A stretch of 64,000 nt of DNA from Umboniibacter marinipuniceus (GTDB lineage: Bacteria > Pseudomonadota > Gammaproteobacteria > Pseudomonadales > DSM-25080), in assembly GCF_003688415.1 (NCBI RefSeq), contig NZ_REFJ01000007.1, forward strand, positions 1 through 64,000, read 5' to 3'. This document shows positions 1 to 64,000 of the stretch, piece by piece. Numbering within the stretch: the stretch's first letter is position 1; each line of letters opens with the position of its first letter. The position numbers and the translations under genes were made by a program. Below the pieces are notes generated by a model. It was not told the origin of the DNA. It saw only the letters and a program-made list of their open reading frames with translations, and did no database searches.

Positions 1-260
1 TTTTTAAGGCGTTTCGCCTAAGTGAAATTACACGCGATACTGCAGCTCTTAGCCAAGACTTCTGACTAGCGACGGGTCACCCCCGTCAAGCAAGGAAATG
101 GATAATAGGCGCATATTGAGCGGATAGCAACCTCGAAAAACCCGATTTACTATAATTACTTACGATCTGCTGCTTGCGATGCGAGCTAACCCCTATAGCG
201 ACACTTAAACACTGATTAAACATTAATCAGAAGCGGTATTTATCGACGTCTGAGTGGTGG
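1..260. other. intergenic window edge, no gene seen
   Basis: No convincing reading frame lies in these bases, which follow the 3' end of the esterase on the minus strand. A short inverted repeat (aggcg/cgcct around position 12) is present but has no T-run on the expected side, so I do not call a terminator. Nothing else is recognisable. Confidence 0.4.
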
Positions 261-1634
261 TTAATTTCTGTTTAAAGCGCTACGAAGCATTCGCATCCGT
301 TCAGCATGCTTAGCCACTTCATTTAAATCACCAATATGATGAAGGCCAATGGTTCGCTCAGTCAGCTCAAATTGACGACCAACGTCAGGAAGCTCGCCCG
401 CAATGATAAATTTAATCCACGCTTCACTCAGCTCATTACCAATGGGATCACCACCGTCGGGTTTTGGCCAGCCTCCGTCGTAGTCCATCAACAACGGCAA
501 CTCTATGCCATGTGGCGCACCGGGCAGATTGCTTTGCAGCACTATTGGAAGGTAATCGAAGTAATAATGATAGGTGGGCAAATTGGTATTCGCATGCGAT
601 TCAGCCATCTCCCAGCCAGAGAGCGCGTAACGGAGCTCACCAAACATCATAGTAAAGGCTATTTCTTGGCTGCCGAAATCTTCCAAGTAGCGCTGGAAAA
701 TGGGCATCGCAGCTTCGCCGAGAAGCGCAAAGACACTTTCGGGTGTGAGGCCGGCAGCAGGAAATACACTCCCATCATAGCTATTGGCCCCAATGACTAG
801 CGGCACTAGCTGCTGCTTTCCCTCTTTGAAGGCGGCAGCGGGTGTCAGTGGCAGAAATTCGTCACCGTAGTAAGGTACCAGAAACCCCGTTACAGCGTTG
901 ACGAGTTGCTCGGCCGGCATATTCGCTTGAGGCGTACCACCGAGGTAGCCGATCACCTCCGTAGAGGCCAATTCTCCGAGCTTAGCCATTGGCCAGGTAC
1001 CGTAACCACTTTGAGAGATGGCACGAGCGAACAACCCCTGGGAGTCAGGACTTGCGAGCAACATCTGTACGGCCATGCCGCCAGCCGATTCGCCGCCAAT
1101 AGTAACATTATTAAGATTACCACCAAGGACGCCGATGTTCCGCTGAGTCCAACGAAGGGCAGCCTGCATATCCGTCAAACTAAAGCCGCCACTAAACTCA
1201 GGCGAATCAATATTGCCCAGAAGCCCTAGACGGTAGTTAGGACTAATGAAGATAATCCCAGAATCGGTAAATCGCTTACTACGATCAACCCAATCATTAC
1301 CGCTCCCCCCCGTAAAGCCACCACCGTGGAACCACACCAGTACCGGCGCATCCGCGGTTACCTGGTTTGGGACGGCGATATTAAGGAACAGGCAGCGCTC
1401 CTCACCCTGAATAGCACCATCATTACCCAACCTTTGTGGACAGCGGGCGCCAAAGCTGCTGTAGCTAGCATTTTCGTCAAAGCTTAACAGCTCGGCGCGT
1501 TCCCAGCGCTTTGCCTCAGCGAATTCGATGCCAAGATAATAGGTAGCACCTTCTTTTTCTAAACCAAGAGGTGACGCTACGGAAACCGAATGTATTATGA
1601 ATAAAAGCAGGACGCTCGTAGCTCGCAGAAACAT
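261..1634 (-). CDS. secreted type-B carboxylesterase
   Basis: This is a carboxylesterase/lipase of the alpha/beta-hydrolase type-B family (COesterase), expected to hydrolyse carboxylic esters in the periplasm or outside the cell. Residues 1-20 form a signal peptide. The oxyanion-hole motif HGGG is at about 103-106 and the nucleophile elbow GESAGG places the catalytic serine at 183. A HG(I)E stretch in the last quarter is the likely catalytic histidine region. The length of 457 aa is slightly short for the family (usually 480-550). Chosen ATG gives a clean signal peptide. It stands alone, with tRNA-Arg upstream on the other strand. The natural substrate cannot be told from sequence. Confidence 0.88.
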   Translation of the reverse strand: MFLRATSVLLLFIIHSVSVASPLGLEKEGATYYLGIEFAEAKRWERAELLSFDENASYSSFGARCPQRLGNDGAIQGEERCLFLNIAVPNQVTADAPVLVWFHGGGFTGGSGNDWVDRSKRFTDSGIIFISPNYRLGLLGNIDSPEFSGGFSLTDMQAALRWTQRNIGVLGGNLNNVTIGGESAGGMAVQMLLASPDSQGLFARAISQSGYGTWPMAKLGELASTEVIGYLGGTPQANMPAEQLVNAVTGFLVPYYGDEFLPLTPAAAFKEGKQQLVPLVIGANSYDGSVFPAAGLTPESVFALLGEAAMPIFQRYLEDFGSQEIAFTMMFGELRYALSGWEMAESHANTNLPTYHYYFDYLPIVLQSNLPGAPHGIELPLLMDYDGGWPKPDGGDPIGNELSEAWIKFIIAGELPDVGRQFELTERTIGLHHIGDLNEVAKHAERMRMLRSALNRN

Positions 1635-1879
1635 GATGATTACCCTTTAGGTGTGCTTAATCTTTTTAGTATTAGGGAAAGAGTGTAAGAAAATTAAGAC
1701 CTAATCAATAGAGCACAGTGATTTTCAACCGGTGTTCGAGCGTAAACTCGCCCCTTTAAGTACAACACTAATTGCCAACTTCGGGTGGACAGCTCGGTCG
1801 TTGTCAGCGATAATCGCCGGCGCTTCGAAGCTGATTTTACAAATTTACTCGACGATCAATTTCACTGAAGCGAAATTAC

Positions 1880-1956
1880 CCGCTCGTAGCTCAGCTGGAT
1901 AGAGTGACGCCCTCCGAAGGCGTAGGTCGCGCGTTCGAATCGCGCCGAGCGGGCCA
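1880..1956 (+). tRNA. tRNA-Arg (anticodon CCG)
   Basis: A 77-nt cloverleaf folds here. The acceptor stem CCGCTCG pairs with CGAGCGG, followed by discriminator G and an encoded CCA. The D-arm begins GCTC. The anticodon stem ACGCC/GGCGT encloses loop CTCCGAA, so the anticodon is CCG, which reads the arginine codon CGG. The T-arm GCGCG-TTCGAAT-CGCGC is perfect. One G-T pair is needed in the D stem. No integrase or att-like repeat is seen beside it. Confidence 0.95.
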
Positions 1957-2120
1957 ATTACACCCTTCTAATTTCGTGATTTTCCGTAAAAACTTCTAAC
2001 TAGCTATCTGTGTAGATCCGAAGAGATTTGGTGGCGACTATCCGCACTACCCTCAATTCTTCAATCGCGAAATCCCTATCTCGACGCCATCACTTTGGCG
2101 CCAATTATTTTATGAAACAC

Positions 2121-2154
2121 AAAAAAATAGGCCAACCATAAACTGATTGACCTA
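2121..2154 (-). terminator. rho-independent terminator of the alkyl-sulfatase
   Basis: Read on the minus strand, just past the alkyl-sulfatase stop codon, TAGGTCAA and TTGGCCTA form an 8-bp stem with one G-U pair, followed by a run of seven T. This fits an intrinsic terminator. Confidence 0.7.
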
Positions 2155-2182
2155 CTTCATTTACAGCAGTGTCGCCGTTACT

Positions 2183-4279
2183 TTATTCACTGGCAGGCAA
2201 CATAACCTCGTGTTCGTAATCGTTGCTGCTGTCGTCGCCCTGACCTGGGTACCCTGCTCCTTTAGTGCCTGGCATGATTTCAAAATAAGGATCGAAATCG
2301 ACCATGCGTTCAGCCAGTTTAGTCAAAATGGATAAGTCTCCAGTGTAGGTGGCTCGGCCATCTTCAATCAACGACTGAAATGATTCCACTCCCATCATAA
2401 CTTTCTCAAGCTCAGAGCGCTGGACGGTTAAATCAAGATCAACGTTATCCGCAGCAAACCCTTCGATGATAGTTAGTGTTGCATTACTTAGCTCCAGAAC
2501 AAACATTTCGCCGTTATCAGGGGTTGAGAAGTTCATGGTGAATGAAAGGTCTTCGGCCTTTTCCGAGTCAAGACGAATCGCTAAAAACTCTAGGAACATC
2601 TGTGTAGACATTGCTTGAATCAAATCAGGTCCCGACGACTTCGATGTGGCTGCTGGCTGAATTCCATCTCGAAGCTCTTTAGCCGCGGCCAAGTATGAGT
2701 TTCGGACGCTGGGACTTTCGTATTGATAACCCAATTGCTCAAAGGTATCCGCTAGTAGATTCTTGGCGGGCTGGTTGTTAGGTTCTGCATAAACGAGCTT
2801 ATTTAGAATTTCCATCCCCAAGAGATACTCACCATTGTTATAGAGCTCTTGCCCCTTGTTGATGATATTGGCCGAGCCACCCATCATCTCAACATACAAT
2901 GGTGCAGAGTCCGCTGGAGAGAGGGGAGTCAATGTTGCAGGGTTGGCATCCCAGTAACCCAAGTAGCGGTTGATCACCGCGCGCGAGTTGTGGAATTCGG
3001 AACCGTGATAGAAGCGGGTTGCCCACTGTTGCTGCAACGAAGTTGGCACCTTGTAAACGTTGTGTATCTCATTAATGGTTACACCGCTATTGGCAAGGTG
3101 TAACACCTGGTTATTCAAATGAGCGTACATATCGCGCTGCGCTCTCATCACCTCTAATATTCGCTCATTACCCCAACGAGGCCAGCTATGCGAAGCGAAC
3201 ATCACGTCTACCTCACCGCCGAATAGATAGATAGCGCGGTTAATTTCCTGTGACCAAGCCAGCGCATCTCGCACAAGCGCGCCTCGTAGCGTGTAGATGT
3301 TATGAATTGTAGCGGTAATGTTCTCAGCTGCCCAAAACGCGTTCCATTCAGGAAAATAGGTATTCATCTCTGACGGAGCTTCAGTGCCAGGGGTGTTTTG
3401 GAATACCATCTTTACCCCATCAATCTCGAGTTCTTCAATGTTGTCACTGATGGTGATAGTTGGTGGAATCAGCGTAGGGTTGCCTGATGCCGCGTTTTTT
3501 CCAATTGAGGAATCCACATGACCAAATGGGCTGGCGGGAAGGACCTGACCATACTGATAATTGGAGCGGCGCATCATTGCAGTGCCAGCGTAGACGTTTT
3601 CAGCAACTGCGTGAGTCATAAAGCCCGAAGGTGCAATAATCTCAGTTTTTCCTGCGTTCACATCCGCTACCGTCGCAACACCCTTGACGCCAGCAAAGTG
3701 GTCGATGTGAGAATGGGAGTAAACTACGGCTACAACCGGACGTTCACCCAGCTGCTCATTAATAAATTGCAATGCGGCTCGTGCCGTTTCCTCAGCAGTA
3801 AGTGGATCGAAAACAATCCAACCGGTGTCGCTCTTGATGAAGGTGATGTTCGCCAGATCGAACCCCCGAACCTGATAGATCTTGTCGGGCATAACCTCAT
3901 ACAAACCGTAGGCCATATTTAAAATAGCTTGGCGCTGAAGTGATGGGTGAATACTGTCGAATTCCTGCCCCTCTTCGAGGAGGAAATCATACTTACCCAT
4001 GTCCCACGCAACTCCGCCTTTATCATTCATGATTTGGCGATAATCAGGCGCTGCAAGAAAGCCCCGCGTATTTTCTTCGATGTCGCGAGTATCCGCAAAA
4101 GGCAGCAGTGCGCGGTGTTGGGCTTGAATGTCCCGAGTGAACTCGGAGGGTGATTTACCCATACTATGGTAATGCGCACTATCTACTTGAGCATTTGAGG
4201 CAAGAGTCTCTATTTGCTCACTCTCACTACACCCCCCCAAAACGAGTAGCGTAGCGAGGGAAACTGTTAATTTGTTCAT
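2183..4279 (-). CDS. alkyl/aryl-sulfatase, metallo-beta-lactamase type, lipoprotein
   Basis: This belongs to the SdsA1/BDS1-type alkyl-sulfatases, which cleave sulfate from primary alkyl sulfates such as SDS using a binuclear zinc centre. The metal motif HSHIDH gives ligands His189, His191, Asp193 and His194. A dimerisation/helical region follows, and residues of about 555-690 form the SCP2-like sterol-carrier domain usual at the C-terminus of this family. The N-terminus has a lipobox (LVLGGC, Cys17), so the protein is probably a lipoprotein anchored facing the periplasm, whereas characterised members are secreted. The length of 698 aa is normal. It is monocistronic with its own terminator downstream. 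Desulfated alcohols could feed fatty-acid metabolism; that is inference. Confidence 0.9.
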   Translation of the reverse strand: MNKLTVSLATLLVLGGCSESEQIETLASNAQVDSAHYHSMGKSPSEFTRDIQAQHRALLPFADTRDIEENTRGFLAAPDYRQIMNDKGGVAWDMGKYDFLLEEGQEFDSIHPSLQRQAILNMAYGLYEVMPDKIYQVRGFDLANITFIKSDTGWIVFDPLTAEETARAALQFINEQLGERPVVAVVYSHSHIDHFAGVKGVATVADVNAGKTEIIAPSGFMTHAVAENVYAGTAMMRRSNYQYGQVLPASPFGHVDSSIGKNAASGNPTLIPPTITISDNIEELEIDGVKMVFQNTPGTEAPSEMNTYFPEWNAFWAAENITATIHNIYTLRGALVRDALAWSQEINRAIYLFGGEVDVMFASHSWPRWGNERILEVMRAQRDMYAHLNNQVLHLANSGVTINEIHNVYKVPTSLQQQWATRFYHGSEFHNSRAVINRYLGYWDANPATLTPLSPADSAPLYVEMMGGSANIINKGQELYNNGEYLLGMEILNKLVYAEPNNQPAKNLLADTFEQLGYQYESPSVRNSYLAAAKELRDGIQPAATSKSSGPDLIQAMSTQMFLEFLAIRLDSEKAEDLSFTMNFSTPDNGEMFVLELSNATLTIIEGFAADNVDLDLTVQRSELEKVMMGVESFQSLIEDGRATYTGDLSILTKLAERMVDFDPYFEIMPGTKGAGYPGQGDDSSNDYEHEVMLPASE

Positions 4280-4575
4280 ATGATAATCCTTTTTGTTTAC
4301 TCATTTTTTTAAAAGATATAGCAATCCACCAGCTATTTACTCGGCAAGCTAACGCTCCCCCCCAACTTGTAAACTCCTCGCAGGCACCTGGCTCATCAAG
4401 ACTAACTTGCTAAACTGACGCATTCAATAGAATACCAAATTACGGACGGCGTATGGCAACTAATTCTGGCTAGCTAATATTGCTTGAAATAAGCTTACCC
4501 ACTACCGTCACTCAAAGCACTAGGTACATAGCCTCAGGCTCACGGCGCTTCGTATCTGCCGAGTTGCGCCCGCCC

Positions 4576-5022
4576 TCAACCAAACACCACCGCTGTTTGC
4601 ACGCCCTTCACTTCCGGATGATTAGTGAGCGTATCGAAAATCCACTCTCGTAATTGCGACGTGTCGGCAAGCGCAACATGCGCTACCACGTCGTAATCAC
4701 CGCCGGTATGGAAGCTCGTCAGCACTTCCTCATGGTCATTAAGAAAACTCAGGAAGCTCATGACCGAGTCGCGAGTATGATGATTTAACAGTATTGAAAC
4801 TAAGACCTGAAGGTGAGCACCTAGCTTGTGTGGATCGACCTCGCAGCGATAGCCGGTGATCACACCGCTTTGCTCTAGCCGCTTTACGCGCTCTAGGGCG
4901 GTAGACGGGGCTACACCCAATTCAGCAGCTAGTTGCTTGTTGGTCATCCTGCCGTCACCGCCGAGTAACTTCAAGATTTTGCCATCTACCGCATCCAAGG
5001 CGCTCATCTTATTATTCCTCAA
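4576..5022 (-). CDS. Lrp/AsnC-family transcriptional regulator
   Basis: At 148 aa this is a full-length Lrp/AsnC regulator. An N-terminal winged HTH (about residues 8-60, with RMTNKQLAAELGVAPST) is followed by an alpha/beta RAM domain that usually binds an amino acid and mediates oligomerisation. It lies 10 bp downstream of the PLP-enzyme gene on the same strand, so the two are very likely one transcript. The obvious inference is that it regulates that enzyme in response to the enzyme's substrate or product. Starting M is followed within a few residues by the HTH, as usual. Confidence 0.92.
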   Translation of the reverse strand: MRNNKMSALDAVDGKILKLLGGDGRMTNKQLAAELGVAPSTALERVKRLEQSGVITGYRCEVDPHKLGAHLQVLVSILLNHHTRDSVMSFLSFLNDHEEVLTSFHTGGDYDVVAHVALADTSQLREWIFDTLTNHPEVKGVQTAVVFG

Positions 5023-5032
5023 ATTAAAAGAC

Positions 5033-6814
5033 CTATGCTAACCGTTTTCTCAGGGATTTTCCTGCCGCTACATGTTGCTCGTACACACGTTTTGTCTCAG
5101 CGAGTAGCAAGGCGTCCATATTATCGATATCAAAGCCACTACTAAATCCCGCACATAATGGGTCAATGTGAATCTTCGCTGCTAAGTAGAAGTGCGCCAT
5201 CAACTCACGAACATCCTCAGTTCCCATCGAGATACGAATGGTCGTGGGGTAAATATTCGCATCACTCAATGCACCGCCTGAGAGCTCAGAATGCGAAGTT
5301 AGCGCGGGGCAAAGCACTAACGTGTTTGTTTGGCCAATACTCACCTGGTGGCTAAAGCACGGCTCTAAGGCATCGAAAAAGCGTTTAAACGCAGCTACTT
5401 CAATGCCCGCGTTTTCAAAATCTACGGTAAACAGCGGCGATGGCAAACCTAGATAATGACTATCCAAAAGTTGTTGGTGATTCGGATGCGTCGGCACGGC
5501 GTTTGCATTCACTCTTACCATTGGATTTGACGCTAAGAACGTAGTAAATACTCGGGTAGCAATGCCCTTGTGCAGCATTCGTTGCTCCAGCGTTTTCATT
5601 CCATTCATGACCTCGGACGCTTTGTCCGCATCAAGGAACGCGCCCTTAATATAATAGACATCCCAGAACATGGTATCCGACCAGTGCACGCCATTAATGG
5701 TCTCACCCTTCGGCATAAACATCGTCTCAATCTTACCGATAACCACTCCCGCCGTGGTAGAACCGCCACCTGATAGATCTTTGGTATAGCTGTGGACCAC
5801 ATAATCAGGCCGCTCAACTGGATTCGCTCGCTGCAGAGGCTGATGCAAGAATGGGGTCGCTAGCGTTGAATCTAGTATGACGCAACTGCCCTCGCGGTGC
5901 GAAATTGCGCAGATAGTGGGCACATCTAACACCATCCCGTGTGGGTTACAGGGCGACTCCAGATAGACATGCAGCTTCGCTTGCTGCAAGCGATCTGCGT
6001 GACGGGCTTTAACATCAAGGATAAAGGCTTCGAAGCTCCTCGCGTCTAGCTCATCAAACCACTCAATTTGAATATCTAGCCGTTGTCGTTGAGCGAAGTA
6101 ATCCACAAGGAGTTGATGAACACCACCGTAAACGTTACGCGAAACAATCAGTACGTCGCCAAGTCGCAACTTATTACTCAAAACACCATCAATCGCCGCC
6201 ATGCCAGAATTATAGTTCCACGCTAGATATTCCTGCGTGTAGGGACCAGCCTCCAAATCCACAATGGCATTGGCAAGCGCGATTGAAGTTGGATTCAGTA
6301 AACGACTGTAGATCTGATGTGTTGGCTCTCGGCCAGTGAAAGCATCATCTACCCACTCTGTACAGGCATAAATGTAGGTAGCCGTCTTAACAACCACTGG
6401 TGTCGCGGAGAACAGGGCGGGGACATTGTCGAAGATGGGATAGCTACCCTTCGATAGCTGAGTAGCGGGCCCGAAATCGAACTGCTGATAAACTGATCGA
6501 AACGGATTCTGTAGGTTGTCCAGCAGTTTTGCCATCTGAAAGGCGAGGAATTTTTTCGCATTGAAATAGCGAATACGATCACTCTGATCGAGCGTTGGTA
6601 AAGTTGCCGACGTGACATCCCAAAGGGATTGAAGATTTCCCTGAGCCTGATAGAGATGATTGGTGGTAGCGATCAACGCTTCACCGTACTCACTCTCCGG
6701 ATTAATACCAAAATGCTGCAACTGCTCTTTCGCTAACTCGAGTGCATTTTGAGCATCGCTGGTCTTACGCAGCGGGGAGAGACTCTTCATTGCTGATAGA
6801 TTATTACTCATCAC
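5033..6814 (-). CDS. PLP-dependent enzyme, Cys/Met metabolism family, with N-terminal extension
   Basis: The core (about residues 150-570) is a fold-type I PLP enzyme of the Cys/Met metabolism family (cystathionine gamma-synthase, methionine gamma-lyase and relatives). It has the substrate-loop signature YSRLLNPT at 169-176 and the PLP lysine at 345 in HSYTKDLSGGG. At 593 aa it is about 190 residues longer than typical members. Much of the excess is a helical N-terminus of about 130 residues that I cannot assign to a domain. The standard lysine context (S-x-T-K-Y-x-x-G-H) is altered to TKDLSGGG, so the exact reaction is uncertain. It is followed by an Lrp-family regulator in the same transcript, suggesting amino-acid catabolism. 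Confidence 0.82.
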   Translation of the reverse strand: MMSNNLSAMKSLSPLRKTSDAQNALELAKEQLQHFGINPESEYGEALIATTNHLYQAQGNLQSLWDVTSATLPTLDQSDRIRYFNAKKFLAFQMAKLLDNLQNPFRSVYQQFDFGPATQLSKGSYPIFDNVPALFSATPVVVKTATYIYACTEWVDDAFTGREPTHQIYSRLLNPTSIALANAIVDLEAGPYTQEYLAWNYNSGMAAIDGVLSNKLRLGDVLIVSRNVYGGVHQLLVDYFAQRQRLDIQIEWFDELDARSFEAFILDVKARHADRLQQAKLHVYLESPCNPHGMVLDVPTICAISHREGSCVILDSTLATPFLHQPLQRANPVERPDYVVHSYTKDLSGGGSTTAGVVIGKIETMFMPKGETINGVHWSDTMFWDVYYIKGAFLDADKASEVMNGMKTLEQRMLHKGIATRVFTTFLASNPMVRVNANAVPTHPNHQQLLDSHYLGLPSPLFTVDFENAGIEVAAFKRFFDALEPCFSHQVSIGQTNTLVLCPALTSHSELSGGALSDANIYPTTIRISMGTEDVRELMAHFYLAAKIHIDPLCAGFSSGFDIDNMDALLLAETKRVYEQHVAAGKSLRKRLA

Positions 6815-6892
6815 TTCACCTTCTTTTTATTCTAATGAAATATATATTTACCGAATAAAGTATAGGCAAAAGGACAGATCAACAATATTTTT

Positions 6893-6909
6893 ACCTAGTT
6901 AGTCTAGGT
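6893..6909. promoter_or_regulatory. inverted repeat in divergent promoter region
   Basis: ACCTAG-TTAGT-CTAGGT is a perfect 6-bp inverted repeat with a 5-bp spacer. It lies between the divergent PLP-enzyme and Old Yellow Enzyme genes, where an operator would be expected. The binding protein is unknown. The adjacent Lrp-type regulator is one candidate; this is inference from position only. Confidence 0.35.
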
Positions 6910-7023
6910 GCGTCGGATAAATAGACAAGCACGACATACCCTTCGGTAATAGACTAAGCCAATTTTTTTGCAGAACATGTAGAATGCTTCGTCATCATGA
7001 TGAGATGAATCTAAGGAATCACA

Positions 7024-8127
7024 ATGTCTTCAAGTACTTCACTATTTAAGCCGGTTCAACTTGGACCGCTCGCCCTAAAAAACGCCATTGTTATGGCACC
7101 TATGACCCGTAGCTTCTCACCGGGCGGTGTTCCCAACCAGCTGGTGATCGATTACTACCGTCGGCGTGCTGAAAATGAGGTAGGCCTAATCATTACCGAG
7201 GGAACCGTAGTGAATCATGAAGGTGCCAATGGGTATCCGAATGTGCCGCATTTTTACGGCCAGGGCCTCGACGGCTGGAAGGAGGTTGTTGATGCGGTGC
7301 ATGCTGCCGGCGGGAAAATTGCTCCTCAGCTTTGGCATGTGGGTAATGTTCGCCGCAAAGGCGTAGAGCCGGTTCCAGAAGCGCCGGCATATGGGCCTTC
7401 CCAAGTTGAAAAAGATGGCGAAATTATTATCAAAGGCATGTCACAGGAAGATATCAATGAAGTTGTGTCGGCGTTCGCTCAAGCGGCGGCTGATGCTAAG
7501 TCATTGGGGTTTGATGCGATTGAACTACATGGCGCACATGGTTATTTGATTGACCAGTTCTTCTGGGCTGGCAGCAACAAACGAACCGACAGCTACGGCG
7601 GTGACTTGGAGGCACGCTCTAAGTTCGCTCGCGAAGTGATTGCCGCATGCCGTGTTGCGGTAGGTCCAGAATTCCCAATTATCTTCCGCTGGTCACAGTG
7701 GAAACAACAAGATTACACCGCTCGTCTATGCGAGACGCCAGAAGAACTCCAAGCTTTCCTTCAGGGACTTGTTGATGCCGGGGCTGATATTCTTCACTGC
7801 AGCACTCGCCGTTTTTGGGTGGAAGAGTTTGAAGGATCCAATCTTAACCTGGCCGGCTGGGCGAAGAAATTAGTGGACGTTCCAGTGATCACTGTAGGAA
7901 GTGTTGGCCTCAACTCAGACTTCTTAGAGTATATGATAGAAAACGATTCAACCGCCGAGACACACGGAGTTGATGAACTGTGTGAGCGCTTGGACGCGGG
8001 AGAGTTTGATGCCGTGGCCGTAGGTAGAGCGCTTATTGCGGATCCAGAATGGGCAACAAAGCTGCGTGATGGTCGCTTCGATGAAATCGTCGGATTTAAT
8101 CGTGAGCAGTTGAAGAGTCTGGTGTAA
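7024..8127 (+). CDS. Old Yellow Enzyme family NADH:flavin oxidoreductase
   Basis: This 367-aa protein is an FMN-dependent TIM-barrel ene-reductase of the OYE family (NemA/XenB relatives), reducing activated C=C bonds or nitro compounds with NAD(P)H. It begins with the family signature LFKPVQLGPLALKNAIVMAPMTR. The substrate-anion-binding residues lie in ELHGAHGYLIDQF (His-x-x-His), and the FMN phosphate loop is the late VGRALIADPEWA segment. AAGGAATC about 5 bases upstream supports the ATG. It is transcribed alone, divergent from the PLP enzyme. No NemR-type regulator is adjacent. The physiological substrate is not evident. Confidence 0.93.
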   Translation: MSSSTSLFKPVQLGPLALKNAIVMAPMTRSFSPGGVPNQLVIDYYRRRAENEVGLIITEGTVVNHEGANGYPNVPHFYGQGLDGWKEVVDAVHAAGGKIAPQLWHVGNVRRKGVEPVPEAPAYGPSQVEKDGEIIIKGMSQEDINEVVSAFAQAAADAKSLGFDAIELHGAHGYLIDQFFWAGSNKRTDSYGGDLEARSKFAREVIAACRVAVGPEFPIIFRWSQWKQQDYTARLCETPEELQAFLQGLVDAGADILHCSTRRFWVEEFEGSNLNLAGWAKKLVDVPVITVGSVGLNSDFLEYMIENDSTAETHGVDELCERLDAGEFDAVAVGRALIADPEWATKLRDGRFDEIVGFNREQLKSLV

Positions 8128-8145
8128 CAGCCAACGGCTCTTGAA

Positions 8146-8179
8146 ATCAATCTAGGCAACGAATGCTGCCTAGATTGAT
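8146..8179. terminator. hairpin between convergent genes
   Basis: ATCAATCTAGGCA and TGCCTAGATTGAT form a perfect 13-bp stem around an 8-base loop. It lies between the convergent OYE and ABC-F genes and may end both transcripts. The following T-run is weak (ACGGTTT), so this is an imperfect intrinsic terminator. Confidence 0.6.
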
Positions 8180-8239
8180 ACGGTTTACTCAATGCTAGTC
8201 ACGTAATTTGGACTAGATGCCCGCCAAGCTCAGACTTTC

Positions 8240-9835
8240 TTAAAACTCGGCGTTCTGACTTGATAAGTACTCGTCATAAGTACCTTGAAAATCCACCACA
8301 GAGTGATCTTTGATTTCAATGATCCGCGTAGCCAAGCTAGAAACAAATTCTCGGTCATGGCTCACAAACACTAAGGTTCCTTCAAACCCTAGCAGGCCCA
8401 TATTCAGCGCTTCGATGGACTCCATATCTAAGTGGTTAGTTGGCTCATCCATGATCAGTACATTGATGTCTAACATCATCATCTTGCCGAATAGCAGACG
8501 GTTTTTTTCACCACCAGAACAGACGGAAACCTTTTTGTTAATGTCGTCAGAACTAAAGAGCAAACGACCTAGCATGGCTCTTACCGCAAGATCATCATGC
8601 TTCGGCGTACGCCATTGCGACATCCATTCAAATAGCGTCAAGTCGTTACTAAAGTGCTCAGTAACATCCTGAGGAACATAACCAATTTCCGCGTTTTCTG
8701 CCCACTTAACGGTACCCTGTTGCGGACTAAGCTCGCCCATCAAACAGCGAAGCAGCGTAGTTTTACCGGCTCCGTTTTCTCCAATTACCGCGATTTTTGC
8801 TCCAGCTTCAATGATCGCACTACCTTTTGAAAACAACAGTCCTTCTTCGTAGCCATGCCCTACATTCTCAAGTTCCAGTGCTAGTCGGTGTAGTTTTTTG
8901 TGCTGTTCGAAACGAATAAACGGCGTTTGGCGACTCGACGGCTTGATATCTTCTAACTGAATCTTATCAATTTTCTTAGCACGCGACGTCGCCTGCTTCG
9001 CTTTCGACGCGTTTGCGCTGAATCGCGCGACAAATGCCTTTAGCTCGGCGATTTCAGCTGATTTCTTAGCGTTATCCGCATACATCTGCTGGCGCTTCAT
9101 GGTTGACGCTTCCATAAAGGCATCATAGTTACCCGGATAGACGCGAAGTTCACCGTAATCGATATCCGCCATGTGGGTACATACCGAATTCAAAAAGTGC
9201 CGATCGTGCGAGATAATAATCATGGTGCACTTACGCTCATTTAACACGTTAGATAGCCAACCAATGGTATGAATATCCAAGTTGTTGGTTGGCTCATCAA
9301 GTAGTAGCACGTCTGGATCTGCAAAGAGCGCCTGAGCTAAAAGAACACGCACCTTTAGTCCCGGAGCGACTTCGCTCATTGGGCCGAAATGATAACTTTC
9401 CTCAATACCCGCTTGGATAAGAATCTCACCGGCGCGACTCTCTGCGCTATAGCCGTCAAGTTCCATGAATTGTGTTTCAAGGTCGGCCACCAGCATTCCC
9501 TCTTCTTCACTCATTTCGGGAAGGGAGTAGATACGATCGCGCTCGCTCTTAACTTTCCACAGCTCAGCATCACCTTGAATAACGGCGTCAACCACACTGA
9601 ATGATTCGTAGGCAAACTGATCCTGACTTAGCACCCCTAAGGTGCAGCCTGGTTCAAATGAGACGTTTCCGGCGCTGGGCGCGAGCTCGCCGCTCAGAAT
9701 CTTCATGAAGGTGGATTTCCCGCAACCATTGGCACCAATAAGACCATAGCGATTGCCATTGCCAAATTTCGCTGAGATATTTTCAAATAACGGTTTGGCA
9801 CCAAACTGCATGGTGATGTTTGCGGTAGTAATCAA
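8240..9835 (-). CDS. ybiT: ABC-F family ATPase, YbiT type
   Basis: Two ABC ATPase domains in one chain without membrane segments mark an ABC-F protein, a ribosome-associated translation factor. The closeness to E. coli YbiT is visible over the whole length, for example [29 protein letters not shown] and [17 protein letters not shown] in the inter-domain linker. Both Walker A motifs, both signature motifs and both DEPTN Walker B motifs are present. I place the start at a TTG (9835) rather than 30 bases upstream. An AAGGAA lies 6 bases before it, and the resulting 531-aa protein [12 protein letters not shown] matches the E. coli start and length (530 aa). Its exact ribosomal role is not settled in the family. 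Confidence 0.92.
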
Positions 9836-10053
9836 AGGGAGTTCCTTGTAGGTGAGCACCAACAAAATCGATTTGTGGCGAAACCAAAAATAAATGTGGC
9901 GCCACTATACGGATAGCAGCACCGTTGAACAAGTGAGCAGTTATCGTTAGTTGCTTAGGTGATTCGCATACATTATGAGGAATACGAGCTGAGAAAGCTC
10001 AATGAAGTTGGCAATACGGTAGGCAGCGGAGCGCGCCACCGCGCTGGCTTGCG

Positions 10054-11142
10054 TTAACGGCGCCCAGACTTTCCTGGTCGAGCACCACCAGCACGCCCTT
10101 TTGGCGCACTGCGACCCGAACCCGCTCCACGCGCCGAGGCGCCTGCCCGAGACGGACTAGCTCCTCGACCGCCGGCGGACCGGTTAACATTGCCACGACT
10201 TCCAGCGGTTTTTCCTGAAGCGGACTTACCGCTCGCCTTCGTGGTCTGCGATCCGCTGCGATGGGTTCGTGCGTCGGCTCCTGCTCGCGTAGATGCTTTG
10301 CCCTTTGCACCTCCGCCTCGCTTCGACGATGCGCTCTTTCTTGCAACATGCTCCCCCGCTCTAGATCGATTGGCAGCACGGCCTCCCTTTGCACGGCTCT
10401 TTTTGCCCGGCTGAGCCTCACTCGAGGAGTGCTCGATAGCCTTCGAGAGTAGCTCGAGTTCTTTCTGACTAAAGTCACGCCATTCACCTACAGGCAAGCC
10501 CTTCAGGTTGACGTGCATGATTCGCACACGCTGCAGCTTCACCACTTCGTAACCGAAGTATTCAGCCATCCTGCGGATCTGACGGTTTAGGCCTTGGACC
10601 AGGGTGATACGGAAACTATTAGCGCTTTCTTTCGTCACCTTACACTTCTTAGTGACCTCTCCCAGAATGGGAACGCCGTTCGCCAGCCCTTCAATGAATT
10701 TGTCCGTCACCGGCTTATGAACGGTAACGATATATTCCTTCTCGTGGTTATTTCCCGCTCGAAGGATTTTATTCACAAGATCGCCGTTGGAGGTCAGAAA
10801 GATTAGCCCCTCTGAATCTTTATCAAGACGGCCAATAGGGAAAATTCGTGTACTGTGACGGACGAAATCAACAATATTATTGCGATCGTCACTATCGGTA
10901 GTGCTTACGATGCCAACGGGCTTATTCAGCGCAATTAAGACAAATTCGTCATGCTCGGGCGGCTCAATCATCTGCCCATTCACACGAACTTGGTCACCCT
11001 CGCTGACCCTATCTCCTACCGTTGCACGTTTACCGTTAATGTAAACGTTGCCCTGTTCAATAAACCGGTCTGCATCGCGACGCGAGCACAACCCGCTTTC
11101 ACTAATGTATTTATTTAGGCGAGTATCGGTTTTAGTAAACAT
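10054..11142 (-). CDS. rluF: 23S rRNA pseudouridine(2604) synthase RluF with long basic tail
   Basis: Residues 1-60 form an S4 RNA-binding domain and 65-230 an RsuA/RluF-type pseudouridine synthase. The catalytic Asp107 lies in [18 protein letters not shown], and [14 protein letters not shown] follows. The pattern best fits RluF, which modifies U2604 (and in E. coli tRNA-Tyr U35). RluB and RluE have different N-termini. From about residue 240 to 362 the protein continues as a low-complexity tail of Gly, Ala, Ser, Arg and Lys, far longer than in E. coli (290 aa total). Such tails probably add nonspecific RNA affinity. It lies 3 bp downstream of rlmE and is probably cotranscribed, giving a small rRNA-modification operon. 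Confidence 0.9.
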
Positions 11143-11145
11143 GGA

Positions 11146-11766
11146 TTAGCCTTTGAACCCTTTGCCAACCAGGTAAACTTCACGAGAACGAGGCCTTGAT
11201 GCCGCTGGCTTGCGTATTAGTACCTTATCGAATGACTCCCGAACGTCTTTCAAGTATTCCTCGTAGCCAACGCCTTGAAAGACCTTCGCACAGAAGCTTC
11301 CGCCGGGCTTGAGTACTTTGCGTGCCATATCTAAGGCAAGCTCCACCAAGTACATGGAGGAGTATTGATCGGCGGCGTTAACACCACTTAGATTAGGCGC
11401 CATATCAGACACCACAACATCTACTGGCCTACCATCAATTACTGCCATGATCTGTTCGAAGACGTCATCTTCGGTGAAATCACCCTGAATAAAGTCGACA
11501 TCATTCAAGGTATCCATTGGCAGGATGTCGGAGGCAATGACCTTGCCTTTAGCCCCCACCCATGGCGCCATGATTTGTGACCAGCCACCTGGTGCTGACC
11601 CTAGGTCAATGGCCAACATGCCAGGCTTGATGAGCTTGTCTTTCTTGTTAATCTCTATCAATTTATAACTCGCACGCGAGCGATAGCCGTCTACCTGTGC
11701 CTGCTTTACGTAGGGGTCGTTGACGTGTTCTTGCAACCACTTTGCACTGGTCTTAGATCGGGCCAT
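11146..11766 (-). CDS. rlmE: 23S rRNA (uridine 2552-2'-O)-methyltransferase RlmE
   Basis: This 206-aa protein is the FtsJ/RrmJ SAM-dependent methylase that 2'-O-methylates U2552 in the A-loop of 23S rRNA, a late 50S assembly step. The SAM site [13 protein letters not shown] is clear. The K-D-K-E catalytic tetrad elements are visible in [28 protein letters not shown] and [11 protein letters not shown]. Length and N-terminus are standard. In many gammaproteobacteria rlmE is followed by ftsH; here it is followed by rluF instead. Confidence 0.96.
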
Positions 11767-12114
11767 CTCTTTATCTCAACTCGCTGGAACGATGAATCGG
11801 CATTCATCCGTTAATAGATTTGCCGCATTGTACCTAGCTATGCTTAGCTGATCAAAGCGGGAAGCTGCTTATATCAATCTGTTACGGCTCTTCTTAACGC
11901 TCTTTTCATGCACTAGCGCTCATACTTGTGCTCATACTTGTGCTCATACTTGTGCTCATACTTGTGCTCAAAGAAGTGTAGCCTATCTCGAGACCACACA
12001 TCGGGCTGCGTCGCTAACGTTGAAAATAGTAAATTCGAAGCCTGCGCTGTTATACTGCTAGCTAGTCAACTCAACGCTATATGTAACGCTAACTTTTACA
12101 CGGATGCCTGCGAA
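11767..12114. other. divergent spacer with minisatellite
   Basis: This 348-bp gap separates rlmE (minus) from the TrmH-family gene (plus). It holds a four-copy 12-bp repeat (annotated separately) and presumably both promoters. An open frame runs through the repeats into the methylase, but it lacks family similarity and I treat it as non-coding. Confidence 0.5.
11918..11970. repeat. 12-bp tandem repeat, four copies
   Basis: Four identical copies of GCTCATACTTGT occupy 11918-11965, followed by a partial copy (GCTCA). The unit is a multiple of three, so it keeps an upstream open frame (Cys-Ser-Tyr-Leu repeats) alive. That frame has no recognisable start signal. The array is probably a slippage-prone spacer repeat. 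Confidence 0.9.
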
Positions 12115-12846
12115 ATGAAGTTAAATGACTTAAGCAAACTGAAGCAAAAGAAGTATCGTCAAAGCTTTGGCTACTACTTAGTGGAAGGTGAGCATTTAAT
12201 TCTGGAGCTACAGAAGGCCGCAAAAAACCAACCGCAACTTTCCAGCACTGTCATTTACGTCACAGAGAAATATGCCCATTGGGAGAGCGTTTTTGAAGTT
12301 GTTGAGGTATCTGAAGCTCGGATGATTCAGTTTTCCGACACCAAAACACCACAGGGCATTATCGCTCGAGTTCCTCTCCCAAGCAGGTCAAATCCGCAAG
12401 CAGTCCCTGATCACTCATTGAAAGCTATCTACCTTTACGAGCCACAGGACCCTGGCAATCTGGGAACTATCCTGCGCTCGTTAGCTTGGTTTGGCGGCTT
12501 TAAGCTTATCATGAGCCCTAACAGCGCTGACCCCTACAACCCTAAAGTTGTCAGAGCCAGCATGGGAGCCATATTTCACGTACCGATGGAGTTCGACGTC
12601 AGTGTTGAAGCACTTGCTGACCGATTCGATCGAATGGCTTACCTAGACATTAAGGGTACCAATATTCGCTCATCAACATTCAGTGACCACCAGTGTTTTA
12701 TTTTTGGCAATGAAGCTCGAGGAGTACCACATACTCTGCTAGCACAACTCGAGGCCTCGCCTTACTCCATCCTCGGTTGCGGGGCCATTGAGTCAATGAA
12801 TTTAGCCAGTGCCGTCAATATCTGCGCCTTTCAGGTTAGTCATTGA
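12115..12846 (+). CDS. TrmH/SpoU-family RNA methyltransferase
   Basis: This is a SPOUT-class RNA 2'-O-methyltransferase. The N-terminal part (KLNDLSKLKQKKYRQSFGYYLVEGEHLI) is the usual substrate-binding region seen in RlmB/TrmH-like proteins. The catalytic domain has the three family motifs: EPQDPGNLGTILRSLAWF, FIFGNEARGVP and MNLASAVNICAF. The ATG at 12115 gives 243 aa, close to family length; the longer open frame starting at 11926 would add 63 cysteine-rich residues encoded by tandem repeats and is unlikely. The RNA target cannot be assigned. It is transcribed alone. Confidence 0.88.
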   Translation: MKLNDLSKLKQKKYRQSFGYYLVEGEHLILELQKAAKNQPQLSSTVIYVTEKYAHWESVFEVVEVSEARMIQFSDTKTPQGIIARVPLPSRSNPQAVPDHSLKAIYLYEPQDPGNLGTILRSLAWFGGFKLIMSPNSADPYNPKVVRASMGAIFHVPMEFDVSVEALADRFDRMAYLDIKGTNIRSSTFSDHQCFIFGNEARGVPHTLLAQLEASPYSILGCGAIESMNLASAVNICAFQVSH

Positions 12847-13001
12847 GACGAAACCTGAGCTTAAGCCTTGATTTTTGGCTGGCGGGCCATTAGTACAAAC
12901 AGTTCTTGATTTAGTTCCAAATGGTCTATCCAAATCATTTTCTTATACCCCAGTGGAATATAAGATCGTTCCATTGTATTGATGTAACGGACTCTAGTTG
13001 T

Positions 13002-14357
13002 ATGAAAGCTTTAACACTTACCGCCTCCCTCCTGCTTGTTTCAGCAGGCGCTAATGCGACCAACGGTTACTTTACCCACGGAATTGGTACCCATAACAAA
13101 GCACAGGCCGGAGCGGGTATCGCTCAACCGTCCCAGGCCATTGATGCGGCAAGTAATCCCGCTGCAGGCGCGCTGCTCGATAGTCAGTGGAATGCAGGAA
13201 TTGCCTTATTTTCTCCGCGCCGGGAATATACCGCCTCAACGAGCTTGGCGAACGGTAATGGCGGTGCCTTCACCTTAGCCCCAGGCACTGTTCAGAGCGA
13301 AAGCAATTGGTTCGCCATTCCCTATGTAGCCAAAAACTGGCGCCTGAATGAAGATAGCGCTATCACCTTTTCGCTCTACGGCCGTGGCGGGATGAACACC
13401 AACTATACCAACGGCAGTGCAAGCTTTGATCCAGATGGTCCGGGACCCGCAGGAGTAGGTAGCTATGCTGGCACCTTTGGCTCCGGTGATACTGGCGTCA
13501 ATTTGAGCCAAATGTTTATTGAGGTGGCCTACGCTGCTCAGCTGGATTCTGTCACACTAGGTGTCTCGCCTGTGGTTGCTATTCAGCGATTTGAAGCAAC
13601 TGGCCTCGGTGCATTCAGCCCTTACACTGCCAGTTTTGCGACGAGTGGAGGCACCATACCAGCTGCCAACTTGACCAACAACGGCAGTGACTACAGTTAC
13701 GGGTACGGTGTAAAGGCTGGCGTCATTTGGCAGGCTACTGAGGCGCTATCGCTTGCCACTAGCTTTCAAAGCAAGATCACCATGAGTGAGTTTGACAAAT
13801 ACAGCGATCTTTTTGCCGAGCAAGGCAGCTTTGACATCCCAGCTTCCTTCAAAATCGGCTCCAGTTATGCCATCTCCTCGCAGCTGAGCATCCATTTAGA
13901 TGGCGAGCGCACGTTTTACAGTGACGTTGCCTCAGTTAGTAATTCATCCTCACTGGTCTTCAACTGCCCAACAGCTCAACAAGGTGGCATGAATATTAGC
14001 AATTGCGCTGGCGGGGCGAATGGTTTTGGTTTTGGATGGAGTGATGTTGATGCGGTGAAATTCGGTGTTACTTGGCAGCCAGAGGGTATGGATAATACCA
14101 CTTTTCGTGGTGGTTACAGCCATGCTGACCAGCCCATCTCCAGCGGTGATGTTCTGTTGAACATCTTGGCACCGGGTGTCATTGAGCAGCACTTCACGCT
14201 TGGCCTCTCGCATCAACTAGCCAATAAACAAGTCCTTTCCGTAGCATTAATGTACGCCCCGGAGTCGTCAGTAGAAGGAACTAGCTTATTTGACCCCACG
14301 CAGACGATAGAACTTTCAATGAGCCAGTTTGAACTTGAAGTTGGGTTTAGCTGGTAG
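13002..14357 (+). CDS. FadL/OmpP1-family outer-membrane hydrocarbon and fatty-acid transporter
   Basis: A 14-stranded FadL-type outer-membrane barrel is predicted for uptake of long-chain fatty acids or other hydrophobic compounds. The signal peptide (MKALTLTASLLLVSAGANA) is followed directly by TNGYFTHGIGTHNKAQAGAG, the typical N-terminal hatch segment with the NPA motif (AASNPAA). The C-terminus ends in phenylalanine-x-tryptophan (GFSW), an outer-membrane sorting signal. I use the ATG at 13002, because the 27 extra residues of the longer frame would precede the signal peptide. The length of 451 aa is normal. An intrinsic terminator follows at 14392. Substrate is unknown; lipid-related genes occur elsewhere in the window but not in this operon. 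Confidence 0.92.
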   Translation: MKALTLTASLLLVSAGANATNGYFTHGIGTHNKAQAGAGIAQPSQAIDAASNPAAGALLDSQWNAGIALFSPRREYTASTSLANGNGGAFTLAPGTVQSESNWFAIPYVAKNWRLNEDSAITFSLYGRGGMNTNYTNGSASFDPDGPGPAGVGSYAGTFGSGDTGVNLSQMFIEVAYAAQLDSVTLGVSPVVAIQRFEATGLGAFSPYTASFATSGGTIPAANLTNNGSDYSYGYGVKAGVIWQATEALSLATSFQSKITMSEFDKYSDLFAEQGSFDIPASFKIGSSYAISSQLSIHLDGERTFYSDVASVSNSSSLVFNCPTAQQGGMNISNCAGGANGFGFGWSDVDAVKFGVTWQPEGMDNTTFRGGYSHADQPISSGDVLLNILAPGVIEQHFTLGLSHQLANKQVLSVALMYAPESSVEGTSLFDPTQTIELSMSQFELEVGFSW

Positions 14358-14391
14358 CATCACCTTTTTCAATCCGCAAGACTCGGAGCTT

Positions 14392-14417
14392 GGGCGGTGT
14401 GATCACCGCCCCTTTTT
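14392..14417 (+). terminator. rho-independent terminator after fadL-like gene
   Basis: GGGCGGTG-TGAT-CACCGCCC is a perfect 8-bp GC-rich stem with a 4-base loop, followed directly by five T. It lies just past the FadL-type gene and may also serve the convergent gene ending at 14438. Confidence 0.88.
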
Positions 14418-14437
14418 ATACTACTCGCGAGCGACTA

Positions 14438-14854
14438 CTAAACTAGCCAACCCTTTTTGCTGCCCTTACGGGCAATGAACCAAAGGTCAATGGCTACAAT
14501 AGCTACTACTGACTGCATGATGATTACAGCCATCGCAAGGTTCACTTCCATCGCAATTAATACTAAGGCGACATCCTGAATAACGAGCCCAACGAGTGAC
14601 GCTACAAAGAGCTTAACACTCCAAAGCTTCTTCATTGCCAAACCAACGGAGCCTAGCGTTCCGCCTACTACCGCAAGTGCGGTGCCAATTATCATCCAGC
14701 CGGGACGAGCCTCGTAGATGGCTTGGTCAGCTTCAGGTAACGCCGCAATTAGTTCTGGCGTGATCATTAAATCGATAACAAAGGCAAATAGCCCCATCAA
14801 ATTCCACAAAATCGCAACGATTGCTACGGGCAGTAGCCACTTGGGTGCAGTCAT
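14438..14854 (-). CDS. small integral membrane protein of unknown function
   Basis: This 138-aa protein has four hydrophobic segments: near residues 5-27, 55-75, 78-98 and 103-125. A conserved-looking PxWLLPVAIVAILWNLMG start and a basic C-terminus (ARKGSKKGWLV) are present. It resembles small bacterial membrane proteins annotated as sugar-transporter-like, but I cannot assign a function. The start is the ATG at 14854, because AAGGAG lies 6 bases upstream and the frame before it has no similarity to a membrane protein. It is 143 bp downstream of the hydrolase gene and may share its transcript. Confidence 0.75.
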   Translation of the reverse strand: MTAPKWLLPVAIVAILWNLMGLFAFVIDLMITPELIAALPEADQAIYEARPGWMIIGTALAVVGGTLGSVGLAMKKLWSVKLFVASLVGLVIQDVALVLIAMEVNLAMAVIIMQSVVAIVAIDLWFIARKGSKKGWLV

Positions 14855-14997
14855 GAAAGACTCCTTATTATTGTTATGGGTCTTAGCGTATAGTTGGGAT
14901 GCACTTAGGACTTTAAGTCGTAGGCCTAAGTCCATTGCCTCGGCAATAGATACTAGTAAAGCGCGTTTTAGCACCGTTGTCACGAAACAGTAGGATT

Positions 14998-15702
14998 TTA
15001 AGGAGTGCACAACCCGGCTGATTCAAGCATATCTGGCCACAGAGCCATCCAAGTTTCCCAGTCATGACCACCGCTTCGCTGATGGACTTGCTGAGATGGC
15101 AGCATCGAAGCTAACCACCGAATCCCAAAGCCCAAACCATCCTCCGAGCCATAACCCAATACGATGGAGGGATGATTTGCTGCGCTTCGCTCTAAATCGC
15201 GCCAAATAATCGCCATTTTGTTATCACCAGCATCAGCCTCGGCGTTGAGGTATTCGGTCAACTCGTCCTCGTCGCCAACATAGGGAGCCATCGCCATAAT
15301 ACCGCTAATTTCTGCTGGATATTTAGCCCGATATAGTAATGTTCCGACCCCTCCCATAGAGGTCCCCAATAGCCAAATATTGGTCTTACCATCGGCGATA
15401 GCTGGTAGTATGATGTCTTCTCGCAGACGAGTTACTATCGTCTTGGTTCGATAGTAACCAAAATACGCTTGAGCTCCAATTACTGATATTTCAGCATTGC
15501 AGTCCTCAATCAGACGCACTAAACCGCGCTCCTCATACTCCTCTACCCATTGTGCGGCACCAGGGAGCATCACTATAAGCGTATCGCTCTCATCGGGATC
15601 GCTATAAACTACCGTATCGATTGGCGCCTTAGCTGGGGCAATAAAGGTACACGCCATCACCGCTAGGCTCAGCGTAAGTATCCATATTGATCTCAGCTTC
15701 AT
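14998..15702 (-). CDS. alpha/beta-hydrolase lipoprotein
   Basis: The N-terminus MKLRSIWILTLSLAVMAC is a lipoprotein signal with a lipobox-like cysteine at 18. The rest is an alpha/beta-hydrolase: IVMLPGAAQW is the oxyanion strand, GTSMGGVG carries the nucleophile serine, and the GHDWETW motif near the end gives the catalytic histidine. At 234 aa it is a small single-domain esterase-like protein. The ATG at 15702 is preferred, since nine residues upstream in the longer frame would spoil the signal. Its substrate is unknown. The downstream membrane protein gene may be in the same transcript. Confidence 0.75.
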   Translation of the reverse strand: MKLRSIWILTLSLAVMACTFIAPAKAPIDTVVYSDPDESDTLIVMLPGAAQWVEEYEERGLVRLIEDCNAEISVIGAQAYFGYYRTKTIVTRLREDIILPAIADGKTNIWLLGTSMGGVGTLLYRAKYPAEISGIMAMAPYVGDEDELTEYLNAEADAGDNKMAIIWRDLERSAANHPSIVLGYGSEDGLGFGIRWLASMLPSQQVHQRSGGHDWETWMALWPDMLESAGLCTP

Positions 15703-15842
15703 TATATTCAAGGCTCCGCCACCTCTCACGCTAACTTACATTAGATCCAAGCTTGGTCCAGATCACAGAGAAGTGCCAGTTTAGTTTGCACCGCCAACGA
15801 CGAGTTCGCTACACTGAGATAAAATTATAATAAGGAATAATC

Positions 15843-17465
15843 ATGGCCCTTACCCCAAGCTCTATTCGTGTTGGCGGAAGATACCGCGCTAATCGATTGA
15901 AAGATTCGTATGATGTCGTGGTTATTGGATCGGGCATTGGTGGCCTGACAACCGCCGCGTGCTTGGCAAAGATGGGCAAAAGGGTCTGCGTCCTAGAGCA
16001 ACACTATACGGCCGGTGGATTAACCCATACCTATCAGCGAAATGGCTACGAATGGGATGTTGGCGTCCATTACATTGGTGACATGGGCACCGAGAACACG
16101 ATGGGGCGTCGAGCCTTCGATTACATTAGCGAAGGTAGGATTAAGTGGGCGCCTATGGATAGCACCTTTGACCGAATCTTCCTCGGCGACGAATCCTATG
16201 ACTTGGTTGCTGGTAAAGAAGCATATATTCAATCACTTAAGCAGGACTTCCCCGACGAAGAAGATGCGATTGACCGATACATTGACTACCTTTACCGCGT
16301 CCGTAGAGCGGTTAAACTCTACTCCATCGCCAAACTGCTACCAGTATGGCTTCTGAAGATAACCCGTCCCATCCTGTCTAGCAGGATTGATAAAGACTTG
16401 AATCGACCTACTCGCGAAGTGCTTGAGAGCTTAACCACTAACCAGAAGCTTATTGCCGTTCTAGCAGGACAATGGGGTGATTGCGGACTACCCCCAGCTC
16501 AATCGAGCTTCGTCATCCACTCAATGATTGCCCATCACTACATCAACGGCGGCTACTACCCAGTTGGCGGCTCAGCAGTGATGGCCACTGAAATTATACC
16601 TACGATTGAGAAGTCTGGCGGTAACGTATTCACCTATGCTTCGGTGGAAGAAATTTTAGTTACCGCTAACCGTGTCAGCGGCGTTCGCATGGCAGATGGA
16701 CACGTCATTAACTGCAACACCGTTGTGAGCGCTGCAGGGGTCATTAATACCTATCAGAAATTACTGAAGCCCGAGGTGGTGCCCGCCGATGTGATTGCCA
16801 ACATGACTCACGTGAAGCCATCTATGGCAAGCGTTTGTCTCTACATTGGTTTAGCCGAAACGGCGGAGCAACTTGAACTCCCTAAGACGAACCTTTGGCT
16901 CTATCCTAGTGAACGCTTTGAGGCCCACGTCGACGAATTTATGAAGGACCCAGAAAGTACTCACCCATTAGTCTATATTTCCTTCCCCTCAGCAAAGGAT
17001 CCAGACTTCCTCAACCGCTATCCAGGAAAAGCGACCATTGAAATTGTCGCCCCGGGTTTGCACGAGACGTTTGCGCCCTGGGCGGATAAACCATGGGGCA
17101 ACCGCGGTGAAGACTACGAAGCACTCAAGGAATCTATTGCCCAGCGTTTACTTGAACAACTCTATGCTCAGCTGCCACATCTGCGCGGGAAAATTGATTA
17201 CTATGAACTGTCTACCACGCTTTCAACGGACTACTTCTGCCGTTATGAGCAAGGCCAAATCTACGGACTAAACCATGACCCCGAACGCTTTGATCAATCA
17301 TGGCTTCGTCCGAAGACCCCTATCAAAGGGCTGTACCTTTCGGGGCAGGATGTGATGACCTGCGGAGTAGTAGGAGCCATGATGGGCGGTGTGCTTTGCG
17401 CCATTCAGCTTGGAGGTCGTCAATCTTTGAAGCTCGCTAAGCAAATTTTCTCGAAAGCAGCATAG
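15843..17465 (+). CDS. FAD-dependent oxidoreductase, retinol saturase / CrtI-like family
   Basis: The N-terminal dinucleotide-binding motif YDVVVIGSGIGGLTTAACLAK (about residues 23-43) and the next motif VCVLEQHYTAGGLTHTY identify a phytoene-dehydrogenase-related flavoprotein. The overall pattern, including GYEWDVGVHYIGDMG and the C-terminal GLYLSGQDVMTCGVVGAMMGG, is closest to the all-trans-retinol 13,14-reductase subgroup. The length of 540 aa is typical. AAGGAATA lies upstream of the ATG. No carotenoid genes are adjacent, so I infer reduction or oxidation of an unsaturated lipid of unknown identity. An 8-bp repeat array begins exactly at its stop codon. Confidence 0.85.
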   Translation: MALTPSSIRVGGRYRANRLKDSYDVVVIGSGIGGLTTAACLAKMGKRVCVLEQHYTAGGLTHTYQRNGYEWDVGVHYIGDMGTENTMGRRAFDYISEGRIKWAPMDSTFDRIFLGDESYDLVAGKEAYIQSLKQDFPDEEDAIDRYIDYLYRVRRAVKLYSIAKLLPVWLLKITRPILSSRIDKDLNRPTREVLESLTTNQKLIAVLAGQWGDCGLPPAQSSFVIHSMIAHHYINGGYYPVGGSAVMATEIIPTIEKSGGNVFTYASVEEILVTANRVSGVRMADGHVINCNTVVSAAGVINTYQKLLKPEVVPADVIANMTHVKPSMASVCLYIGLAETAEQLELPKTNLWLYPSERFEAHVDEFMKDPESTHPLVYISFPSAKDPDFLNRYPGKATIEIVAPGLHETFAPWADKPWGNRGEDYEALKESIAQRLLEQLYAQLPHLRGKIDYYELSTTLSTDYFCRYEQGQIYGLNHDPERFDQSWLRPKTPIKGLYLSGQDVMTCGVVGAMMGGVLCAIQLGGRQSLKLAKQIFSKAA

Positions 17466-17575
17466 CGACTGGGCGGCTTGGCGGCTTGGCGGCTTGGCGA
17501 CTGGGCGGCTTGGCGGCTTGGCGGCTTGGCGGCTTGGCGGCTTGGCGGCTTGGCGGCTTGGCGGCTTGGCGGCTT
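17464..17575. repeat. 8-bp minisatellite, about 14 copies
   Basis: From the stop codon of the oxidoreductase, GGCGGCTT is repeated in perfect phase: three copies (17472-17495), one variant GGCGACTG (17496-17503), then nine copies (17504-17575). A further variant copy, GCGACTG, precedes them. A unit of 8 is not a multiple of 3, so the array is not coding. It is asymmetric, with G on one strand and C on the other. The high copy identity suggests recent expansion by slippage. Confidence 0.95.
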
Positions 17576-17675
17576 GTAAGTATCACAACAAAACCCGTTC
17601 GCAATGAAGACAGAAAGTTGATCAGTGCGAACTTCTGAACTAAACCTATTTAAGACACTCATCGGGGCTCTTATC

Positions 17676-18083
17676 ATGAAACGACTTATCATTACCGCAT
17701 TCGCACTTCTGCTGGTTGCCTGTAGCAGCACTCCGGCGAATAGAATATCCGCCAATCAAGCCGCGTATGATGCCTACCCAGCGGATGTTCAAGCAGCAAT
17801 TCAAGCCGGTGAAATTAAACCGGGGTTCACCCTAGAACAGGTGGAAATGGCCTGGGGCAAAGCTGATCGAGTATCACGCGAAGTTTACGAAGGTGGAGAA
17901 CGCATCGTCTGGGGTTACACCAGCCATAAGCCGCAAGTTGGTATTGGCTTTGGGGTAGGAACAGGTGGTGGTTCAACCAGAACCTCTACAGGCATCGGAA
18001 TCAGCTCGGGCGGCCAAGCCGAATACGTTAAAATGGCCGTGATCGAAAATGACCGAGTCGTGGACGTTCGCTACTTTGAGTAA
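17676..18083 (+). CDS. small lipoprotein with OmlA/SmpA-like repeat unit
   Basis: This 135-aa protein begins MKRLIITAFALLLVACSS, a lipoprotein signal with the acylated cysteine at 17. Residues of about 45-85 (IKPGFTLEQVEMAWGKAD...RIVWGY) have the pattern of the SmpA/OmlA/BLIP-like fold, in which a short helix pair precedes a beta strand. A glycine- and serine-rich stretch follows. The ATG at 17676 is chosen over the longer frame because it starts the signal. It is in the right orientation to be read after the oxidoreductase, but the 8-bp repeat array separates them. A strong terminator follows. No precise role can be given. Confidence 0.75.
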   Translation: MKRLIITAFALLLVACSSTPANRISANQAAYDAYPADVQAAIQAGEIKPGFTLEQVEMAWGKADRVSREVYEGGERIVWGYTSHKPQVGIGFGVGTGGGSTRTSTGIGISSGGQAEYVKMAVIENDRVVDVRYFE

Positions 18084-18109
18084 CCCGCTCACAAGCTTGA
18101 AGAAACGGA

Positions 18110-18147
18110 CCGTATCGTTGTGGCGCTCACAACGATACGGGGTATTT
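18110..18147 (+). terminator. strong hairpin terminator between convergent genes
   Basis: CCGTATCGTTGTG and CACAACGATACGG form a perfect 13-bp stem around the loop GCGCT, followed by GGTATTTT. It ends the small lipoprotein transcript and, by symmetry, may also stop the convergent aldehyde dehydrogenase transcript. Confidence 0.85.
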
Positions 18148-18154
18148 TAAGCGA

Positions 18155-19660
18155 TCAATCGTTTCCATGTGGATAAAATGCATCATCACTGTACGGATAC
18201 CACCAGTCTTGAATAACTGGATCGGCATCCTGAATGACCATTTTACTCGCTCGGAAGGTATTCAAGCCTTCCCTCCCAAGTTCGCGCCCAACACCAGACA
18301 GTTTACGGCCGCCAAACGGCAGCGCGTCGTTGTCGATAAGTGGATTATTAATCCATACCATCCCTGAAACAAGCTCTTCACTCGCCATTTGCGCTTCGCG
18401 CATATCGGTCGTGATAATGGACGCGCCTAGACCAAAGTCTGAGTTGTTAGCAAGTTCAATCGCTTGCGCCACATCTGCCACCTTACAAATCGCCGCCACA
18501 GGGCCGAACACTTCTGAATTCATGACCTGCATCTGCGGCGACACATTGGTTAAAATTGTTGGTTCTACGAAAGCGCCGTCACCAAGACCCTCTGGAATAC
18601 CACCGCCCAACGCTAGCGTCGCGCCTTCTTCCTGTGCTTGTCCGATTAGCTTAAGGATACGCTGCTGCGCCGCCTTGTTGACGACTGGTCCGAGTTCAGC
18701 ACGATCAAAACCACTACCTAAGCGCAACTGTTTAGTCAGCGCAACGAACTCGGCAACGAACTCGTCGTGAACTGATTCAGCCACAAAGAAACGTTCCGCC
18801 GAAGTACATACCTGACCACTTAAATGGAAGGCCGCTGTTACCGCCGCCGCTGCCGCCATTTTAATCGGCGCCGAAGCTGAGACAATAAACGCATCGTTAC
18901 CACCTGCTTCAATCACAGCAGGTTTCATCTGCTCAGCGCAGGCGACATTTACCATCTTGCCAACCGCTACCGAGCCAGTGAAAGCAACAGCATGCGTCTT
19001 GTTCGATGACACCAGTTGGTTACCAACCGTATGATTACCTGTTACGCAATGCACTAGCCCCTTTGGCAGCTGTTCGAAATGCTTCATGAACAGCAGTGTA
19101 CAAATAGAGGTGGCCTCCGATGGCTTAATAATGACGGCATTACCACTAGCAAGGGACGCGGCAACGGTCCAAGCCATCAGTAATAGCGGGAAATTAAACG
19201 GCATAATATGAACCGAAACGCCTAGCGGTTCATAACGACAGTACTGAAAAGAGCCAGCCTGAGTAGTACCGGCTATGTAACCACCCTCGTCACGCGCCAT
19301 CTCGGCTAAATAGCGAAATGCTCCAGGTATATTGGCAATTTCACCCAGTGCTTCGGGATAAGGCTTGCCCATTTCCAGCACCATCGCTTCCGCAACCTCT
19401 CGGTGATCAGCTTGCTCAATGGCGTCAGCAATTTGGTGTAAATAAGCGGAGCGAGTTTTGGCGTCTACCTTCGCCCAGACCCGCTGGGCAACATTGGCCT
19501 CCTCGATGACGCCATCGACTTCTTCCTGGGTACAGCTCGCGATCTCAGCTAGTTGCGCTTGATCAAAGGGGTTTATTACTGGCAGCGTTAGCTCGGATTC
19601 AGAGCGAGCGAACTCTCCCGACCGGTAATAACAGGTCGAGTACTTATTAAGATTAATCAT
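18155..19660 (-). CDS. NAD(P)-dependent aldehyde dehydrogenase
   Basis: This 501-aa protein is a classical aldehyde dehydrogenase. It shows the cofactor-binding PFNFPLLLMAWTVAASLASGNAV region, the GSVAVGK nucleotide loop, the general-base glutamate in VIEAGGND and the nucleophilic cysteine in GQVCTSAERF. FGPV and the C-terminal PFGGRKLSGVGRELG motif are also intact. Sequence style is nearest to the succinate-semialdehyde/aliphatic aldehyde group, but the substrate cannot be fixed. The gene lies 10 bp downstream of the phosphotransferase gene, so the two form an operon. Confidence 0.93.
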   Translation of the reverse strand: MINLNKYSTCYYRSGEFARSESELTLPVINPFDQAQLAEIASCTQEEVDGVIEEANVAQRVWAKVDAKTRSAYLHQIADAIEQADHREVAEAMVLEMGKPYPEALGEIANIPGAFRYLAEMARDEGGYIAGTTQAGSFQYCRYEPLGVSVHIMPFNFPLLLMAWTVAASLASGNAVIIKPSEATSICTLLFMKHFEQLPKGLVHCVTGNHTVGNQLVSSNKTHAVAFTGSVAVGKMVNVACAEQMKPAVIEAGGNDAFIVSASAPIKMAAAAAVTAAFHLSGQVCTSAERFFVAESVHDEFVAEFVALTKQLRLGSGFDRAELGPVVNKAAQQRILKLIGQAQEEGATLALGGGIPEGLGDGAFVEPTILTNVSPQMQVMNSEVFGPVAAICKVADVAQAIELANNSDFGLGASIITTDMREAQMASEELVSGMVWINNPLIDNDALPFGGRKLSGVGRELGREGLNTFRASKMVIQDADPVIQDWWYPYSDDAFYPHGND

Positions 19661-19670
19661 GTTTCTATCC

Positions 19671-20729
19671 TTAGACTAGGAGTTCTCTGAGTGCTTGCGC
19701 GTCAAAGACCAACGGTTTGGTTATGGCATCGGGATGATGCGCTGTAATCCATTGTGCTATGGGAGCCAAGTGTGGTGACTGTAATGACCGTTCGAAAAGC
19801 TGCTGAACATGAGGCAAATAGCTGAGGTAATGCGCTTTATTGTCACGAACACACAAGCGAACAAAAATACCAATCACCTTGGCGTGGCGATGAGCGCTCA
19901 GCACGCGGTAGTCACGAAGAAAGCTAGCCCGATCCGTTGATGGCATCTCAGCAAGATAGTGCTCAAGCAGACGCTCGGTCATCTCCGGGCAAACATCGCG
20001 GCGTGCATCTTCTAATAGGGACACCAAATCGTAAGAACGCGATCCGATTAGTGCATCTTGGAAGTCCAACTGGCCGCAGGCGTTCACGCCTTCGGCGCCG
20101 TCAACCAACATTAGATTATCCACGTGATAGTCGCGCAATACGAGGCATTCATCCTTTGTGTTTACGCTGTTAATAAGACTGGCGAAGCGAGCAAGAAAAT
20201 CATCACGCTCGGAGGTTGAGAGCTTTCGTCCCAGCCTCGCCGGCATGTACCAATCTACGAATAATGCCGCTTCATCATCATAGAAGCCCGCATCGTAGCG
20301 AGGCACATCAATATTGGTCTTGCCGTAAGCTTTGTGCAACTGAATTAACGAGTCTACGGCTAGCGTATAAAGAGGCTCCGCTGGCACGCCTTTATCGAGT
20401 AATACGGTGTAGGTATTAAAGCCAAAATCTTCAATCACAGCGAAGCCATGATTCAAATCTTGGGCGAGTACTCGAGGGGCACGCAGACCACATTCGCTTA
20501 AGTAACTAGCAATGCGAATATAGGCATCGAGATCTTCGGTAGCTGGAGGAGCATCCATCAGTAGTACGCTACTGTTACCACTGGTAAGTCGAAAGTAACA
20601 ACGGAACGATGCATCGGCCTTTAAGGCCTCAACATTCCATGTTGACCATGGGCTTTGATCTAAGAAATCCTGACGCAGATCATCACGGCTCAAGGTAGCT
20701 GGTTTTTCCATCATAATAGCTTCTGACAT
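19671..20729 (-). CDS. aminoglycoside-phosphotransferase-family sugar kinase (AmgK-like)
   Basis: This is an APH-family phosphotransferase. The N-lobe contains FRCYFRLTSGNSSVLLMDAPP, a pattern seen in AmgK, the MurNAc/GlcNAc anomeric kinase of peptidoglycan recycling. The catalytic loop LRDYHVDNLMLV and the metal-binding QLDFQDA are intact. I use the ATG at 20729 (352 aa) because GGAAGAG lies 3-5 bases upstream; the longer frame reaches into the TonB-receptor terminator. In Pseudomonas amgK is paired with murU, which is not here. Instead the gene is followed by an aldehyde dehydrogenase, so a role in another pathway is possible. Confidence 0.75.
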   Translation of the reverse strand: MSEAIMMEKPATLSRDDLRQDFLDQSPWSTWNVEALKADASFRCYFRLTSGNSSVLLMDAPPATEDLDAYIRIASYLSECGLRAPRVLAQDLNHGFAVIEDFGFNTYTVLLDKGVPAEPLYTLAVDSLIQLHKAYGKTNIDVPRYDAGFYDDEAALFVDWYMPARLGRKLSTSERDDFLARFASLINSVNTKDECLVLRDYHVDNLMLVDGAEGVNACGQLDFQDALIGSRSYDLVSLLEDARRDVCPEMTERLLEHYLAEMPSTDRASFLRDYRVLSAHRHAKVIGIFVRLCVRDNKAHYLSYLPHVQQLFERSLQSPHLAPIAQWITAHHPDAITKPLVFDAQALRELLV

Positions 20730-20745
20730 AACTCTTCCATACTGC

Positions 20746-20770
20746 AAAAAAAGCCGCACCGAGGTGCGGC
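20746..20770 (-). terminator. rho-independent terminator of the TonB receptor
   Basis: On the minus strand GCCGCAC-CTCG-GTGCGGC is a perfect 7-bp GC-rich stem (a further inner pair is possible), followed by seven T. It lies between the TonB-receptor stop codon and the phosphotransferase start, separating the two transcription units. Confidence 0.9.
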
Positions 20771-20792
20771 ATAACTTAGGGTACTATTGTGC

Positions 20793-23027
20793 TTAATTAA
20801 AGCTGTATTGCAACTCAACACCTACCCAACGTGGCGGTCCATACACCTGAAGGGTATAACCAAAGAACTCGCCAAGGTCGAAGGCGTAGGTTAAATACTC
20901 TTCATTACCGAAGTTTTTAGCAAACGCCGCCACTTCCCAAGAATTACTTCCGCTCTCACGAACATAGCTTGCACGGGCGTTCCAGAGTGTATACGCATCG
21001 GCATGAGTGAGCGCCGAATTGGTAGTATTAAACTGCTGCTCGCCGGTATAGCTACCATCTACTTGGAAAGCCAACTCGCCATTATTCATTGAGAATGACT
21101 TGCGTACTAACCAGTTGGCCGTTAGATCCGGAGCAGTAATCATATCCTGATCGGCATAGTCACCGCCGCCTGGCGTTAGCTCAACATCGTGAACACGCGC
21201 ATCAAGGAAAGCGGTACCCAGTGATACATCCCAACCTTCAGCCGGTGAAATATAGAATTCAATTTCACCACCGGTAATTGACGCATCATGATTCTTCACC
21301 ACCGAAGTCAAGCCTTGGAATACAAACGCTTGATAGTCCGAGTAGTCATAGCTGAAGATACTCGCATTCAAACGACCGGCACCGTCAAATAAGCGTGACT
21401 TGAAACCCGCCTCATAGCTGGTCAGGATTTCGGGCTCGAAGCTCAACTCAGAGACCGGCAAGAAACCGTCCAGCGGCGCGGTGAAACCACCACCTTTCAT
21501 GCCTCGGCTTACGCCGGCGTAGAGCAAGGTGTCATCGCTCAAGCGATAATCTAACTGGACCTTACCCGAGAAGTCTGAATCTGATCGATCAAGCGCTACG
21601 GGATTCGGAATTTCTGCCACAATCGGATTATTCGGATCACCTGAAGTGAAACCGCTACAATCGTTAATCGCGCCCCAAGGTGGCATCACCGCGCCCGGTG
21701 CGCCTAACGCAGATGGCGTACAGTAGCTATCTAGAACGAAGTCTTTTTCATCTACCACGTAGCGGCCGCCAACGGTTAACGCCAAGGCGTCCGTTAGATT
21801 ATATTCAACCTGACCAAACGCCGACCAAGACGTTGTCTCAAGGGTAAAATCATTGGTTGTCGCACCGCCGAAGGTTGGCATGTCAATATTCGACGCATAC
21901 TCGCCATCGATATTTAGGAAATAGAGACCGGTGGTCCAGCTTAGCGTTTCGTTACTGCCGTTTAGACGAAGCTCTTGCGAGAACTGGCTGGTATCTTGAT
22001 CCGACCAATATTCCAAAGTGCGATCTGAGTTCCCGTCGGAGTCCTCAAGATAGTACTTTTCCAAATTCTGATAATCGGTGATCGAGGTAAAGGTCATTGA
22101 CTCAAAATCAACGCTCAAAGTTGCGGTGTAGCCTTTCGCATCCTTATCAATAACGCCCGTTGGGTTTTGGAACCCCTGATTTGGAGCTGGAGACTCATCA
22201 GGCGTACCCTGCCAGTCGGTATCAATGTCACCCACTTCTTTATACGCGGGGCGGAAATCGTAGGCACCAGCAACATTGCGATCCACTACGTTAGACCAGG
22301 CACTGAGATCAAGACGGATATCGTCATCAAACTCTACGGCAAGTTGACCACGCATACTCAGCAAATCTCGGTTACGGGCATCTTCGCCGGACAAGTTGTC
22401 GAAGTAGCCGTCAGCGTCATCCTTGAGAAGACTGAAACGCCCCATCACAGAATCCGTAATACCGCCACTCACCGCCATTTCAACACGACGCTGATTATAG
22501 CTAGCCACGGTAGCATTAATGTAGGCTTCAAACTCATCTGTTGGCTTGTTATTAATGATGTGGACTAGGCCGCCGGTCGCATTTCGACCGAATAGCGTTC
22601 CCTGAGGCCCACGAAGCACTTCCACGCGATCAACGTCGAACATCTGTGCGCCTGCTGCACCCGTTGCAGAAATATAAACGCCGTCCACGTACATCGCGCT
22701 TGGTGCCTCTTGGTGATCCGCGAAGTCGTTCTGGCCCACGCCACGGAGCGTGAAAATAGAGACAGACGAATCTCCTGAAAATGAGGTCGCAATAAGACCT
22801 GGTGTTTGCGCTGCGATGTCTTCGCTGCTATCCCAGCCTAATGCTTTTGTTTGTTCACCGGTAAACGCTGAAACCGATACGCCTACGTCCTGTAGGTTCT
22901 GTTCGCGCTTTTGCGCCGTCACTACTACTTCTTCCATCACCTGAGCCTGAGCCAAGCCTGGAAGGCCAACTACCGCTGCGATTGCGGTGGCGAGTAACGT
23001 GCGTGTTTTGCTGAAAGTCGCACTCAT
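20793..23027 (-). CDS. TonB-dependent outer-membrane receptor
   Basis: This 744-aa protein has a signal peptide (cleavage after about residue 28) and a TonB box (MEEVVVTAQK, about 31-40). A plug domain follows (about 45-165, with GVGQNDFADHQEAPSAMYVDG and RVEVLRGPQGTLFGRNATGG). The remainder is a 22-stranded barrel ending in aromatic QYSFN. It belongs to the large environmental TonB-receptor group annotated for complex or xenobiotic organic ligands rather than a named siderophore type. No ExbBD or SusD-like partner is nearby. It is divergent from the glycosyltransferase-cupin-TetR set, sharing a 289-bp regulatory region with inverted repeats. That arrangement suggests coordinated control and uptake of the substrate that set acts on. 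Confidence 0.93.
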   Translation of the reverse strand: MSATFSKTRTLLATAIAAVVGLPGLAQAQVMEEVVVTAQKREQNLQDVGVSVSAFTGEQTKALGWDSSEDIAAQTPGLIATSFSGDSSVSIFTLRGVGQNDFADHQEAPSAMYVDGVYISATGAAGAQMFDVDRVEVLRGPQGTLFGRNATGGLVHIINNKPTDEFEAYINATVASYNQRRVEMAVSGGITDSVMGRFSLLKDDADGYFDNLSGEDARNRDLLSMRGQLAVEFDDDIRLDLSAWSNVVDRNVAGAYDFRPAYKEVGDIDTDWQGTPDESPAPNQGFQNPTGVIDKDAKGYTATLSVDFESMTFTSITDYQNLEKYYLEDSDGNSDRTLEYWSDQDTSQFSQELRLNGSNETLSWTTGLYFLNIDGEYASNIDMPTFGGATTNDFTLETTSWSAFGQVEYNLTDALALTVGGRYVVDEKDFVLDSYCTPSALGAPGAVMPPWGAINDCSGFTSGDPNNPIVAEIPNPVALDRSDSDFSGKVQLDYRLSDDTLLYAGVSRGMKGGGFTAPLDGFLPVSELSFEPEILTSYEAGFKSRLFDGAGRLNASIFSYDYSDYQAFVFQGLTSVVKNHDASITGGEIEFYISPAEGWDVSLGTAFLDARVHDVELTPGGGDYADQDMITAPDLTANWLVRKSFSMNNGELAFQVDGSYTGEQQFNTTNSALTHADAYTLWNARASYVRESGSNSWEVAAFAKNFGNEEYLTYAFDLGEFFGYTLQVYGPPRWVGVELQYSFN

Positions 23028-23201
23028 TTTTTCCCCTTAGTTCATTCCGTCGAAACACATTGGGCACCTACATCCTCCCGACTAACTGTTTCTCTATTTT
23101 GTTTTTATTACAAGAAACTAAATATTACCCTGTACTATAAATAACCATATTTCAAGCATATTTTTAGAGTTTTTAGAGCTTACCGTTAAAATGATCACAT
23201 T

Positions 23202-23254
23202 TTTACCGCTTTGGTAAATTATTTGCATTACTCAAATAATAGTTTGTTGAACTA
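23202..23254. promoter_or_regulatory. cluster of three inverted repeats in a divergent promoter region
   Basis: Three perfect inverted repeats are packed into 53 bp between the TonB receptor and the glycosyltransferase: TTTACC-5-GGTAAA (23202-23218), ATTATTTG-7-CAAATAAT (23218-23240) and TAGTT-5-AACTA (23240-23254). The central one has the size and symmetry of a TetR-type operator. The local regulator at 25396 is the natural candidate. The surrounding 289-bp spacer (23028-23316) is AT-rich and contains no gene. Confidence 0.5.
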
Positions 23255-23316
23255 ATTATAGTTGCATGCTATTGCTATAAAAGAAATGGATTACTCTGCC
23301 TGGGAGGCTGCTAACT

Positions 23317-24609
23317 ATGACCACTGCAAAAACTATCGCGTTCTTTCCTGAGGCCGCCTTTGGGCCGGCACTAAACTGCGTAGGTATTGCCCAAGAGCTT
23401 AAGAAGATGGGGCACAATCCCGTTTTTGTTTGCGACCGAGGTTTTGCAGGGGTATTTGCCGAATATGGATTTGAAGAGTATCTCGTGAATATGTCTGGCG
23501 ACATGAGTGACGAAGAAGTTGCCAACTATTGGGATGATTTTATTGCCAATCACCTTCCTCATTTCCATTTGAGCCCGCTCGATCAAATTGAAACCTACGT
23601 AGCACCCGTTTGGGAGGCCATTGTTGAAAGCGCTGTGAGTGCTGAAGACGACTTAAAGCGTCAACTGGATATCATCAAACCAGGCCTTATTTGTGTCGAC
23701 AACGTCATCATGTTCCCTGCTATTACCAAAGCAGGGTGCCCGTGGATACGCATCATTTCATGTTCCGAGAATGAAATTACTGATCCGCTTGTACCACCGC
23801 ATCTTTCAGGTTGCTCACCTGGTGATGTAACTGGTTTCGAACAATTTCAAACACGTTTCGAAAGCGCTGTCGCAGACACTCACAAAGATTTCAATGACTT
23901 TTTGGCGACCAAAGATTTACCGCCTTACCCTGCAGGCGAGTTCTTCGAGCCATCGCCGACAATGAATTTTTTACTTTACCCCAAACCGCTTGCCTTTGAG
24001 CGAGCTACGCCCCTCCCCGAGTCGCAGTTTCAGTACTTGGAAGGCTGCGTTCGCAACGATGGTGAGTACACCATCCCGGCGTTCCCCCAAGCCCTGGATA
24101 ACACACCACTCATCTATGTTGCCTTCGGCTCCCTAGGCGATGCCGATGTTGAACTGTATCAGCGCATGCTTGCAACCTTTGCAAAGCTACCTTATCGATT
24201 CCTAATGAAGGTGGGCGAAGACTTAAGCGTCTATGAAAAGCCGGATAATGTTCATCTAAAGAACTGGTATCCTCAGCCTGCTGTTGTGCCGCAGGTAGAT
24301 CTATTCATTCATCACGGTGGTAACAATAGCTTTAACGAAGCCCTCTACTTCGGGAAGCCGGCCATTATTATGCCGTACTGCTGGGATGGACATGATAATG
24401 CTACCCGAATTGATGACACCGGTTACGGGAAGAAACTTCCGCGCTACAGTTGGTCTGAGGAAGCGCTTATTGAGAGTATTGAAGCCTGCCTGTCGGATGC
24501 GAATATGGCCACCAAACTTCAAGCGGTAGCAGCGCATATGCAACAAAGTGAAGGGACCAAGAAAGCGGCAGCGGTAATCCATGACGTGCTTCAGGAGGCA
24601 AACGCCTAA
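23317..24609 (+). CDS. GT1-family (UGT/MGT-like) glycosyltransferase
   Basis: The protein (430 aa) has the two-domain GT-B fold of family 1 glycosyltransferases. The N-terminal acceptor domain starts with IAFFPEAAFGPALNCVGIAQEL, with the catalytic-base region near the start. The C-terminal nucleotide-sugar site carries IYVAFGSLGDAD and a PSPG-like stretch HHGGNNSFNEALYFGKPAI, then MPYCWDGHDNATR. Such enzymes add a sugar to small lipophilic acceptors such as macrolides, sterols or xenobiotics. GGGAGG lies about 10 bases before the ATG. It overlaps the next gene by one base (TAATG), so translation is coupled. The acceptor is unknown. Confidence 0.85.
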   Translation: MTTAKTIAFFPEAAFGPALNCVGIAQELKKMGHNPVFVCDRGFAGVFAEYGFEEYLVNMSGDMSDEEVANYWDDFIANHLPHFHLSPLDQIETYVAPVWEAIVESAVSAEDDLKRQLDIIKPGLICVDNVIMFPAITKAGCPWIRIISCSENEITDPLVPPHLSGCSPGDVTGFEQFQTRFESAVADTHKDFNDFLATKDLPPYPAGEFFEPSPTMNFLLYPKPLAFERATPLPESQFQYLEGCVRNDGEYTIPAFPQALDNTPLIYVAFGSLGDADVELYQRMLATFAKLPYRFLMKVGEDLSVYEKPDNVHLKNWYPQPAVVPQVDLFIHHGGNNSFNEALYFGKPAIIMPYCWDGHDNATRIDDTGYGKKLPRYSWSEEALIESIEACLSDANMATKLQAVAAHMQQSEGTKKAAAVIHDVLQEANA

Positions 24610-25361
24610 TGGTCAAGACTACCGCACAGGGGAAAAGCGCTCACTATCTTTACAACTCCATGACCCCGAACCGTCCTGACCTAAACGATTGGGGTCAGCA
24701 GCCAGATTGCGACGGTGCGTCCTCTCTGTCCAGTGGCATTCTGCTATACAAGAATGAGGATGCCACGCTAGAGACCGGCCTCTGGCGGTGCACGCCAGGT
24801 ACCTGGAAACTGTCGATACCGCGCGATGAATTTTGTCACTTCAGTTCAGGACGTGCCACTTATCGGAGCGCTGAGGGCCAAGTAGTAGAGGTAGCCGCGA
24901 ATAGTTGCGTATTTTTCCCAGCGGGCTGGGCGGGCACATGTGAAGTGCACGAAACGCTACAGAATGTTTATATGCTCAGCGACTTAGTCGTAAATTTACA
25001 CTCGGAGAAACCAATGAATTCAGCCAAGACCCTATACAACCCTTTAGCCGTGACTGATGTAGTAGATTGGGGCATCATCCCCACTATGATCGAGGGAGAG
25101 TCGCATGTCTCAGGGGTAGTTCTCCACAAAGGAGAGAATGGTGAGTCGGAAACGGGATTGTGGATATGTACCCCTGGTTATTGGAATTGCCACGTGACCT
25201 CCGATGAGTTTTGCCACTTTATGGAGGGCCGCGCAACCTATGTCCACGAATCTGGCGAAGTGATTGAAATCGAACCGAACACCGCCGCTTTCTTTCCTAA
25301 AGACTGGAAAGGAACCTGCAAAGTTCACGAAACTATTAAGAAAACCTACATGATACGTTAG
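24609..25361 (+). CDS. tandem cupin (DUF861-type) protein
   Basis: This 250-aa protein consists of two similar halves, each a cupin_3/DUF861 barrel. Half one carries GLWRCTPGTWKLSIPRDEFC, HFSSGRATY and FFPAGWAGTCEVHET. Half two carries GLWICTPGYWNCHVTSDEFC, HFMEGRATY and FFPKDWKGTCKVHET. The clear internal duplication and the conserved Glu and His in each half suggest two metal or ligand sites, though metal ligation in DUF861 proteins is variable. Its ATG overlaps the glycosyltransferase stop codon, so the two are cotranslated. It may bind or modify the sugar conjugate or its precursor; no activity can be assigned. Confidence 0.8.
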   Translation: MVKTTAQGKSAHYLYNSMTPNRPDLNDWGQQPDCDGASSLSSGILLYKNEDATLETGLWRCTPGTWKLSIPRDEFCHFSSGRATYRSAEGQVVEVAANSCVFFPAGWAGTCEVHETLQNVYMLSDLVVNLHSEKPMNSAKTLYNPLAVTDVVDWGIIPTMIEGESHVSGVVLHKGENGESETGLWICTPGYWNCHVTSDEFCHFMEGRATYVHESGEVIEIEPNTAAFFPKDWKGTCKVHETIKKTYMIR

Positions 25362-25395
25362 ACTTGAGCAAATTACGGACGATCTACAATACAAA

Positions 25396-26028
25396 ATGAC
25401 TGATAAACCTAGCAACGCCTCAGAAGGAACTACCCGCCCCGCTGCCCGAAAGAAGGGTGAGCGCACTCGCCAGTCGATTGTGGATGAAGCGCGGCGAATC
25501 TTAGTCGATGAGGGCTACGATAGCTTCGTCTTGCGTCAGATTGCCAAGAATATAGGGATTCAACCAGGCAACTTACAGTATTACTTTCCCACCAAGAAAG
25601 AGTTGATCTGGGAAGTGCTGGTGCCGGAAATCGATAAGTACAGCGGTACTTACGCATCGATGATGGGGAACGCTACTACGCGTTCAGCCAAAATCCTTGC
25701 GATGGTTGAGTTCTTGCTAGAAGACATCAAACTCAAATCAACGTGCACAATCTGGTATACCATTTGGGCCATTGCTCCGCATGACCCGGAAATGGCTGAT
25801 GTGATGGATAGGTTCTATCAGAGTTACCTGGAGTCGCTAGGCACTTTATTACAAAGAGCCGCACCGGAGTTATCGGATCGTCGCGCTCATCATCTGGCGC
25901 GAATGATTACCGCGTTGATGGATGGCTTGACCAACCAAATTGGCTACGGCAAACCTAGTCATGAGTCGCTAGAGGGCTTTGAGGACGAAATTAAATCGTC
26001 CATCCTTCACCTCATTGATCTTCACTGA
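25396..26028 (+). CDS. TetR-family transcriptional regulator
   Basis: Residues of about 15-65 form the TetR_N helix-turn-helix (RQSIVDEARRILVDEGYDSF, then LRQIAKNIGIQPGNLQYYFPTKKELI). The C-terminal ligand-binding domain follows, for a total of 210 aa. It is the last gene of the glycosyltransferase-cupin set, 34 bp behind the cupin gene, so it is probably cotranscribed and autoregulatory. The inverted repeats at 23202-23254 are its most plausible operator. The effector is unknown, perhaps the glycosyltransferase acceptor. Confidence 0.9.
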   Translation: MTDKPSNASEGTTRPAARKKGERTRQSIVDEARRILVDEGYDSFVLRQIAKNIGIQPGNLQYYFPTKKELIWEVLVPEIDKYSGTYASMMGNATTRSAKILAMVEFLLEDIKLKSTCTIWYTIWAIAPHDPEMADVMDRFYQSYLESLGTLLQRAAPELSDRRAHHLARMITALMDGLTNQIGYGKPSHESLEGFEDEIKSSILHLIDLH

Positions 26029-26128
26029 CAACGCTGTGCAGGCAGTCGACTTGATTGCCTGCAAGCAAGATCAAGAGAGGTGTACGCCCCTAAGGACTAA
26101 TGCGCCCATAACCTCAATGGCCATTAAT

Positions 26129-27484
26129 TCAGTAAAAATCACCAGCCGCTCCCGGAAAAACAACAGGGCTCTCGTGCCCGCCTACTGAGACCGAACTGAC
26201 CCCATACAGGTAGTTGTCAATCACCATATTCTCCAACGTAAACTCACTTACGTTGCCCACCCATCGAGAGTGAGTCCATTCGGACTCTGTGGTAAGTCTC
26301 CAATAGACACGATAGCCTGCGGCATCGTCCACCGGCTGCCACGTTAATGTTGTGCTTGGTGCCACTTGACCCGATATTTTAACTTCAGCTGGCGGCGCAG
26401 GCGCCCAGGCTAATGCTGCTAGCGAGAGTGTATTAAGGGAAGTTAGTTTGGCAGTAAAATCGAAGTCCACATAGTCAATGGTATCACCGTAGTGACGGCC
26501 CTCCTCGTTACGGAGGTCCTGATGTTGACGGTCGTAGTGTTCGTTGACCTCCATAATTCTCACTGCGGGATAGCCCGCCTGATTAAATGGAAAGTGATGG
26601 CCGCCTCGCCCAAATCGGTCCAAGCGATAGACCAGCATGACATCTAGATTGGTCATATATTGGTCTGCCTGGGCCTTGATAAAACGCGCTAAGTTGCGCG
26701 AGGCGGAGTCATTTTCGCCGCCGCTAAAGTAACGTTCACGCGCCTCTTCTGGGGTCTCGCTGATTTTTACTCCTTCCGAAAAGACCCGCACACTGTGGTT
26801 ATCTATAACTCCATTAATACCCGCGATGTTGCCGATCATGTCGTTGTTGATCACCGCCTGCAGGTGCCAGTCATTGGCGGCCGCATAGTCCGCTAATATT
26901 TTCCCTCCGTAGAGGCCTTGTTCTTCGCCGGATAACGCCGCAAACACGATGTTGCCGTCGAATTCGTATTTCGACAGAACCCTAGCGGCCTCGATAACAC
27001 CAGCCACACCTGAGGCATTATCATTAGCTCCAGGTGAAGCAGCTGAGCTATTCAGCGGGTCGCTGACACGGGAATCGATATCGCCCGACATCACAACATA
27101 GCGGTTCGAATTTTTCTTGCCTTTCAGCACCGCAATGACATTAACAATTTCTGTAGGCGTTGGTATCCGTCGTCCTTCAACGGTATCGCTGATCAGCATA
27201 ACCTCAAGGCAACCTCCACAAGCGTTAGAGATTTGCGCGAATTCTTCCGCGATCCATCGGCGAGCAGCGCCGATGCCTGTGGTTTCAGATTGGGTTTCAC
27301 TAAGACTGTGTCGCGTCCCAAAACTCACCAGCATCTCTACATCTTGATGGAGTCGTTCTGCGCTCGCCGACTGGCCAATATCATAAAGCCTTATATCTTC
27401 AGCGGGTGGTACTCGGTGAGTGTTTGCCGTGGCAGCGCTTACCAAAAATACGGCAGTGGTTAGCGCGATTATTTTTAACATCAT
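26129..27484 (-). CDS. secreted M28-family peptidase with C-terminal Fn3-like domain
   Basis: A signal peptide (MMLKIIALTTAVFLVSAATA) precedes an M28 zinc-peptidase catalytic domain, as in bacterial aminopeptidases. The bridging-aspartate loop SPGANDNASG, the general-base pair in LSGEEQGLYG, the NNDMIGN ligand segment and a late histidine in GRGGHHFPFN are present. The usual first zinc ligand (H-x-D-S) reads D-I-D-S here. The last 90 residues (VKISGQVAPSTTLTWQPVDDAAGYRVYWR) are a fibronectin-III-like domain. I place the start at the ATG at 27484, giving 451 aa. The open frame extends to 27793, but that part overlaps the divergent Mpo1-like gene and looks non-coding. Confidence 0.85.
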   Translation of the reverse strand: MMLKIIALTTAVFLVSAATANTHRVPPAEDIRLYDIGQSASAERLHQDVEMLVSFGTRHSLSETQSETTGIGAARRWIAEEFAQISNACGGCLEVMLISDTVEGRRIPTPTEIVNVIAVLKGKKNSNRYVVMSGDIDSRVSDPLNSSAASPGANDNASGVAGVIEAARVLSKYEFDGNIVFAALSGEEQGLYGGKILADYAAANDWHLQAVINNDMIGNIAGINGVIDNHSVRVFSEGVKISETPEEARERYFSGGENDSASRNLARFIKAQADQYMTNLDVMLVYRLDRFGRGGHHFPFNQAGYPAVRIMEVNEHYDRQHQDLRNEEGRHYGDTIDYVDFDFTAKLTSLNTLSLAALAWAPAPPAEVKISGQVAPSTTLTWQPVDDAAGYRVYWRLTTESEWTHSRWVGNVSEFTLENMVIDNYLYGVSSVSVGGHESPVVFPGAAGDFY

Positions 27485-27565
27485 AAGAGGTGTCGCCTTT
27501 TTGCTTTCAGTAGGCTTTACTGTACGATATAACATCATAATTGGTCTAACGGATGAGGGGATTTC

Positions 27566-27904
27566 GTGAAACGCTATAAAAGCTTTAACGATTTTTGGCC
27601 GCACTATGTTCGCGAACATGCGAAGCCTTCCACGCGGATGCTCCATTTTATTGGCACTTCGCTTATTTTGCCGCTCGTCTATCTTGGTATCACCACTAGT
27701 AGCTACTGGTTCCTTAGCATACCGCTGGTCGCATATGGGCTTGCTTGGACCGGGCATTTCTTCATCGAAAGAAATCGTCCGGCGACCTTTCAATACCCAC
27801 TTTGGTCGCTACTTGGAGACTTTAAGATGTTTGCCTATATGCTGCAGGGAAAGATGGCTGCCGAGGTGACGCGATGCAGAGAACTGAATAGTGAAAACAC
27901 TTAA
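27566..27904 (+). CDS. Mpo1-like (DUF962) membrane protein
   Basis: This 112-aa protein belongs to the DUF962/YGL010w family, whose yeast member Mpo1 is an Fe(II)-dependent dioxygenase in alpha-oxidation of 2-hydroxy fatty acids. The family start FNDFWPHYVREHAKPSTRMLHFIGT is clear. Two hydrophobic segments follow, then the second conserved region AWTGHFFIERNRPATFQYPLWSL. The His residues expected for iron (HxxE-like HFFIE and N-terminal H) are present. It overlaps the patatin gene by 14 bases, so the two are cotranscribed. Bacterial members of this short form are mostly uncharacterised, so the enzymatic role is inferred. Confidence 0.85.
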   Translation: MKRYKSFNDFWPHYVREHAKPSTRMLHFIGTSLILPLVYLGITTSSYWFLSIPLVAYGLAWTGHFFIERNRPATFQYPLWSLLGDFKMFAYMLQGKMAAEVTRCRELNSENT

Positions 27905-30131
27905 TAGTCATTTATCCTGGCTCCTGCCATTCATCTTGATCCTTCTGGTTCCACCTAAGGCATTAGCTGATTGCCCACCGGCAGAAGAACGACTCTGTAT
28001 TGGTGTTGTCCTTGGTGGCGGTGGCGCTCGAGGCGGCGCTCACGTAGGGGTATTGAAAGTCCTTGAAGAAGAAGGCATTCCAGTCGATGTCATTGCTGGT
28101 ACCAGTGTCGGTTCGTTTATTGGCGGCCTTTATGCGATGGGCAAAACGCCCGATGAGATTGAGGAAATTCTCCGCTCCACCGCTTGGGAGGAGGGACTTA
28201 ATGATTCCGTAGAACGGGAGGATATGCCGTTCAGGCGGAAACGTCAGTCCGACGCCTTCCCCATCAATCCTGAATTGGGGTTTGATGGCACTGAGTTTAA
28301 GTTTCCTAAGGGCGTTGCTCAGGGGCAGCGGATGGGGGAGTTGATTCAACGCTCAGTAGGCAGCCTTCCCGATTTAGAAAGCTTCGATGATCTTCTCATC
28401 ACTTACCGTGCCGTTGCTGCAGACATCGAAACAGGCGAGGCGGTTGTTATTGACAACGGCGCACTCTTTAGCGCCATGCAAGCCTCGATGTCCATTCCAG
28501 GGGTGGTTCGCCCTTTTGAATACAATGGCCGCCTGCTTGTCGACGGCGGAATTGCTAATAATCTACCCGTTGATGTGGTGCGCGAGCTCGGTGCCGATAT
28601 CATCATTGCCGTTGATATCGGCACCGCGCTTCCTACCCGTGATCAGCTGACTTCATCGGTTGCAGTACTCAATCAGTTAGTCGACTTTTTGATTAAAGAT
28701 AACGTTGAGTATCAAAAGTCATTATTAGGCGAACAGGATATCCTGTTAACTCCGAGGAATGATGACGTCAACATGTTAGATTTCGACGCTTTCTCAAATT
28801 CTATTCAAATAGGCTATGACGAAGCGAACAAACGCAGAGCATTGATCACCCAAATTGACGTGCCCACTTCAGCCTGGGAAAGATTTTCCTCAAGGCGAAA
28901 TGCAATCGCTGAGCCCGAACTGCGAGTTGTAGCGGTTAATATTGAAAATCATTCTCGCCTTCGTGACAGCATCATTGTTGAACGCCTTGGCTTTGAAGTG
29001 GGTGATCAGTTTGACCAAACTACGGTGCAGGAGGGCATTGACCGCACCTATGCACTTGACGTGTTTGAACGAATTGACTATCACGTTGAAGATACGGCCG
29101 AAGGTCAAGTGCTTAATATCGCTGCCACAGAGAAAAGTTGGGGGCCCGGCTATTTAGACTTCCAGTTTCAAATGCAGGATGACTATAAAGGCTCAAGCGA
29201 ATTCTCGTTGGGAGCTGCTTGGACCATGACGAATATTAATGATCTAGGCGCCGAATGGCGTACCGTAGTTGTGGGCGGTACCGACAAGCTCATTGCTACC
29301 GATTTGTATTTCCCGTTGGAATGGGCACCGCTCAATCATTACATTAGCACTGGCGTCATCTACAAGCGCGATCAACTCTATATCGATACCGGCAATAACC
29401 TCTTAGCCAACAGTATACAGAGTGAAGTCACTACGTTTCTTGGGCAAGGCTGGAATTTCAGTAATAAGTCACGTGTTGAAGTAGGCGCCCTGTATTCCGA
29501 CGGCTATGTGGCACTACCGGATATTGGAGACCCTGTTTTTAATGGAGGACGCGTGCAGTACAACAGCCGTGGCCTCTACGCTGAATATTTTTATGACAGC
29601 TTAGATAATGCTGATTTTGCTCGTCGTGGGCGTATTTTTCATGTTCGGTTTGAAGATCGTAAAGACTCCATCGACGGTGACCGAGGCACTCCTCAGACAT
29701 TGGAAACAACCTGGCTGGAAGTCTACTCTATCGGAGATCATACCTTCAGCGGCCAAGTCCGAGCCGAAAGCTTCAGATCCGATGAGGTTGACGTCACTGT
29801 TCGTCAATTTGAGCTGGGCGGCTTTTTGAATCTATCTGGGCTCCCCCCATCTAGCCTGAGTGGCAACCACCTTCGTTACGCCAATATTGTTTATAAGTAT
29901 CGACTTCTCGAAAATGACTTCGGCTTATTTAAATCACCAATTTACCTTGGCGCCAGCTACGAAATGGGCAATGTGTGGGACAAGCGCGACCAGATTGACC
30001 ATCAAAGCCTCATCGAATCAGGCTCAGTATTCACCGGCATTGACAGCCCGCTCGGGCCAATATACTTGGCTTACGCAAAAGCAGAAGGCGGTTTCGATAG
30101 CTTTTACTTCTATCTCGGCAGCCACTATTAG
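27891..30131 (+). CDS. patatin-like phospholipase with POTRA and Omp85-type barrel (type Vd-like)
   Basis: A signal peptide (about 1-26) is followed by a patatin domain (about 35-235). That domain has the oxyanion loop GGGGARGGAHVGV, the nucleophile motif GTSVG and the catalytic Asp in VDGGIANN. A single POTRA-like region follows (about 330-410), then a C-terminal 16-stranded Omp85/surface-antigen barrel ending FYLGSHY. This architecture is that of PlpD-type class Vd secretion proteins and RssA-like outer-membrane phospholipases. At 746 aa it is full length. The GTG start overlaps the Mpo1-like gene. Lipid release coupled to 2-hydroxy fatty acid degradation is an inference from that coupling. 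Confidence 0.9.
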   Translation: MKTLNSHLSWLLPFILILLVPPKALADCPPAEERLCIGVVLGGGGARGGAHVGVLKVLEEEGIPVDVIAGTSVGSFIGGLYAMGKTPDEIEEILRSTAWEEGLNDSVEREDMPFRRKRQSDAFPINPELGFDGTEFKFPKGVAQGQRMGELIQRSVGSLPDLESFDDLLITYRAVAADIETGEAVVIDNGALFSAMQASMSIPGVVRPFEYNGRLLVDGGIANNLPVDVVRELGADIIIAVDIGTALPTRDQLTSSVAVLNQLVDFLIKDNVEYQKSLLGEQDILLTPRNDDVNMLDFDAFSNSIQIGYDEANKRRALITQIDVPTSAWERFSSRRNAIAEPELRVVAVNIENHSRLRDSIIVERLGFEVGDQFDQTTVQEGIDRTYALDVFERIDYHVEDTAEGQVLNIAATEKSWGPGYLDFQFQMQDDYKGSSEFSLGAAWTMTNINDLGAEWRTVVVGGTDKLIATDLYFPLEWAPLNHYISTGVIYKRDQLYIDTGNNLLANSIQSEVTTFLGQGWNFSNKSRVEVGALYSDGYVALPDIGDPVFNGGRVQYNSRGLYAEYFYDSLDNADFARRGRIFHVRFEDRKDSIDGDRGTPQTLETTWLEVYSIGDHTFSGQVRAESFRSDEVDVTVRQFELGGFLNLSGLPPSSLSGNHLRYANIVYKYRLLENDFGLFKSPIYLGASYEMGNVWDKRDQIDHQSLIESGSVFTGIDSPLGPIYLAYAKAEGGFDSFYFYLGSHY

Positions 30132-30170
30132 GCATTTCGCACGATGCTCTCAAATGCGAAAGGGCAACGC

Positions 30171-31535
30171 CTAGATAATCCTCGAAAAACGTTGAGTAGC
30201 CTGCTCCGTAAGATAGGCATCAAAGACCATGGCTACACGGCGAACCAACAGTCGGTGCTCGAACCAAATGCGTATACAGTCAGGTTCAAGCGTCAGCAGG
30301 CCATCTTTCTCGAGTTCGACAAGCTGAAGAAGCTCAGCGGCAAAGTAATCATCGAAATCTATTCCAAACGCCTGCGCTATGGCTATTTTATCCACCTTGT
30401 GTTGGCACATAATTGCTTGTATCACTGCCCCACGAAGCTCATCTTCAGAGCTAAGTACCACCCCGCGCTCTACGGCCACATCCATTTTGGCAACCGCTTC
30501 ATGATACTCGGCTAACTCCTTCATGTTCTGACAAATCACCGCACCGACCTGGCTGATTGCAGAAACCCCTAAGCCTAAGAGGTCAATTGCGCCATGATCC
30601 GTGTATCCCTGAAAGTTACGCGTTAATCGCCCGTTTTGGGCGGCAATCGCTAACTCATCCTCGGGCTTCGCGAAATGATCCATACCAATTTCCACCATTC
30701 CCGCCTCAGTAAGCTTTGTGATCGCTAGCGCCATTAACGTCAGCTTGAGTTGTGCATCGGGCAACTCATTGGAGGCGATCAGCCGTTGAGCCTTAAAGCG
30801 TGAAGGCATATGCGCATAGCTAAAGAGAGATACTCGATCCACACTCATTGCCAACACGTCTTCCAAGGTCTGACTGAATGTGCGCTCAGTTTGACGCGGC
30901 AAACCATAGATCAAATCTACACTCACTGACTTGAAACCAAGTGTCTTCGCCGCCACAACGAGGTTGGCGATATGCTGAGTACTCTGCGGGCGATTAATAG
31001 CTTCCTGTACCTGGCTATCGGTATCCTGAACGCCAATACTCAAACGATTAAAACCAAGCGAGTAAAGATGGCTTAAATAGCCTTCATCCACCTCGCGCGC
31101 ATCAATTTCAATCCCGAGCTCGGCATCGTCGACGAAATCAAACGCTTCGCGCAGGCCAGAGATTAGCTCGCTCATTTGCGTCTGCGTTAGATAACTCGGC
31201 GTTCCGCCACCCAAGTGAAGGTGCTGTACCCGTCTACCTCGAAAAAGCTTGGCGCGTGCGTTTATCTCCTGGCGAAGCGAAGTAAGATAGCGTTGAGCTC
31301 GATCTGAAGAGTTGCTAACTACTTTGTTGCAGCCGCAGTAGTAGCAGAGCTTGTGGCAGAAAGGGATATGCACATACAGACTAAAGTTGCCTGTTCTCGT
31401 TAAGGCTGCAGCCTTGAACGCCGAATTATCAATATCAGCGGAAAACTCAAGCGCGGTGGGGTATGAAGTGTAACGCGGACCGCTGAGATCATACTTCTGA
31501 ATAAGACGGGTACTAAATGGGAGGGCTGCAGACAT
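30171..31535 (-). CDS. hemN: oxygen-independent coproporphyrinogen III oxidase HemN
   Basis: HemN is a radical-SAM enzyme that converts coproporphyrinogen III to protoporphyrinogen IX in haem synthesis without oxygen. The cluster motif is in HIPFCHKLCYYCGCNK (C-x3-C-x2-C, with the extra Cys typical of true HemN). LHLGGGTPSYL and the N-terminal trip-wire region KYDLSGPRYTSYPTA are present, and the total is 454 aa, matching E. coli HemN. These features separate it from the shorter HemW-like proteins. A sigma-70 promoter is visible upstream. I saw no FNR box (TTGAT-N4-ATCAA) in the 67-bp spacer. Confidence 0.96.
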   Translation of the reverse strand: MSAALPFSTRLIQKYDLSGPRYTSYPTALEFSADIDNSAFKAAALTRTGNFSLYVHIPFCHKLCYYCGCNKVVSNSSDRAQRYLTSLRQEINARAKLFRGRRVQHLHLGGGTPSYLTQTQMSELISGLREAFDFVDDAELGIEIDAREVDEGYLSHLYSLGFNRLSIGVQDTDSQVQEAINRPQSTQHIANLVVAAKTLGFKSVSVDLIYGLPRQTERTFSQTLEDVLAMSVDRVSLFSYAHMPSRFKAQRLIASNELPDAQLKLTLMALAITKLTEAGMVEIGMDHFAKPEDELAIAAQNGRLTRNFQGYTDHGAIDLLGLGVSAISQVGAVICQNMKELAEYHEAVAKMDVAVERGVVLSSEDELRGAVIQAIMCQHKVDKIAIAQAFGIDFDDYFAAELLQLVELEKDGLLTLEPDCIRIWFEHRLLVRRVAMVFDAYLTEQATQRFSRII

Positions 31536-31562
31536 AACACTACCTTAACTAAGACTAGGCTC

Positions 31563-31590
31563 ATTATAACCACAATTTTTGTAAGGTAAA
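31563..31590 (-). promoter_or_regulatory. sigma-70 promoter for hemN
   Basis: On the minus strand TTTACC (-35), a 16-bp spacer and a perfect TATAAT (-10) lie 28-55 bases before the hemN start. The -10 is consensus; the -35 matches at four positions. Confidence 0.5.
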
Positions 31591-31602
31591 TTAGTTGCAC
31601 GG

Positions 31603-32604
31603 CTAATTTTGCCGCCACACGAATAGCCGAGCCGCCAAAGCCAACGCAACAACAGTGGTAACCGCGAGAACCAATAACGGTATTGCTACATCCGCTAACG
31701 TAGCACCCTCCAGCATAATGCTTCGTGCTGCCTCCAGCATATGCGTCAGCGGAAACACGGCGGCTAACCAATGAACCACTTCAGGTGAGCCCTCTAAAGA
31801 GAACCAAACACCCGATAACATCATCATTGGCCAAGTAACCAGATTTAGTAGGCCTCCCGCCAACTCTTCGCTCTGCGTGCGCGACGCCATTAAAAGCGAA
31901 AGACTAATCATGGAAGCTGCACCTAATATCGCAACAACTAGCATCAACCAGCGTGAGCCAAGCACCACAAAATCAAACATCAAATCCATCGCGATGAAGA
32001 TCACGCTGGTGATCAAAGTGACTACTACTAAGCGCGACACGACCTGTGCAGCCAGAAAGCTGAGAGCACTCACCGGCGTCGCCTGAAAGCGCTTCAGCAC
32101 GCCATTCTTTCGATAGCGGACAATGACATAGCCAACCCCAAAGAGACAACTGAACATCATATTCATGCCCAAAATTCCCGGCACCACCCAATCTAGGTAA
32201 CGAATGGCTTCGCCACTAACAGGTAACGCTTCCAGCGGCTCATCCGTGACCGACAATATCATTCTCTCAACCACATAACTCTTTGGTGAGTCGCTATTTA
32301 GCCAGTAGGTGCCATCCCCTAGGATGATATCTATTTGGTGATGCTGCAGGCGCTGCATGGCCGACGCTAAGTGACTGTAACGAACCGTCTCGAGGTACTT
32401 TAATTCACCTACCTCAAAGACCAGCTCCTCACTACTTACTGCCGCAACAACACCAACCTTGTAGAGCGCTTTATCGTCGTTGCCAAACATAAACGCGAAG
32501 CCAACTATGAGCAACACGGGAAAGAGTAGATTCCAACTTAGCGTGGATCGATCCCGTAAGAATTCAATATTACGAGCCTTCAGAATAGCCAAAAATGCTT
32601 TCAT
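31603..32604 (-). CDS. ABC-2 type transporter permease
   Basis: This 333-aa permease has an N-terminal membrane segment (WNLLFPVLLIVGFAFMFG, about 25-42) and a periplasmic loop of about 120 residues. Five further membrane segments lie in the C-terminal half, including the ABC-2 stretch GILGMNMMFSCLFGVGYVIVRYRKNGVLKRFQATPVS. It lies 8 bp after the ATP-binding gene. Together they form a two-gene exporter of the NatAB/YhhJ-like class. Substrates of such exporters range from Na+ to drugs and lipids, and none is indicated here. Confidence 0.9.
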   Translation of the reverse strand: MKAFLAILKARNIEFLRDRSTLSWNLLFPVLLIVGFAFMFGNDDKALYKVGVVAAVSSEELVFEVGELKYLETVRYSHLASAMQRLQHHQIDIILGDGTYWLNSDSPKSYVVERMILSVTDEPLEALPVSGEAIRYLDWVVPGILGMNMMFSCLFGVGYVIVRYRKNGVLKRFQATPVSALSFLAAQVVSRLVVVTLITSVIFIAMDLMFDFVVLGSRWLMLVVAILGAASMISLSLLMASRTQSEELAGGLLNLVTWPMMMLSGVWFSLEGSPEVVHWLAAVFPLTHMLEAARSIMLEGATLADVAIPLLVLAVTTVVALALAARLFVWRQN

Positions 32605-32612
32605 CGTAACCT

Positions 32613-33497
32613 CTAGACCCGCAAGGAGTGGCCGGTTAATAACAAAAATAGATCCTCGAGGGTGGGCGATTCAATCCGCAAGCCATCCAATGGGACCCCT
32701 TCCGCAGCCAATTGCTTAACGGCTTCACCGACTTGCTCCGTTGAGAACTGAACAAAATCACCCGCATCGATCAATGGTGGCGAAATACTCAATGCAGATA
32801 GATCTGTTCCGCGGGGAAGCTTTATCAATGAACCTTCGAAGTGCTTGGTGAGCAAGTCTCGTGGTGTTCCCTGCTCGACGATGGCGCCGGCATCAACGAT
32901 CGCAATTTCATCGCACAGAAATTCCGCTTCGTCCATGTAATGGGTGGTCAACAGAATGCTCTTACCGCGCCCCTTAATCCGTTCAATTAATTCCCAGAAG
33001 TGTCGTCGAGCCTGAGGATCTAAACCGGTAGTTGGTTCATCCAAGAAGATTAGGTCTGGATCATTCACCAGAGCAATGGCCAACAGTAACCGCTGCCGTT
33101 GACCACCCGACAATTTACGATTATCGCGATCGATAAAATCACTCAATGAGCAATCTTCGATTAGCTGCTCCAACGGTAGGTGATGGTGATAGAGTGTTGC
33201 AAATAACGCTAGCGACTCTCGAACCGTGAGAAAATCCTGAAGCGCTGTGCTTTGAAACTGAATACCAATGCGCTGAGCATAATCCCGACTAATCGGTTGA
33301 CCGCGAAATAACACCTGCCCGGTATCGGGCAACTGAATACCCTCTAACAGTTCAATCGTTGTGGTCTTCCCCGCGCCATTTGGCCCTAACAGCCCAAAAC
33401 AGGTCCCCGCCTTAATACTAAAACTGAGATCATTAACAGCGACTACCTCTCCATAGCGTTTCGAGATGTTCTGCGCTGACAGAATTATATCGGCCAT
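32613..33497 (-). CDS. ABC transporter ATP-binding protein
   Basis: A single nucleotide-binding domain with Walker A GPNGAGKTTT (about 39-48), Q-loop, signature LSGGQRQR, Walker B LIFLDEPTTGLDP and the H-loop LLTTHYMDEAE is present. The C-terminal extension of about 70 residues is common in ABC-2 exporter ATPases (CcmA/NatA style). At 294 aa it is complete. It is the first gene of the exporter pair. Confidence 0.93.
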   Translation of the reverse strand: MADIILSAQNISKRYGEVVAVNDLSFSIKAGTCFGLLGPNGAGKTTTIELLEGIQLPDTGQVLFRGQPISRDYAQRIGIQFQSTALQDFLTVRESLALFATLYHHHLPLEQLIEDCSLSDFIDRDNRKLSGGQRQRLLLAIALVNDPDLIFLDEPTTGLDPQARRHFWELIERIKGRGKSILLTTHYMDEAEFLCDEIAIVDAGAIVEQGTPRDLLTKHFEGSLIKLPRGTDLSALSISPPLIDAGDFVQFSTEQVGEAVKQLAAEGVPLDGLRIESPTLEDLFLLLTGHSLRV

Positions 33498-33748
33498 AAA
33501 AGATCCAATTTAGTCCACCGTAAGTTGTGATGACTATAGCTTGAAAGACAACTATTTTCCTAGCACCCAATTAGGGTAGACGAGCTCACATGCCATTTGG
33601 ATTCAAATTAAATTAATTTCACTTTTTTTCATCTTTTTACAATTTTTTTGCATCCAAAGTTGAACGCCACGCGTCTTTTTCTACAAAGGGTCCCCCAACG
33701 GTTGTCATGAGACACACCGCCCTTTGTTACTTGTTAAGGAAGATAATC

Positions 33749-34267
33749 ATGAAAACTTGGATTGCTACTACTGCTGCTGTACTTATGACCTCAAACATCG
33801 CGTTAGCTGACACTTGCCAACCTGGTTACGACTCTGTTGAAGACGCCATTATCGCCACCCTCAACGAGGCTAACCCAAACTCTATCCGCTCCGATGCCAT
33901 GGTGATTGGTGAAGTCTATGAACTAAATGACCGCTACTTCGCTTCTCATGACTCGTTAACGGAAGGCCGAAGTGGTGGCACGGTTAAGCTTCGCCATCCT
34001 GCTGGCGCTGAAACCGCTGCACTCTTTCGCACATCAGGCGAATTGAGCTCTGATCTTGATAATCAGCGCGTGAACCACTCAGACCGTCGCGCTGCATCAC
34101 AACACGATGTTGCCTATTATGTGGCTGACGCGTCGGGGCAGCTGTTTGTCGCTGAACCCGGCGATAGCCGCTATGACCAAGTCTCTACCGAACGAGGCGA
34201 GGCGCGAGTGGCAACTAACGTTGATGAAATCGCCATCGTGGCGGCAATGATTGCTGATGACTGCTAA
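33749..34267 (+). CDS. secreted DUF4329-like protein
   Basis: A signal peptide (MKTWIATTAAVLMTSNIALA) precedes a domain of 150 residues. Its pattern matches DUF4329 as I remember it, a JAB/MPN-like domain often found in Rhs and toxin proteins. Visible parts are an N-terminal helix AIIATLNEANPNSIR, then strands, then SSDLDNQRVNHSDRRAASQHDVAYYVADASGQLF. The HTH metal motif of that domain is replaced by RTS (ALFRTSGEL), so it may be catalytically dead. AAGGA lies upstream of the ATG at 33749. The gene stands alone, and its stop overlaps the convergent DUF2855 stop by 4 bases. The family assignment is moderate and the function unknown. Confidence 0.6.
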   Translation: MKTWIATTAAVLMTSNIALADTCQPGYDSVEDAIIATLNEANPNSIRSDAMVIGEVYELNDRYFASHDSLTEGRSGGTVKLRHPAGAETAALFRTSGELSSDLDNQRVNHSDRRAASQHDVAYYVADASGQLFVAEPGDSRYDQVSTERGEARVATNVDEIAIVAAMIADDC

Positions 34268-35325
34268 TCACTAGCTCCACTGGGTTGCACGATCAAGAGT
34301 GTTGATGGTGCAACCCTCCCCTTCACTAACGAATCAAAGTACACCGTTAGCTGCGCTAGATCATCAATAAGCGTTAGCGTTAATCTTGACTCAAACCATG
34401 ACGAAAATTCGCGAAGAGCTGTGACAACGGCCATGGCGAGGGCGGCACCGCCAATTTCGTTTTTCAGACGTTCAAACTCCATGGGCGCGAAGAAGAATTG
34501 CGTTCTCTCGGGGACTACCTGGCCACGAGTTGTTGGAGTTCCATGGGTAGCACCAATCAGCGATGCCCACTTAAGCCTTTCGGGGTTTGTTTCGGCTAAC
34601 TGATCAACCCAATCTATTCGCCCCGCAAAATCAGCCACTAGGCTGTCGCTAGATAAGCCAAGTTCATCCTCATACGTCACCACTTGGTGATAACACCCGG
34701 TGGCGGTGACAAACTCTACGTTGGAAGGTGATGTCACTCCTACTAGCCGGACGGGATCATCGCGTAACGCATGCGCCAAGGCCAATGCAGTCTTGCTTGA
34801 AGCACTGGTAACATAAACCGTATTGGCCCCCATAAATGACTCACTTCGCCACCAGGATGCCAACAACCAGCTCGTGGTAAAGAGACCTTTGAGCGCATGC
34901 TCGTAATGGCTATAGTCGAAGCCCGAAGGGATGCGCTCGTAGTGACGATAAATTGGCGCGTTGGCCCCGCGCATTGGGTGGCTATCTACCCACCCTGAAG
35001 ACTTAATATCAGCCGGCAAGGCAATAATCTCATCGGCCATTGGAAACCAACCCCATACCCGCTCACCCACCTGAATGTGTTCGCAGAGGCTAGCGACAAC
35101 CGTTGCGATGCCCATTACCGGAACCCTGCCATGATCGGCCTGACTCGCTGGAAAGAAGTCCCAATACTTTAAGCTATCACCAGCCAGCGCATAACTCACA
35201 TTATTGGCAGTAAGACTAAAGCTCTCAATCTTCAGGCGGACTTCATTCGGCGCCAAAGCGATCTGGGGACACTTCACCACTATACCGCGGCTAATCTCGC
35301 GTTTTGCTACTTCAAATACTTTCAT
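34264..35325 (-). CDS. DUF2855 family protein (MDR-like)
   Basis: This 353-aa protein has the DUF2855 layout, which is related to medium-chain dehydrogenase/reductase quinone oxidoreductases. A GroES-like N-terminal part (LAPNEVRLKIESFSLTANNVSYALAG) and GVATVV/VGERVWGWFPMADE are visible. The nucleotide-fold region TVYVTSASSKTALALAHALR replaces the usual GxGxxG. Members are annotated as hypothetical; no reaction is established. I choose the ATG at 35325, with AGGAG upstream, over the GTG 21 bases earlier. It is divergent from the DUF1543 gene. Confidence 0.8.
   Translation of the reverse strand: MKVFEVAKREISRGIVVKCPQIALAPNEVRLKIESFSLTANNVSYALAGDSLKYWDFFPASQADHGRVPVMGIATVVASLCEHIQVGERVWGWFPMADEIIALPADIKSSGWVDSHPMRGANAPIYRHYERIPSGFDYSHYEHALKGLFTTSWLLASWWRSESFMGANTVYVTSASSKTALALAHALRDDPVRLVGVTSPSNVEFVTATGCYHQVVTYEDELGLSSDSLVADFAGRIDWVDQLAETNPERLKWASLIGATHGTPTTRGQVVPERTQFFFAPMEFERLKNEIGGAALAMAVVTALREFSSWFESRLTLTLIDDLAQLTVYFDSLVKGRVAPSTLLIVQPSGASD
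34282..34316 (+). terminator. possible terminator inside the convergent DUF2855 coding end
   Basis: GGGTTGCAC pairs with GTGCAACCC, and inside it ATCAA pairs with TTGAT after one mismatch, leaving a GAGTG loop. This 9+5-bp hairpin begins 15 bases past the DUF4329-like stop codon and lies within the coding end of DUF2855. There is no good T-run (TCCCCTTC), so termination may be weak or Rho-assisted. Confidence 0.4.
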
Positions 35326-35405
35326 GGACGAGCCATCTCCTATCACAACATCTGTCGTAGATTACGATATAGTAACGATAACATTAGTTAACGGAGAAAC
35401 TCGAG

Positions 35406-35912
35406 ATGAAACTCTTTATGGCCGTGTTAGGCGGAAACTGCGGCAACTCCAATATCGAAGTACATGACGTCCGCTTTGTGGTTGGCGAATCCATCGACAG
35501 TTGTTTAGATCAACTGCGAAGGGAATGGTATGGCGACGCAAAAGGCCTACACCTGGATAGCTACACTGAAGTCAACGAAGTCGACGGCTACCGGGTCGAG
35601 ATTTCATTGCAAGCTCCGGCTGCTGACGCAGCGAAGCTTTTCTTCGTAAATGTGGGTGGCTACTTACCCGGCAAGTACTTAGAGTTTCATGATATTGGTT
35701 TGTACGGCTGCCACAGTAGTAACCAAGCTAAACAGCTGGCACTAAAAAAGTTGCTAACTCGCTACGAACAAAGTCACCGTGACGATCTCTACGATGTGGA
35801 TAACTGCATAGAACTGGATCTACTTGGTCGCCACTACGTTCACCTCATTGCCGATGATACGGCCATCACGCCAGGACCAAGCTGGTACGGGTACCGACCT
35901 ATTGACCGCTAG
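35406..35912 (+). CDS. DUF1543 domain protein
   Basis: This 168-aa protein shows the DUF1543 start MKLFMAVLGGNCGNSNIEVHDVRFVVG. A second copy-like half follows (KLFFVNVGGYLPGKYLEFHDIGLYGCHSSNQAKQLALKKLL), so it is an internal two-fold repeat of a small alpha/beta unit. A strong GGAGA precedes the ATG. It is divergent from DUF2855. The family has no known function. Confidence 0.85.
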   Translation: MKLFMAVLGGNCGNSNIEVHDVRFVVGESIDSCLDQLRREWYGDAKGLHLDSYTEVNEVDGYRVEISLQAPAADAAKLFFVNVGGYLPGKYLEFHDIGLYGCHSSNQAKQLALKKLLTRYEQSHRDDLYDVDNCIELDLLGRHYVHLIADDTAITPGPSWYGYRPIDR

Positions 35913-36374
35913 TCGCTAATCAGTAACAAATCAATCAACTAGGTAACATTACTGATTTAATTTGCGCAGCGCACAAATCAAGCGATAAGCCCTGTAGGCC
36001 AGTAATAGCAACAATACTTAAAAGTTGGCACGGTTCTAGCTAATAGTTTGGCAGGACGTGTCATCTAACAATGACGTTTCGAAAAATAAAAACAATAAAT
36101 AATAAAAAAAGACAACAAATATAATAAAAACAATAAATAATAAAAATAGATTACAACAACATAAAAACTATAAATAACAATAAGAACAGCAACACAAAAA
36201 CTATAAATAATAAGAGCGAACAGATTTAAGCGCCGTTTAATAAAGCATTATAGACAGCGCGAGTTGGGGAAACCCACTCGCCATATTCTTCAAAAAATAC
36301 CTCGCCTCAAGCTAACTAATTACCACGATACGACACAACAGATACTCTCAGCATTCATTGGCTATCCAACTCTT
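35913..36374. other. 462-bp convergent spacer with A-rich field
   Basis: The spacer lies between the convergent DUF1543 and DUF1853 genes. The first part is ordinary. From about 36083 to 36213 it becomes almost entirely A with scattered T and C, full of stop codons on the plus strand. It carries four imperfect direct repeats, annotated separately. No reading frame, tRNA or clear terminator is visible. Confidence 0.6.
36088..36211. repeat. four A-rich direct repeats, period 33-38 bp
   Basis: The core AAAAAC(A/T)ATAAATAA recurs at 36088, 36126, 36163 and 36196, at spacings of 38, 37 and 33 bp. The first two copies share the longer AAAAACAATAAATAATAAAA. The strand bias is strong, with A on plus and T on minus. 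Copies have drifted, so this is older than the minisatellites elsewhere in the window. Confidence 0.75.
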
Positions 36375-37226
36375 TCATATGAAGCCCTTCGATAACGCTT
36401 CACTTGCTTGATCTTGCCAGTCATTCGAGACAACAAAACCAATCTCCATCAAACGTCCTGATTGCACACTGGCCACCATCACTGGAACCTCGGTTAAGCG
36501 TGCCATCAATGCGCTCTTGCTAAGCACCTTCAACAGGACAGCTTCGCGTGGTGCAGGCCAGCAAAGCCGAGGAACAACTACCCACTCGCCCCCCGTTGCG
36601 TATTGATTGAACTGAGTTTGGCTCATCCAGCAGCCTTGCAAACTACCCGCCGATGGCTGAAAAATCCGACCGGGCAACAGTGCTGCCTGTTTCAGGTCGC
36701 CACCTAGTTTCCGCAAGGGACTTTGCGCCGAGCGCGCTCGCGGAAACTGATTATCAATAAGATGCGCTCGCTTTAACCGCCAGCTATCCTTGAGGTTTGG
36801 CCCCACCGCATGCTGCTTGCCATTGAAGTTGGTTGCCAAATAGAACTTCACCGCCAGCTCAACGTGGGTCACCGATGTCACATGCTTAGACGCGAGAATA
36901 AAATCGAGTTCACCAAGTGTTTTACCGCCGTCATGAAGCTGCTGACCCGCAGTCAAGGTCTCGCCATCAGCTAATGATCGCTCCCAAGCATGGGTAATAA
37001 GATACTCACAATATTTACCTAGGCGGCTTGTTCTGCGCAGCGATTCAAGATTCTCCAAGCTTCTAGATAGCAAGGTGTCCCGATCGATTGTTTGAAATAT
37101 AGCTCGCGTGTCAAACCGCCCTATCTCAGCGGTCGGTTCCCAGAGGGAATAGGTTTCCGGACTCAATAGCCACCTTAAGTTTGCCAGATGGTTGGGCTGC
37201 ATTAGGTCATAAAAGAATGGATTCAT
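36375..37226 (-). CDS. DUF1853 family protein
   Basis: This 283-aa protein shows the DUF1853 pattern: an N-terminal RWLLSPETYSLW segment, LGKYCEYLITHAWER, and GGKTLGELDFIL...HVELAVKFYLA. The last of these resembles the core of PD-(D/E)xK nuclease-like folds (E/D and a later K), a relation I suggest but cannot confirm. It is transcribed alone toward the A-rich spacer. The function is unknown. Confidence 0.82.
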   Translation of the reverse strand: MNPFFYDLMQPNHLANLRWLLSPETYSLWEPTAEIGRFDTRAIFQTIDRDTLLSRSLENLESLRRTSRLGKYCEYLITHAWERSLADGETLTAGQQLHDGGKTLGELDFILASKHVTSVTHVELAVKFYLATNFNGKQHAVGPNLKDSWRLKRAHLIDNQFPRARSAQSPLRKLGGDLKQAALLPGRIFQPSAGSLQGCWMSQTQFNQYATGGEWVVVPRLCWPAPREAVLLKVLSKSALMARLTEVPVMVASVQSGRLMEIGFVVSNDWQDQASEALSKGFI

Positions 37227-37301
37227 ATTGCTACGCTAGCGGAAGCTAGGGGCCATCGCAAGATAACTCACGAAAAGATTGATGCTGCGAATGTACAGAC
37301 G

Positions 37302-37328
37302 AAAAAAAACAGGCATCAGCCTGTTTTT
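37302..37328 (-). terminator. terminator of tRNA-Thr
   Basis: AAAAACAGGC-ATCA-GCCTGTTTTT is a 10-bp stem with T-runs on both strands. It starts 6 bases after the tRNA 3' end on the minus strand and is an efficient-looking intrinsic terminator. Confidence 0.9.
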
Positions 37329-37333
37329 AAATA

Positions 37334-37409
<76 letters not shown>

Positions 37410-37421
37410 TCGATAGCGCGC

Positions 37422-37450
37422 ATAGTAGTGCCTGCGCGCCAAAATTTCAA
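37422..37450 (-). promoter_or_regulatory. tRNA-Thr promoter with GC-rich discriminator
   Basis: On the minus strand TTGAAA (-35), a 17-bp spacer and TACTAT (-10) are followed by GCGCGC immediately downstream of the -10. A GC-rich discriminator of this type is typical of stringently controlled stable-RNA promoters. The tRNA begins 12 bases after the -10. The promoter starts 15 bases after the 6-phosphogluconate dehydrogenase stop. Confidence 0.7.
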
Positions 37451-37464
37451 ACTATTTTTGCAAC

Positions 37465-38916
37465 TTAGACGTTGTAAGTTTGAGAACTAATGTCGCCACC
37501 GGTCCCAGTCCAGTTGGTATGGAAGAATTCGCCCGCTGGACGATCAACCCGCTCATAGGTATGCGCGCCGAAGTAATCACGCTGAGCCTGCAAAAGATTC
37601 GCTGGTAGACGCTCGCGACGATAGCCATCATAGAACGCCAACGCAGTACTAAAGCATGGTGTTGGAATACCCACTTCTACGGCCTTAGAAATAACACGAC
37701 GCCATGCGCCTTGGCAACGATCAATCGCATCCTTGAAGTAGTCATCCAGCAGGAGGTTACTGAGCTCAGGGTTTTTGTCGAAGGCTTTTTTGATGTCTGT
37801 CAAAAACTGGCTTCGAATGATACAACCACCGCGCCACATCATCGCAATGGCACCGAAGTTCAACTCCCAGCCGTATTCGTTAGACGCTTCTCTTAGCAGC
37901 ATATAGCCCTGGGTATACGAAATAATCTTAGAGGCGAATAGCGCTTCTTTAACGTCATTAATGAAGGCATTGCGATCTTCAACGCTAATCTGTGGGTTAG
38001 GGCCAGATAGGGCCTTTGAGGCTACGGTACGCTCTTGCTTTAGTGCCGACAAACAACGTGCGAAAACCGATTCACCAATAAGCGATACCGGCATACCTAA
38101 ATCTAGAGCACTGATGCCCGTCCATTTGCCGGTGCCCTTTTGGCCAGCTTTGTCCATGATTTTTGTGACCAAAGGTTCGCCGTCTTCGTCACGATAACCA
38201 AGAATGTGCCCGGTAATTTCAATGAGGTAGCTGTCTAGCTCGGTGTTATTCCAATCGCTAAATACCTGATGTAACTCATCAGCAGACAACCCTAAACCCT
38301 CATCGAGGAGTTGATATGCCTCACAGATTAACTGCATATCTCCGTACTCAATACCATTGTGAACCATTTTGACATAGTGGCCTGCTGCACCTGAGCCCAC
38401 CCAATCACAGCACGGTTCGCCATCAACTTTAGCGCTGATAGACTGAAAGATATCTTTAATCATTGGCCATGCAGCGGCATCGCCACCGGGCATTATTGAT
38501 GGGCCTGTGCGTGCACCTTCCTCACCACCGGAAACCCCCGAGCCAATGAAGTGGACCCCTGATTCCTGCATCGCTTCCCAGCGTCGTTGGGTATCAGGAA
38601 AATGCGAGTTACCCAAGTCGATAATTAAGTCGCCTGGATCGACTAGCGGCATAAGCTCTTTAATTACCGCATCAACGGCGCCGCCCGCTTTCACCAACAG
38701 GACAATTTTACGTGGCTTTGAGAGCCCATTCACAAGCTCTGCGAGGCTTTCGAAACCGGATACACTTGCGCCCTGCGCGGGGCCAGCTAGAAACTGTTCT
38801 GTTACGGCGTGGGTGCGGTTATAAACGCCCACTGAATAACCATTGTCTGCCATATTCAAGACTAGATTCTGGCCCATTACTGCTAAACCAATTAATGCCA
38901 CATCACATTGACTCAT
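37465..38916 (-). CDS. gnd: 6-phosphogluconate dehydrogenase, decarboxylating
   Basis: This 483-aa enzyme oxidises and decarboxylates 6-phosphogluconate to ribulose 5-phosphate with NADP+ or NAD+. The N-terminal Rossmann motif is VALIGLAVMGQNLVLNMADNG. The family signatures GSGVSGGEEGARTGPSIMPGG and the catalytic-lysine region AGHYVKMVHNGIEYGDMQ are present, and the C-terminal tail ends with the usual helical substrate-binding residues. Length is that of the long dimeric type. It stands alone, without zwf or pgl beside it, and its 3' end abuts the tRNA-Thr promoter. Confidence 0.96.
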   Translation of the reverse strand: MSQCDVALIGLAVMGQNLVLNMADNGYSVGVYNRTHAVTEQFLAGPAQGASVSGFESLAELVNGLSKPRKIVLLVKAGGAVDAVIKELMPLVDPGDLIIDLGNSHFPDTQRRWEAMQESGVHFIGSGVSGGEEGARTGPSIMPGGDAAAWPMIKDIFQSISAKVDGEPCCDWVGSGAAGHYVKMVHNGIEYGDMQLICEAYQLLDEGLGLSADELHQVFSDWNNTELDSYLIEITGHILGYRDEDGEPLVTKIMDKAGQKGTGKWTGISALDLGMPVSLIGESVFARCLSALKQERTVASKALSGPNPQISVEDRNAFINDVKEALFASKIISYTQGYMLLREASNEYGWELNFGAIAMMWRGGCIIRSQFLTDIKKAFDKNPELSNLLLDDYFKDAIDRCQGAWRRVISKAVEVGIPTPCFSTALAFYDGYRRERLPANLLQAQRDYFGAHTYERVDRPAGEFFHTNWTGTGGDISSQTYNV

Positions 38917-39080
38917 GGGTCGTTGCTCTCACTTTAATGCTAATTGAAGGGATTGGTATACGTTTTGTTCATGTAGCCAAGTATAGACATCGCTGGCTGA
39001 TAGCAACGAATTATCGCACAAGTCGGCAAAAGTTCGAAATGTGATCTATTATGAATTAGTACGTACACGGAGGTCGGAAA

Positions 39081-39245
39081 ATGCCACTAACTAAGATCAA
39101 CCGGGATAGAGATCCCTACGAAGATGCCTTTGCCAAGGCCCGTGATATTCGCCTCAAGCGAGCTCGCACTCCTGCTCGACCAAAAATTATTATTGCGAAT
39201 GCCAAGTCGAAAACTGGAAGCGCCCAGAAGAAAGTCACTCACTAG
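39081..39245 (+). CDS. small basic protein, 54 aa
   Basis: An ATG at 39081 with GGAGG seven bases upstream opens a frame of 54 codons ending in TAG. The protein begins MPLTKINRDRDPYEDAFAKA and ends in a Lys/Arg-rich region (RLKRARTPARPK, then AKSKTGSAQKK). The first third is acidic/mixed and the rest strongly basic, suggesting nucleic-acid or ribosome binding. It lies in an otherwise empty space between two minus-strand genes. I do not recognise a family. The strong ribosome site is the main support; it could still be a chance frame. Confidence 0.55.
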   Translation: MPLTKINRDRDPYEDAFAKARDIRLKRARTPARPKIIIANAKSKTGSAQKKVTH

Positions 39246-39347
39246 GTTAGGCGAAAGCCGTCATCGCACCCACCCAAGGTCAGGCAGATACTCAACGCCT
39301 ACGGTCGGCGTCAAGCTACCCAAGGCTGGCGCCGTGATCACAAGGCA

Positions 39348-40892
39348 CTAGCTCTTCGCGAGCGCTGTTAGAACATCCTCAAACTTAAATGGCTTTTTGA
39401 TGCAATGGGAAAACCCTGCGGCTTCGGCTCGCTTGAGCTGCTCCTCGCTGGCATAGCCCGTTGCCAATATCGCCTTAGCCGCTGGCCTTAGCGCCTTCAA
39501 CTTAAGCCAAGTATCCACTCCCGTCACCTCCGGCATCACCATGTCAATGATTGCCACATCAAACTCAAACCCTTCGTGTTGAACTATTGTCAGCGCTTCA
39601 TCACAACTCGCAGCGGTTCGTATTTGATAACCTTCGCGAGCAAAAACCTTCTCGGCATACAGCCTAACGAAGGCCTCGTCATCCACGAGCAGAATTGCGC
39701 TGTGCCGTATACCGCCAGACTCGATAGCCACTGTATCTTCCTGCCCACTCAGCTCGCTCGGGCTCAACTGCGCTTCGGCACTTTCAGCAAGATAGAGCCT
39801 GAAGCAGGTCTCATCCTCGGAGCGAAGCAGTTCAACACTACCTCGATGGGCGGTTGCGAAATCGAACACACTTGCCAAGCCAAGACCTGTGCCTTGGTTG
39901 CGCACTTTGGTTGTAAAGAAGGGATCAAAGATCTTCTGAGCAATATCAGCGGGGACGCCTACCCCCCAGTCCCTTACGTCTACTATCCAATAAGTATTGG
40001 CTGTTAGTTGAACACCATTATTTAAGATTCGTGGCTCAGCCTCCACCAGCTTATGAATTTCAACTTCAATTTTACCGCCGGGGTCTGTGGCATCATTAGC
40101 ATTAAGCAGCAAGTTAATCGTTGCGCTCACAAGCCCAGAACGATCTAACCTGATTTGATCGCTGCCGTTATGGTTTCGAATCTCAATAGAGACCCCTGGT
40201 TTTAGATTTGACTCAACGAGTTGCACCGCCTTTTGCACGGAGGACTCAACATCACATAGCTCTAAATCAGCGTGGTTAACTTTAGAGTAGCTCAATAGGT
40301 TATTGGTCAGCCTACCCACATCCGCTGCTGCGCTAATTATGCTGTCAGCAAGATGTTTGACGACATCAGGGTCATCTTCGTGCTTTATCATTTCCGCGAA
40401 CCCAGACATTCCCTGCGCGATATTATTAAAGTCGTGCGCTACGCCGCCCGCTAAAGTACCGAGCGCATCGAGTTTCCGCATCTGACTTACTTGCCGCTCA
40501 AGTTCGAGCTGCCTTGTGACATCAATGCCAATGGACATTGCGCCAAGCACCTTACCCTGATCGTCCGTCTGAACGCAGTTCGTCCACCGCACCCAAACAC
40601 GCTCGCCAGTGCGTTTTATATTCTCGTTGATGTTGATCCGATAGTCTTCAGGTAAGTTGCTAATTTCGTGGATCATGCCTTCGAGGTTATACCCGGCGGA
40701 ATCTTCGAGCGGCGTAATAGTTCCTAATACTTGTTTTCCAATCAGCGCTTCGGCTTCGAAGTCGAAGAATCTAAGGGCGAAGTCGTTCGCATAGGTAATC
40801 ACGCCATCGGTACTAAAACACACGATAATTGCGTTGGAATTTTCCACCAGATATTCATAGTCTGGCTGTTGATATGCTGAACTTCTACCCAT
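39348..40892 (-). CDS. PAS-domain hybrid histidine kinase / response regulator
   Basis: Order: PAS domain (about 10-125, VENSNAIIVCFSTDGVITYANDFALRFF), a HisKA-like dimerisation helix whose H-box is AGGVAHDFNNIAQGMSGFAEM, and a HATPase (NLLLNANDATDPGG N-box; WGVGVPADIAQKIFDPFFTTK). A C-terminal receiver domain (SAILLVDDEAFVRLYAEKVF with the phospho-Asp in VAIIDMVMPE, and the conserved KKPF) completes it. I start at the ATG at 40892 because AAGGATA precedes it and the PAS domain follows directly; this gives 514 aa. The protein has no membrane segment, so it senses in the cytoplasm. No DNA-binding partner is adjacent. Confidence 0.9.
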   Translation of the reverse strand: MGRSSAYQQPDYEYLVENSNAIIVCFSTDGVITYANDFALRFFDFEAEALIGKQVLGTITPLEDSAGYNLEGMIHEISNLPEDYRININENIKRTGERVWVRWTNCVQTDDQGKVLGAMSIGIDVTRQLELERQVSQMRKLDALGTLAGGVAHDFNNIAQGMSGFAEMIKHEDDPDVVKHLADSIISAAADVGRLTNNLLSYSKVNHADLELCDVESSVQKAVQLVESNLKPGVSIEIRNHNGSDQIRLDRSGLVSATINLLLNANDATDPGGKIEVEIHKLVEAEPRILNNGVQLTANTYWIVDVRDWGVGVPADIAQKIFDPFFTTKVRNQGTGLGLASVFDFATAHRGSVELLRSEDETCFRLYLAESAEAQLSPSELSGQEDTVAIESGGIRHSAILLVDDEAFVRLYAEKVFAREGYQIRTAASCDEALTIVQHEGFEFDVAIIDMVMPEVTGVDTWLKLKALRPAAKAILATGYASEEQLKRAEAAGFSHCIKKPFKFEDVLTALAKS

Positions 40893-41004
40893 ACTATCCT
40901 TTGCAACAAGTTTGCGATTGAGTGCCAAATAGAAACTGAAATTTTCTCCTACAGTTACAGTATGTAAAATACAATGCAAACAGCTAATTTACCAAGGAAT
41001 ATAC

Positions 41005-42135
41005 ATGTTTACGGTCAACAGTAACTTCGACAGTGGTAACATTCATTTCGTGGGCGAATCCAACAATGAGCTTCAACTCGAGATTCGTAACGATCGTTAC
41101 TCCGAATACTTCCAGTGGTTCCACTTTTCAGTGACCGGCGAGCAGGGCTCAACCCTTCGTTGCTGTATTCGCAATGCGGGTCAAGCTGCCTACCTAGAAG
41201 GGTGGCCTGACTACCGCGTCTGCTTTAGCTACGACCGAAAGACCTGGCATCGTCTAGATGCCTCATTTGACGGAAGCAATCTTCGTTTTGACACCAAACT
41301 TAGCGCGAACACGATTTGGTTCGCCTACTTCGAGCCCTTCTCCTATGAGCAACATCTGGCACTGATCGCCAAAGCTCAACAACATGAAGACGTCTCACAC
41401 CAAGTGCTAGGCCAAACGCTTGATGGCCGACCTATCGACCTACTGAAGATTGGCCAGGACGCGAAAAATAAGCCCGTTATCTGGGTTACCGCTCGGCAAC
41501 ACCCTGGCGAAAGTATGGCTGAACACCTCATTGAAGGGTTACTCGACGAATTACTCGGGCAGTCTGAGCTCGCCACGCAACTGCGGGCTCAAGCCGTATT
41601 CTATATTGTCCCAAATATGAATCCAGACGGCAGCGTTCGCGGTCATTTAAGAACGAATGCGGCGGGGATGAACCTGAATCGAGAATGGCAGTCTCCATCA
41701 ATCGAGAAGAGCCCCGAGGTTTTTTGGGTGCGCGCCAAAATGCTTGCCGAAGGCGGCGACATGTTCCTCGATATTCACGGAGACGAAGCCCTTCCCTACA
41801 ACTTCGTTGCCGCAAGTGAAGGCGTCGCGAACTACTCACCTTATATGGCTAAACTTGAAAACGCTTTCCGCGATAGTTTACTCAAGCGCAGTGACCAATT
41901 TCAGGTTCAATATGGCTATGACGTGGACGCGCCTGGCGAGGCGAATCATACCGTGGGAAGCAACTGGATGGGCAATCAGTTTAAAACGCTAGCGCTCACC
42001 CTAGAAATGCCGTTCAAAGACAATGCTAATGCCCCCTCGCCGGAGTTCGGTTGGAACGGCGACCGCAGTCAACAACTGGGCAAAGACATGCTGGCAACCG
42101 TGCTAGATCTCTTGCCGCTTATAGAACGAGGTTAA
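41005..42135 (+). CDS. M14-family zinc carboxypeptidase, cytosolic type
   Basis: Residues of about 1-115 form the beta-sandwich N-domain typical of cytosolic carboxypeptidases (AGBL/CCP-like, M14D). The catalytic domain follows. Zinc ligands His166 and Glu169 lie in RQHPGES and the third, His258, in DIHGDE. The substrate-arginine region [15 protein letters not shown] and the catalytic Glu in LTLEMPF are present. No signal peptide, so it acts in the cytoplasm, probably trimming C-terminal residues of peptides or proteins. It is 376 aa, and it is followed by YajQ after 2 bp, making an operon. Confidence 0.88.
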
Positions 42136-42137
42136 CT

Positions 42138-42623
42138 ATGCCATCCTTTGATATTGTTTCAGAAGTTGAATCTGCCGAGCTGTTGAATGCGGCGCAAAAT
42201 ACCGAGCGCGAAATTAACAATCGCTATGACTTCCGTAAAGTTGACACCCAAGTGAAGTTCGCGAACGATGTGATTAGCCTTACGGCAGAAAGTGACTTTC
42301 AATGCGACCAAATGCTAGACATCCTTCGCGCGCAGCTAATAAAGCGTAAAGTGGACCCGCTCACAATGGATTACGAGCCCGAGCCAACTCATCGAGGCAA
42401 GGCATTCACCGTAGATGTCAAATTTAAGCAAGGTATTGAGACAGACGTAGCAAAGAAGATAGTTAAGCTCATTAAAGACGCTAAACTCAAAGTCCAAGCC
42501 GCCATTCAAGGTGACCAAGTCCGTGTTACTGGCAAGAAGCGCGATGATTTACAGCAGGCTATGCAGGCGGTTCGAAGCGCTGACTTGGGGCAACCATTTC
42601 AGTTCAATAACTTTCGCGATTAA
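42138..42623 (+). CDS. yajQ: YajQ-family nucleotide/c-di-GMP-binding protein
   Basis: The sequence [32 protein letters not shown] and the later [11 protein letters not shown] and [14 protein letters not shown] are diagnostic of YajQ (161 aa). The fold is two ferredoxin-like halves. In Xanthomonas and Pseudomonas members bind cyclic di-GMP and act with a transcription factor. I start at the ATG at 42138, since the 29 residues before it in the open frame overlap the M14 gene. A diguanylate cyclase gene lies 2.8 kb away, but no functional link is shown. Confidence 0.95.
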
Positions 42624-42654
42624 CCCCTCCAATCACTACAATTAGTGCAAATTC

Positions 42655-42688
42655 ATGTCTAGGCACACTATATGGTGTGCCTAGACAT
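42655..42688. terminator. perfect long hairpin after yajQ
   Basis: ATGTCTAGGCACAC and GTGTGCCTAGACAT form a perfect 14-bp stem around a 6-base loop, extendable by four more pairs past a single C-A mismatch. There is no clean T-run (AAATTCTTTG), so it may be a terminator, an mRNA-stabilising hairpin or a protein-binding palindrome. Confidence 0.5.
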
Positions 42689-42804
42689 AAATTCTTTGTT
42701 GACTACCCCATCATCTCAACTACTATTAGGTTAGTATTCACTTTTAGGGCGAAAGCACGGCTGCGCTCTGGGCTATTCATTGTTATAACCGGGGGGTTTG
42801 TCTC

Positions 42805-43212
42805 ATGAACGAAGCAAGACACTTACTAGCTAGGTTTGAACCACAGGACTTAGCTCAAGAAGCCAACAATCTTATGGTTGCGCTCAATCTTTCGCTGATT
42901 GACCCTTCAACACCGTTTATTGACGAGAAGACCAAAATTAGCTTGAGTGAAGACCTACTGGACCACCTAGTGGAAGTTGAGGTCCATGTGGATATCAATT
43001 CCCCCTTCGACTTTGCCTTAATGTGTGTTCGAGAGGTCTGGGAGCAAATCCTTAAATTGGATCAGGCGTCATTTGAAAACTATCGAATTATTCGTCATCC
43101 GGAATGCGCCCTAATAGAGGCCGTTTCCGTGAACGACCAAATCGGCTGTGCCGTCCAATTCAGCGTCTTTCCCGCCAACAATGTTGTGCCGTTTAGACCT
43201 GCGAAGAGCTAG
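42805..43212 (+). CDS. hypothetical protein, 135 aa
   Basis: A soluble, acidic protein with predicted helical N-terminus (RHLLARFEPQDLAQEANNLMVALNLSLI) and mixed C-terminal part (YRIIRHPECALIEAVSVNDQIGCAVQFSVF). The first codons are preceded by a GGGGGG-rich stretch about 10 bases upstream. I recognise no family and no catalytic motif. It lies between the yajQ hairpin and the acyl-CoA synthetase gene, 89 bp before the latter, so it may be cotranscribed with it. Confidence 0.65.
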   Translation: MNEARHLLARFEPQDLAQEANNLMVALNLSLIDPSTPFIDEKTKISLSEDLLDHLVEVEVHVDINSPFDFALMCVREVWEQILKLDQASFENYRIIRHPECALIEAVSVNDQIGCAVQFSVFPANNVVPFRPAKS

Positions 43213-43301
43213 CCTAAACACCCCCCCTTTAAGGGTTTACTCAATCGGCGGATGTGGCATACTGAATCCATAATAAAAACGAACTATATGGTGAAATGCT
43301 T

Positions 43302-44945
43302 ATGTCTAATTATCGCCCGCTAGCAAGCCTCGCTCAGCACGTTGCCACCCAACCTAATGCACCCTTTCTGCACCAGCCCTTTAACCGTGAATGGACCTCT
43401 TATACCTTTTCCGAAGTGGATGAGCAGAGCTCCAAAATGGCTGCCGCATTACTTCAGTTGGGGCTAGAAAAGGGAGATCGCGTTGCTATTCTGGGGAAGA
43501 ACTGCGCCGAATGGATCATGGCCGATTTAGCCATTATGAAGGCCGGACTTATCAGCGTCCCCATATACTTTAGTGCCGGCGCGGACACTATTGATTACGT
43601 CATCGAGCATAGCGAGGCGAAAGCGGTCTTCGTTGGCAAGCTTGATAATTACGACCATGTCGCGGGTGTTTTTGCCGGCGGCATTAAAACCATCTCCTTC
43701 CCTTATCCAATGCCCGCATGTGATTTGCGCTGGCAGGATTTAATTGCAGTAACGCCTGCAATTGAACAACCGTATCAACCTTCTGACGACGACTTACTGT
43801 CAATTATTTATACCTCTGGCAGCACTGGAAAACCTAAGGGAGTCATGATTTCCTTTGGTAATTGCCAGGCAATTGGCGTGGCCTCAGCTGAGATTTCCGG
43901 GGACGCTTACACCAACGCAGACAGAGTAGTCTCATATCTCCCACTCGCGCACATTGCAGAGCGGGGGCTCGTGGAGTTGACCGCGCTTCACTCGGGCATG
44001 CAGATCTTTTTCGTTGAGTCGCTAGATACCTTCCGAGAAGATATTTGCCACGCAGAGCCTACTGTTTTCTTCGCTGTGCCACGGATTTGGCTGAAGATCC
44101 AACTTCAGGTTCTCGATAAAATCGGGCCCGATCGATTCGCAAAACTAATTAAGATCCCGTTAGTAGGTAAGCTACTCGCTAAAAAGGTTCGCAAGACACT
44201 AGGGCTTCATAAGGCGCGTGTAATAATTTCTGGGTCCGCGCCCATTTCGCCAGATGTTCTCAAGTGGTATCACCAGGTTGGCCTACCTATATCTGAGGGC
44301 TGGGCGATGTCGGAGACTAGCTGTGTCGGCACCATCAATCTACCTTTTCGAGTTGAAGATATTGGCTCAATTGGTCGCCCACTTCCCGGCGCAGATATTA
44401 AGCTATCTGAGGATGGTGAGATTCTTATCCGCGGCGCATTCATCACGCCTGGCTACTTCAAGAACCCAGAAGCTACTGCCGAGACCATGGACGGAGAATG
44501 GTTAAAGACTGGTGACCTCGGGCGCTTTAGAGCAAGCGGCGCGCTGGAAATTATTGGCCGCGTAAAAGAACAATTCAAAACCTCAAAGGGCAAATATGTC
44601 TCGCCGGTGGGTATCGAATCACTGCTATCTGCTTTCCCGCAAATTGAGCAAGTTTGCGTCATGGGTAGCGGTCTGCCTCAACCCATTGCTTTGGTTGTGC
44701 TGGCTGAAGGCATCCCGTGCAACGCCGAAACGCTTGAAGCCATCGCCGGAGAGGCCAACCTTAAACTCGAAGCACATGAACGCTTAGATGCGGTCATCGT
44801 CTGCTCTCAGCCATGGCTAATCGAGAATGGCTTGCTGACGCCAACAATGAAGTTAAAACGGGATGCTATCGAAAAGTGCCATCAGCCTACAGTCGACGGC
44901 TATCAGCGAAGTGCTAACAAGGTTGACGTCATTTACGAACCTTAG
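43302..44945 (+). CDS. long-chain acyl-CoA synthetase / AMP-binding enzyme
   Basis: This ANL-family adenylate-forming enzyme activates a carboxylic acid, most likely a fatty acid, to acyl-CoA through an acyl-AMP. The ATP P-loop IYTSGSTGKPKGVM, the A5-type motif SEGWAMSETSC, the A7-type GEWLKTGDLGRF and the A8-type GRVKEQFKTSKGKYVSP are intact. At 547 aa it matches FadD-like lengths of the shorter class. The start at 43302 keeps GGTGA at a 7-base spacing; the ATG 6 bases earlier is the alternative. The diguanylate cyclase starts 12 bp downstream, so an operon is likely. Confidence 0.9.
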   Translation: MSNYRPLASLAQHVATQPNAPFLHQPFNREWTSYTFSEVDEQSSKMAAALLQLGLEKGDRVAILGKNCAEWIMADLAIMKAGLISVPIYFSAGADTIDYVIEHSEAKAVFVGKLDNYDHVAGVFAGGIKTISFPYPMPACDLRWQDLIAVTPAIEQPYQPSDDDLLSIIYTSGSTGKPKGVMISFGNCQAIGVASAEISGDAYTNADRVVSYLPLAHIAERGLVELTALHSGMQIFFVESLDTFREDICHAEPTVFFAVPRIWLKIQLQVLDKIGPDRFAKLIKIPLVGKLLAKKVRKTLGLHKARVIISGSAPISPDVLKWYHQVGLPISEGWAMSETSCVGTINLPFRVEDIGSIGRPLPGADIKLSEDGEILIRGAFITPGYFKNPEATAETMDGEWLKTGDLGRFRASGALEIIGRVKEQFKTSKGKYVSPVGIESLLSAFPQIEQVCVMGSGLPQPIALVVLAEGIPCNAETLEAIAGEANLKLEAHERLDAVIVCSQPWLIENGLLTPTMKLKRDAIEKCHQPTVDGYQRSANKVDVIYEP

Positions 44946-44956
44946 GAAATGATAGT

Positions 44957-46111
44957 ATGGAGGACTTCTCGCCATTAAAGCCGCATCAATTTTCGCTGAC
45001 GCAAACTGAGCGATCACGGCGAAAACGGAAAGCCATTGTGCGCGCCTCCGAGGGGTTCTTCCTCCTGCTTGCCGTTATTCTTCCGCTGGCCATTTTGGAC
45101 GCCATTGAACTTTCACTCCAGGACTGGATTTCAGCGATAGCGGTCTGTTCCATGGTTTGGGGTTCGATGTTCATTATCGTGGTCACGAAAGTTGATCGCT
45201 TTCTCGCGTTCTTCGACCCACACTTTCTCGTCGTACCCGCTCTTGGAGCGGTGACCCTAATAAGCTACTTCGCCTATTTGATGCCAGACTTACGTATTCT
45301 GGTGCTTGGAGGATGGTTTACTGTACTGCTCTTCGGCGGTGGACTAATGACTTTTCGACAGTCGCTGGTCCTCTCGTTTGCCATGGGCATTGGCTATATG
45401 CTGGCTGTCTATGCTATCGCACAGACGGGTTACCCGATTAATCTCGCCGCTGAAGTCGGTCAAGTCATTCCATTCTGGGTTTTCTGGGGCTATAGCGGCA
45501 GAGTGACTGAGCGGATGCGGCTGAAACGATTGGAAAATCGAATGCTTCGCGAACAGTTAAGTCAGTACGCCTTCACGGATTCATTGACTGGCCTTTTTAA
45601 TCGTCGAGCCTTTGAGCATGAATTTGAGCGACGAAAGGGTGTGCTCAAAACGAATGAGCACCTCGGCATACTGCTCTTCGATATCGATCACTTCAAGCGC
45701 GTCAATGATACCAAAGGTCACGAAGCCGGTGATGATTTACTCAAAGAGTTTGCGTCAATCCTATCTCGGGCATTTGGCAACGATGCCTGTCTGGCAAGGT
45801 TAGGAGGCGACGAATTTGCCGCGATCATTACGATTGATTCATTGGTGGAGCTTGAGCAAGCACTTGAGGATATTTTTTACGCTAACCGTCGAGCAATAGG
45901 AGGCCTATTTACTCACAGCTGTGGCGCCGTGTTTACCTCCAACAAATACTCTACCTCGCGGGTACTTCGTGTTGCCGATACGTCACTATACGAAGCCAAG
46001 TCACGTGGGCGTGATTGTTTCGTCGCCAAAGACTTAGACAAAGTCAGTGCGGCGTTAGCAACTGCTCCAAAGGTTGACCCATCGTTAGCAGATCTCGATC
46101 AACTTCGTTAA
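44957..46111 (+). CDS. membrane diguanylate cyclase (GGDEF)
   Basis: The N-terminal 175 residues contain about six hydrophobic segments of an unnamed membrane sensor. A C-terminal GGDEF domain (about 205-365) begins with FTDSLTGLFNRRAFE and has the active-site loop RLGGDEFAAI. It should make cyclic di-GMP. The inhibitory I-site (RxxD five residues before GGDEF) is absent; that stretch reads GNDACLA, so feedback inhibition by product is not expected. It is probably cotranscribed with the acyl-CoA synthetase, and the hairpin at 46162 ends the transcript. The sensor ligand is unknown. Confidence 0.9.
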   Translation: MEDFSPLKPHQFSLTQTERSRRKRKAIVRASEGFFLLLAVILPLAILDAIELSLQDWISAIAVCSMVWGSMFIIVVTKVDRFLAFFDPHFLVVPALGAVTLISYFAYLMPDLRILVLGGWFTVLLFGGGLMTFRQSLVLSFAMGIGYMLAVYAIAQTGYPINLAAEVGQVIPFWVFWGYSGRVTERMRLKRLENRMLREQLSQYAFTDSLTGLFNRRAFEHEFERRKGVLKTNEHLGILLFDIDHFKRVNDTKGHEAGDDLLKEFASILSRAFGNDACLARLGGDEFAAIITIDSLVELEQALEDIFYANRRAIGGLFTHSCGAVFTSNKYSTSRVLRVADTSLYEAKSRGRDCFVAKDLDKVSAALATAPKVDPSLADLDQLR

Positions 46112-46161
46112 TTTTCGGGAGTTAAGCTGGCGAGGCACACAGCAGCTGCCAGGTTGGCGCC

Positions 46162-46199
46162 AAAAAAGGGAAGGTAGCGCTACGCTCCTTCCCTTTTTA
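46162..46199 (+). terminator. terminator between convergent GGDEF and Lrp genes
   Basis: AAAAAGGGAAGG...CCTTCCCTTTTT forms a stem with a second inner AGCG/CGCT stem and runs of A and T at both ends. It can act in both directions for the convergent transcripts ending at 46111 and 46217. Confidence 0.88.
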
Positions 46200-46216
46200 A
46201 CCCATCAGTCTGGCGA

Positions 46217-46708
46217 TTATCGAGAGAGCGGGTTTGCCACCAGTTCCGCTAGCGGATAACCGCTGAAGCGCTTACTTTCGCGCATAATCACATGCGTAGA
46301 GATGTTATTAATTTCAGGGCAACGATCAATTAACTGACTGGTTAACTCCATATACCTCGTCATATTCGCGCAGGCAAAACGGATGATAAAATCACAGTTA
46401 CCACTCACCGTGTAGGCGTCCAAAGCCTCTGCTGTTGCAGCAACTTGCTCCTCCAGCACTCTAAAGGTATCTGGCGAATGATTACTGAGACTCACCGAAG
46501 CAATACATTGCACCGGGGAGCAGAGTCGCTCCACGTCGACTTCGGCACTAAAGGACTTTATCCACCCCTCTGCCTGAAGGCGTTGAAAGCGCTGATGACA
46601 GGCACTAGGCGACAAATTAACAAGCTCCGCTAGCTCTTTATTCGCCAAGCGACCATTAGCCTGTATGAGGCTGAGTATACGCAGATCTAGCCGATCTAAC
46701 ATTGCCAC
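46217..46708 (-). CDS. Lrp/AsnC-family transcriptional regulator
   Basis: A 163-aa Lrp-type regulator with N-terminal HTH (LDLRILSLIQANGRLANKELAELVNLSPSAC) and C-terminal RAM domain. It starts 9 bp after the aminotransferase stop, so the two share a transcript. By analogy with other Lrp genes next to amino-acid catabolic enzymes, it likely senses an amino acid or polyamine degraded by the aminotransferase. It could also influence the divergent AST operon; that is inference. Confidence 0.93.
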   Translation of the reverse strand: MAMLDRLDLRILSLIQANGRLANKELAELVNLSPSACHQRFQRLQAEGWIKSFSAEVDVERLCSPVQCIASVSLSNHSPDTFRVLEEQVAATAEALDAYTVSGNCDFIIRFACANMTRYMELTSQLIDRCPEINNISTHVIMRESKRFSGYPLAELVANPLSR

Positions 46709-46717
46709 ATCCTCGCC

Positions 46718-48091
46718 TTAATTGCCGAATGTTACCGAATCGATGGCTTGCTTGAGCACCGACACCAACTGATCGACTTCCTCGCGGGTAATGACCAGCG
46801 GAGGGGAAATAGCAATGGTTCCTACACTTGGCAGTGGACGAACAATTACGCCCGCTTCGCGACAGGCATTGGCTACTTTCAACGGCCACTTCTCAGCAGG
46901 GTCCGGAAGCAACTTGCTCGCTTTATTCGCCACTAATTGTACACCGGCGATAAGACCACGCCCGCGGATTTCCGCAACGTGAGGATGATCACCAATTTCG
47001 GCTTGTAGCTGCTCGTGTAAGTAACGGCCAGTCTCACCTGCTAGCTCAACTAAGCCTTCTTTCTCAATAATTTCAAGATTAGCCAGAGCGACGGCAGCAC
47101 CAATTGGGTGACCACTGTACGTGTATCCGTGAGAGAAGGCGCCCAATTTCTCGGAGCCTAACTTCATTACTTCCCAAATATCTTGCGTCATAAACACGGC
47201 AGACATTGGGAAATAGCCACTGGTTAAACCCTTTGCGGTGGCCATGAAGTCAGGTTTGATATCAAGTACCTGCGATCCAAACCACTTGCCCAAACGACCA
47301 TATCCGCAGACCACTTCGTCAGCAACTAAGAGAATATCATTTGCCTTCAATAGCGATTGCAGTTTTGGGTAATAACCCTTTGGAGGTTCGATAACCCCAC
47401 CCGCTGCGTGAATAGGTTCGGCAAAGAACGCGCCAATATTCTCGGCGCCTTCTCGTTCAATGAGCTGTGCTACTTCGTCAATTAGGCGATCACAAAACTG
47501 CTCCTCGGTCTCACCCGCTTTCCCTCTGGTATAGAAGTGCGGACACTCTGTACGCAATACGAAATCAAGCGGCAGCGGGAACTCCTTATGGAAGCCACCT
47601 AGACCAGTTAGCGACGCCGTTGAGATTGAGGTGCCATGGTAACCCTGCTCTCTAGCAATCATCTTGGTCTTGCTATGCTGCCCTTTTAACGCGAAGTAGT
47701 GCCACACCAATTTAATAATCGTATCGTTAGCATCACTGCCGGAACTCCCAAAAAAGATTTTCGTCATCTGCTCGGGAGCTTTACTGAGCAGTTTCTCAGC
47801 TAAAGCAACCTGCCAAGGGTTCGAGGCGTTTGAAAACGTATGATAGTAACTAATTTGCTGAGCTGCTTGCTGCATAGCGTCCGCTAATTCTTTGCGTCCG
47901 TAACCCACATTAACGCACCACAGACCACCCACCGCATCGAGGAGCTCTCGTCCATTCGCATCCGTGACCGTTGAGCCCTTAGCCGACGTAATCATATCTG
48001 GACCGTTGGCCAATAATGCCGTAATTGAAGAAGCTGGGTGTAATAGAACCTCTGCATCCTTAGCCATCAAGCTCGCCATATTTTCTTTCAT
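46718..48091 (-). CDS. class-III PLP aminotransferase (omega-amino acid/polyamine:pyruvate type)
   Basis: This 457-aa fold-type I aminotransferase has the subgroup-II motif LLDAVGGLWCVNVGYGRKEL, which is characteristic of omega-amino acid:pyruvate and polyamine (SpuC-like) transaminases. The PLP-phosphate motif GSSGSDAND, the aspartate in LLVADEVVCGYGRLG and the Schiff-base lysine in MATAKGLTSGY are intact. It differs from the shorter ArgD/AstC group (about 400 aa). It is divergent from the M20-astA-astD-astB operon with a 245-bp spacer. It may serve the AstC step (succinylornithine transamination) or deaminate putrescine-like amines. Confidence 0.88.
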   Translation of the reverse strand: MKENMASLMAKDAEVLLHPASSITALLANGPDMITSAKGSTVTDANGRELLDAVGGLWCVNVGYGRKELADAMQQAAQQISYYHTFSNASNPWQVALAEKLLSKAPEQMTKIFFGSSGSDANDTIIKLVWHYFALKGQHSKTKMIAREQGYHGTSISTASLTGLGGFHKEFPLPLDFVLRTECPHFYTRGKAGETEEQFCDRLIDEVAQLIEREGAENIGAFFAEPIHAAGGVIEPPKGYYPKLQSLLKANDILLVADEVVCGYGRLGKWFGSQVLDIKPDFMATAKGLTSGYFPMSAVFMTQDIWEVMKLGSEKLGAFSHGYTYSGHPIGAAVALANLEIIEKEGLVELAGETGRYLHEQLQAEIGDHPHVAEIRGRGLIAGVQLVANKASKLLPDPAEKWPLKVANACREAGVIVRPLPSVGTIAISPPLVITREEVDQLVSVLKQAIDSVTFGN

Positions 48092-48336
48092 CGTCTAATC
48101 TCCTAACAGAACACCAGTCTGGTGTTACGAATGACTGCAACAATACGAATTTTATTCAATTGTCTAGCAATCAATGGGTGTTGAAAAGTGTTGATTCACT
48201 TTTTAGCATGCTTAGATTCTGGGACATATTGCCGTTTTCTTCAACGAATTTAATTCTGTTATCAATTTCTTTTCCGCAACTATTACGTGCCATTTTGATG
48301 CAGACTAGATTTACTGATATTAGATCTGAGCAACTT

Positions 48337-49584
48337 ATGACCGAAACTGCATTACATACTACCAAATCGTCTTTAATTGCTAAGCTTCATTCAGAAGCTG
48401 ACTGGATGATAGCTGAGACACGGCGACTAGCCGAATTAAATTCTGGCACCACGAATGTCGACGGTCTCAATTTGGTCGCGAACGAGCTAATCCAATTGTT
48501 CAGTACCTGGGCAGACCGAAGCGAGTGTCGAGCTCTTCCTGCTATTGAGTCGGTGTCGTCTGACGGGTCTATGGACCGATGGGACACTGCTCCCATGCTT
48601 ATTTTCGCTCGCAACGAGCAAGCCCCATTGCAGTTACTCTGTACGGGTCACTATGACACCGTGTTTCCGGCTCATAGTGCATTTCAAACCACTTGGGTTG
48701 AGGGTAATCACCTCCGTGGTCCAGGTGTTGCCGATATGAAAGGCGGTTTAATGGTGCTGCTCGCTACGCTCAGAGCCATTGCTGGAACACCGCTGGATTC
48801 CTTAATTGGTGTTACCGTCGCGATTTCCCCTGACGAAGAGATTGGCTCTCCTCGTTCGGCTCCAGAATTAACTAAGCTCGCGCAGAATAAGCATTTCGGA
48901 CTCACGTACGAACCAGCGTTGGCCGACGGAACCCTCGCCGGCGCACGAAAGGGCAGCGGCAACTTCAGCATGATCGTAAGAGGCCTAGCAAAGCATGCGG
49001 GTAGAGAGTTCTTCGAGGGCAAGAACGCCATCACCGCCGCAGCTAAGTTTGCCACCCAGATTGAGTCGCTCAGCAACCGCGAAACTGGCCTGACTGTAAA
49101 CATTGGCAAGATTGAAGGTGGCGGCCCAGTCAATGTGGTACCCGAACTCGCTATTGTTCGCTTTAACATTCGCGTTGATCAACCGGAAGACACTCGTATT
49201 ATCAACACGATTAACAACCTCGCAGGCGAGATCTCGGCTGAAACTGGCTGTTCGTTTGACTTACATGGCCACTTCAATCGCCCTCCGAAACCAATGACGG
49301 AAGCACAACAACAGATGTTCGAACTACTTCGAAGCTGCGGTGCTGAATTAGGCTTGGATGTGCAGTGGAAGCCAACTGGGGGCTGCTGTGAAGGTAATAA
49401 TTTGGCCGCCGCGGGATTATTGAATATCGACACCCTCGGGGTTCGAGGTGGCCTAATCCATTCCGATGAAGAGTTTGCCTGCTTAGACAGCTTTGCCGAG
49501 CGAGCACAACTGTCAGCCCTGCTTATCTGTGCCCTCGCCGAGAAGTCTATCCCAAACATAAACGCGCTACTTGGAGACGCTTAA
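48337..49584 (+). CDS. M20-family zinc amidohydrolase, carboxypeptidase G2-like
   Basis: The M20 metal motifs are complete: LLCTGHYDTVFP (H-x-D), GPGVADMKGG (bridging Asp), SPDEEIGSP (catalytic/ligand Glu pair) and TYEPAL (Glu ligand). A dimerisation-domain segment, SGNFSMIVRGLAKHAGREFFEGKNAI, resembles carboxypeptidase G2, which cleaves N-acyl-glutamate bonds. The C-terminal ligand His (LIHSDEEFA) is present. I start at the ATG at 48337 (415 aa), since the upstream 59 residues of the open frame do not fit the family. It precedes astA by 1 bp. A role in removing succinate from N-succinylglutamate (the AstE step) is an inference. Confidence 0.8.
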   Translation: MTETALHTTKSSLIAKLHSEADWMIAETRRLAELNSGTTNVDGLNLVANELIQLFSTWADRSECRALPAIESVSSDGSMDRWDTAPMLIFARNEQAPLQLLCTGHYDTVFPAHSAFQTTWVEGNHLRGPGVADMKGGLMVLLATLRAIAGTPLDSLIGVTVAISPDEEIGSPRSAPELTKLAQNKHFGLTYEPALADGTLAGARKGSGNFSMIVRGLAKHAGREFFEGKNAITAAAKFATQIESLSNRETGLTVNIGKIEGGGPVNVVPELAIVRFNIRVDQPEDTRIINTINNLAGEISAETGCSFDLHGHFNRPPKPMTEAQQQMFELLRSCGAELGLDVQWKPTGGCCEGNNLAAAGLLNIDTLGVRGGLIHSDEEFACLDSFAERAQLSALLICALAEKSIPNINALLGDA

Positions 49585-49585
49585 C

Positions 49586-50608
49586 ATGCTCGTTATTCGA
49601 CCAGCTGAACTAGCCGATGTTGAGGACTTGTATGCGCTGGCACTCAAAGCGGGCAAGGGTCTCACCTCACTGCCGCCAGACCGCGAAACCTTAGCTGCTA
49701 AAGTCACCCTCTCAACGGAAAGCTTTGCGCGATCGCAAAACCATGTGGACGATTATTTTTTGCTGGTCATGTCTGACACGGCCAAGTCTCGGGTAGTTGG
49801 AACGGCCGCCGTTTATGGTACCACCGGAACGCGCCAAGCTTTTTACGCCTATCGACTCATGTCCGTTACCCACCACTCCCACTCGCTGGACAAGCAAATT
49901 CGTGCGGAGATGCTTCACCTCAGCAACGATTACACCGATTGCGCAGAGGTCGGCACGCTGTTCCTCGATCCTGACTATCGTGGCAACGGGCACTGGCTGT
50001 CGCGCTCCCGTTACTTGCTGATGGGCCAGCACTCGCACCGCTTCCAACCCTATGTTATTGCGGAAATGCGCGGCTGGCTAAACGAGCAGGGAATCAGCCC
50101 GTTTTGGGAGGCGATAGGACGGCAGTTTTTCGACATGAGCTTCGAAGAGGCGGATCGACTCTGTGGCATCGGCTCCAACCAATTTATTACCGAATTAATG
50201 CCTAAACATCCCATCTACACCTGCATGTTAGCCGATTCAGCCCAACGAGTACTCGGCAAGCCTCACGTTGATACCGTTCGAGCCGTGGAACTACTCGAGG
50301 CCGAGGGTTTTGAATACGACAAGATGATCGACATATTCGATGGAGGGCCAATTCTCCGCGCGAAGGTCGCGAATCTTCATAGTGTCAAGGCAACGGCGCA
50401 TCGCAAGGTGCGCGTAGACGCTGAATTAGACGATTCATCAAAGCCTATTTATATGCTCGCCAACAGTTCGCTGGAGAGCTTTCGGGTTGTGTGCGAACCT
50501 GCTGTCTTGCAAGACAGCACCGCAACCATCACGCCAAGCATCGCCACACAACTTAACATCGCCAGTGGTGACGAAATTCACTTGCTTGATACAGGTAAGA
50601 CCTCATGA
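49586..50608 (+). CDS. astA: arginine N-succinyltransferase
   Basis: AstA transfers succinyl from succinyl-CoA to the alpha-amino group of arginine, the first step of the AST pathway. The 340-aa sequence begins with the family pattern VIRPAELADVEDLYALALKAGKGLTSLP. It contains the conserved VGTLFLDPDYRGNGHWLSRSRYLLM and the FWEAIGRQFFDMSFEEADRLCG region. The ATG at 49586 follows the M20 stop by 1 bp. The astD ATG overlaps its stop by four bases, so translation is coupled. Confidence 0.96.
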   Translation: MLVIRPAELADVEDLYALALKAGKGLTSLPPDRETLAAKVTLSTESFARSQNHVDDYFLLVMSDTAKSRVVGTAAVYGTTGTRQAFYAYRLMSVTHHSHSLDKQIRAEMLHLSNDYTDCAEVGTLFLDPDYRGNGHWLSRSRYLLMGQHSHRFQPYVIAEMRGWLNEQGISPFWEAIGRQFFDMSFEEADRLCGIGSNQFITELMPKHPIYTCMLADSAQRVLGKPHVDTVRAVELLEAEGFEYDKMIDIFDGGPILRAKVANLHSVKATAHRKVRVDAELDDSSKPIYMLANSSLESFRVVCEPAVLQDSTATITPSIATQLNIASGDEIHLLDTGKTS

Positions 50609-52053
50609 GTAATTTTATCAATGGTACATGGGTTGCCGCCGGCGGCCCCGAAATGCGTTCCTACAGTCCTTGCGAAACCAACCTCATTTGGCTCGGTAAC
50701 GAGTCTACTGAGGGCGATGTCAACGAGGCAATCAGCGGCGCCCGCCGAGCATTCAGTGAGTGGTCCGCCAAAACACTCGATCAACGGATCACGGTACTCG
50801 AGGCGTTCGCTAGTGAGCTCGCGTCGCGCCGGAGTGAGCTCGCCACCACCATCCATTGTGAAACTGGAAAACCAGAGTGGGAAGCGGATACCGAAGTGAC
50901 CGCAATGATCAATAAGGTTGCCATCAGTATTCGCGCCTATCATGAGCGAACTGGTCATTCTCGAAACGACAACCTGGAGCTTCAGCATCGTGCTCACGGG
51001 GTGATGGCAGTATTTGGGCCGTACAATTTCCCAGGGCATCTCCCTAATGGTCACATTGTGCCCGCACTTTTGGCTGGGAATACGGTGGTCTTCAAGCCCA
51101 GTGAACAAACACCTACCGTTGCCGAACTCACGATGAAATGCTGGCAAGCAGCAGGGCTGCCTGACGGGGTTATCAATTTGGTTAATGGTGCAAAACAGAC
51201 CGGCGTCGCATTAGTGAATGGCAATATCGATGGCGTACTCTTCACCGGTTCATCACTAACGGGGACTGCAATACATCGCAGCCTTGGTGGCCGACCCGAG
51301 GTCATAGCGGCGCTAGAAATGGGCGGTAACAACGCCATCATTGTTTCGCCCAACAGCGATCCCTCTCACGCAGCAGAACTGGTTCTTCAGAGTGCCTTCC
51401 TCTCCGCAGGGCAGCGTTGTACCTGCGCCAACCGCCTAATTCTGGTTGAGAGTGCGTCGAACAAGGCGTTTATAGATTGCTTAGTTGCGCTCATGCATCG
51501 GGTGATCGTTGATGGTGCTGAAGACCAAAGTGCCGAGGCATTTATGGGACCTGTTATTAATCGAACAACGGCAGAGAGCTTAATCAGCGCACAAGCGGCG
51601 CTCGTTGACGCCGGCGCCACTGCGCTGCGAACTATGGCGCAGCTAGACGAATTTGGGGTTCGCCTCAGCCCCGGACTCATTGACGTAACCCAGGTTGAAA
51701 ACGTACCCGACGAAGAGCTTTTCGGCCCATTGCTCCAGCTTACACGCGTAAGTTCGATGGATGATGCTATTAGCGAAGCCAACCGAACGCGTTATGGACT
51801 AGCCGCCGGTTTAGTTTCCAACAACGAGCTGGAGCAACACCTCTTCCTTACTCACATCCGAGCGGGCGTCACAAGCATCAACGCACCTACAGCTGGCGCG
51901 TCCAGCTCGCTGCCCTTTGGCGGCGTGGGCGCAAGCGGCAACCACCGCCCTAGCGCTTACTACGCTGCCGATTATGCCGCCTGGCCACAGGCAACCATGC
52001 ACGGTGCAGCAAGCCGCTCACAATCCTTAATTGCACGAGGTTTAGCGAAATGA
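50605..52053 (+). CDS. astD: N-succinylglutamate 5-semialdehyde dehydrogenase
   Basis: AstD oxidises succinylglutamate semialdehyde to succinylglutamate with NAD+. It is a 482-aa ALDH with the diagnostic PYNFPGHLPNGHIVPALLAGN, the general-base Glu in LEMGGNNAI and the catalytic Cys in GQRCTCANR. It overlaps astA by 4 bases and astB by 4 bases (ATGA), giving tight translational coupling within the AST operon. Confidence 0.96.
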   Translation: MSNFINGTWVAAGGPEMRSYSPCETNLIWLGNESTEGDVNEAISGARRAFSEWSAKTLDQRITVLEAFASELASRRSELATTIHCETGKPEWEADTEVTAMINKVAISIRAYHERTGHSRNDNLELQHRAHGVMAVFGPYNFPGHLPNGHIVPALLAGNTVVFKPSEQTPTVAELTMKCWQAAGLPDGVINLVNGAKQTGVALVNGNIDGVLFTGSSLTGTAIHRSLGGRPEVIAALEMGGNNAIIVSPNSDPSHAAELVLQSAFLSAGQRCTCANRLILVESASNKAFIDCLVALMHRVIVDGAEDQSAEAFMGPVINRTTAESLISAQAALVDAGATALRTMAQLDEFGVRLSPGLIDVTQVENVPDEELFGPLLQLTRVSSMDDAISEANRTRYGLAAGLVSNNELEQHLFLTHIRAGVTSINAPTAGASSSLPFGGVGASGNHRPSAYYAADYAAWPQATMHGAASRSQSLIARGLAK

Positions 52054-53372
52054 CTTTTCACGAAATGAATTTTGACGGACTTATTGGGCCCACTCACAAT
52101 TACAGCGGCCTCGCGGTAGGAAACTTGGCGTCGGCGAAGAACGCCAAGAACACGTCATTCCCCAGAGAGGCGGCGCTTCAAGGTATTGAAAAAATGCGTA
52201 CACTAGTCCGTAAGGGCTATAAGCAGGGCTTCCTACTACCTAATGCTCGCCCCGACCTCAATGTGTTGCGGAACTTAGGATTCACCGGCACCAACGCTCA
52301 GATTATAAACAAAGCCGCTAAACAGGCTCCCGAGCTGCTTAGTATGGTTTACAGCGCTTCGAGTATGTGGGCGGCGAATGCAGCAACCGTTACGCCTTCA
52401 CTGGATTCAAAAGATGGCAAGGTGCACTTCACGCCCGCAAACCTTTTAACCACCGCTCACCGTGCCATTGAATACCCTCAGACGGAAAGAATTTTGAAGG
52501 CGGTGTTTAACAATACCAAGTACTTCAAAGTACACTCAGCGTTGTATGGCCAGAGCGAGTTTGCCGATGAGGGTGCCGCCAATCATACTCGCCTTGGTAG
52601 TTCGTATCAGGATGCCGGTGTGGGCTTGTTTGTTTATGGCCGCACAGGTCAATCGAACTTAACGCGCTTCCCGGCGCGTCAAACTCTCAAAGCCAGCCAA
52701 GCTGTGGCTCGCGCTCACGAGACTCGCGATGCGCTATTCCTCCAACAGAGCCCTGTCGCTATTGACGCAGGCGCATTCCACAATGACGTCGTTGCTGTTG
52801 GTAACGGGCCAGCCCTATTCTTCCATGAAGACGCGTTTGTAGCGTCGCAGCAAGCAGCCGTCTTTGCCGAGCTGGCTGAACGAATGCCCTTCAAAGCTAT
52901 TTGCGTGTCGCGAGACGATGTCTCCCTCGCGGATGCGATCAGCAGCTATTTATTTAATAGCCAGCTGCTCGCTAGCCCCGATGGTTCAACCCATGAGATG
53001 CACCTCATTGCGCCCACCGAGTGCCGAGACAATCAGGCGGTATTTGCCTACCTCGAGCGCCTCATCGCCGATGATTCACAACCTATTCGCACCGTTACTT
53101 ATGTAGACGTGCGGCAATCTATGAGCAATGGTGGCGGCCCCGCTTGTCTGCGTCTGCGGGTATTGATGAGCAATGAGGAAATGGCTGCCATCAACCCCAA
53201 TTTTATTGCGACGGAAGCTCAACTGGATGTGTTAAGCGGATGGGTCAACCAGCATTACCGTGACGAACTCTCTCCGGCAGACCTAGCCGACCCTCAACTG
53301 ATGACCGAGAGCTATGATGCGTTCACGGATCTCGAAGAGGTATTAAACTGTGAAGGAGTCTATCGGCTCTAG
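52050..53372 (+). CDS. astB: N-succinylarginine dihydrolase
   Basis: AstB hydrolyses N2-succinylarginine to succinylornithine, CO2 and two ammonia, using a guanidine-modifying (pentein) fold. The family start FDGLIGPTHNYSGLAVGNLASAKN is clear. The catalytic His in GAFHNDVVAVGNG and the Cys in SNGGGPACLRLRV are both present. The length of 440 aa is standard. It is the last gene of the operon. No astC- or astE-named gene follows. Confidence 0.97.
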   Translation: MTFHEMNFDGLIGPTHNYSGLAVGNLASAKNAKNTSFPREAALQGIEKMRTLVRKGYKQGFLLPNARPDLNVLRNLGFTGTNAQIINKAAKQAPELLSMVYSASSMWAANAATVTPSLDSKDGKVHFTPANLLTTAHRAIEYPQTERILKAVFNNTKYFKVHSALYGQSEFADEGAANHTRLGSSYQDAGVGLFVYGRTGQSNLTRFPARQTLKASQAVARAHETRDALFLQQSPVAIDAGAFHNDVVAVGNGPALFFHEDAFVASQQAAVFAELAERMPFKAICVSRDDVSLADAISSYLFNSQLLASPDGSTHEMHLIAPTECRDNQAVFAYLERLIADDSQPIRTVTYVDVRQSMSNGGGPACLRLRVLMSNEEMAAINPNFIATEAQLDVLSGWVNQHYRDELSPADLADPQLMTESYDAFTDLEEVLNCEGVYRL

Positions 53373-53557
53373 GTTTAGCGCGGAGCCGAGACGTGAGACC
53401 AACAAAGCGTGACACAGCTCTCATTTGCTCAAATTTAAGACAATCGCCTAAGTAACTTCCACTATAGTTGACGTGTCAGCAAGATAACTCATTACAAAGC
53501 TGACCATCAGCTAAAGGGACTTTTAGTTGGTGTTCCACAACCCAAAAGGTATTGTCT

Positions 53558-54688
53558 ATGTATAAAAAACTACTTGCTTCAGCTGTTCTTGCAGCTATTG
53601 GTGCGCAAGCTTCTGCAGAAGCGCCTACCTTCTCCATGAGCGATGAAGTCGCTAATGTCCAGAACCGCTGTATCGTCCAGTTTAATGACTCAGTAGCGGC
53701 AAACAAAGTAACTGGCTTGGCGAACGCTATGGCTCGACGGGGCAACGCGTCGGTTCGTCATGTCTATGCAAACTCTATCAAAGGTTTTACGGTTAATATG
53801 CCGTGTCACGCCGCAGAGCGCGCATTCGGTGGCGATGCTGAAGTGGCTAGCCTACACCCAGATGGCGTTGTCTCAGCCTCACGTGGTAAGCCAGGTGGCG
53901 GCGGCGGAACTACTGGTCAAGTTGTTCCCTGGAGTGTTACCCGAGTGGGCGGAGCCGTTGATGGCACTGGCTATACGGCCTGGGTAGTCGATTCTGGCAT
54001 TGACCTTGATCATGCTGACCTCAACATCGACGCCGCTCGTGGCTTTAGCTCTATTTGTAAAGGTTCAACGTGCTCAATGGATGACGACAACGGCCATGGC
54101 ACACACGTTGCTGGAACGATTGCTGCACTGGATAACGACCAAGATGTGATTGGTGTCGCGGCGGGTGCCACAGTAGTACCAGTTCGCGTTCTCGATCGTC
54201 GTGGTAGTGGCTCATGGTCCGGTGTTATTGCTGGTGTCGACCACGTTGCTGCCAACGCTCAGCCAGGTGATTGCGTTAATATGAGCCTCGGTGGCGGTGT
54301 TACACAGGCGCTTGATGATGCCGTTATCGCAGCAGCTCAGCAGTCAGGAGCTTTCTTTGTTCTAGCCGCCGGTAACGATGGTGACGATGCAAACAATCAC
54401 TCTCCAGCTCGAGCAAACGGTAACAACGTTTACACCATTTCAGCAACAGACATCAATGATAATTTGGCGTCTTGGTCTAACTTTGGCAACCCGCCGGTAG
54501 ACTACGCTGCTCCTGGTGTAAACATCTTATCGTTGGGCAAAGGTGGTGGTACCGCAACGATGTCGGGTACTTCAATGGCCGCACCAGCTGCCTGCGCAGT
54601 GATCATGATGCGTAACGGCAATCCATCAACTAGTGGTTTCGCTGGTAACGACACCGATGGTACGCCTGATCCAATCGTGTCACTATAA
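53558..54688 (+). CDS. secreted S8 subtilisin-like serine protease
   Basis: A signal peptide (about 1-22) is followed by an I9-like propeptide (about 36-105), then a flexible Gly-rich linker and the S8 domain. The catalytic triad is Asp145 (WVVDSGID), His180 (GHGTHVAGT) and Ser339 (SGTSMAAP), with oxyanion Asn273 (AAGND). ATG at 53558 is preceded by AAAGGT; the TTG two codons upstream is less likely. The length of 376 aa is compact for the family, with no C-terminal prodomain. It is expected to be exported and autoprocessed to digest external protein. Confidence 0.92.
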   Translation: MYKKLLASAVLAAIGAQASAEAPTFSMSDEVANVQNRCIVQFNDSVAANKVTGLANAMARRGNASVRHVYANSIKGFTVNMPCHAAERAFGGDAEVASLHPDGVVSASRGKPGGGGGTTGQVVPWSVTRVGGAVDGTGYTAWVVDSGIDLDHADLNIDAARGFSSICKGSTCSMDDDNGHGTHVAGTIAALDNDQDVIGVAAGATVVPVRVLDRRGSGSWSGVIAGVDHVAANAQPGDCVNMSLGGGVTQALDDAVIAAAQQSGAFFVLAAGNDGDDANNHSPARANGNNVYTISATDINDNLASWSNFGNPPVDYAAPGVNILSLGKGGGTATMSGTSMAAPAACAVIMMRNGNPSTSGFAGNDTDGTPDPIVSL

Positions 54689-54715
54689 TTAGGTGTCACA
54701 TCGGATTTAAGGTAA

Positions 54716-54737
54716 GGGGGGCATGAGCCCCCCTATT
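54716..54737 (+). terminator. GC-rich hairpin overlapping the next gene's start
   Basis: GGGGGGC-ATGA-GCCCCCC is a perfect 7-bp GC stem followed by TATTATT. It lies 27 bases after the subtilase stop. The loop contains the ATG of one possible start of the next gene, so the hairpin could also control its translation. Confidence 0.55.
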
Positions 54738-55445
54738 ATTATGACTGAACATTTTATTACCAAGTTTCAAAATCTACTCTCACCTGAAGAGTGTGCTGAC
54801 GTCATTACATTATTTGAAGGATCTTCGGCGCATCACCCTGGACGAACAGGCAGCGGGGTTGATCCGAGCAAGAAGAATAGCTTGGATTTAAATATCACCA
54901 AGCTCGAAGCGTGGAAGCCGTATAGGCAAGTTATCGAGCAACGAGTTATGGCAGCCTTGGCGAACTATGTGCGAAGTTATCCACACCTAGTGACTGGCGC
55001 GGTCGCTCCTTCAATTATTGATCCTCAGACATCTCAGCCTCGATCAATTACGGCTTCCGAGCTCACTGCACTCAACGATCAGACGCTCAGCCAGATAGTT
55101 CACAAGATTTTTCGCCTAGACGGATTTAACATGCAACGTTATTCACCCCAGGTTGGCGGCTACCACCACTGGCATAGTGAGCAATTTCCTCACCCGAACG
55201 ACAGTGCTCAAAGATCACTCCATCGCGTGTTGCTTGTGCTGATTTACTTGAATGACGTAACTGACGGTGGTGCAACCGAGTTCATTCATCAGCAAGTAGC
55301 CATTCAGCCCGAAGCTGGCTCGCTACTGTTGGCCCCCTGTGGCTTTACCCATACACATCGAGGTCTTCGTTCGGCAACACAAACCAAGTATGTACTGGCC
55401 TCCTGGGTGATGTACCAACCTGCCGAACTGCTCTACGCTTCGTAA
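54723..55445 (+). CDS. 2OG-Fe(II) oxygenase (prolyl-4-hydroxylase-like)
   Basis: This 240-aa protein is a double-stranded beta-helix dioxygenase that uses Fe(II) and 2-oxoglutarate, close to the prolyl 4-hydroxylase group. The metal pair is His151 and Glu153 in HHWHSEQ (Glu instead of the common Asp). The distal His is His212 in THTHRG, and Lys222 in the following TKYVLASW region should bind 2-oxoglutarate. Two starts are possible. The ATG at 54723 lies in a hairpin loop after a purine-rich GGGGGG, and the ATG at 54741 begins the family-like MTEHFITKF but has no ribosome site. The substrate is unknown. Confidence 0.8.
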   Translation: MSPPIIMTEHFITKFQNLLSPEECADVITLFEGSSAHHPGRTGSGVDPSKKNSLDLNITKLEAWKPYRQVIEQRVMAALANYVRSYPHLVTGAVAPSIIDPQTSQPRSITASELTALNDQTLSQIVHKIFRLDGFNMQRYSPQVGGYHHWHSEQFPHPNDSAQRSLHRVLLVLIYLNDVTDGGATEFIHQQVAIQPEAGSLLLAPCGFTHTHRGLRSATQTKYVLASWVMYQPAELLYAS

Positions 55446-55528
55446 AGCCCTTAGTGGTTCCACGCAACAATGCTTGCCTATCGTTGGGGATGGCGCTTTA
55501 ATGCACTCCTCAATAGATAGGATATATC

Positions 55529-56395
55529 GTGAACAGCATTGCCCTTTTTATCATCGCCTCGCTCATTTGGGGAACGACTTGGATTGCCATTACCTTCCAG
55601 CTTGGCGAGGTAGCACCTGAGGCCTCCGTGAGCTATCGCTTTGCGATTGCTTCGATTGGGATGCTACTCATCGCAAAATGGCAGCGGGTAGATATTAGGG
55701 TGTCTTGGCGCGCTCAGCTTTGGATGATGCTGTTGGGGCTATTCTATACCGTCAACTACATCTCCGTGTATCGCGCTGAAGCAGAAATTTCGTCGGGTCT
55801 TGTGGCCGTAGCTGGCAGCGGTATTCTCTTTTTTAACATCGTCTTGTCACGAGTGCTATTTGGCTACCTAATAACCCGCCAGCTTGCCATTGGCTCACTT
55901 CTTGGCCTAGCCGGAATTGCTGTACTGTTTGCCCCCGACCTCATCGCCTTTGAACCGCGCTATGCAATTGGTGTTAGCTTCGCTATTGTCGCGGCCCTCG
56001 CCGCATCAAGCGCCAATATGGTGGCCGTAAAGAATGGTAATGCTGGGCATAGTATTATCACCACTAACGTTTGGTGGATGATATGGTGCACCGTCTTCAC
56101 CGCAATAGCCGTGCCACTGACTGGTAATAGCTTTAGCTTCTCGTGGGAGCCTAGTTATTTAGCGTCACTGTTCTATCTCGCCATTTTTGGCTCAATCGTC
56201 GCATTTACTAGCTACTTATCGCTAATGAAAAATGTGGGCCCTAGTAAGGCCGGCTATATTGCCGTGATCACTCCGGTCTTAGCGCTACTTATTTCAACGC
56301 TGTTCGAAGGCTTAGTTTGGAAGAGCACCGATTATATCGGTGTGCTGCTTATTATTATTGGTCAGATGGTTATCTTTAAGCGTAAGACAAAGTAG
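55529..56395 (+). CDS. EamA/DMT-family transporter
   Basis: This 288-aa membrane protein has ten hydrophobic segments in two EamA repeats, starting ALFIIASLIWGTTWIAITFQLG and with the second repeat at about 150-285. It is of the RhaT/YdcZ/RarD-like drug/metabolite exporter superfamily. GGATAT precedes the GTG start. No clue to the substrate is present. It is probably monocistronic, running toward the convergent trxC gene. Confidence 0.9.
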   Translation: MNSIALFIIASLIWGTTWIAITFQLGEVAPEASVSYRFAIASIGMLLIAKWQRVDIRVSWRAQLWMMLLGLFYTVNYISVYRAEAEISSGLVAVAGSGILFFNIVLSRVLFGYLITRQLAIGSLLGLAGIAVLFAPDLIAFEPRYAIGVSFAIVAALAASSANMVAVKNGNAGHSIITTNVWWMIWCTVFTAIAVPLTGNSFSFSWEPSYLASLFYLAIFGSIVAFTSYLSLMKNVGPSKAGYIAVITPVLALLISTLFEGLVWKSTDYIGVLLIIIGQMVIFKRKTK

Positions 56396-56474
56396 CGCTT
56401 AGCGGCCGTGCAAAACCTTGGGCTCAGCCCCAAATAGGAAGTTGGACGCAACACTCACCTTCGGGTTGCGCTGG

Positions 56475-56520
56475 CGCTATAGGTAAGACGCTATAGGTAA
56501 GACGCTATAGGTAGGGCGCT
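56475..56520. repeat. 14-bp tandem repeat carrying the trxC stop codon
   Basis: CGCTATAGGTAAGA occurs at 56475-56488 and 56489-56502, with a third copy (56503-56516) that diverges in its last bases and a CGCT remnant. The unit contains the complement of the trxC stop codon TAG. The repeat lies across the 3' end of trxC, so its last codons have been duplicated downstream. Confidence 0.9.
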
Positions 56521-56927
56521 AGCCACTTGGTAAACTGCGCCAAATCTAGGGCACCTGCCAAGCGATTTAGCTCCTTACCATGGCGGTAAACGGCAATAGT
56601 CGGCAATGACCGAATATTGAGTTCTCTGGCCAGCGTTTCTTCAGCTTGGGTATCCACTTTGACAAAACGTGCCTGCTGGTCGAGCACTTCAGCTGCACGT
56701 TTAAATGTGGGCGCAAAACTTCGGCATGGCCCACACCAATCCGCCCAAAAGTCTACCACTAATAGTTGATCGGACTTATCTCTTGCCCGGATGAACTGCG
56801 CTCGATTAAAACTAACCGGGCCACCGGTGAAGACTAGCTGGCGGCACATGCCACAATGTGGCTCAGCACCCATTTTATTCTCAGGTACTCGATTTAAACC
56901 CGAACAATGTGGACACATTATAATCAC
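56505..56927 (-). CDS. trxC: thioredoxin 2 (zinc-ribbon thioredoxin)
   Basis: This is TrxC. An N-terminal zinc ribbon (Cys5, Cys8, Cys25, Cys28) precedes a thioredoxin fold with active site WCGPC (Cys65 and Cys68). Length of 140 aa agrees with E. coli TrxC (139). It reduces disulfides in cytoplasmic proteins, often under oxidative stress. It lies 30 bp after the HEPN-like gene on the same strand and may be cotranscribed. The TAG stop is inside the third unit of a 14-bp repeat. Confidence 0.96.
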   Translation of the reverse strand: MIIMCPHCSGLNRVPENKMGAEPHCGMCRQLVFTGGPVSFNRAQFIRARDKSDQLLVVDFWADWCGPCRSFAPTFKRAAEVLDQQARFVKVDTQAEETLARELNIRSLPTIAVYRHGKELNRLAGALDLAQFTKWLAPYL

Positions 56928-56957
56928 AACGCTTTCCTCAGTTTTTCCAGCTCGTCA

Positions 56958-57611
56958 TTAGTGGGGTTGACTCATAACAGGATAATAGATTTCGCCCCAG
57001 TCGTCATTGGCTGAATACATCATCACCTCAATCACAGCGGGAACCAACTCCTGTAATAGTAGCGTACCTTCGGCCACCTGAGAGCGATTAACCGAACTCT
57101 TGAAGGTAGCCCCGCCAAACATAATCTGATTTCTCAGCACACTTAGCCGATCCAATACTAACCCCAGAATCTTCGCCCCACTGCGCTCCTGGAAATACCG
57201 TGAGGCACGCAGACGTTGGCGGGTCAGCAAGCTATCCCATTGCGGGTTACTGATACGTTGATGCTCCCAAAATTCTCGCATTACGTACGGATTTTCAAGC
57301 AGCGATGCTACCGCATTAGGGTAGGTTTCCCAGATCACATTTTCCACCAGCCTTTGCTCATCCCGAGAGACCAATCGCTGAATAAATAACTGAAAAAGAG
57401 CGCGCTCTCCAAGCTTCGTATGCTGCTCATCCGCTACGCCCATACATGCGCTGAAGGCAATCCAAAGGCTGATAAAACGAAGGTCATCGGACTCACTATC
57501 AGTCGCGCACGCGAGCCAGCTGACGGCTCGATGAAGGCGAGTCCCTAGCGGGCCATCAATAGACTGAGACTTTAAGGTAGCTTTTAGCGTATCAGGGGAT
57601 GTTTTCATCAT
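56958..57611 (-). CDS. HEPN-like (Apea type) protein with altered catalytic motif
   Basis: Residues of about 30-215 form an all-helical domain with the HEPN pattern: RFISLWIAFSACMG in the first half and RLSVLRNQIMFGGATFKSSVN in the second, then DWGEIYYPV. I recall related proteins having RNxxxHGGATWxSSVNR. The R-x4-6-H RNase motif is here RNQIMFGG, with Phe where His is expected, so ribonuclease activity is doubtful. The start is chosen as ATG at 57611 (217 aa); a longer TTG-initiated frame is open to 57644. It precedes trxC. HEPN proteins occur in toxin-antitoxin and phage-defence contexts, but no antitoxin gene is visible here. Confidence 0.7.
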   Translation of the reverse strand: MMKTSPDTLKATLKSQSIDGPLGTRLHRAVSWLACATDSESDDLRFISLWIAFSACMGVADEQHTKLGERALFQLFIQRLVSRDEQRLVENVIWETYPNAVASLLENPYVMREFWEHQRISNPQWDSLLTRQRLRASRYFQERSGAKILGLVLDRLSVLRNQIMFGGATFKSSVNRSQVAEGTLLLQELVPAVIEVMMYSANDDWGEIYYPVMSQPH

Positions 57612-57698
57612 ACTAGAGTACCCCGAGTTGTTGGTAGGATTCAATTAATACGCTAATCGCTTGACCTCAGCGCGGTGTTTTAGCGCCAACACTAGCGC

Positions 57699-58439
57699 CT
57701 AGGGCAAGGCAACCATTTGCCCTTGGTACGCCAGCCCGGCAAAAACACCCCGAATATCCTTGTTCGCGAGTTGCCAATTATCCTCATAACTCATGAGGAA
57801 TAGCTTTTTGCAGACGTCCGAAGGATAAGCGGCCTGCAGCGCATCGAAATGTGCGTGAACGGGGCTAGCGTCGGCGATAGAAGCGTCGTGAAAGCCTATT
57901 TCAAAGGTCAGGTTATTGATCACTTCAGGGATCGCCTTGGTATCACCGGAGTAGAAGAGGTAGTTGTCTATTAGGATCCCGAACGCGGCTTTATCCGGCG
58001 CATGATCTACGGGGATGGAACGAATAGTATGGGGACCATAGCGGAACGAGTTTTCACTGATCAACTTCACATCAAAGTAGTCAGTTAGCTTTTGCCGCTC
58101 ACCGTTTATATTGCCCAGAGAACCCTTTAAGGTGTGTTCCCACAAGTCTACCTCCAACGAGGGCTCAAGAAAGAGCGTAGGACGAGTATTTAGTTTAAAG
58201 CGACTCTCAAAGGCTAATCGCTCAAGACCAAAGACGTGATCACCGTGGACATGGGTGATATACACGGCATCAATATCAGACCAACTATATCCCTGTTGAT
58301 GAAGCGCCTGCTTAGCCGTATGCCCGCAGTCAATCATTAGGTTTCCGGCTGAACACGCTAGCAATGCATTATTATTAAAATGCGACAGCGACTCGGAGTT
58401 GCCACAACCAATGATTTTAAACTGACTTTCGCTTTGCAT
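57699..58439 (-). CDS. MBL-fold metal hydrolase, RNase Z-like
   Basis: The metal motif HVHGDH gives ligands His63, His65, Asp67 and His68. Further ligands are suggested by FYSGDTKAIPEVI and HAHFDALQAA. The fold and the long loop with GPHTIRSIPVDHAPD place it near RNase Z/ElaC-type or phosphodiesterase-like MBL proteins. At 246 aa it is shorter than RNase Z, so a specific phosphodiesterase or lactonase role is possible. It is followed after 55 bp by the HEPN-like gene on the same strand. Substrate unknown. Confidence 0.78.
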   Translation of the reverse strand: MQSESQFKIIGCGNSESLSHFNNNALLACSAGNLMIDCGHTAKQALHQQGYSWSDIDAVYITHVHGDHVFGLERLAFESRFKLNTRPTLFLEPSLEVDLWEHTLKGSLGNINGERQKLTDYFDVKLISENSFRYGPHTIRSIPVDHAPDKAAFGILIDNYLFYSGDTKAIPEVINNLTFEIGFHDASIADASPVHAHFDALQAAYPSDVCKKLFLMSYEDNWQLANKDIRGVFAGLAYQGQMVALP

Positions 58440-58611
58440 ACGTCCGACCGTCCTATTTGAATCTTCTTTCTCTCATACTAGTGATAGCTTAGTACTCATG
58501 TTTATCGCCACTCGATGTGTTTTTCAAGTGGGCGTGTTACAAACTGCTTGATGAGCAATATTTTTAGCCATTTTAGCCCTAGGAGTGTGAGCCATTACTC
58601 ACCGTAGAGAG

Positions 58612-60207
58612 CTAGGCCTGCCACCAGCTCTTTGTATCTTTCCAGATTTCGTTGGCAGCATTATGCCCTGGCGCTCCGGTCACTCCACCTCCTGGATGAG
58701 TACCCGACCCACACAGATACAGCCCCTCAATAGGCGTTCGGTAGTCTGAATATCCATGAATGGGCCGATTAGTGTAGAGCTGATCGAGCCCTAGAGAACC
58801 GTGCATAATATCGCCGCTAATTAAGCCAAACTCCCGCTCCAAATCCAGGGGGGATAGTATCTTCTTGCCAATGACGGCAGACTTAAAATTGGGGGCAAAC
58901 TCCGTAACAAGGTCAATAATGCACGCGGCTGCCTCATCACGAAAATCATCCCAGCTGCGGCCATTTTTTAACTCTGGTGCAAAGTGCTGACAAAAGAGTG
59001 ACGCCACATGCTGTCCTGGTGGTGCGAGGCTATCATCAACCGTGCTAGGAATCAGCATCTCTACAATGGGACGCGCTGACCAGCCATCTGCCATTGCATC
59101 AACGTAGGCTTGGTGCATGTAGTCCATGGTGGGCGACATCACCACCCCACTCTGATGATGCGGTTGCATGGTTACACCAGGCTTACATTTAAAGTCCGGT
59201 AGTTCGGTCAATGCCACATTCATGCGGAAGGTTGCAGAACCACAACGATAGGCGTCAATTCTTCGCTTAAACTCGGTAGGCAGATGCTCATCTGCCACCA
59301 ACTGTTGGAATAGTAACTTGGGATTAGTATTTGACACCACTCGCTTGGCGTTAACGATTTCGCCATTGCTAAGTCTGACTCCAACCGCTCTACCCTGCTC
59401 AATAATGACTTCATCAACCCCCGCTGAGGTCTGTATGGTTACGCCCAGTTCAGAGGCCGCTGCCGCCATAGCCTGAGTAATGGAGCCCATACCTCCTACC
59501 GCATGCCCCCAAGCGCCGCTGACACCATTCACCTCGCCAAACACATGATGAAGTAATACATAAGCAGACCCCGGCGTATACGGACTAGCGTAGTTACCTA
59601 CCACTGAATCAAACGCAAAGATGGCTTTCACGTGCTCATTTTCAAACCACTGATCAAGCACTTCTGCCGCACTTTTGGTAAACAAATCAATAACATCTCG
59701 GCGACCTGATTCCTTAATCCTATTAAGCGACCCTGCCATTCGAAAGCCGCGCATAACATTTGCGAACCCAGCGCCGTACTGAACAGGAGTTTCAAGTAAC
59801 ATTCCGCGAAGGAAGTCCGCCACCTGCTCCAACATCTCGTAATAGGCCGGAAGTGCTTCGGCATCGGCAGTTGAAAACCGCGCAAACTCTTTCTGGGTTT
59901 CGGCTAATGAAGCACCAAGCTGCAAGCTCTCAGTGTCATTAATCGGAAGAAAGTTGGAGGTGGGACGATTAAGAATCTTTAGGCCGTGACGAGACAAATC
60001 CATATCATCAATAACCTTAGGGTTCAGCAAACTAACGGTGTAGCTGGCAGTTGAGTTGCGAAACCCAGGATGAAACTCTTCCGTGACTGCTGCCCCTCCG
60101 ACAACGCCGCGTTTCTCTAGAACTTTTACCTTTAAGCCTTTCTTTGCCAGGTAGAACGCACACACCAACCCGTTATGGCCACCACCTATCACTACAACAT
60201 CTAGCAT
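58612..60207 (-). CDS. FAD-dependent oxidoreductase, PYROXD2/CrtI-like
   Basis: This 531-aa flavoprotein starts with the dinucleotide-binding VVVIGGGHNGLVCAFYLAKKG and VKVLEKRGVVGGAAVTEEFHPGF. It ends with the FAD-binding signature GLYLCGSGTHPGGGVTGAPG. These mark the PYROXD2 branch of phytoene-desaturase-like oxidoreductases, whose substrates are mostly unknown. It is 18 bp downstream of the methyltransferase and likely in one transcript with it. A second relative of this superfamily lies at 15843-17465, but the two are not close copies. Confidence 0.85.
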   Translation of the reverse strand: MLDVVVIGGGHNGLVCAFYLAKKGLKVKVLEKRGVVGGAAVTEEFHPGFRNSTASYTVSLLNPKVIDDMDLSRHGLKILNRPTSNFLPINDTESLQLGASLAETQKEFARFSTADAEALPAYYEMLEQVADFLRGMLLETPVQYGAGFANVMRGFRMAGSLNRIKESGRRDVIDLFTKSAAEVLDQWFENEHVKAIFAFDSVVGNYASPYTPGSAYVLLHHVFGEVNGVSGAWGHAVGGMGSITQAMAAAASELGVTIQTSAGVDEVIIEQGRAVGVRLSNGEIVNAKRVVSNTNPKLLFQQLVADEHLPTEFKRRIDAYRCGSATFRMNVALTELPDFKCKPGVTMQPHHQSGVVMSPTMDYMHQAYVDAMADGWSARPIVEMLIPSTVDDSLAPPGQHVASLFCQHFAPELKNGRSWDDFRDEAAACIIDLVTEFAPNFKSAVIGKKILSPLDLEREFGLISGDIMHGSLGLDQLYTNRPIHGYSDYRTPIEGLYLCGSGTHPGGGVTGAPGHNAANEIWKDTKSWWQA

Positions 60208-60225
60208 TCAACTTCGCCTTTATTA

Positions 60226-60783
60226 TTATAAACTTTGATTAGCTCCGAAAATAGCGGTGTACATAGTAGCTGTGGGATCAATCGCATCTGGCCCTTCAAC
60301 AATCAGCGCATTGCGTAACGGTAGGTAATCAACGGGGAAGTCGTTCTTGTAGTCCCCACCCTCCGACCATGTCACCACTAACAATCCGTCAGACTTCATT
60401 AAACCAAAGAGGCGCAGTAACGCCTGCTGCTGCTCGATACGATTCAGCCGCGGCCATTGATTACTGACTAGAATTGCGTCGTACTGAGGCTTACTAATGA
60501 GGCTCAACAAATTAGGTAGCTTATCGTGAATCCACTCTACCTCAGCGTCGCCATCGTAGAGCCGTTGCCACTGAAGATTATCCTCGACTGCAGTGACCTG
60601 CCAACCGCGTGACGCAAACCAGTGCGCATCGCGCCCACTCGCCGCGCCAATATCGAGAAAGCTGCCGCTGCGGCCTTGAAGGAACGGTAACCATTCCTCA
60701 TGGTGCTTTTCGCTAGACACAGACCGAATTTGGCTATGCTTGGCTTTGATGAGCAACCGCTCCATTGCAATGTGACCTTCCAT
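60226..60783 (-). CDS. class I SAM-dependent methyltransferase
   Basis: A 185-aa Rossmann methyltransferase with the SAM site FLDIGAASGRDAHWFASRGW and motif QVTAVE, then YDAILVSNQWPRL and GLLVVTWSEGG. The first 40 residues are helical. Similar small proteins are annotated as methyltransferase domain 25 types. No substrate is indicated. It precedes the PYROXD2-like gene closely (18 bp). Confidence 0.82.
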   Translation of the reverse strand: MEGHIAMERLLIKAKHSQIRSVSSEKHHEEWLPFLQGRSGSFLDIGAASGRDAHWFASRGWQVTAVEDNLQWQRLYDGDAEVEWIHDKLPNLLSLISKPQYDAILVSNQWPRLNRIEQQQALLRLFGLMKSDGLLVVTWSEGGDYKNDFPVDYLPLRNALIVEGPDAIDPTATMYTAIFGANQSL

Positions 60784-60852
60784 GGGTAGTATTAATGTGT
60801 TCCTACAATTAGTTTTACATGAGTTATCATCAAAAGAAAAGTATGTATGAAA

Positions 60853-62322
60853 TCAATCATTTTTCGTCGACGTCTCTGGCAACTCAAGATTTGCTTTACC
60901 TACTAGCTCGGCATCCAATTCTTTGGTTACAGACACGCCCAGCTCATTGAACTCGGCCGCTTGCTTAATTAGATTTCCGCGCCCAGTTGATAATTGCCCT
61001 AATGCCTTGTCGTAGTGCTCTCGAGCTTGATCAATACCTTTGCCAACTCGTGACATACTCTCTAGGAACAGCCTTAGCTTGTCGTAGAATTTAGCGGCGC
61101 GGGTCGCTAGTTCGGCGCTGTGTTTACTTTGATCCTCAAAACGCCACAGCTGTCTGACGATATTTAGACTGGTTAATAGCGTAGTTGGCGTTGCCACTAG
61201 GACATTTTGTTCTATCGCTCTCTGGTACAAGCTTTCATCGTATCTAAGCGCTTCCACATAAGCCGATTCGATGGGAATGAACATGATCACGACTTCCGGC
61301 GAATTCAGCTCCGGTAGGTTGTAGTAATTTTTATTTGCCAGCTCCGTAATACGAGCACTAACAGCTGCCGCGTGCTCAGCAAGCGCTGCGGTTCGCAGGT
61401 CGTCGTCCTCAGCATTGACAAACCGTGTATACGCGGCCAATGATGTCTTGGCGTCAATGATTAAATGCTTTTCTTGAGGCAGATAAACGATGGCATCGGG
61501 GCGCTGCTGCTTGCCATTCGCATCCGTAAACCCTTTCTCGCGGGTGTAGTCAGTACCCAGACGCAATCCCGAACTGTCTAAGACATTTTCGAGCATCAGC
61601 TCACCCCAGTTACCTTGCAACTTCTTTTGACCTTGAAGTGCACTGGTTAGCGCATCGGCTTTGTCAGTGATTTGTCGGTTTAACTCCTGAAGCCCGATCA
61701 ACTCTTGGCGAAGCGCACTACGTTGTTTCAACTCTTCAACATGTATTGACTCAACCTTCTCCCGGAAACCCTTCACGTCGATCTGCAGCGGCTGCAAAAG
61801 CTGCTTGATGGAATCCTCACTTTGTAATTTGAATGCCTGCCCCTTCTTCTCCAACACCTCTTGGGCGAGCTGCTCAAACTCATTCTTCAGCTGCTCTCTA
61901 CTGGCTTTAAAGTCGGCGAGCTGTCGAGCAAAACTCGCCTCTCTTTCCTTCGAGGTGGCCGCCTGCTCTGCGAGCTGCTCCTTTGCCGCAGAGAGTGCTA
62001 CTTGAACGACACTCAATTCCTGTTCCCTGCTTTCTGCTTGCTGAGCTAAACGCTGTTGCTCCGCTTCCTTGGCTTCCAGCAGTGCTCGGGCTCGCTGTAG
62101 TTGGCGATCGTTGTTTAGATTGGTCTGCTGAATTTCCGCTAACTCGGCGGCCATCTTGTCAGCTTCGACGGCACGCTGACGGTGGGCTTGTAGTGCTAAC
62201 TCTGCGGATTGCAGCGCTTGGCCAGTACGCTGGTATTGTCTCAGCCACAGCAACGCCATGACCACCATTATCAGTACCAGTCCCGCGCACGCGCCGGCCA
62301 AAGCCAGTATGTCAATTTGCAT
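60853..62322 (-). CDS. rmuC: DNA recombination protein RmuC
   Basis: RmuC limits inversions and rearrangements at short repeats, and the family is linked to nuclease-like folds. An N-terminal membrane anchor (IDILALAGACAGLVLIMVVMALLWLRQYQ) is followed by a long coiled coil (about 35-210) and the RmuC domain (about 215-450). The domain has GNWGELMLENVLDSSGLRLGTDYTREK, PDAIVYLPQEKHLIIDAK and FIPIESAYVEAL. At 489 aa it is typical. Its start overlaps the MATE gene's end by 11 bases, so they form an operon. Confidence 0.93.
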   Translation of the reverse strand: MQIDILALAGACAGLVLIMVVMALLWLRQYQRTGQALQSAELALQAHRQRAVEADKMAAELAEIQQTNLNNDRQLQRARALLEAKEAEQQRLAQQAESREQELSVVQVALSAAKEQLAEQAATSKEREASFARQLADFKASREQLKNEFEQLAQEVLEKKGQAFKLQSEDSIKQLLQPLQIDVKGFREKVESIHVEELKQRSALRQELIGLQELNRQITDKADALTSALQGQKKLQGNWGELMLENVLDSSGLRLGTDYTREKGFTDANGKQQRPDAIVYLPQEKHLIIDAKTSLAAYTRFVNAEDDDLRTAALAEHAAAVSARITELANKNYYNLPELNSPEVVIMFIPIESAYVEALRYDESLYQRAIEQNVLVATPTTLLTSLNIVRQLWRFEDQSKHSAELATRAAKFYDKLRLFLESMSRVGKGIDQAREHYDKALGQLSTGRGNLIKQAAEFNELGVSVTKELDAELVGKANLELPETSTKND

Positions 62323-63667
62323 CTTTCATCTCCGCTAATAGCTGCCTCTCCAAACGAGATTTCGCCAGTCGTATACAGTAAAAAATAGCGAGTACACCAA
62401 ACACAAAGCCGCCCAATGAAAAGCCAACAATGGCTCCTTCAGCACCAAACCACTCGGCGCCCAGCCAAACGAAGGGTATAACGCCTAAACTGTTCCGCAA
62501 GAAATTGGCTGCCGTGGCAAAACCCGGTCGCCCCATATTATTGAAGCCTGCGTTCGCAACAAATAGCGCCCCCATCGCGCAGGTAAGCGGAATCGCGAAA
62601 TAGCAGAAAGCGCTTACCACTTCGGCAACTTGCCCCTCCGCCCCAAATAGCATGAGGATATAGGGTAGGCTAACTACCATGAGCAACCAAAGCACGGCCG
62701 TGTAAGCACAGCTAAATTTAACCGAGGTCTTCAACGTGTCAATTACCCGCGGGTACTGACCCGCACCAACGTTCTGCCCAATAATCGGCCCCACCGCACC
62801 CGATAGCGAATAAAATACTGCGAACGCGACGGGCGTAATCTTCGAGATAATAGCGGAACCAGCTACCGCGGTAGTACCAATTTCAGCCAGCTTATAGGTG
62901 AGCAGTGCCATGCCAATTGGCGTGGCGAAGTTGGTGAGCGTTGTTGGGAGTGCAAAGCGCGCAATCATGCCCGCCTCAGCTCGAAAATGCTGCCAGTTGA
63001 TTCGCGCCAGCATAGGGTGAACCTTCAACACTGCGTAGAGCGCGAAGCAAGCCATGGTAACCCTCGCGGCTGCCGACGCCATTGCGGCACCTTCAATACC
63101 CCATTCGAAATAGAAGATAAAAATCGGGTCAAGAATAAGATTTACCAAAGCGCCGGCAAGCATCATGGACATCGCCCGCTTTGCGTCACCCAGTGCACGC
63201 ACAATGGCATTGGCGGAGGTTGCGATGACCATCACAGGAAAGAATGGCAACAACCACGCGCTGTAGCGATACGCCAATTCAGCGGCGCGTCCAGTAGCAC
63301 CTAACCACGCCAGCAGCTGATCCAGCAATGGGAAGGTAACTAGGGCAATGGCCACCGCGACGATAGATGAAAAAAGCATGATATTGGAGGCGGTTGCCTT
63401 CATCTTCGCTTCGTTAGCTTGACCGATAGCCTTAGAGACCAGCGCTAACATCGCTACCGATAGGCCAATGCCAATAGATTGGGTAAAGAAAAGGATAACC
63501 CCAGCAAAGCCAATTGCCGCCAAGATATCGTGGTCACCCAGTTGACTAAGAAAAATAAGATCCGTTAAATCAACGCCGAAGATGGCCAATAGGCCAACGG
63601 TTGACGTTGCCGACATCACTAGAATGTGATTGAGCACGTTTCCCTGAGTAAAGTCCTTCTTCGCCAT
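62312..63667 (-). CDS. MATE-family multidrug/metabolite efflux transporter
   Basis: This 451-aa protein has twelve predicted membrane segments in two MatE repeats. It shows the usual internal pseudo-symmetry, e.g. ILFFTQSIGIGLSVAMLALVSKAIGQ and VAFAVFYSLSGAVGPIIGQNVGA, plus the conserved GQ/GxxxG positions. It most likely exports organic cations or metabolites using H+ or Na+. The ATG at 63667 is supported by upstream GGGA and the shorter N-terminus that suits the family. Cotranscribed with rmuC. Confidence 0.92.
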   Translation of the reverse strand: MAKKDFTQGNVLNHILVMSATSTVGLLAIFGVDLTDLIFLSQLGDHDILAAIGFAGVILFFTQSIGIGLSVAMLALVSKAIGQANEAKMKATASNIMLFSSIVAVAIALVTFPLLDQLLAWLGATGRAAELAYRYSAWLLPFFPVMVIATSANAIVRALGDAKRAMSMMLAGALVNLILDPIFIFYFEWGIEGAAMASAAARVTMACFALYAVLKVHPMLARINWQHFRAEAGMIARFALPTTLTNFATPIGMALLTYKLAEIGTTAVAGSAIISKITPVAFAVFYSLSGAVGPIIGQNVGAGQYPRVIDTLKTSVKFSCAYTAVLWLLMVVSLPYILMLFGAEGQVAEVVSAFCYFAIPLTCAMGALFVANAGFNNMGRPGFATAANFLRNSLGVIPFVWLGAEWFGAEGAIVGFSLGGFVFGVLAIFYCIRLAKSRLERQLLAEMKDAN

Positions 63668-63830
63668 GAATCCCAACCTGAAAATAAATCGAATGCTTAA
63701 TTTAACAGTTTTAGCGCTCAGCAACGAAACAAATTTAGGTCTAGGCTAAATAAACCCGAAGCTGCTATAGTTCCCCGCAGTAAACAAAATTTCTTATCGG
63801 AAATTTTCGACCGTATTAAATGAGATTCCT

Positions 63831-64000
63831 ATGGCTTTAAGCATTTTTGACATTTTTAAGATTGGAGTTGGCCCCTCTAGCTCGCACACGATTGGCCCAA
63901 TGTGGGCAGGTCGCTACTTTTTAAACGAGCTCATCGCACGTAATGAACTTGAGAAGGTCGCGCGGATAAAAGTTGGCCTCTACGGTTCCTTGGCGCTTAC
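63831..64000 (+). CDS. sdaA: L-serine dehydratase (ammonia-lyase), partial at window end
   Basis: Only the first 56 codons are in the window. [30 protein letters not shown] is the characteristic beginning of the iron-sulfur L-serine dehydratase (SdaA/SdaB/TdcG family), which deaminates serine to pyruvate and ammonia. The next residues ([13 protein letters not shown]) also fit. The 3' end lies beyond position 64000, so full length and cysteine ligands cannot be checked. Confidence 0.92.

Follow-up and report, generated by a model that had tools for sequence, protein, structure and literature searches.

An M20-family hydrolase very probably replaces AstE in the arginine succinyltransferase operon of Umboniibacter marinipuniceus

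How can the arginine succinyltransferase (AST) pathway be completed when its genes lie together and its last enzyme, the succinylglutamate desuccinylase AstE, is not among them? The canonical pathway is encoded by astCADBE in E. coli and by the aru genes in Pseudomonas. In the 64,000-nucleotide stretch of the Umboniibacter marinipuniceus genome that was analysed (hereafter, the window), the open reading frames and family profiles reveal an M20 hydrolase gene at the head of a coupled astA-astD-astB operon on the plus strand, and genes for a class-III aminotransferase and an Lrp/AsnC protein diverge from this operon on the minus strand (Table 1).

The earlier note on this DNA had described astA, astD and astB as coupled behind a carboxypeptidase-G2-like M20 gene, with no canonical AstC or AstE inside the cluster and with the aminotransferase and Lrp genes divergent, and the family searches bear out this description. 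All three ast products score over their family cut-offs, and 4-nt overlaps join astA to astD and astD to astB; family scans of the window's reading frames agree that neither AstC nor AstE of the canonical type lies in the cluster. The M20 protein, which has the domains of its family, reaches 509 bits against NF005602 (curated cut-off 357) and is thus a member, and the coordinates, strands and families of the two divergent genes are as described. The astA product scores over the cut-off of the broader model TIGR03243 but under those of the narrower TIGR03244 and TIGR03245, and the astB product is the sole PF04996 match in the genome. The open frame of the M20 gene reaches back to 48160, and comparison with relatives points to the ATG at 48337 as the likely start. 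The listed start of astA is a TTG at 49571, and its first in-frame ATG, at 49586, adjoins the stop of the M20 gene (49584). From the gene layout, the intergenic region is presumed to be a control region common to both divergent units, and the Lrp/AsnC protein is a probable regulator of the divergent genes.

Table 1. Features of the M20-ast locus, in window coordinates.
Feature	Coordinates	Strand	Basis
Lrp/AsnC-family regulator	46217-46708	-	AsnC-type HTH (HTH_AsnC-type) and AsnC_trans_reg ligand domain present
Class-III omega-aminotransferase	46718-48091	-	NF004767/PRK06105, 551 bits (550.9), cut-off 517
Divergent intergenic region	48092-48336		Gene layout
M20 (carboxypeptidase-G2-like) metallohydrolase	48337-49584	+	NF005602/PRK07338 'hydrolase'; Peptidase_M20 and M20_dimer
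astA, arginine/ornithine N-succinyltransferase	49571-50608	+	TIGR03243, 383 bits, cut-off 284
astD, succinylglutamate-semialdehyde dehydrogenase	50605-52053	+	TIGR03240, 642 bits, cut-off 579
astB, N-succinylarginine dihydrolase	52050-53372	+	TIGR03241, 578 bits, cut-off 538

The assembly comprises 16 contigs with a total of 2.69 Mb and is 99.4% complete. Searched as a whole with the TIGR03242 profile (cut-off 306 bits), it yields no AstE; the best match scores 27 bits. This match is a protein with an AstE/AspA domain, encoded directly downstream of a gene that reads from its sequence as RimK-like. It was rejected as a general stand-in for AstE because TIGR03242 matches of any kind turn up in only 4 of 40 AstB-positive genomes of other classes, each below 32 bits. 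An M14 carboxypeptidase encoded at 41005-42135, approximately 6 kb from the M20 gene, was likewise considered and rejected as AstE; it combines a cytosolic-carboxypeptidase N-terminal domain with Peptidase_M14 and matches no NCBIfam model at 1e-5. At the same threshold, the M20 protein does not match TIGR03242.

The occurrence of the two candidate desuccinylases across genomes bears on what the M20 protein does. A search for AstB was positive in 16 of 276 genomes of the class and in 120 of 397 of the phylum, which, with 5 common to both, gives 131 AstB-positive genomes; both candidates were tested in 96 of these, namely the 16 from the class sample and 80 more. The M20 protein occurs without AstE in 47 of the 96 and AstE without the M20 protein in 45, whereas none has both and four have neither. 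The 47 consist of 9 genomes over the NF005602 cut-off in the set of 16 and 38 in the set of 80, and the 45, with near-full-length AstE, of 6 and 39, respectively; 36 of the 45 exceed the AstE cut-off, and the other 9 lie just under it, at 269-298 bits. Fisher's test gives 4e-23 for this exclusion, a value that ignores kinship and that is inflated by the split between classes. By their family labels, the tested genomes fall into 14 families of the M20 type and 17 of the AstE type, none of which is common to both. Of the 38 M20-positive genomes in the set of 80, 37 come from the 40 genomes of other classes in the same phylum, and the remaining one (G510) belongs to the window's order. These 40 genomes are probably alphaproteobacteria, because the M20 tree places several of them with Caulobacter, Brevundimonas, Sphingomonadaceae and Kordiimonas. 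The window's own order holds both types, with the M20 protein in G000 and G510 and AstE in G241, G320 and others.

The AstE absences are unlikely to reflect a failure of the search, since it also picked up remote paralogues of 20-37 bits. Among the control genomes, that of Caulobacter vibrioides matches NF005602 and AstB and not AstE; one control exceeds the cut-off of NF005602 and is probably C. vibrioides. The four genomes with neither candidate (G023, G329, G561 and G629) contain astB without astA or astD in the stretches that were fetched, and the AST route proper may therefore not operate in them. Weaker relatives of the M20 protein are common, with some match in 15 of the 16 AstB-positive genomes of the class set, and sub-cut-off M20 paralogues, with scores as high as 314 bits, occur in AstE-positive genomes; no such paralogue adjoins astB, and the nearest one on the same contig is 15.5 kb from it (G126). 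Among the M20-positive genomes, astB is on a different contig in four (G267, G491, G584 and G618), and in G402 no ast gene lies in the 15 kb examined around its M20 gene. Displacement of AstE by the M20 protein very probably holds in several gammaproteobacterial families and, outside the class, in most of the AstB-positive genomes sampled (37 of 40).

The gene neighborhoods of the M20 protein point in the same direction. An alignment of 30 M20 proteins, used to scan named genomes, yielded at least 595 pattern matches, 589 of which were confirmed; the best 80 of these 589 loci, a sample that leans to the query, were read for up to 8 kb on each side of the M20 gene and up to 17 kb in total. These 80 loci contain astA (77), astD (72), astB (69), an ArgD-like gene (16), an aminotransferase of the window's type (7) and an Lrp gene (6, three of them without the aminotransferase), and a single AstE query finds AstE in none. 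The presence of astA in the same stretch in 77 of the 80 argues that the linkage is more than chance, and in the three loci without it (L121, L171 and L195) the contig ends 68 to 751 bases past the M20 match. The astA gene lies immediately 3' of the M20 gene in 71 of the 80 named loci (69 under another ORF rule) and in 45 of 49 over-cut-off loci of the genome samples. In rarer layouts the M20 gene follows astB (L164 and L184), or an ArgD-M20 pair faces the ast operon (L158 and L187). Among the taxa whose ast clusters carry the M20 gene are Caulobacter, Brevundimonas, Maricaulis, Kordiimonas, Thalassospira and an uncultured Sphingomonadaceae bacterium, as well as Oceanospirillum, Neptunomonas, Marinobacterium and Thalassolituus.

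Genomes that have the M20 gene and lack AstB are informative as to the step concerned. In the class draw of 276, NF005602 is over its cut-off in 12 genomes, 9 of the 16 with AstB and 3 of the 260 without; the AstB and NF005602 draws are apparently identical, in that the genome handles agree wherever they can be compared (240 and 239 matchless genomes, respectively, are not itemized). All three AstB-less genomes (G018, G098 and G204) have the order M20-astA-astD, which indicates that the M20 gene tracks astA and astD rather than astB and fits a role in the common last step. In two of the three, an arginase-family gene directly follows astD, which suggests a route in which arginase converts arginine to ornithine and ornithine is then succinylated.

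The predicted structure of the M20 protein (AlphaFold, mean pLDDT 95) is closest, among solved folds (Foldseek, VIA-align), to carboxypeptidase G2 (CPG2; 1cg2), with a Z of 44 and an rmsd of 3.2 over 381 residues at 23% identity, followed by peptidase T-like, ArgE-like and DapE structures, among others; carnosinase structures also matched. CPG2 releases C-terminal glutamate. Residues H105, D133, E167, E168, E192 and H375 of the M20 protein align with CPG2 H112, D141, E175, E176, E200 and H385, the metal ligands and the catalytic glutamate of that enzyme, and they are invariant in 30 of 30 aligned M20 proteins and in all 128 members examined (48 over-cut-off loci from the sampled genomes and 80 loci from the named-genome scan). 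The ligand positions thus suggest a two-metal hydrolase, with the metals themselves presumed. Additionally, H220, N266, R279 and R315, also invariant in the 128 members, align with H229, N275, R288 and R324 of CPG2 (numbers set by an offset of 22), which are presumably substrate-site positions. R223 and K318 are invariant in the 128 members, whereas R223 is present in 0 and K318 in 2 of 10 sub-cut-off paralogues; these two basic residues appear to mark the AST-linked subfamily and would line the pocket, where added positive charge may fit N-succinylglutamate because this substrate has three carboxylates. In a quick tree for which 94 of 99 chosen loci gave rows (L029, L042, L043, L065 and L066 dropped out for want of a match), 14 weakly matching rows stand apart from the other 80, and the stronger sub-cut-off paralogues are not cleanly separated.

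From this co-occurrence, mutual exclusion, operon position, residue conservation and predicted fold, the M20 protein is very probably the succinylglutamate desuccinylase, and two other roles for it have to be weighed against this reading. The fold is shared with peptidases, including the PepT-like and carnosinase structures, so that the protein could instead be a peptidase or amidase in an accessory role, supplying the pathway with arginine or glutamate, with desuccinylation left to an unrecognized enzyme, for which the AstE/AspA-domain protein beside the RimK-like gene might be proposed. However, that protein's remote match is not general among the AstB-positive genomes of other classes, as described above, and an accessory role leaves unexplained why 0 of 96 genomes have both genes; we regard it as improbable. 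It is less probable still, to the point of being very doubtful, that the enzyme acts earlier, for example by desuccinylating N2-succinylornithine or N2-succinylarginine. The related M20 families ArgE and DapE, to which the matches are weak, do act on N-acyl diamino acids, but such an activity would reverse the AstA reaction and make astD useless, yet the M20 gene is co-encoded with astD; action on succinylarginine alone would also misfit the arginase-linked clusters that have no astB.

The third step raises a separate question. The earlier note had suggested that the divergent aminotransferase might replace AstC, and had named canonical astC or astE elsewhere in the genome as a point to check; AstE is not found there, and one enzyme of the ArgD/AstC type is, outside the cluster. 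This enzyme (C2:480837-481970) is the sole ArgD in the whole genome over the TIGR00707 cut-off (412.6 against 410 bits). The local aminotransferase reaches 225.5 bits with this model and is by score not an ArgD/AstC; its best raw score, 558 bits, is with NF005684, under the cut-off of 687. Four more class-III matches in the genome score 181-249 bits, one of them near what we take to be antiporter-like and arginase-family-like genes and another next to presumed aldehyde dehydrogenase and glutamine-synthetase-like genes. TIGR00707 was also run at 1e-85 on 57 genomes, 53 of which are of the M20 type, and exactly one ArgD-type match occurs in 41 of the 53; in four genomes (G132, G659, G662 and G682) the M20 gene and this one ArgD are no more than about 2.3 kb apart. 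Arginine synthesis and succinylornithine transamination are served by one and the same enzyme in E. coli, where it is ArgD, and in Pseudomonas, where it is AruC. Since there is one true ArgD here and one match in 41 of 53 M20-type genomes, the lone ArgD probably performs the third step.

Replacement of both AstC and AstE would mean that the divergent aminotransferase is a pyruvate-using N2-succinylornithine aminotransferase and that ArgD serves biosynthesis only. A role in the third step is possible since relatives of this aminotransferase (53-73% identical) recur beside M20-ast clusters in distant lineages, in 7 of the best 80 loci and in both alpha- and gammaproteobacteria; the gene is divergent in six of the seven, that of Thalassospira lies downstream of astB and runs in the same direction, and the divergent layout is repeated in two other genomes of the genus. 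The window-type aminotransferase and an ArgD-like gene are never in one cluster (7 and 16 of the best 80 loci, respectively), but an exclusion of this size is expected by chance in an estimated one case in five, and 57 of the 80 clusters hold neither type. Most of the solved structures nearest to the local aminotransferase bear the label of a 4-aminobutyrate, polyamine or putative aminotransferase, which also speaks against this role, as does the single ArgD. In Pseudomonas, pyruvate-dependent 4-aminobutyrate activity is described for one class-III enzyme (PMC4476821). Replacement of AstC by the local enzyme is accordingly less likely than use of ArgD, and the double replacement is a possibility that we entertain with some reserve.

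The preferred reading is that the AST pathway operates here with its fifth step very likely carried out by the M20 hydrolase instead of the M14-family AstE, and this part of the earlier proposal is strongly supported by the 47 and 45 genomes with one enzyme each and none with both, by the operon position and by the retained residues. AstA would succinylate arginine (or ornithine), AstB would yield N2-succinylornithine, which the lone ArgD elsewhere, as the most likely class-III aminotransferase, would convert to succinylglutamate semialdehyde, AstD would oxidize the semialdehyde, and the M20 enzyme would hydrolyze N-succinylglutamate to succinate and glutamate. A broader statement would make the M20 subfamily a succinylglutamate desuccinylase that arose a second time, independently, and serves the AST pathway in several gammaproteobacterial families and in the majority of alphaproteobacteria that have AstB. 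It would also have the aminotransferase displaced in some of these bacteria (this genus, Thalassolituus and Thalassospira among them), so that two of five steps would be non-orthologous; as a whole it is rather doubtful.

This assignment gives a testable identity to a widespread family that carries no name beyond 'hydrolase' in NCBIfam, and it offers an explanation of how the AST pathway can run to its end where AstE is missing; predictors that demand AstE would wrongly score such genomes as unable to finish the pathway. It also offers a clean case of non-orthologous gene displacement within one operon, with the AstE and M20 types in one order. In the open-access literature, including PMC9007349, PMC5343134 and PMC4476821, neither a link between an M20 protein and succinylglutamate nor a paper that assigns the NF005602 family was found (a scope that takes in neither supplements and paywalled papers nor SEED, KEGG, BRENDA and similar databases); the main text of PMC9007349 contains no astE, desuccinylase or succinylglutamate. 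The ast and aru gene names are given in the legend of Figure 2 of PMC4476821.

In comparison with these known systems, the locus is very probably a variant of the AST pathway with an unrelated last-step enzyme, which would fill a gap in current gene annotation. As in E. coli astCADBE and the Pseudomonas aru genes, astA, astD and astB form a single operon with products over their family cut-offs; unlike in those systems, AstE is not found in the genome, the M20 gene heads the operon, and no AstC lies in it, one ArgD being encoded elsewhere. The M20 and M14-like families have different folds. AstE (TIGR03242, M14-like) and the M20 protein belong to different families, and they share the same predicted reaction and a complementary occurrence. 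DapE, the N-succinyl-diaminopimelate desuccinylase, is an M20 enzyme whose chemistry is likewise the removal of a succinyl group and whose fold is similar (Z about 34), but the M20 protein scores 32-62 bits with the DapE models, far below their cut-offs of 284-381. With CPG2 it has in common the fold, the metal-ligand positions and H220, N266, R279 and R315, whereas the low identity, the additional R223 and K318 of the AST subfamily and the context of arginine catabolism set it apart.

Sub-cut-off M20 loci, including L024 and L025, encode paralogues scoring up to 314 bits (NF005602 cut-off, 357 bits), and R223, a basic residue invariant in over-cut-off members, is present in none of the ten aligned. 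Some of these paralogues occur in genomes that also encode AstE, the textbook desuccinylase. In the window, the M14 protein listed below was rejected as AstE, its two domains being those of a cytosolic-carboxypeptidase-like protein.

Proteins considered as AstE in the window's genome, and genes 3' of the ast operon
Position	Feature	Remarks
window 41005-42135	M14 cytosolic-carboxypeptidase-like protein	PF18027 + PF00246
L002 1375-2418 (G000, contig C6)	AstE/AspA-domain protein	RimK-like ligase gene directly upstream
window 53552-54688	subtilisin-family protease	immediately 3' of operon
window 54723-55445	2OG-Fe(II) oxygenase	next after protease gene

At loci L206-L209 (genomes G023, G329, G561 and G629), neither astA nor astD was found within the stretch fetched around the astB homologue, and whole-genome searches returned no over-cut-off M20 and no AstE; these AstB relatives perhaps serve a role other than the usual one. 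In two clusters lacking astB (L203 in G018 and L205 in G204), an arginase-family gene comes next after M20-astA-astD, pointing to a possible route that combines arginase with succinylation of ornithine.

Two astA homologues lie between the M20 gene and astD at L123-L125, L128-L130, L147, L149, L154, L162, L163 and L176, an arrangement like the aruF-aruG pair of Pseudomonas.
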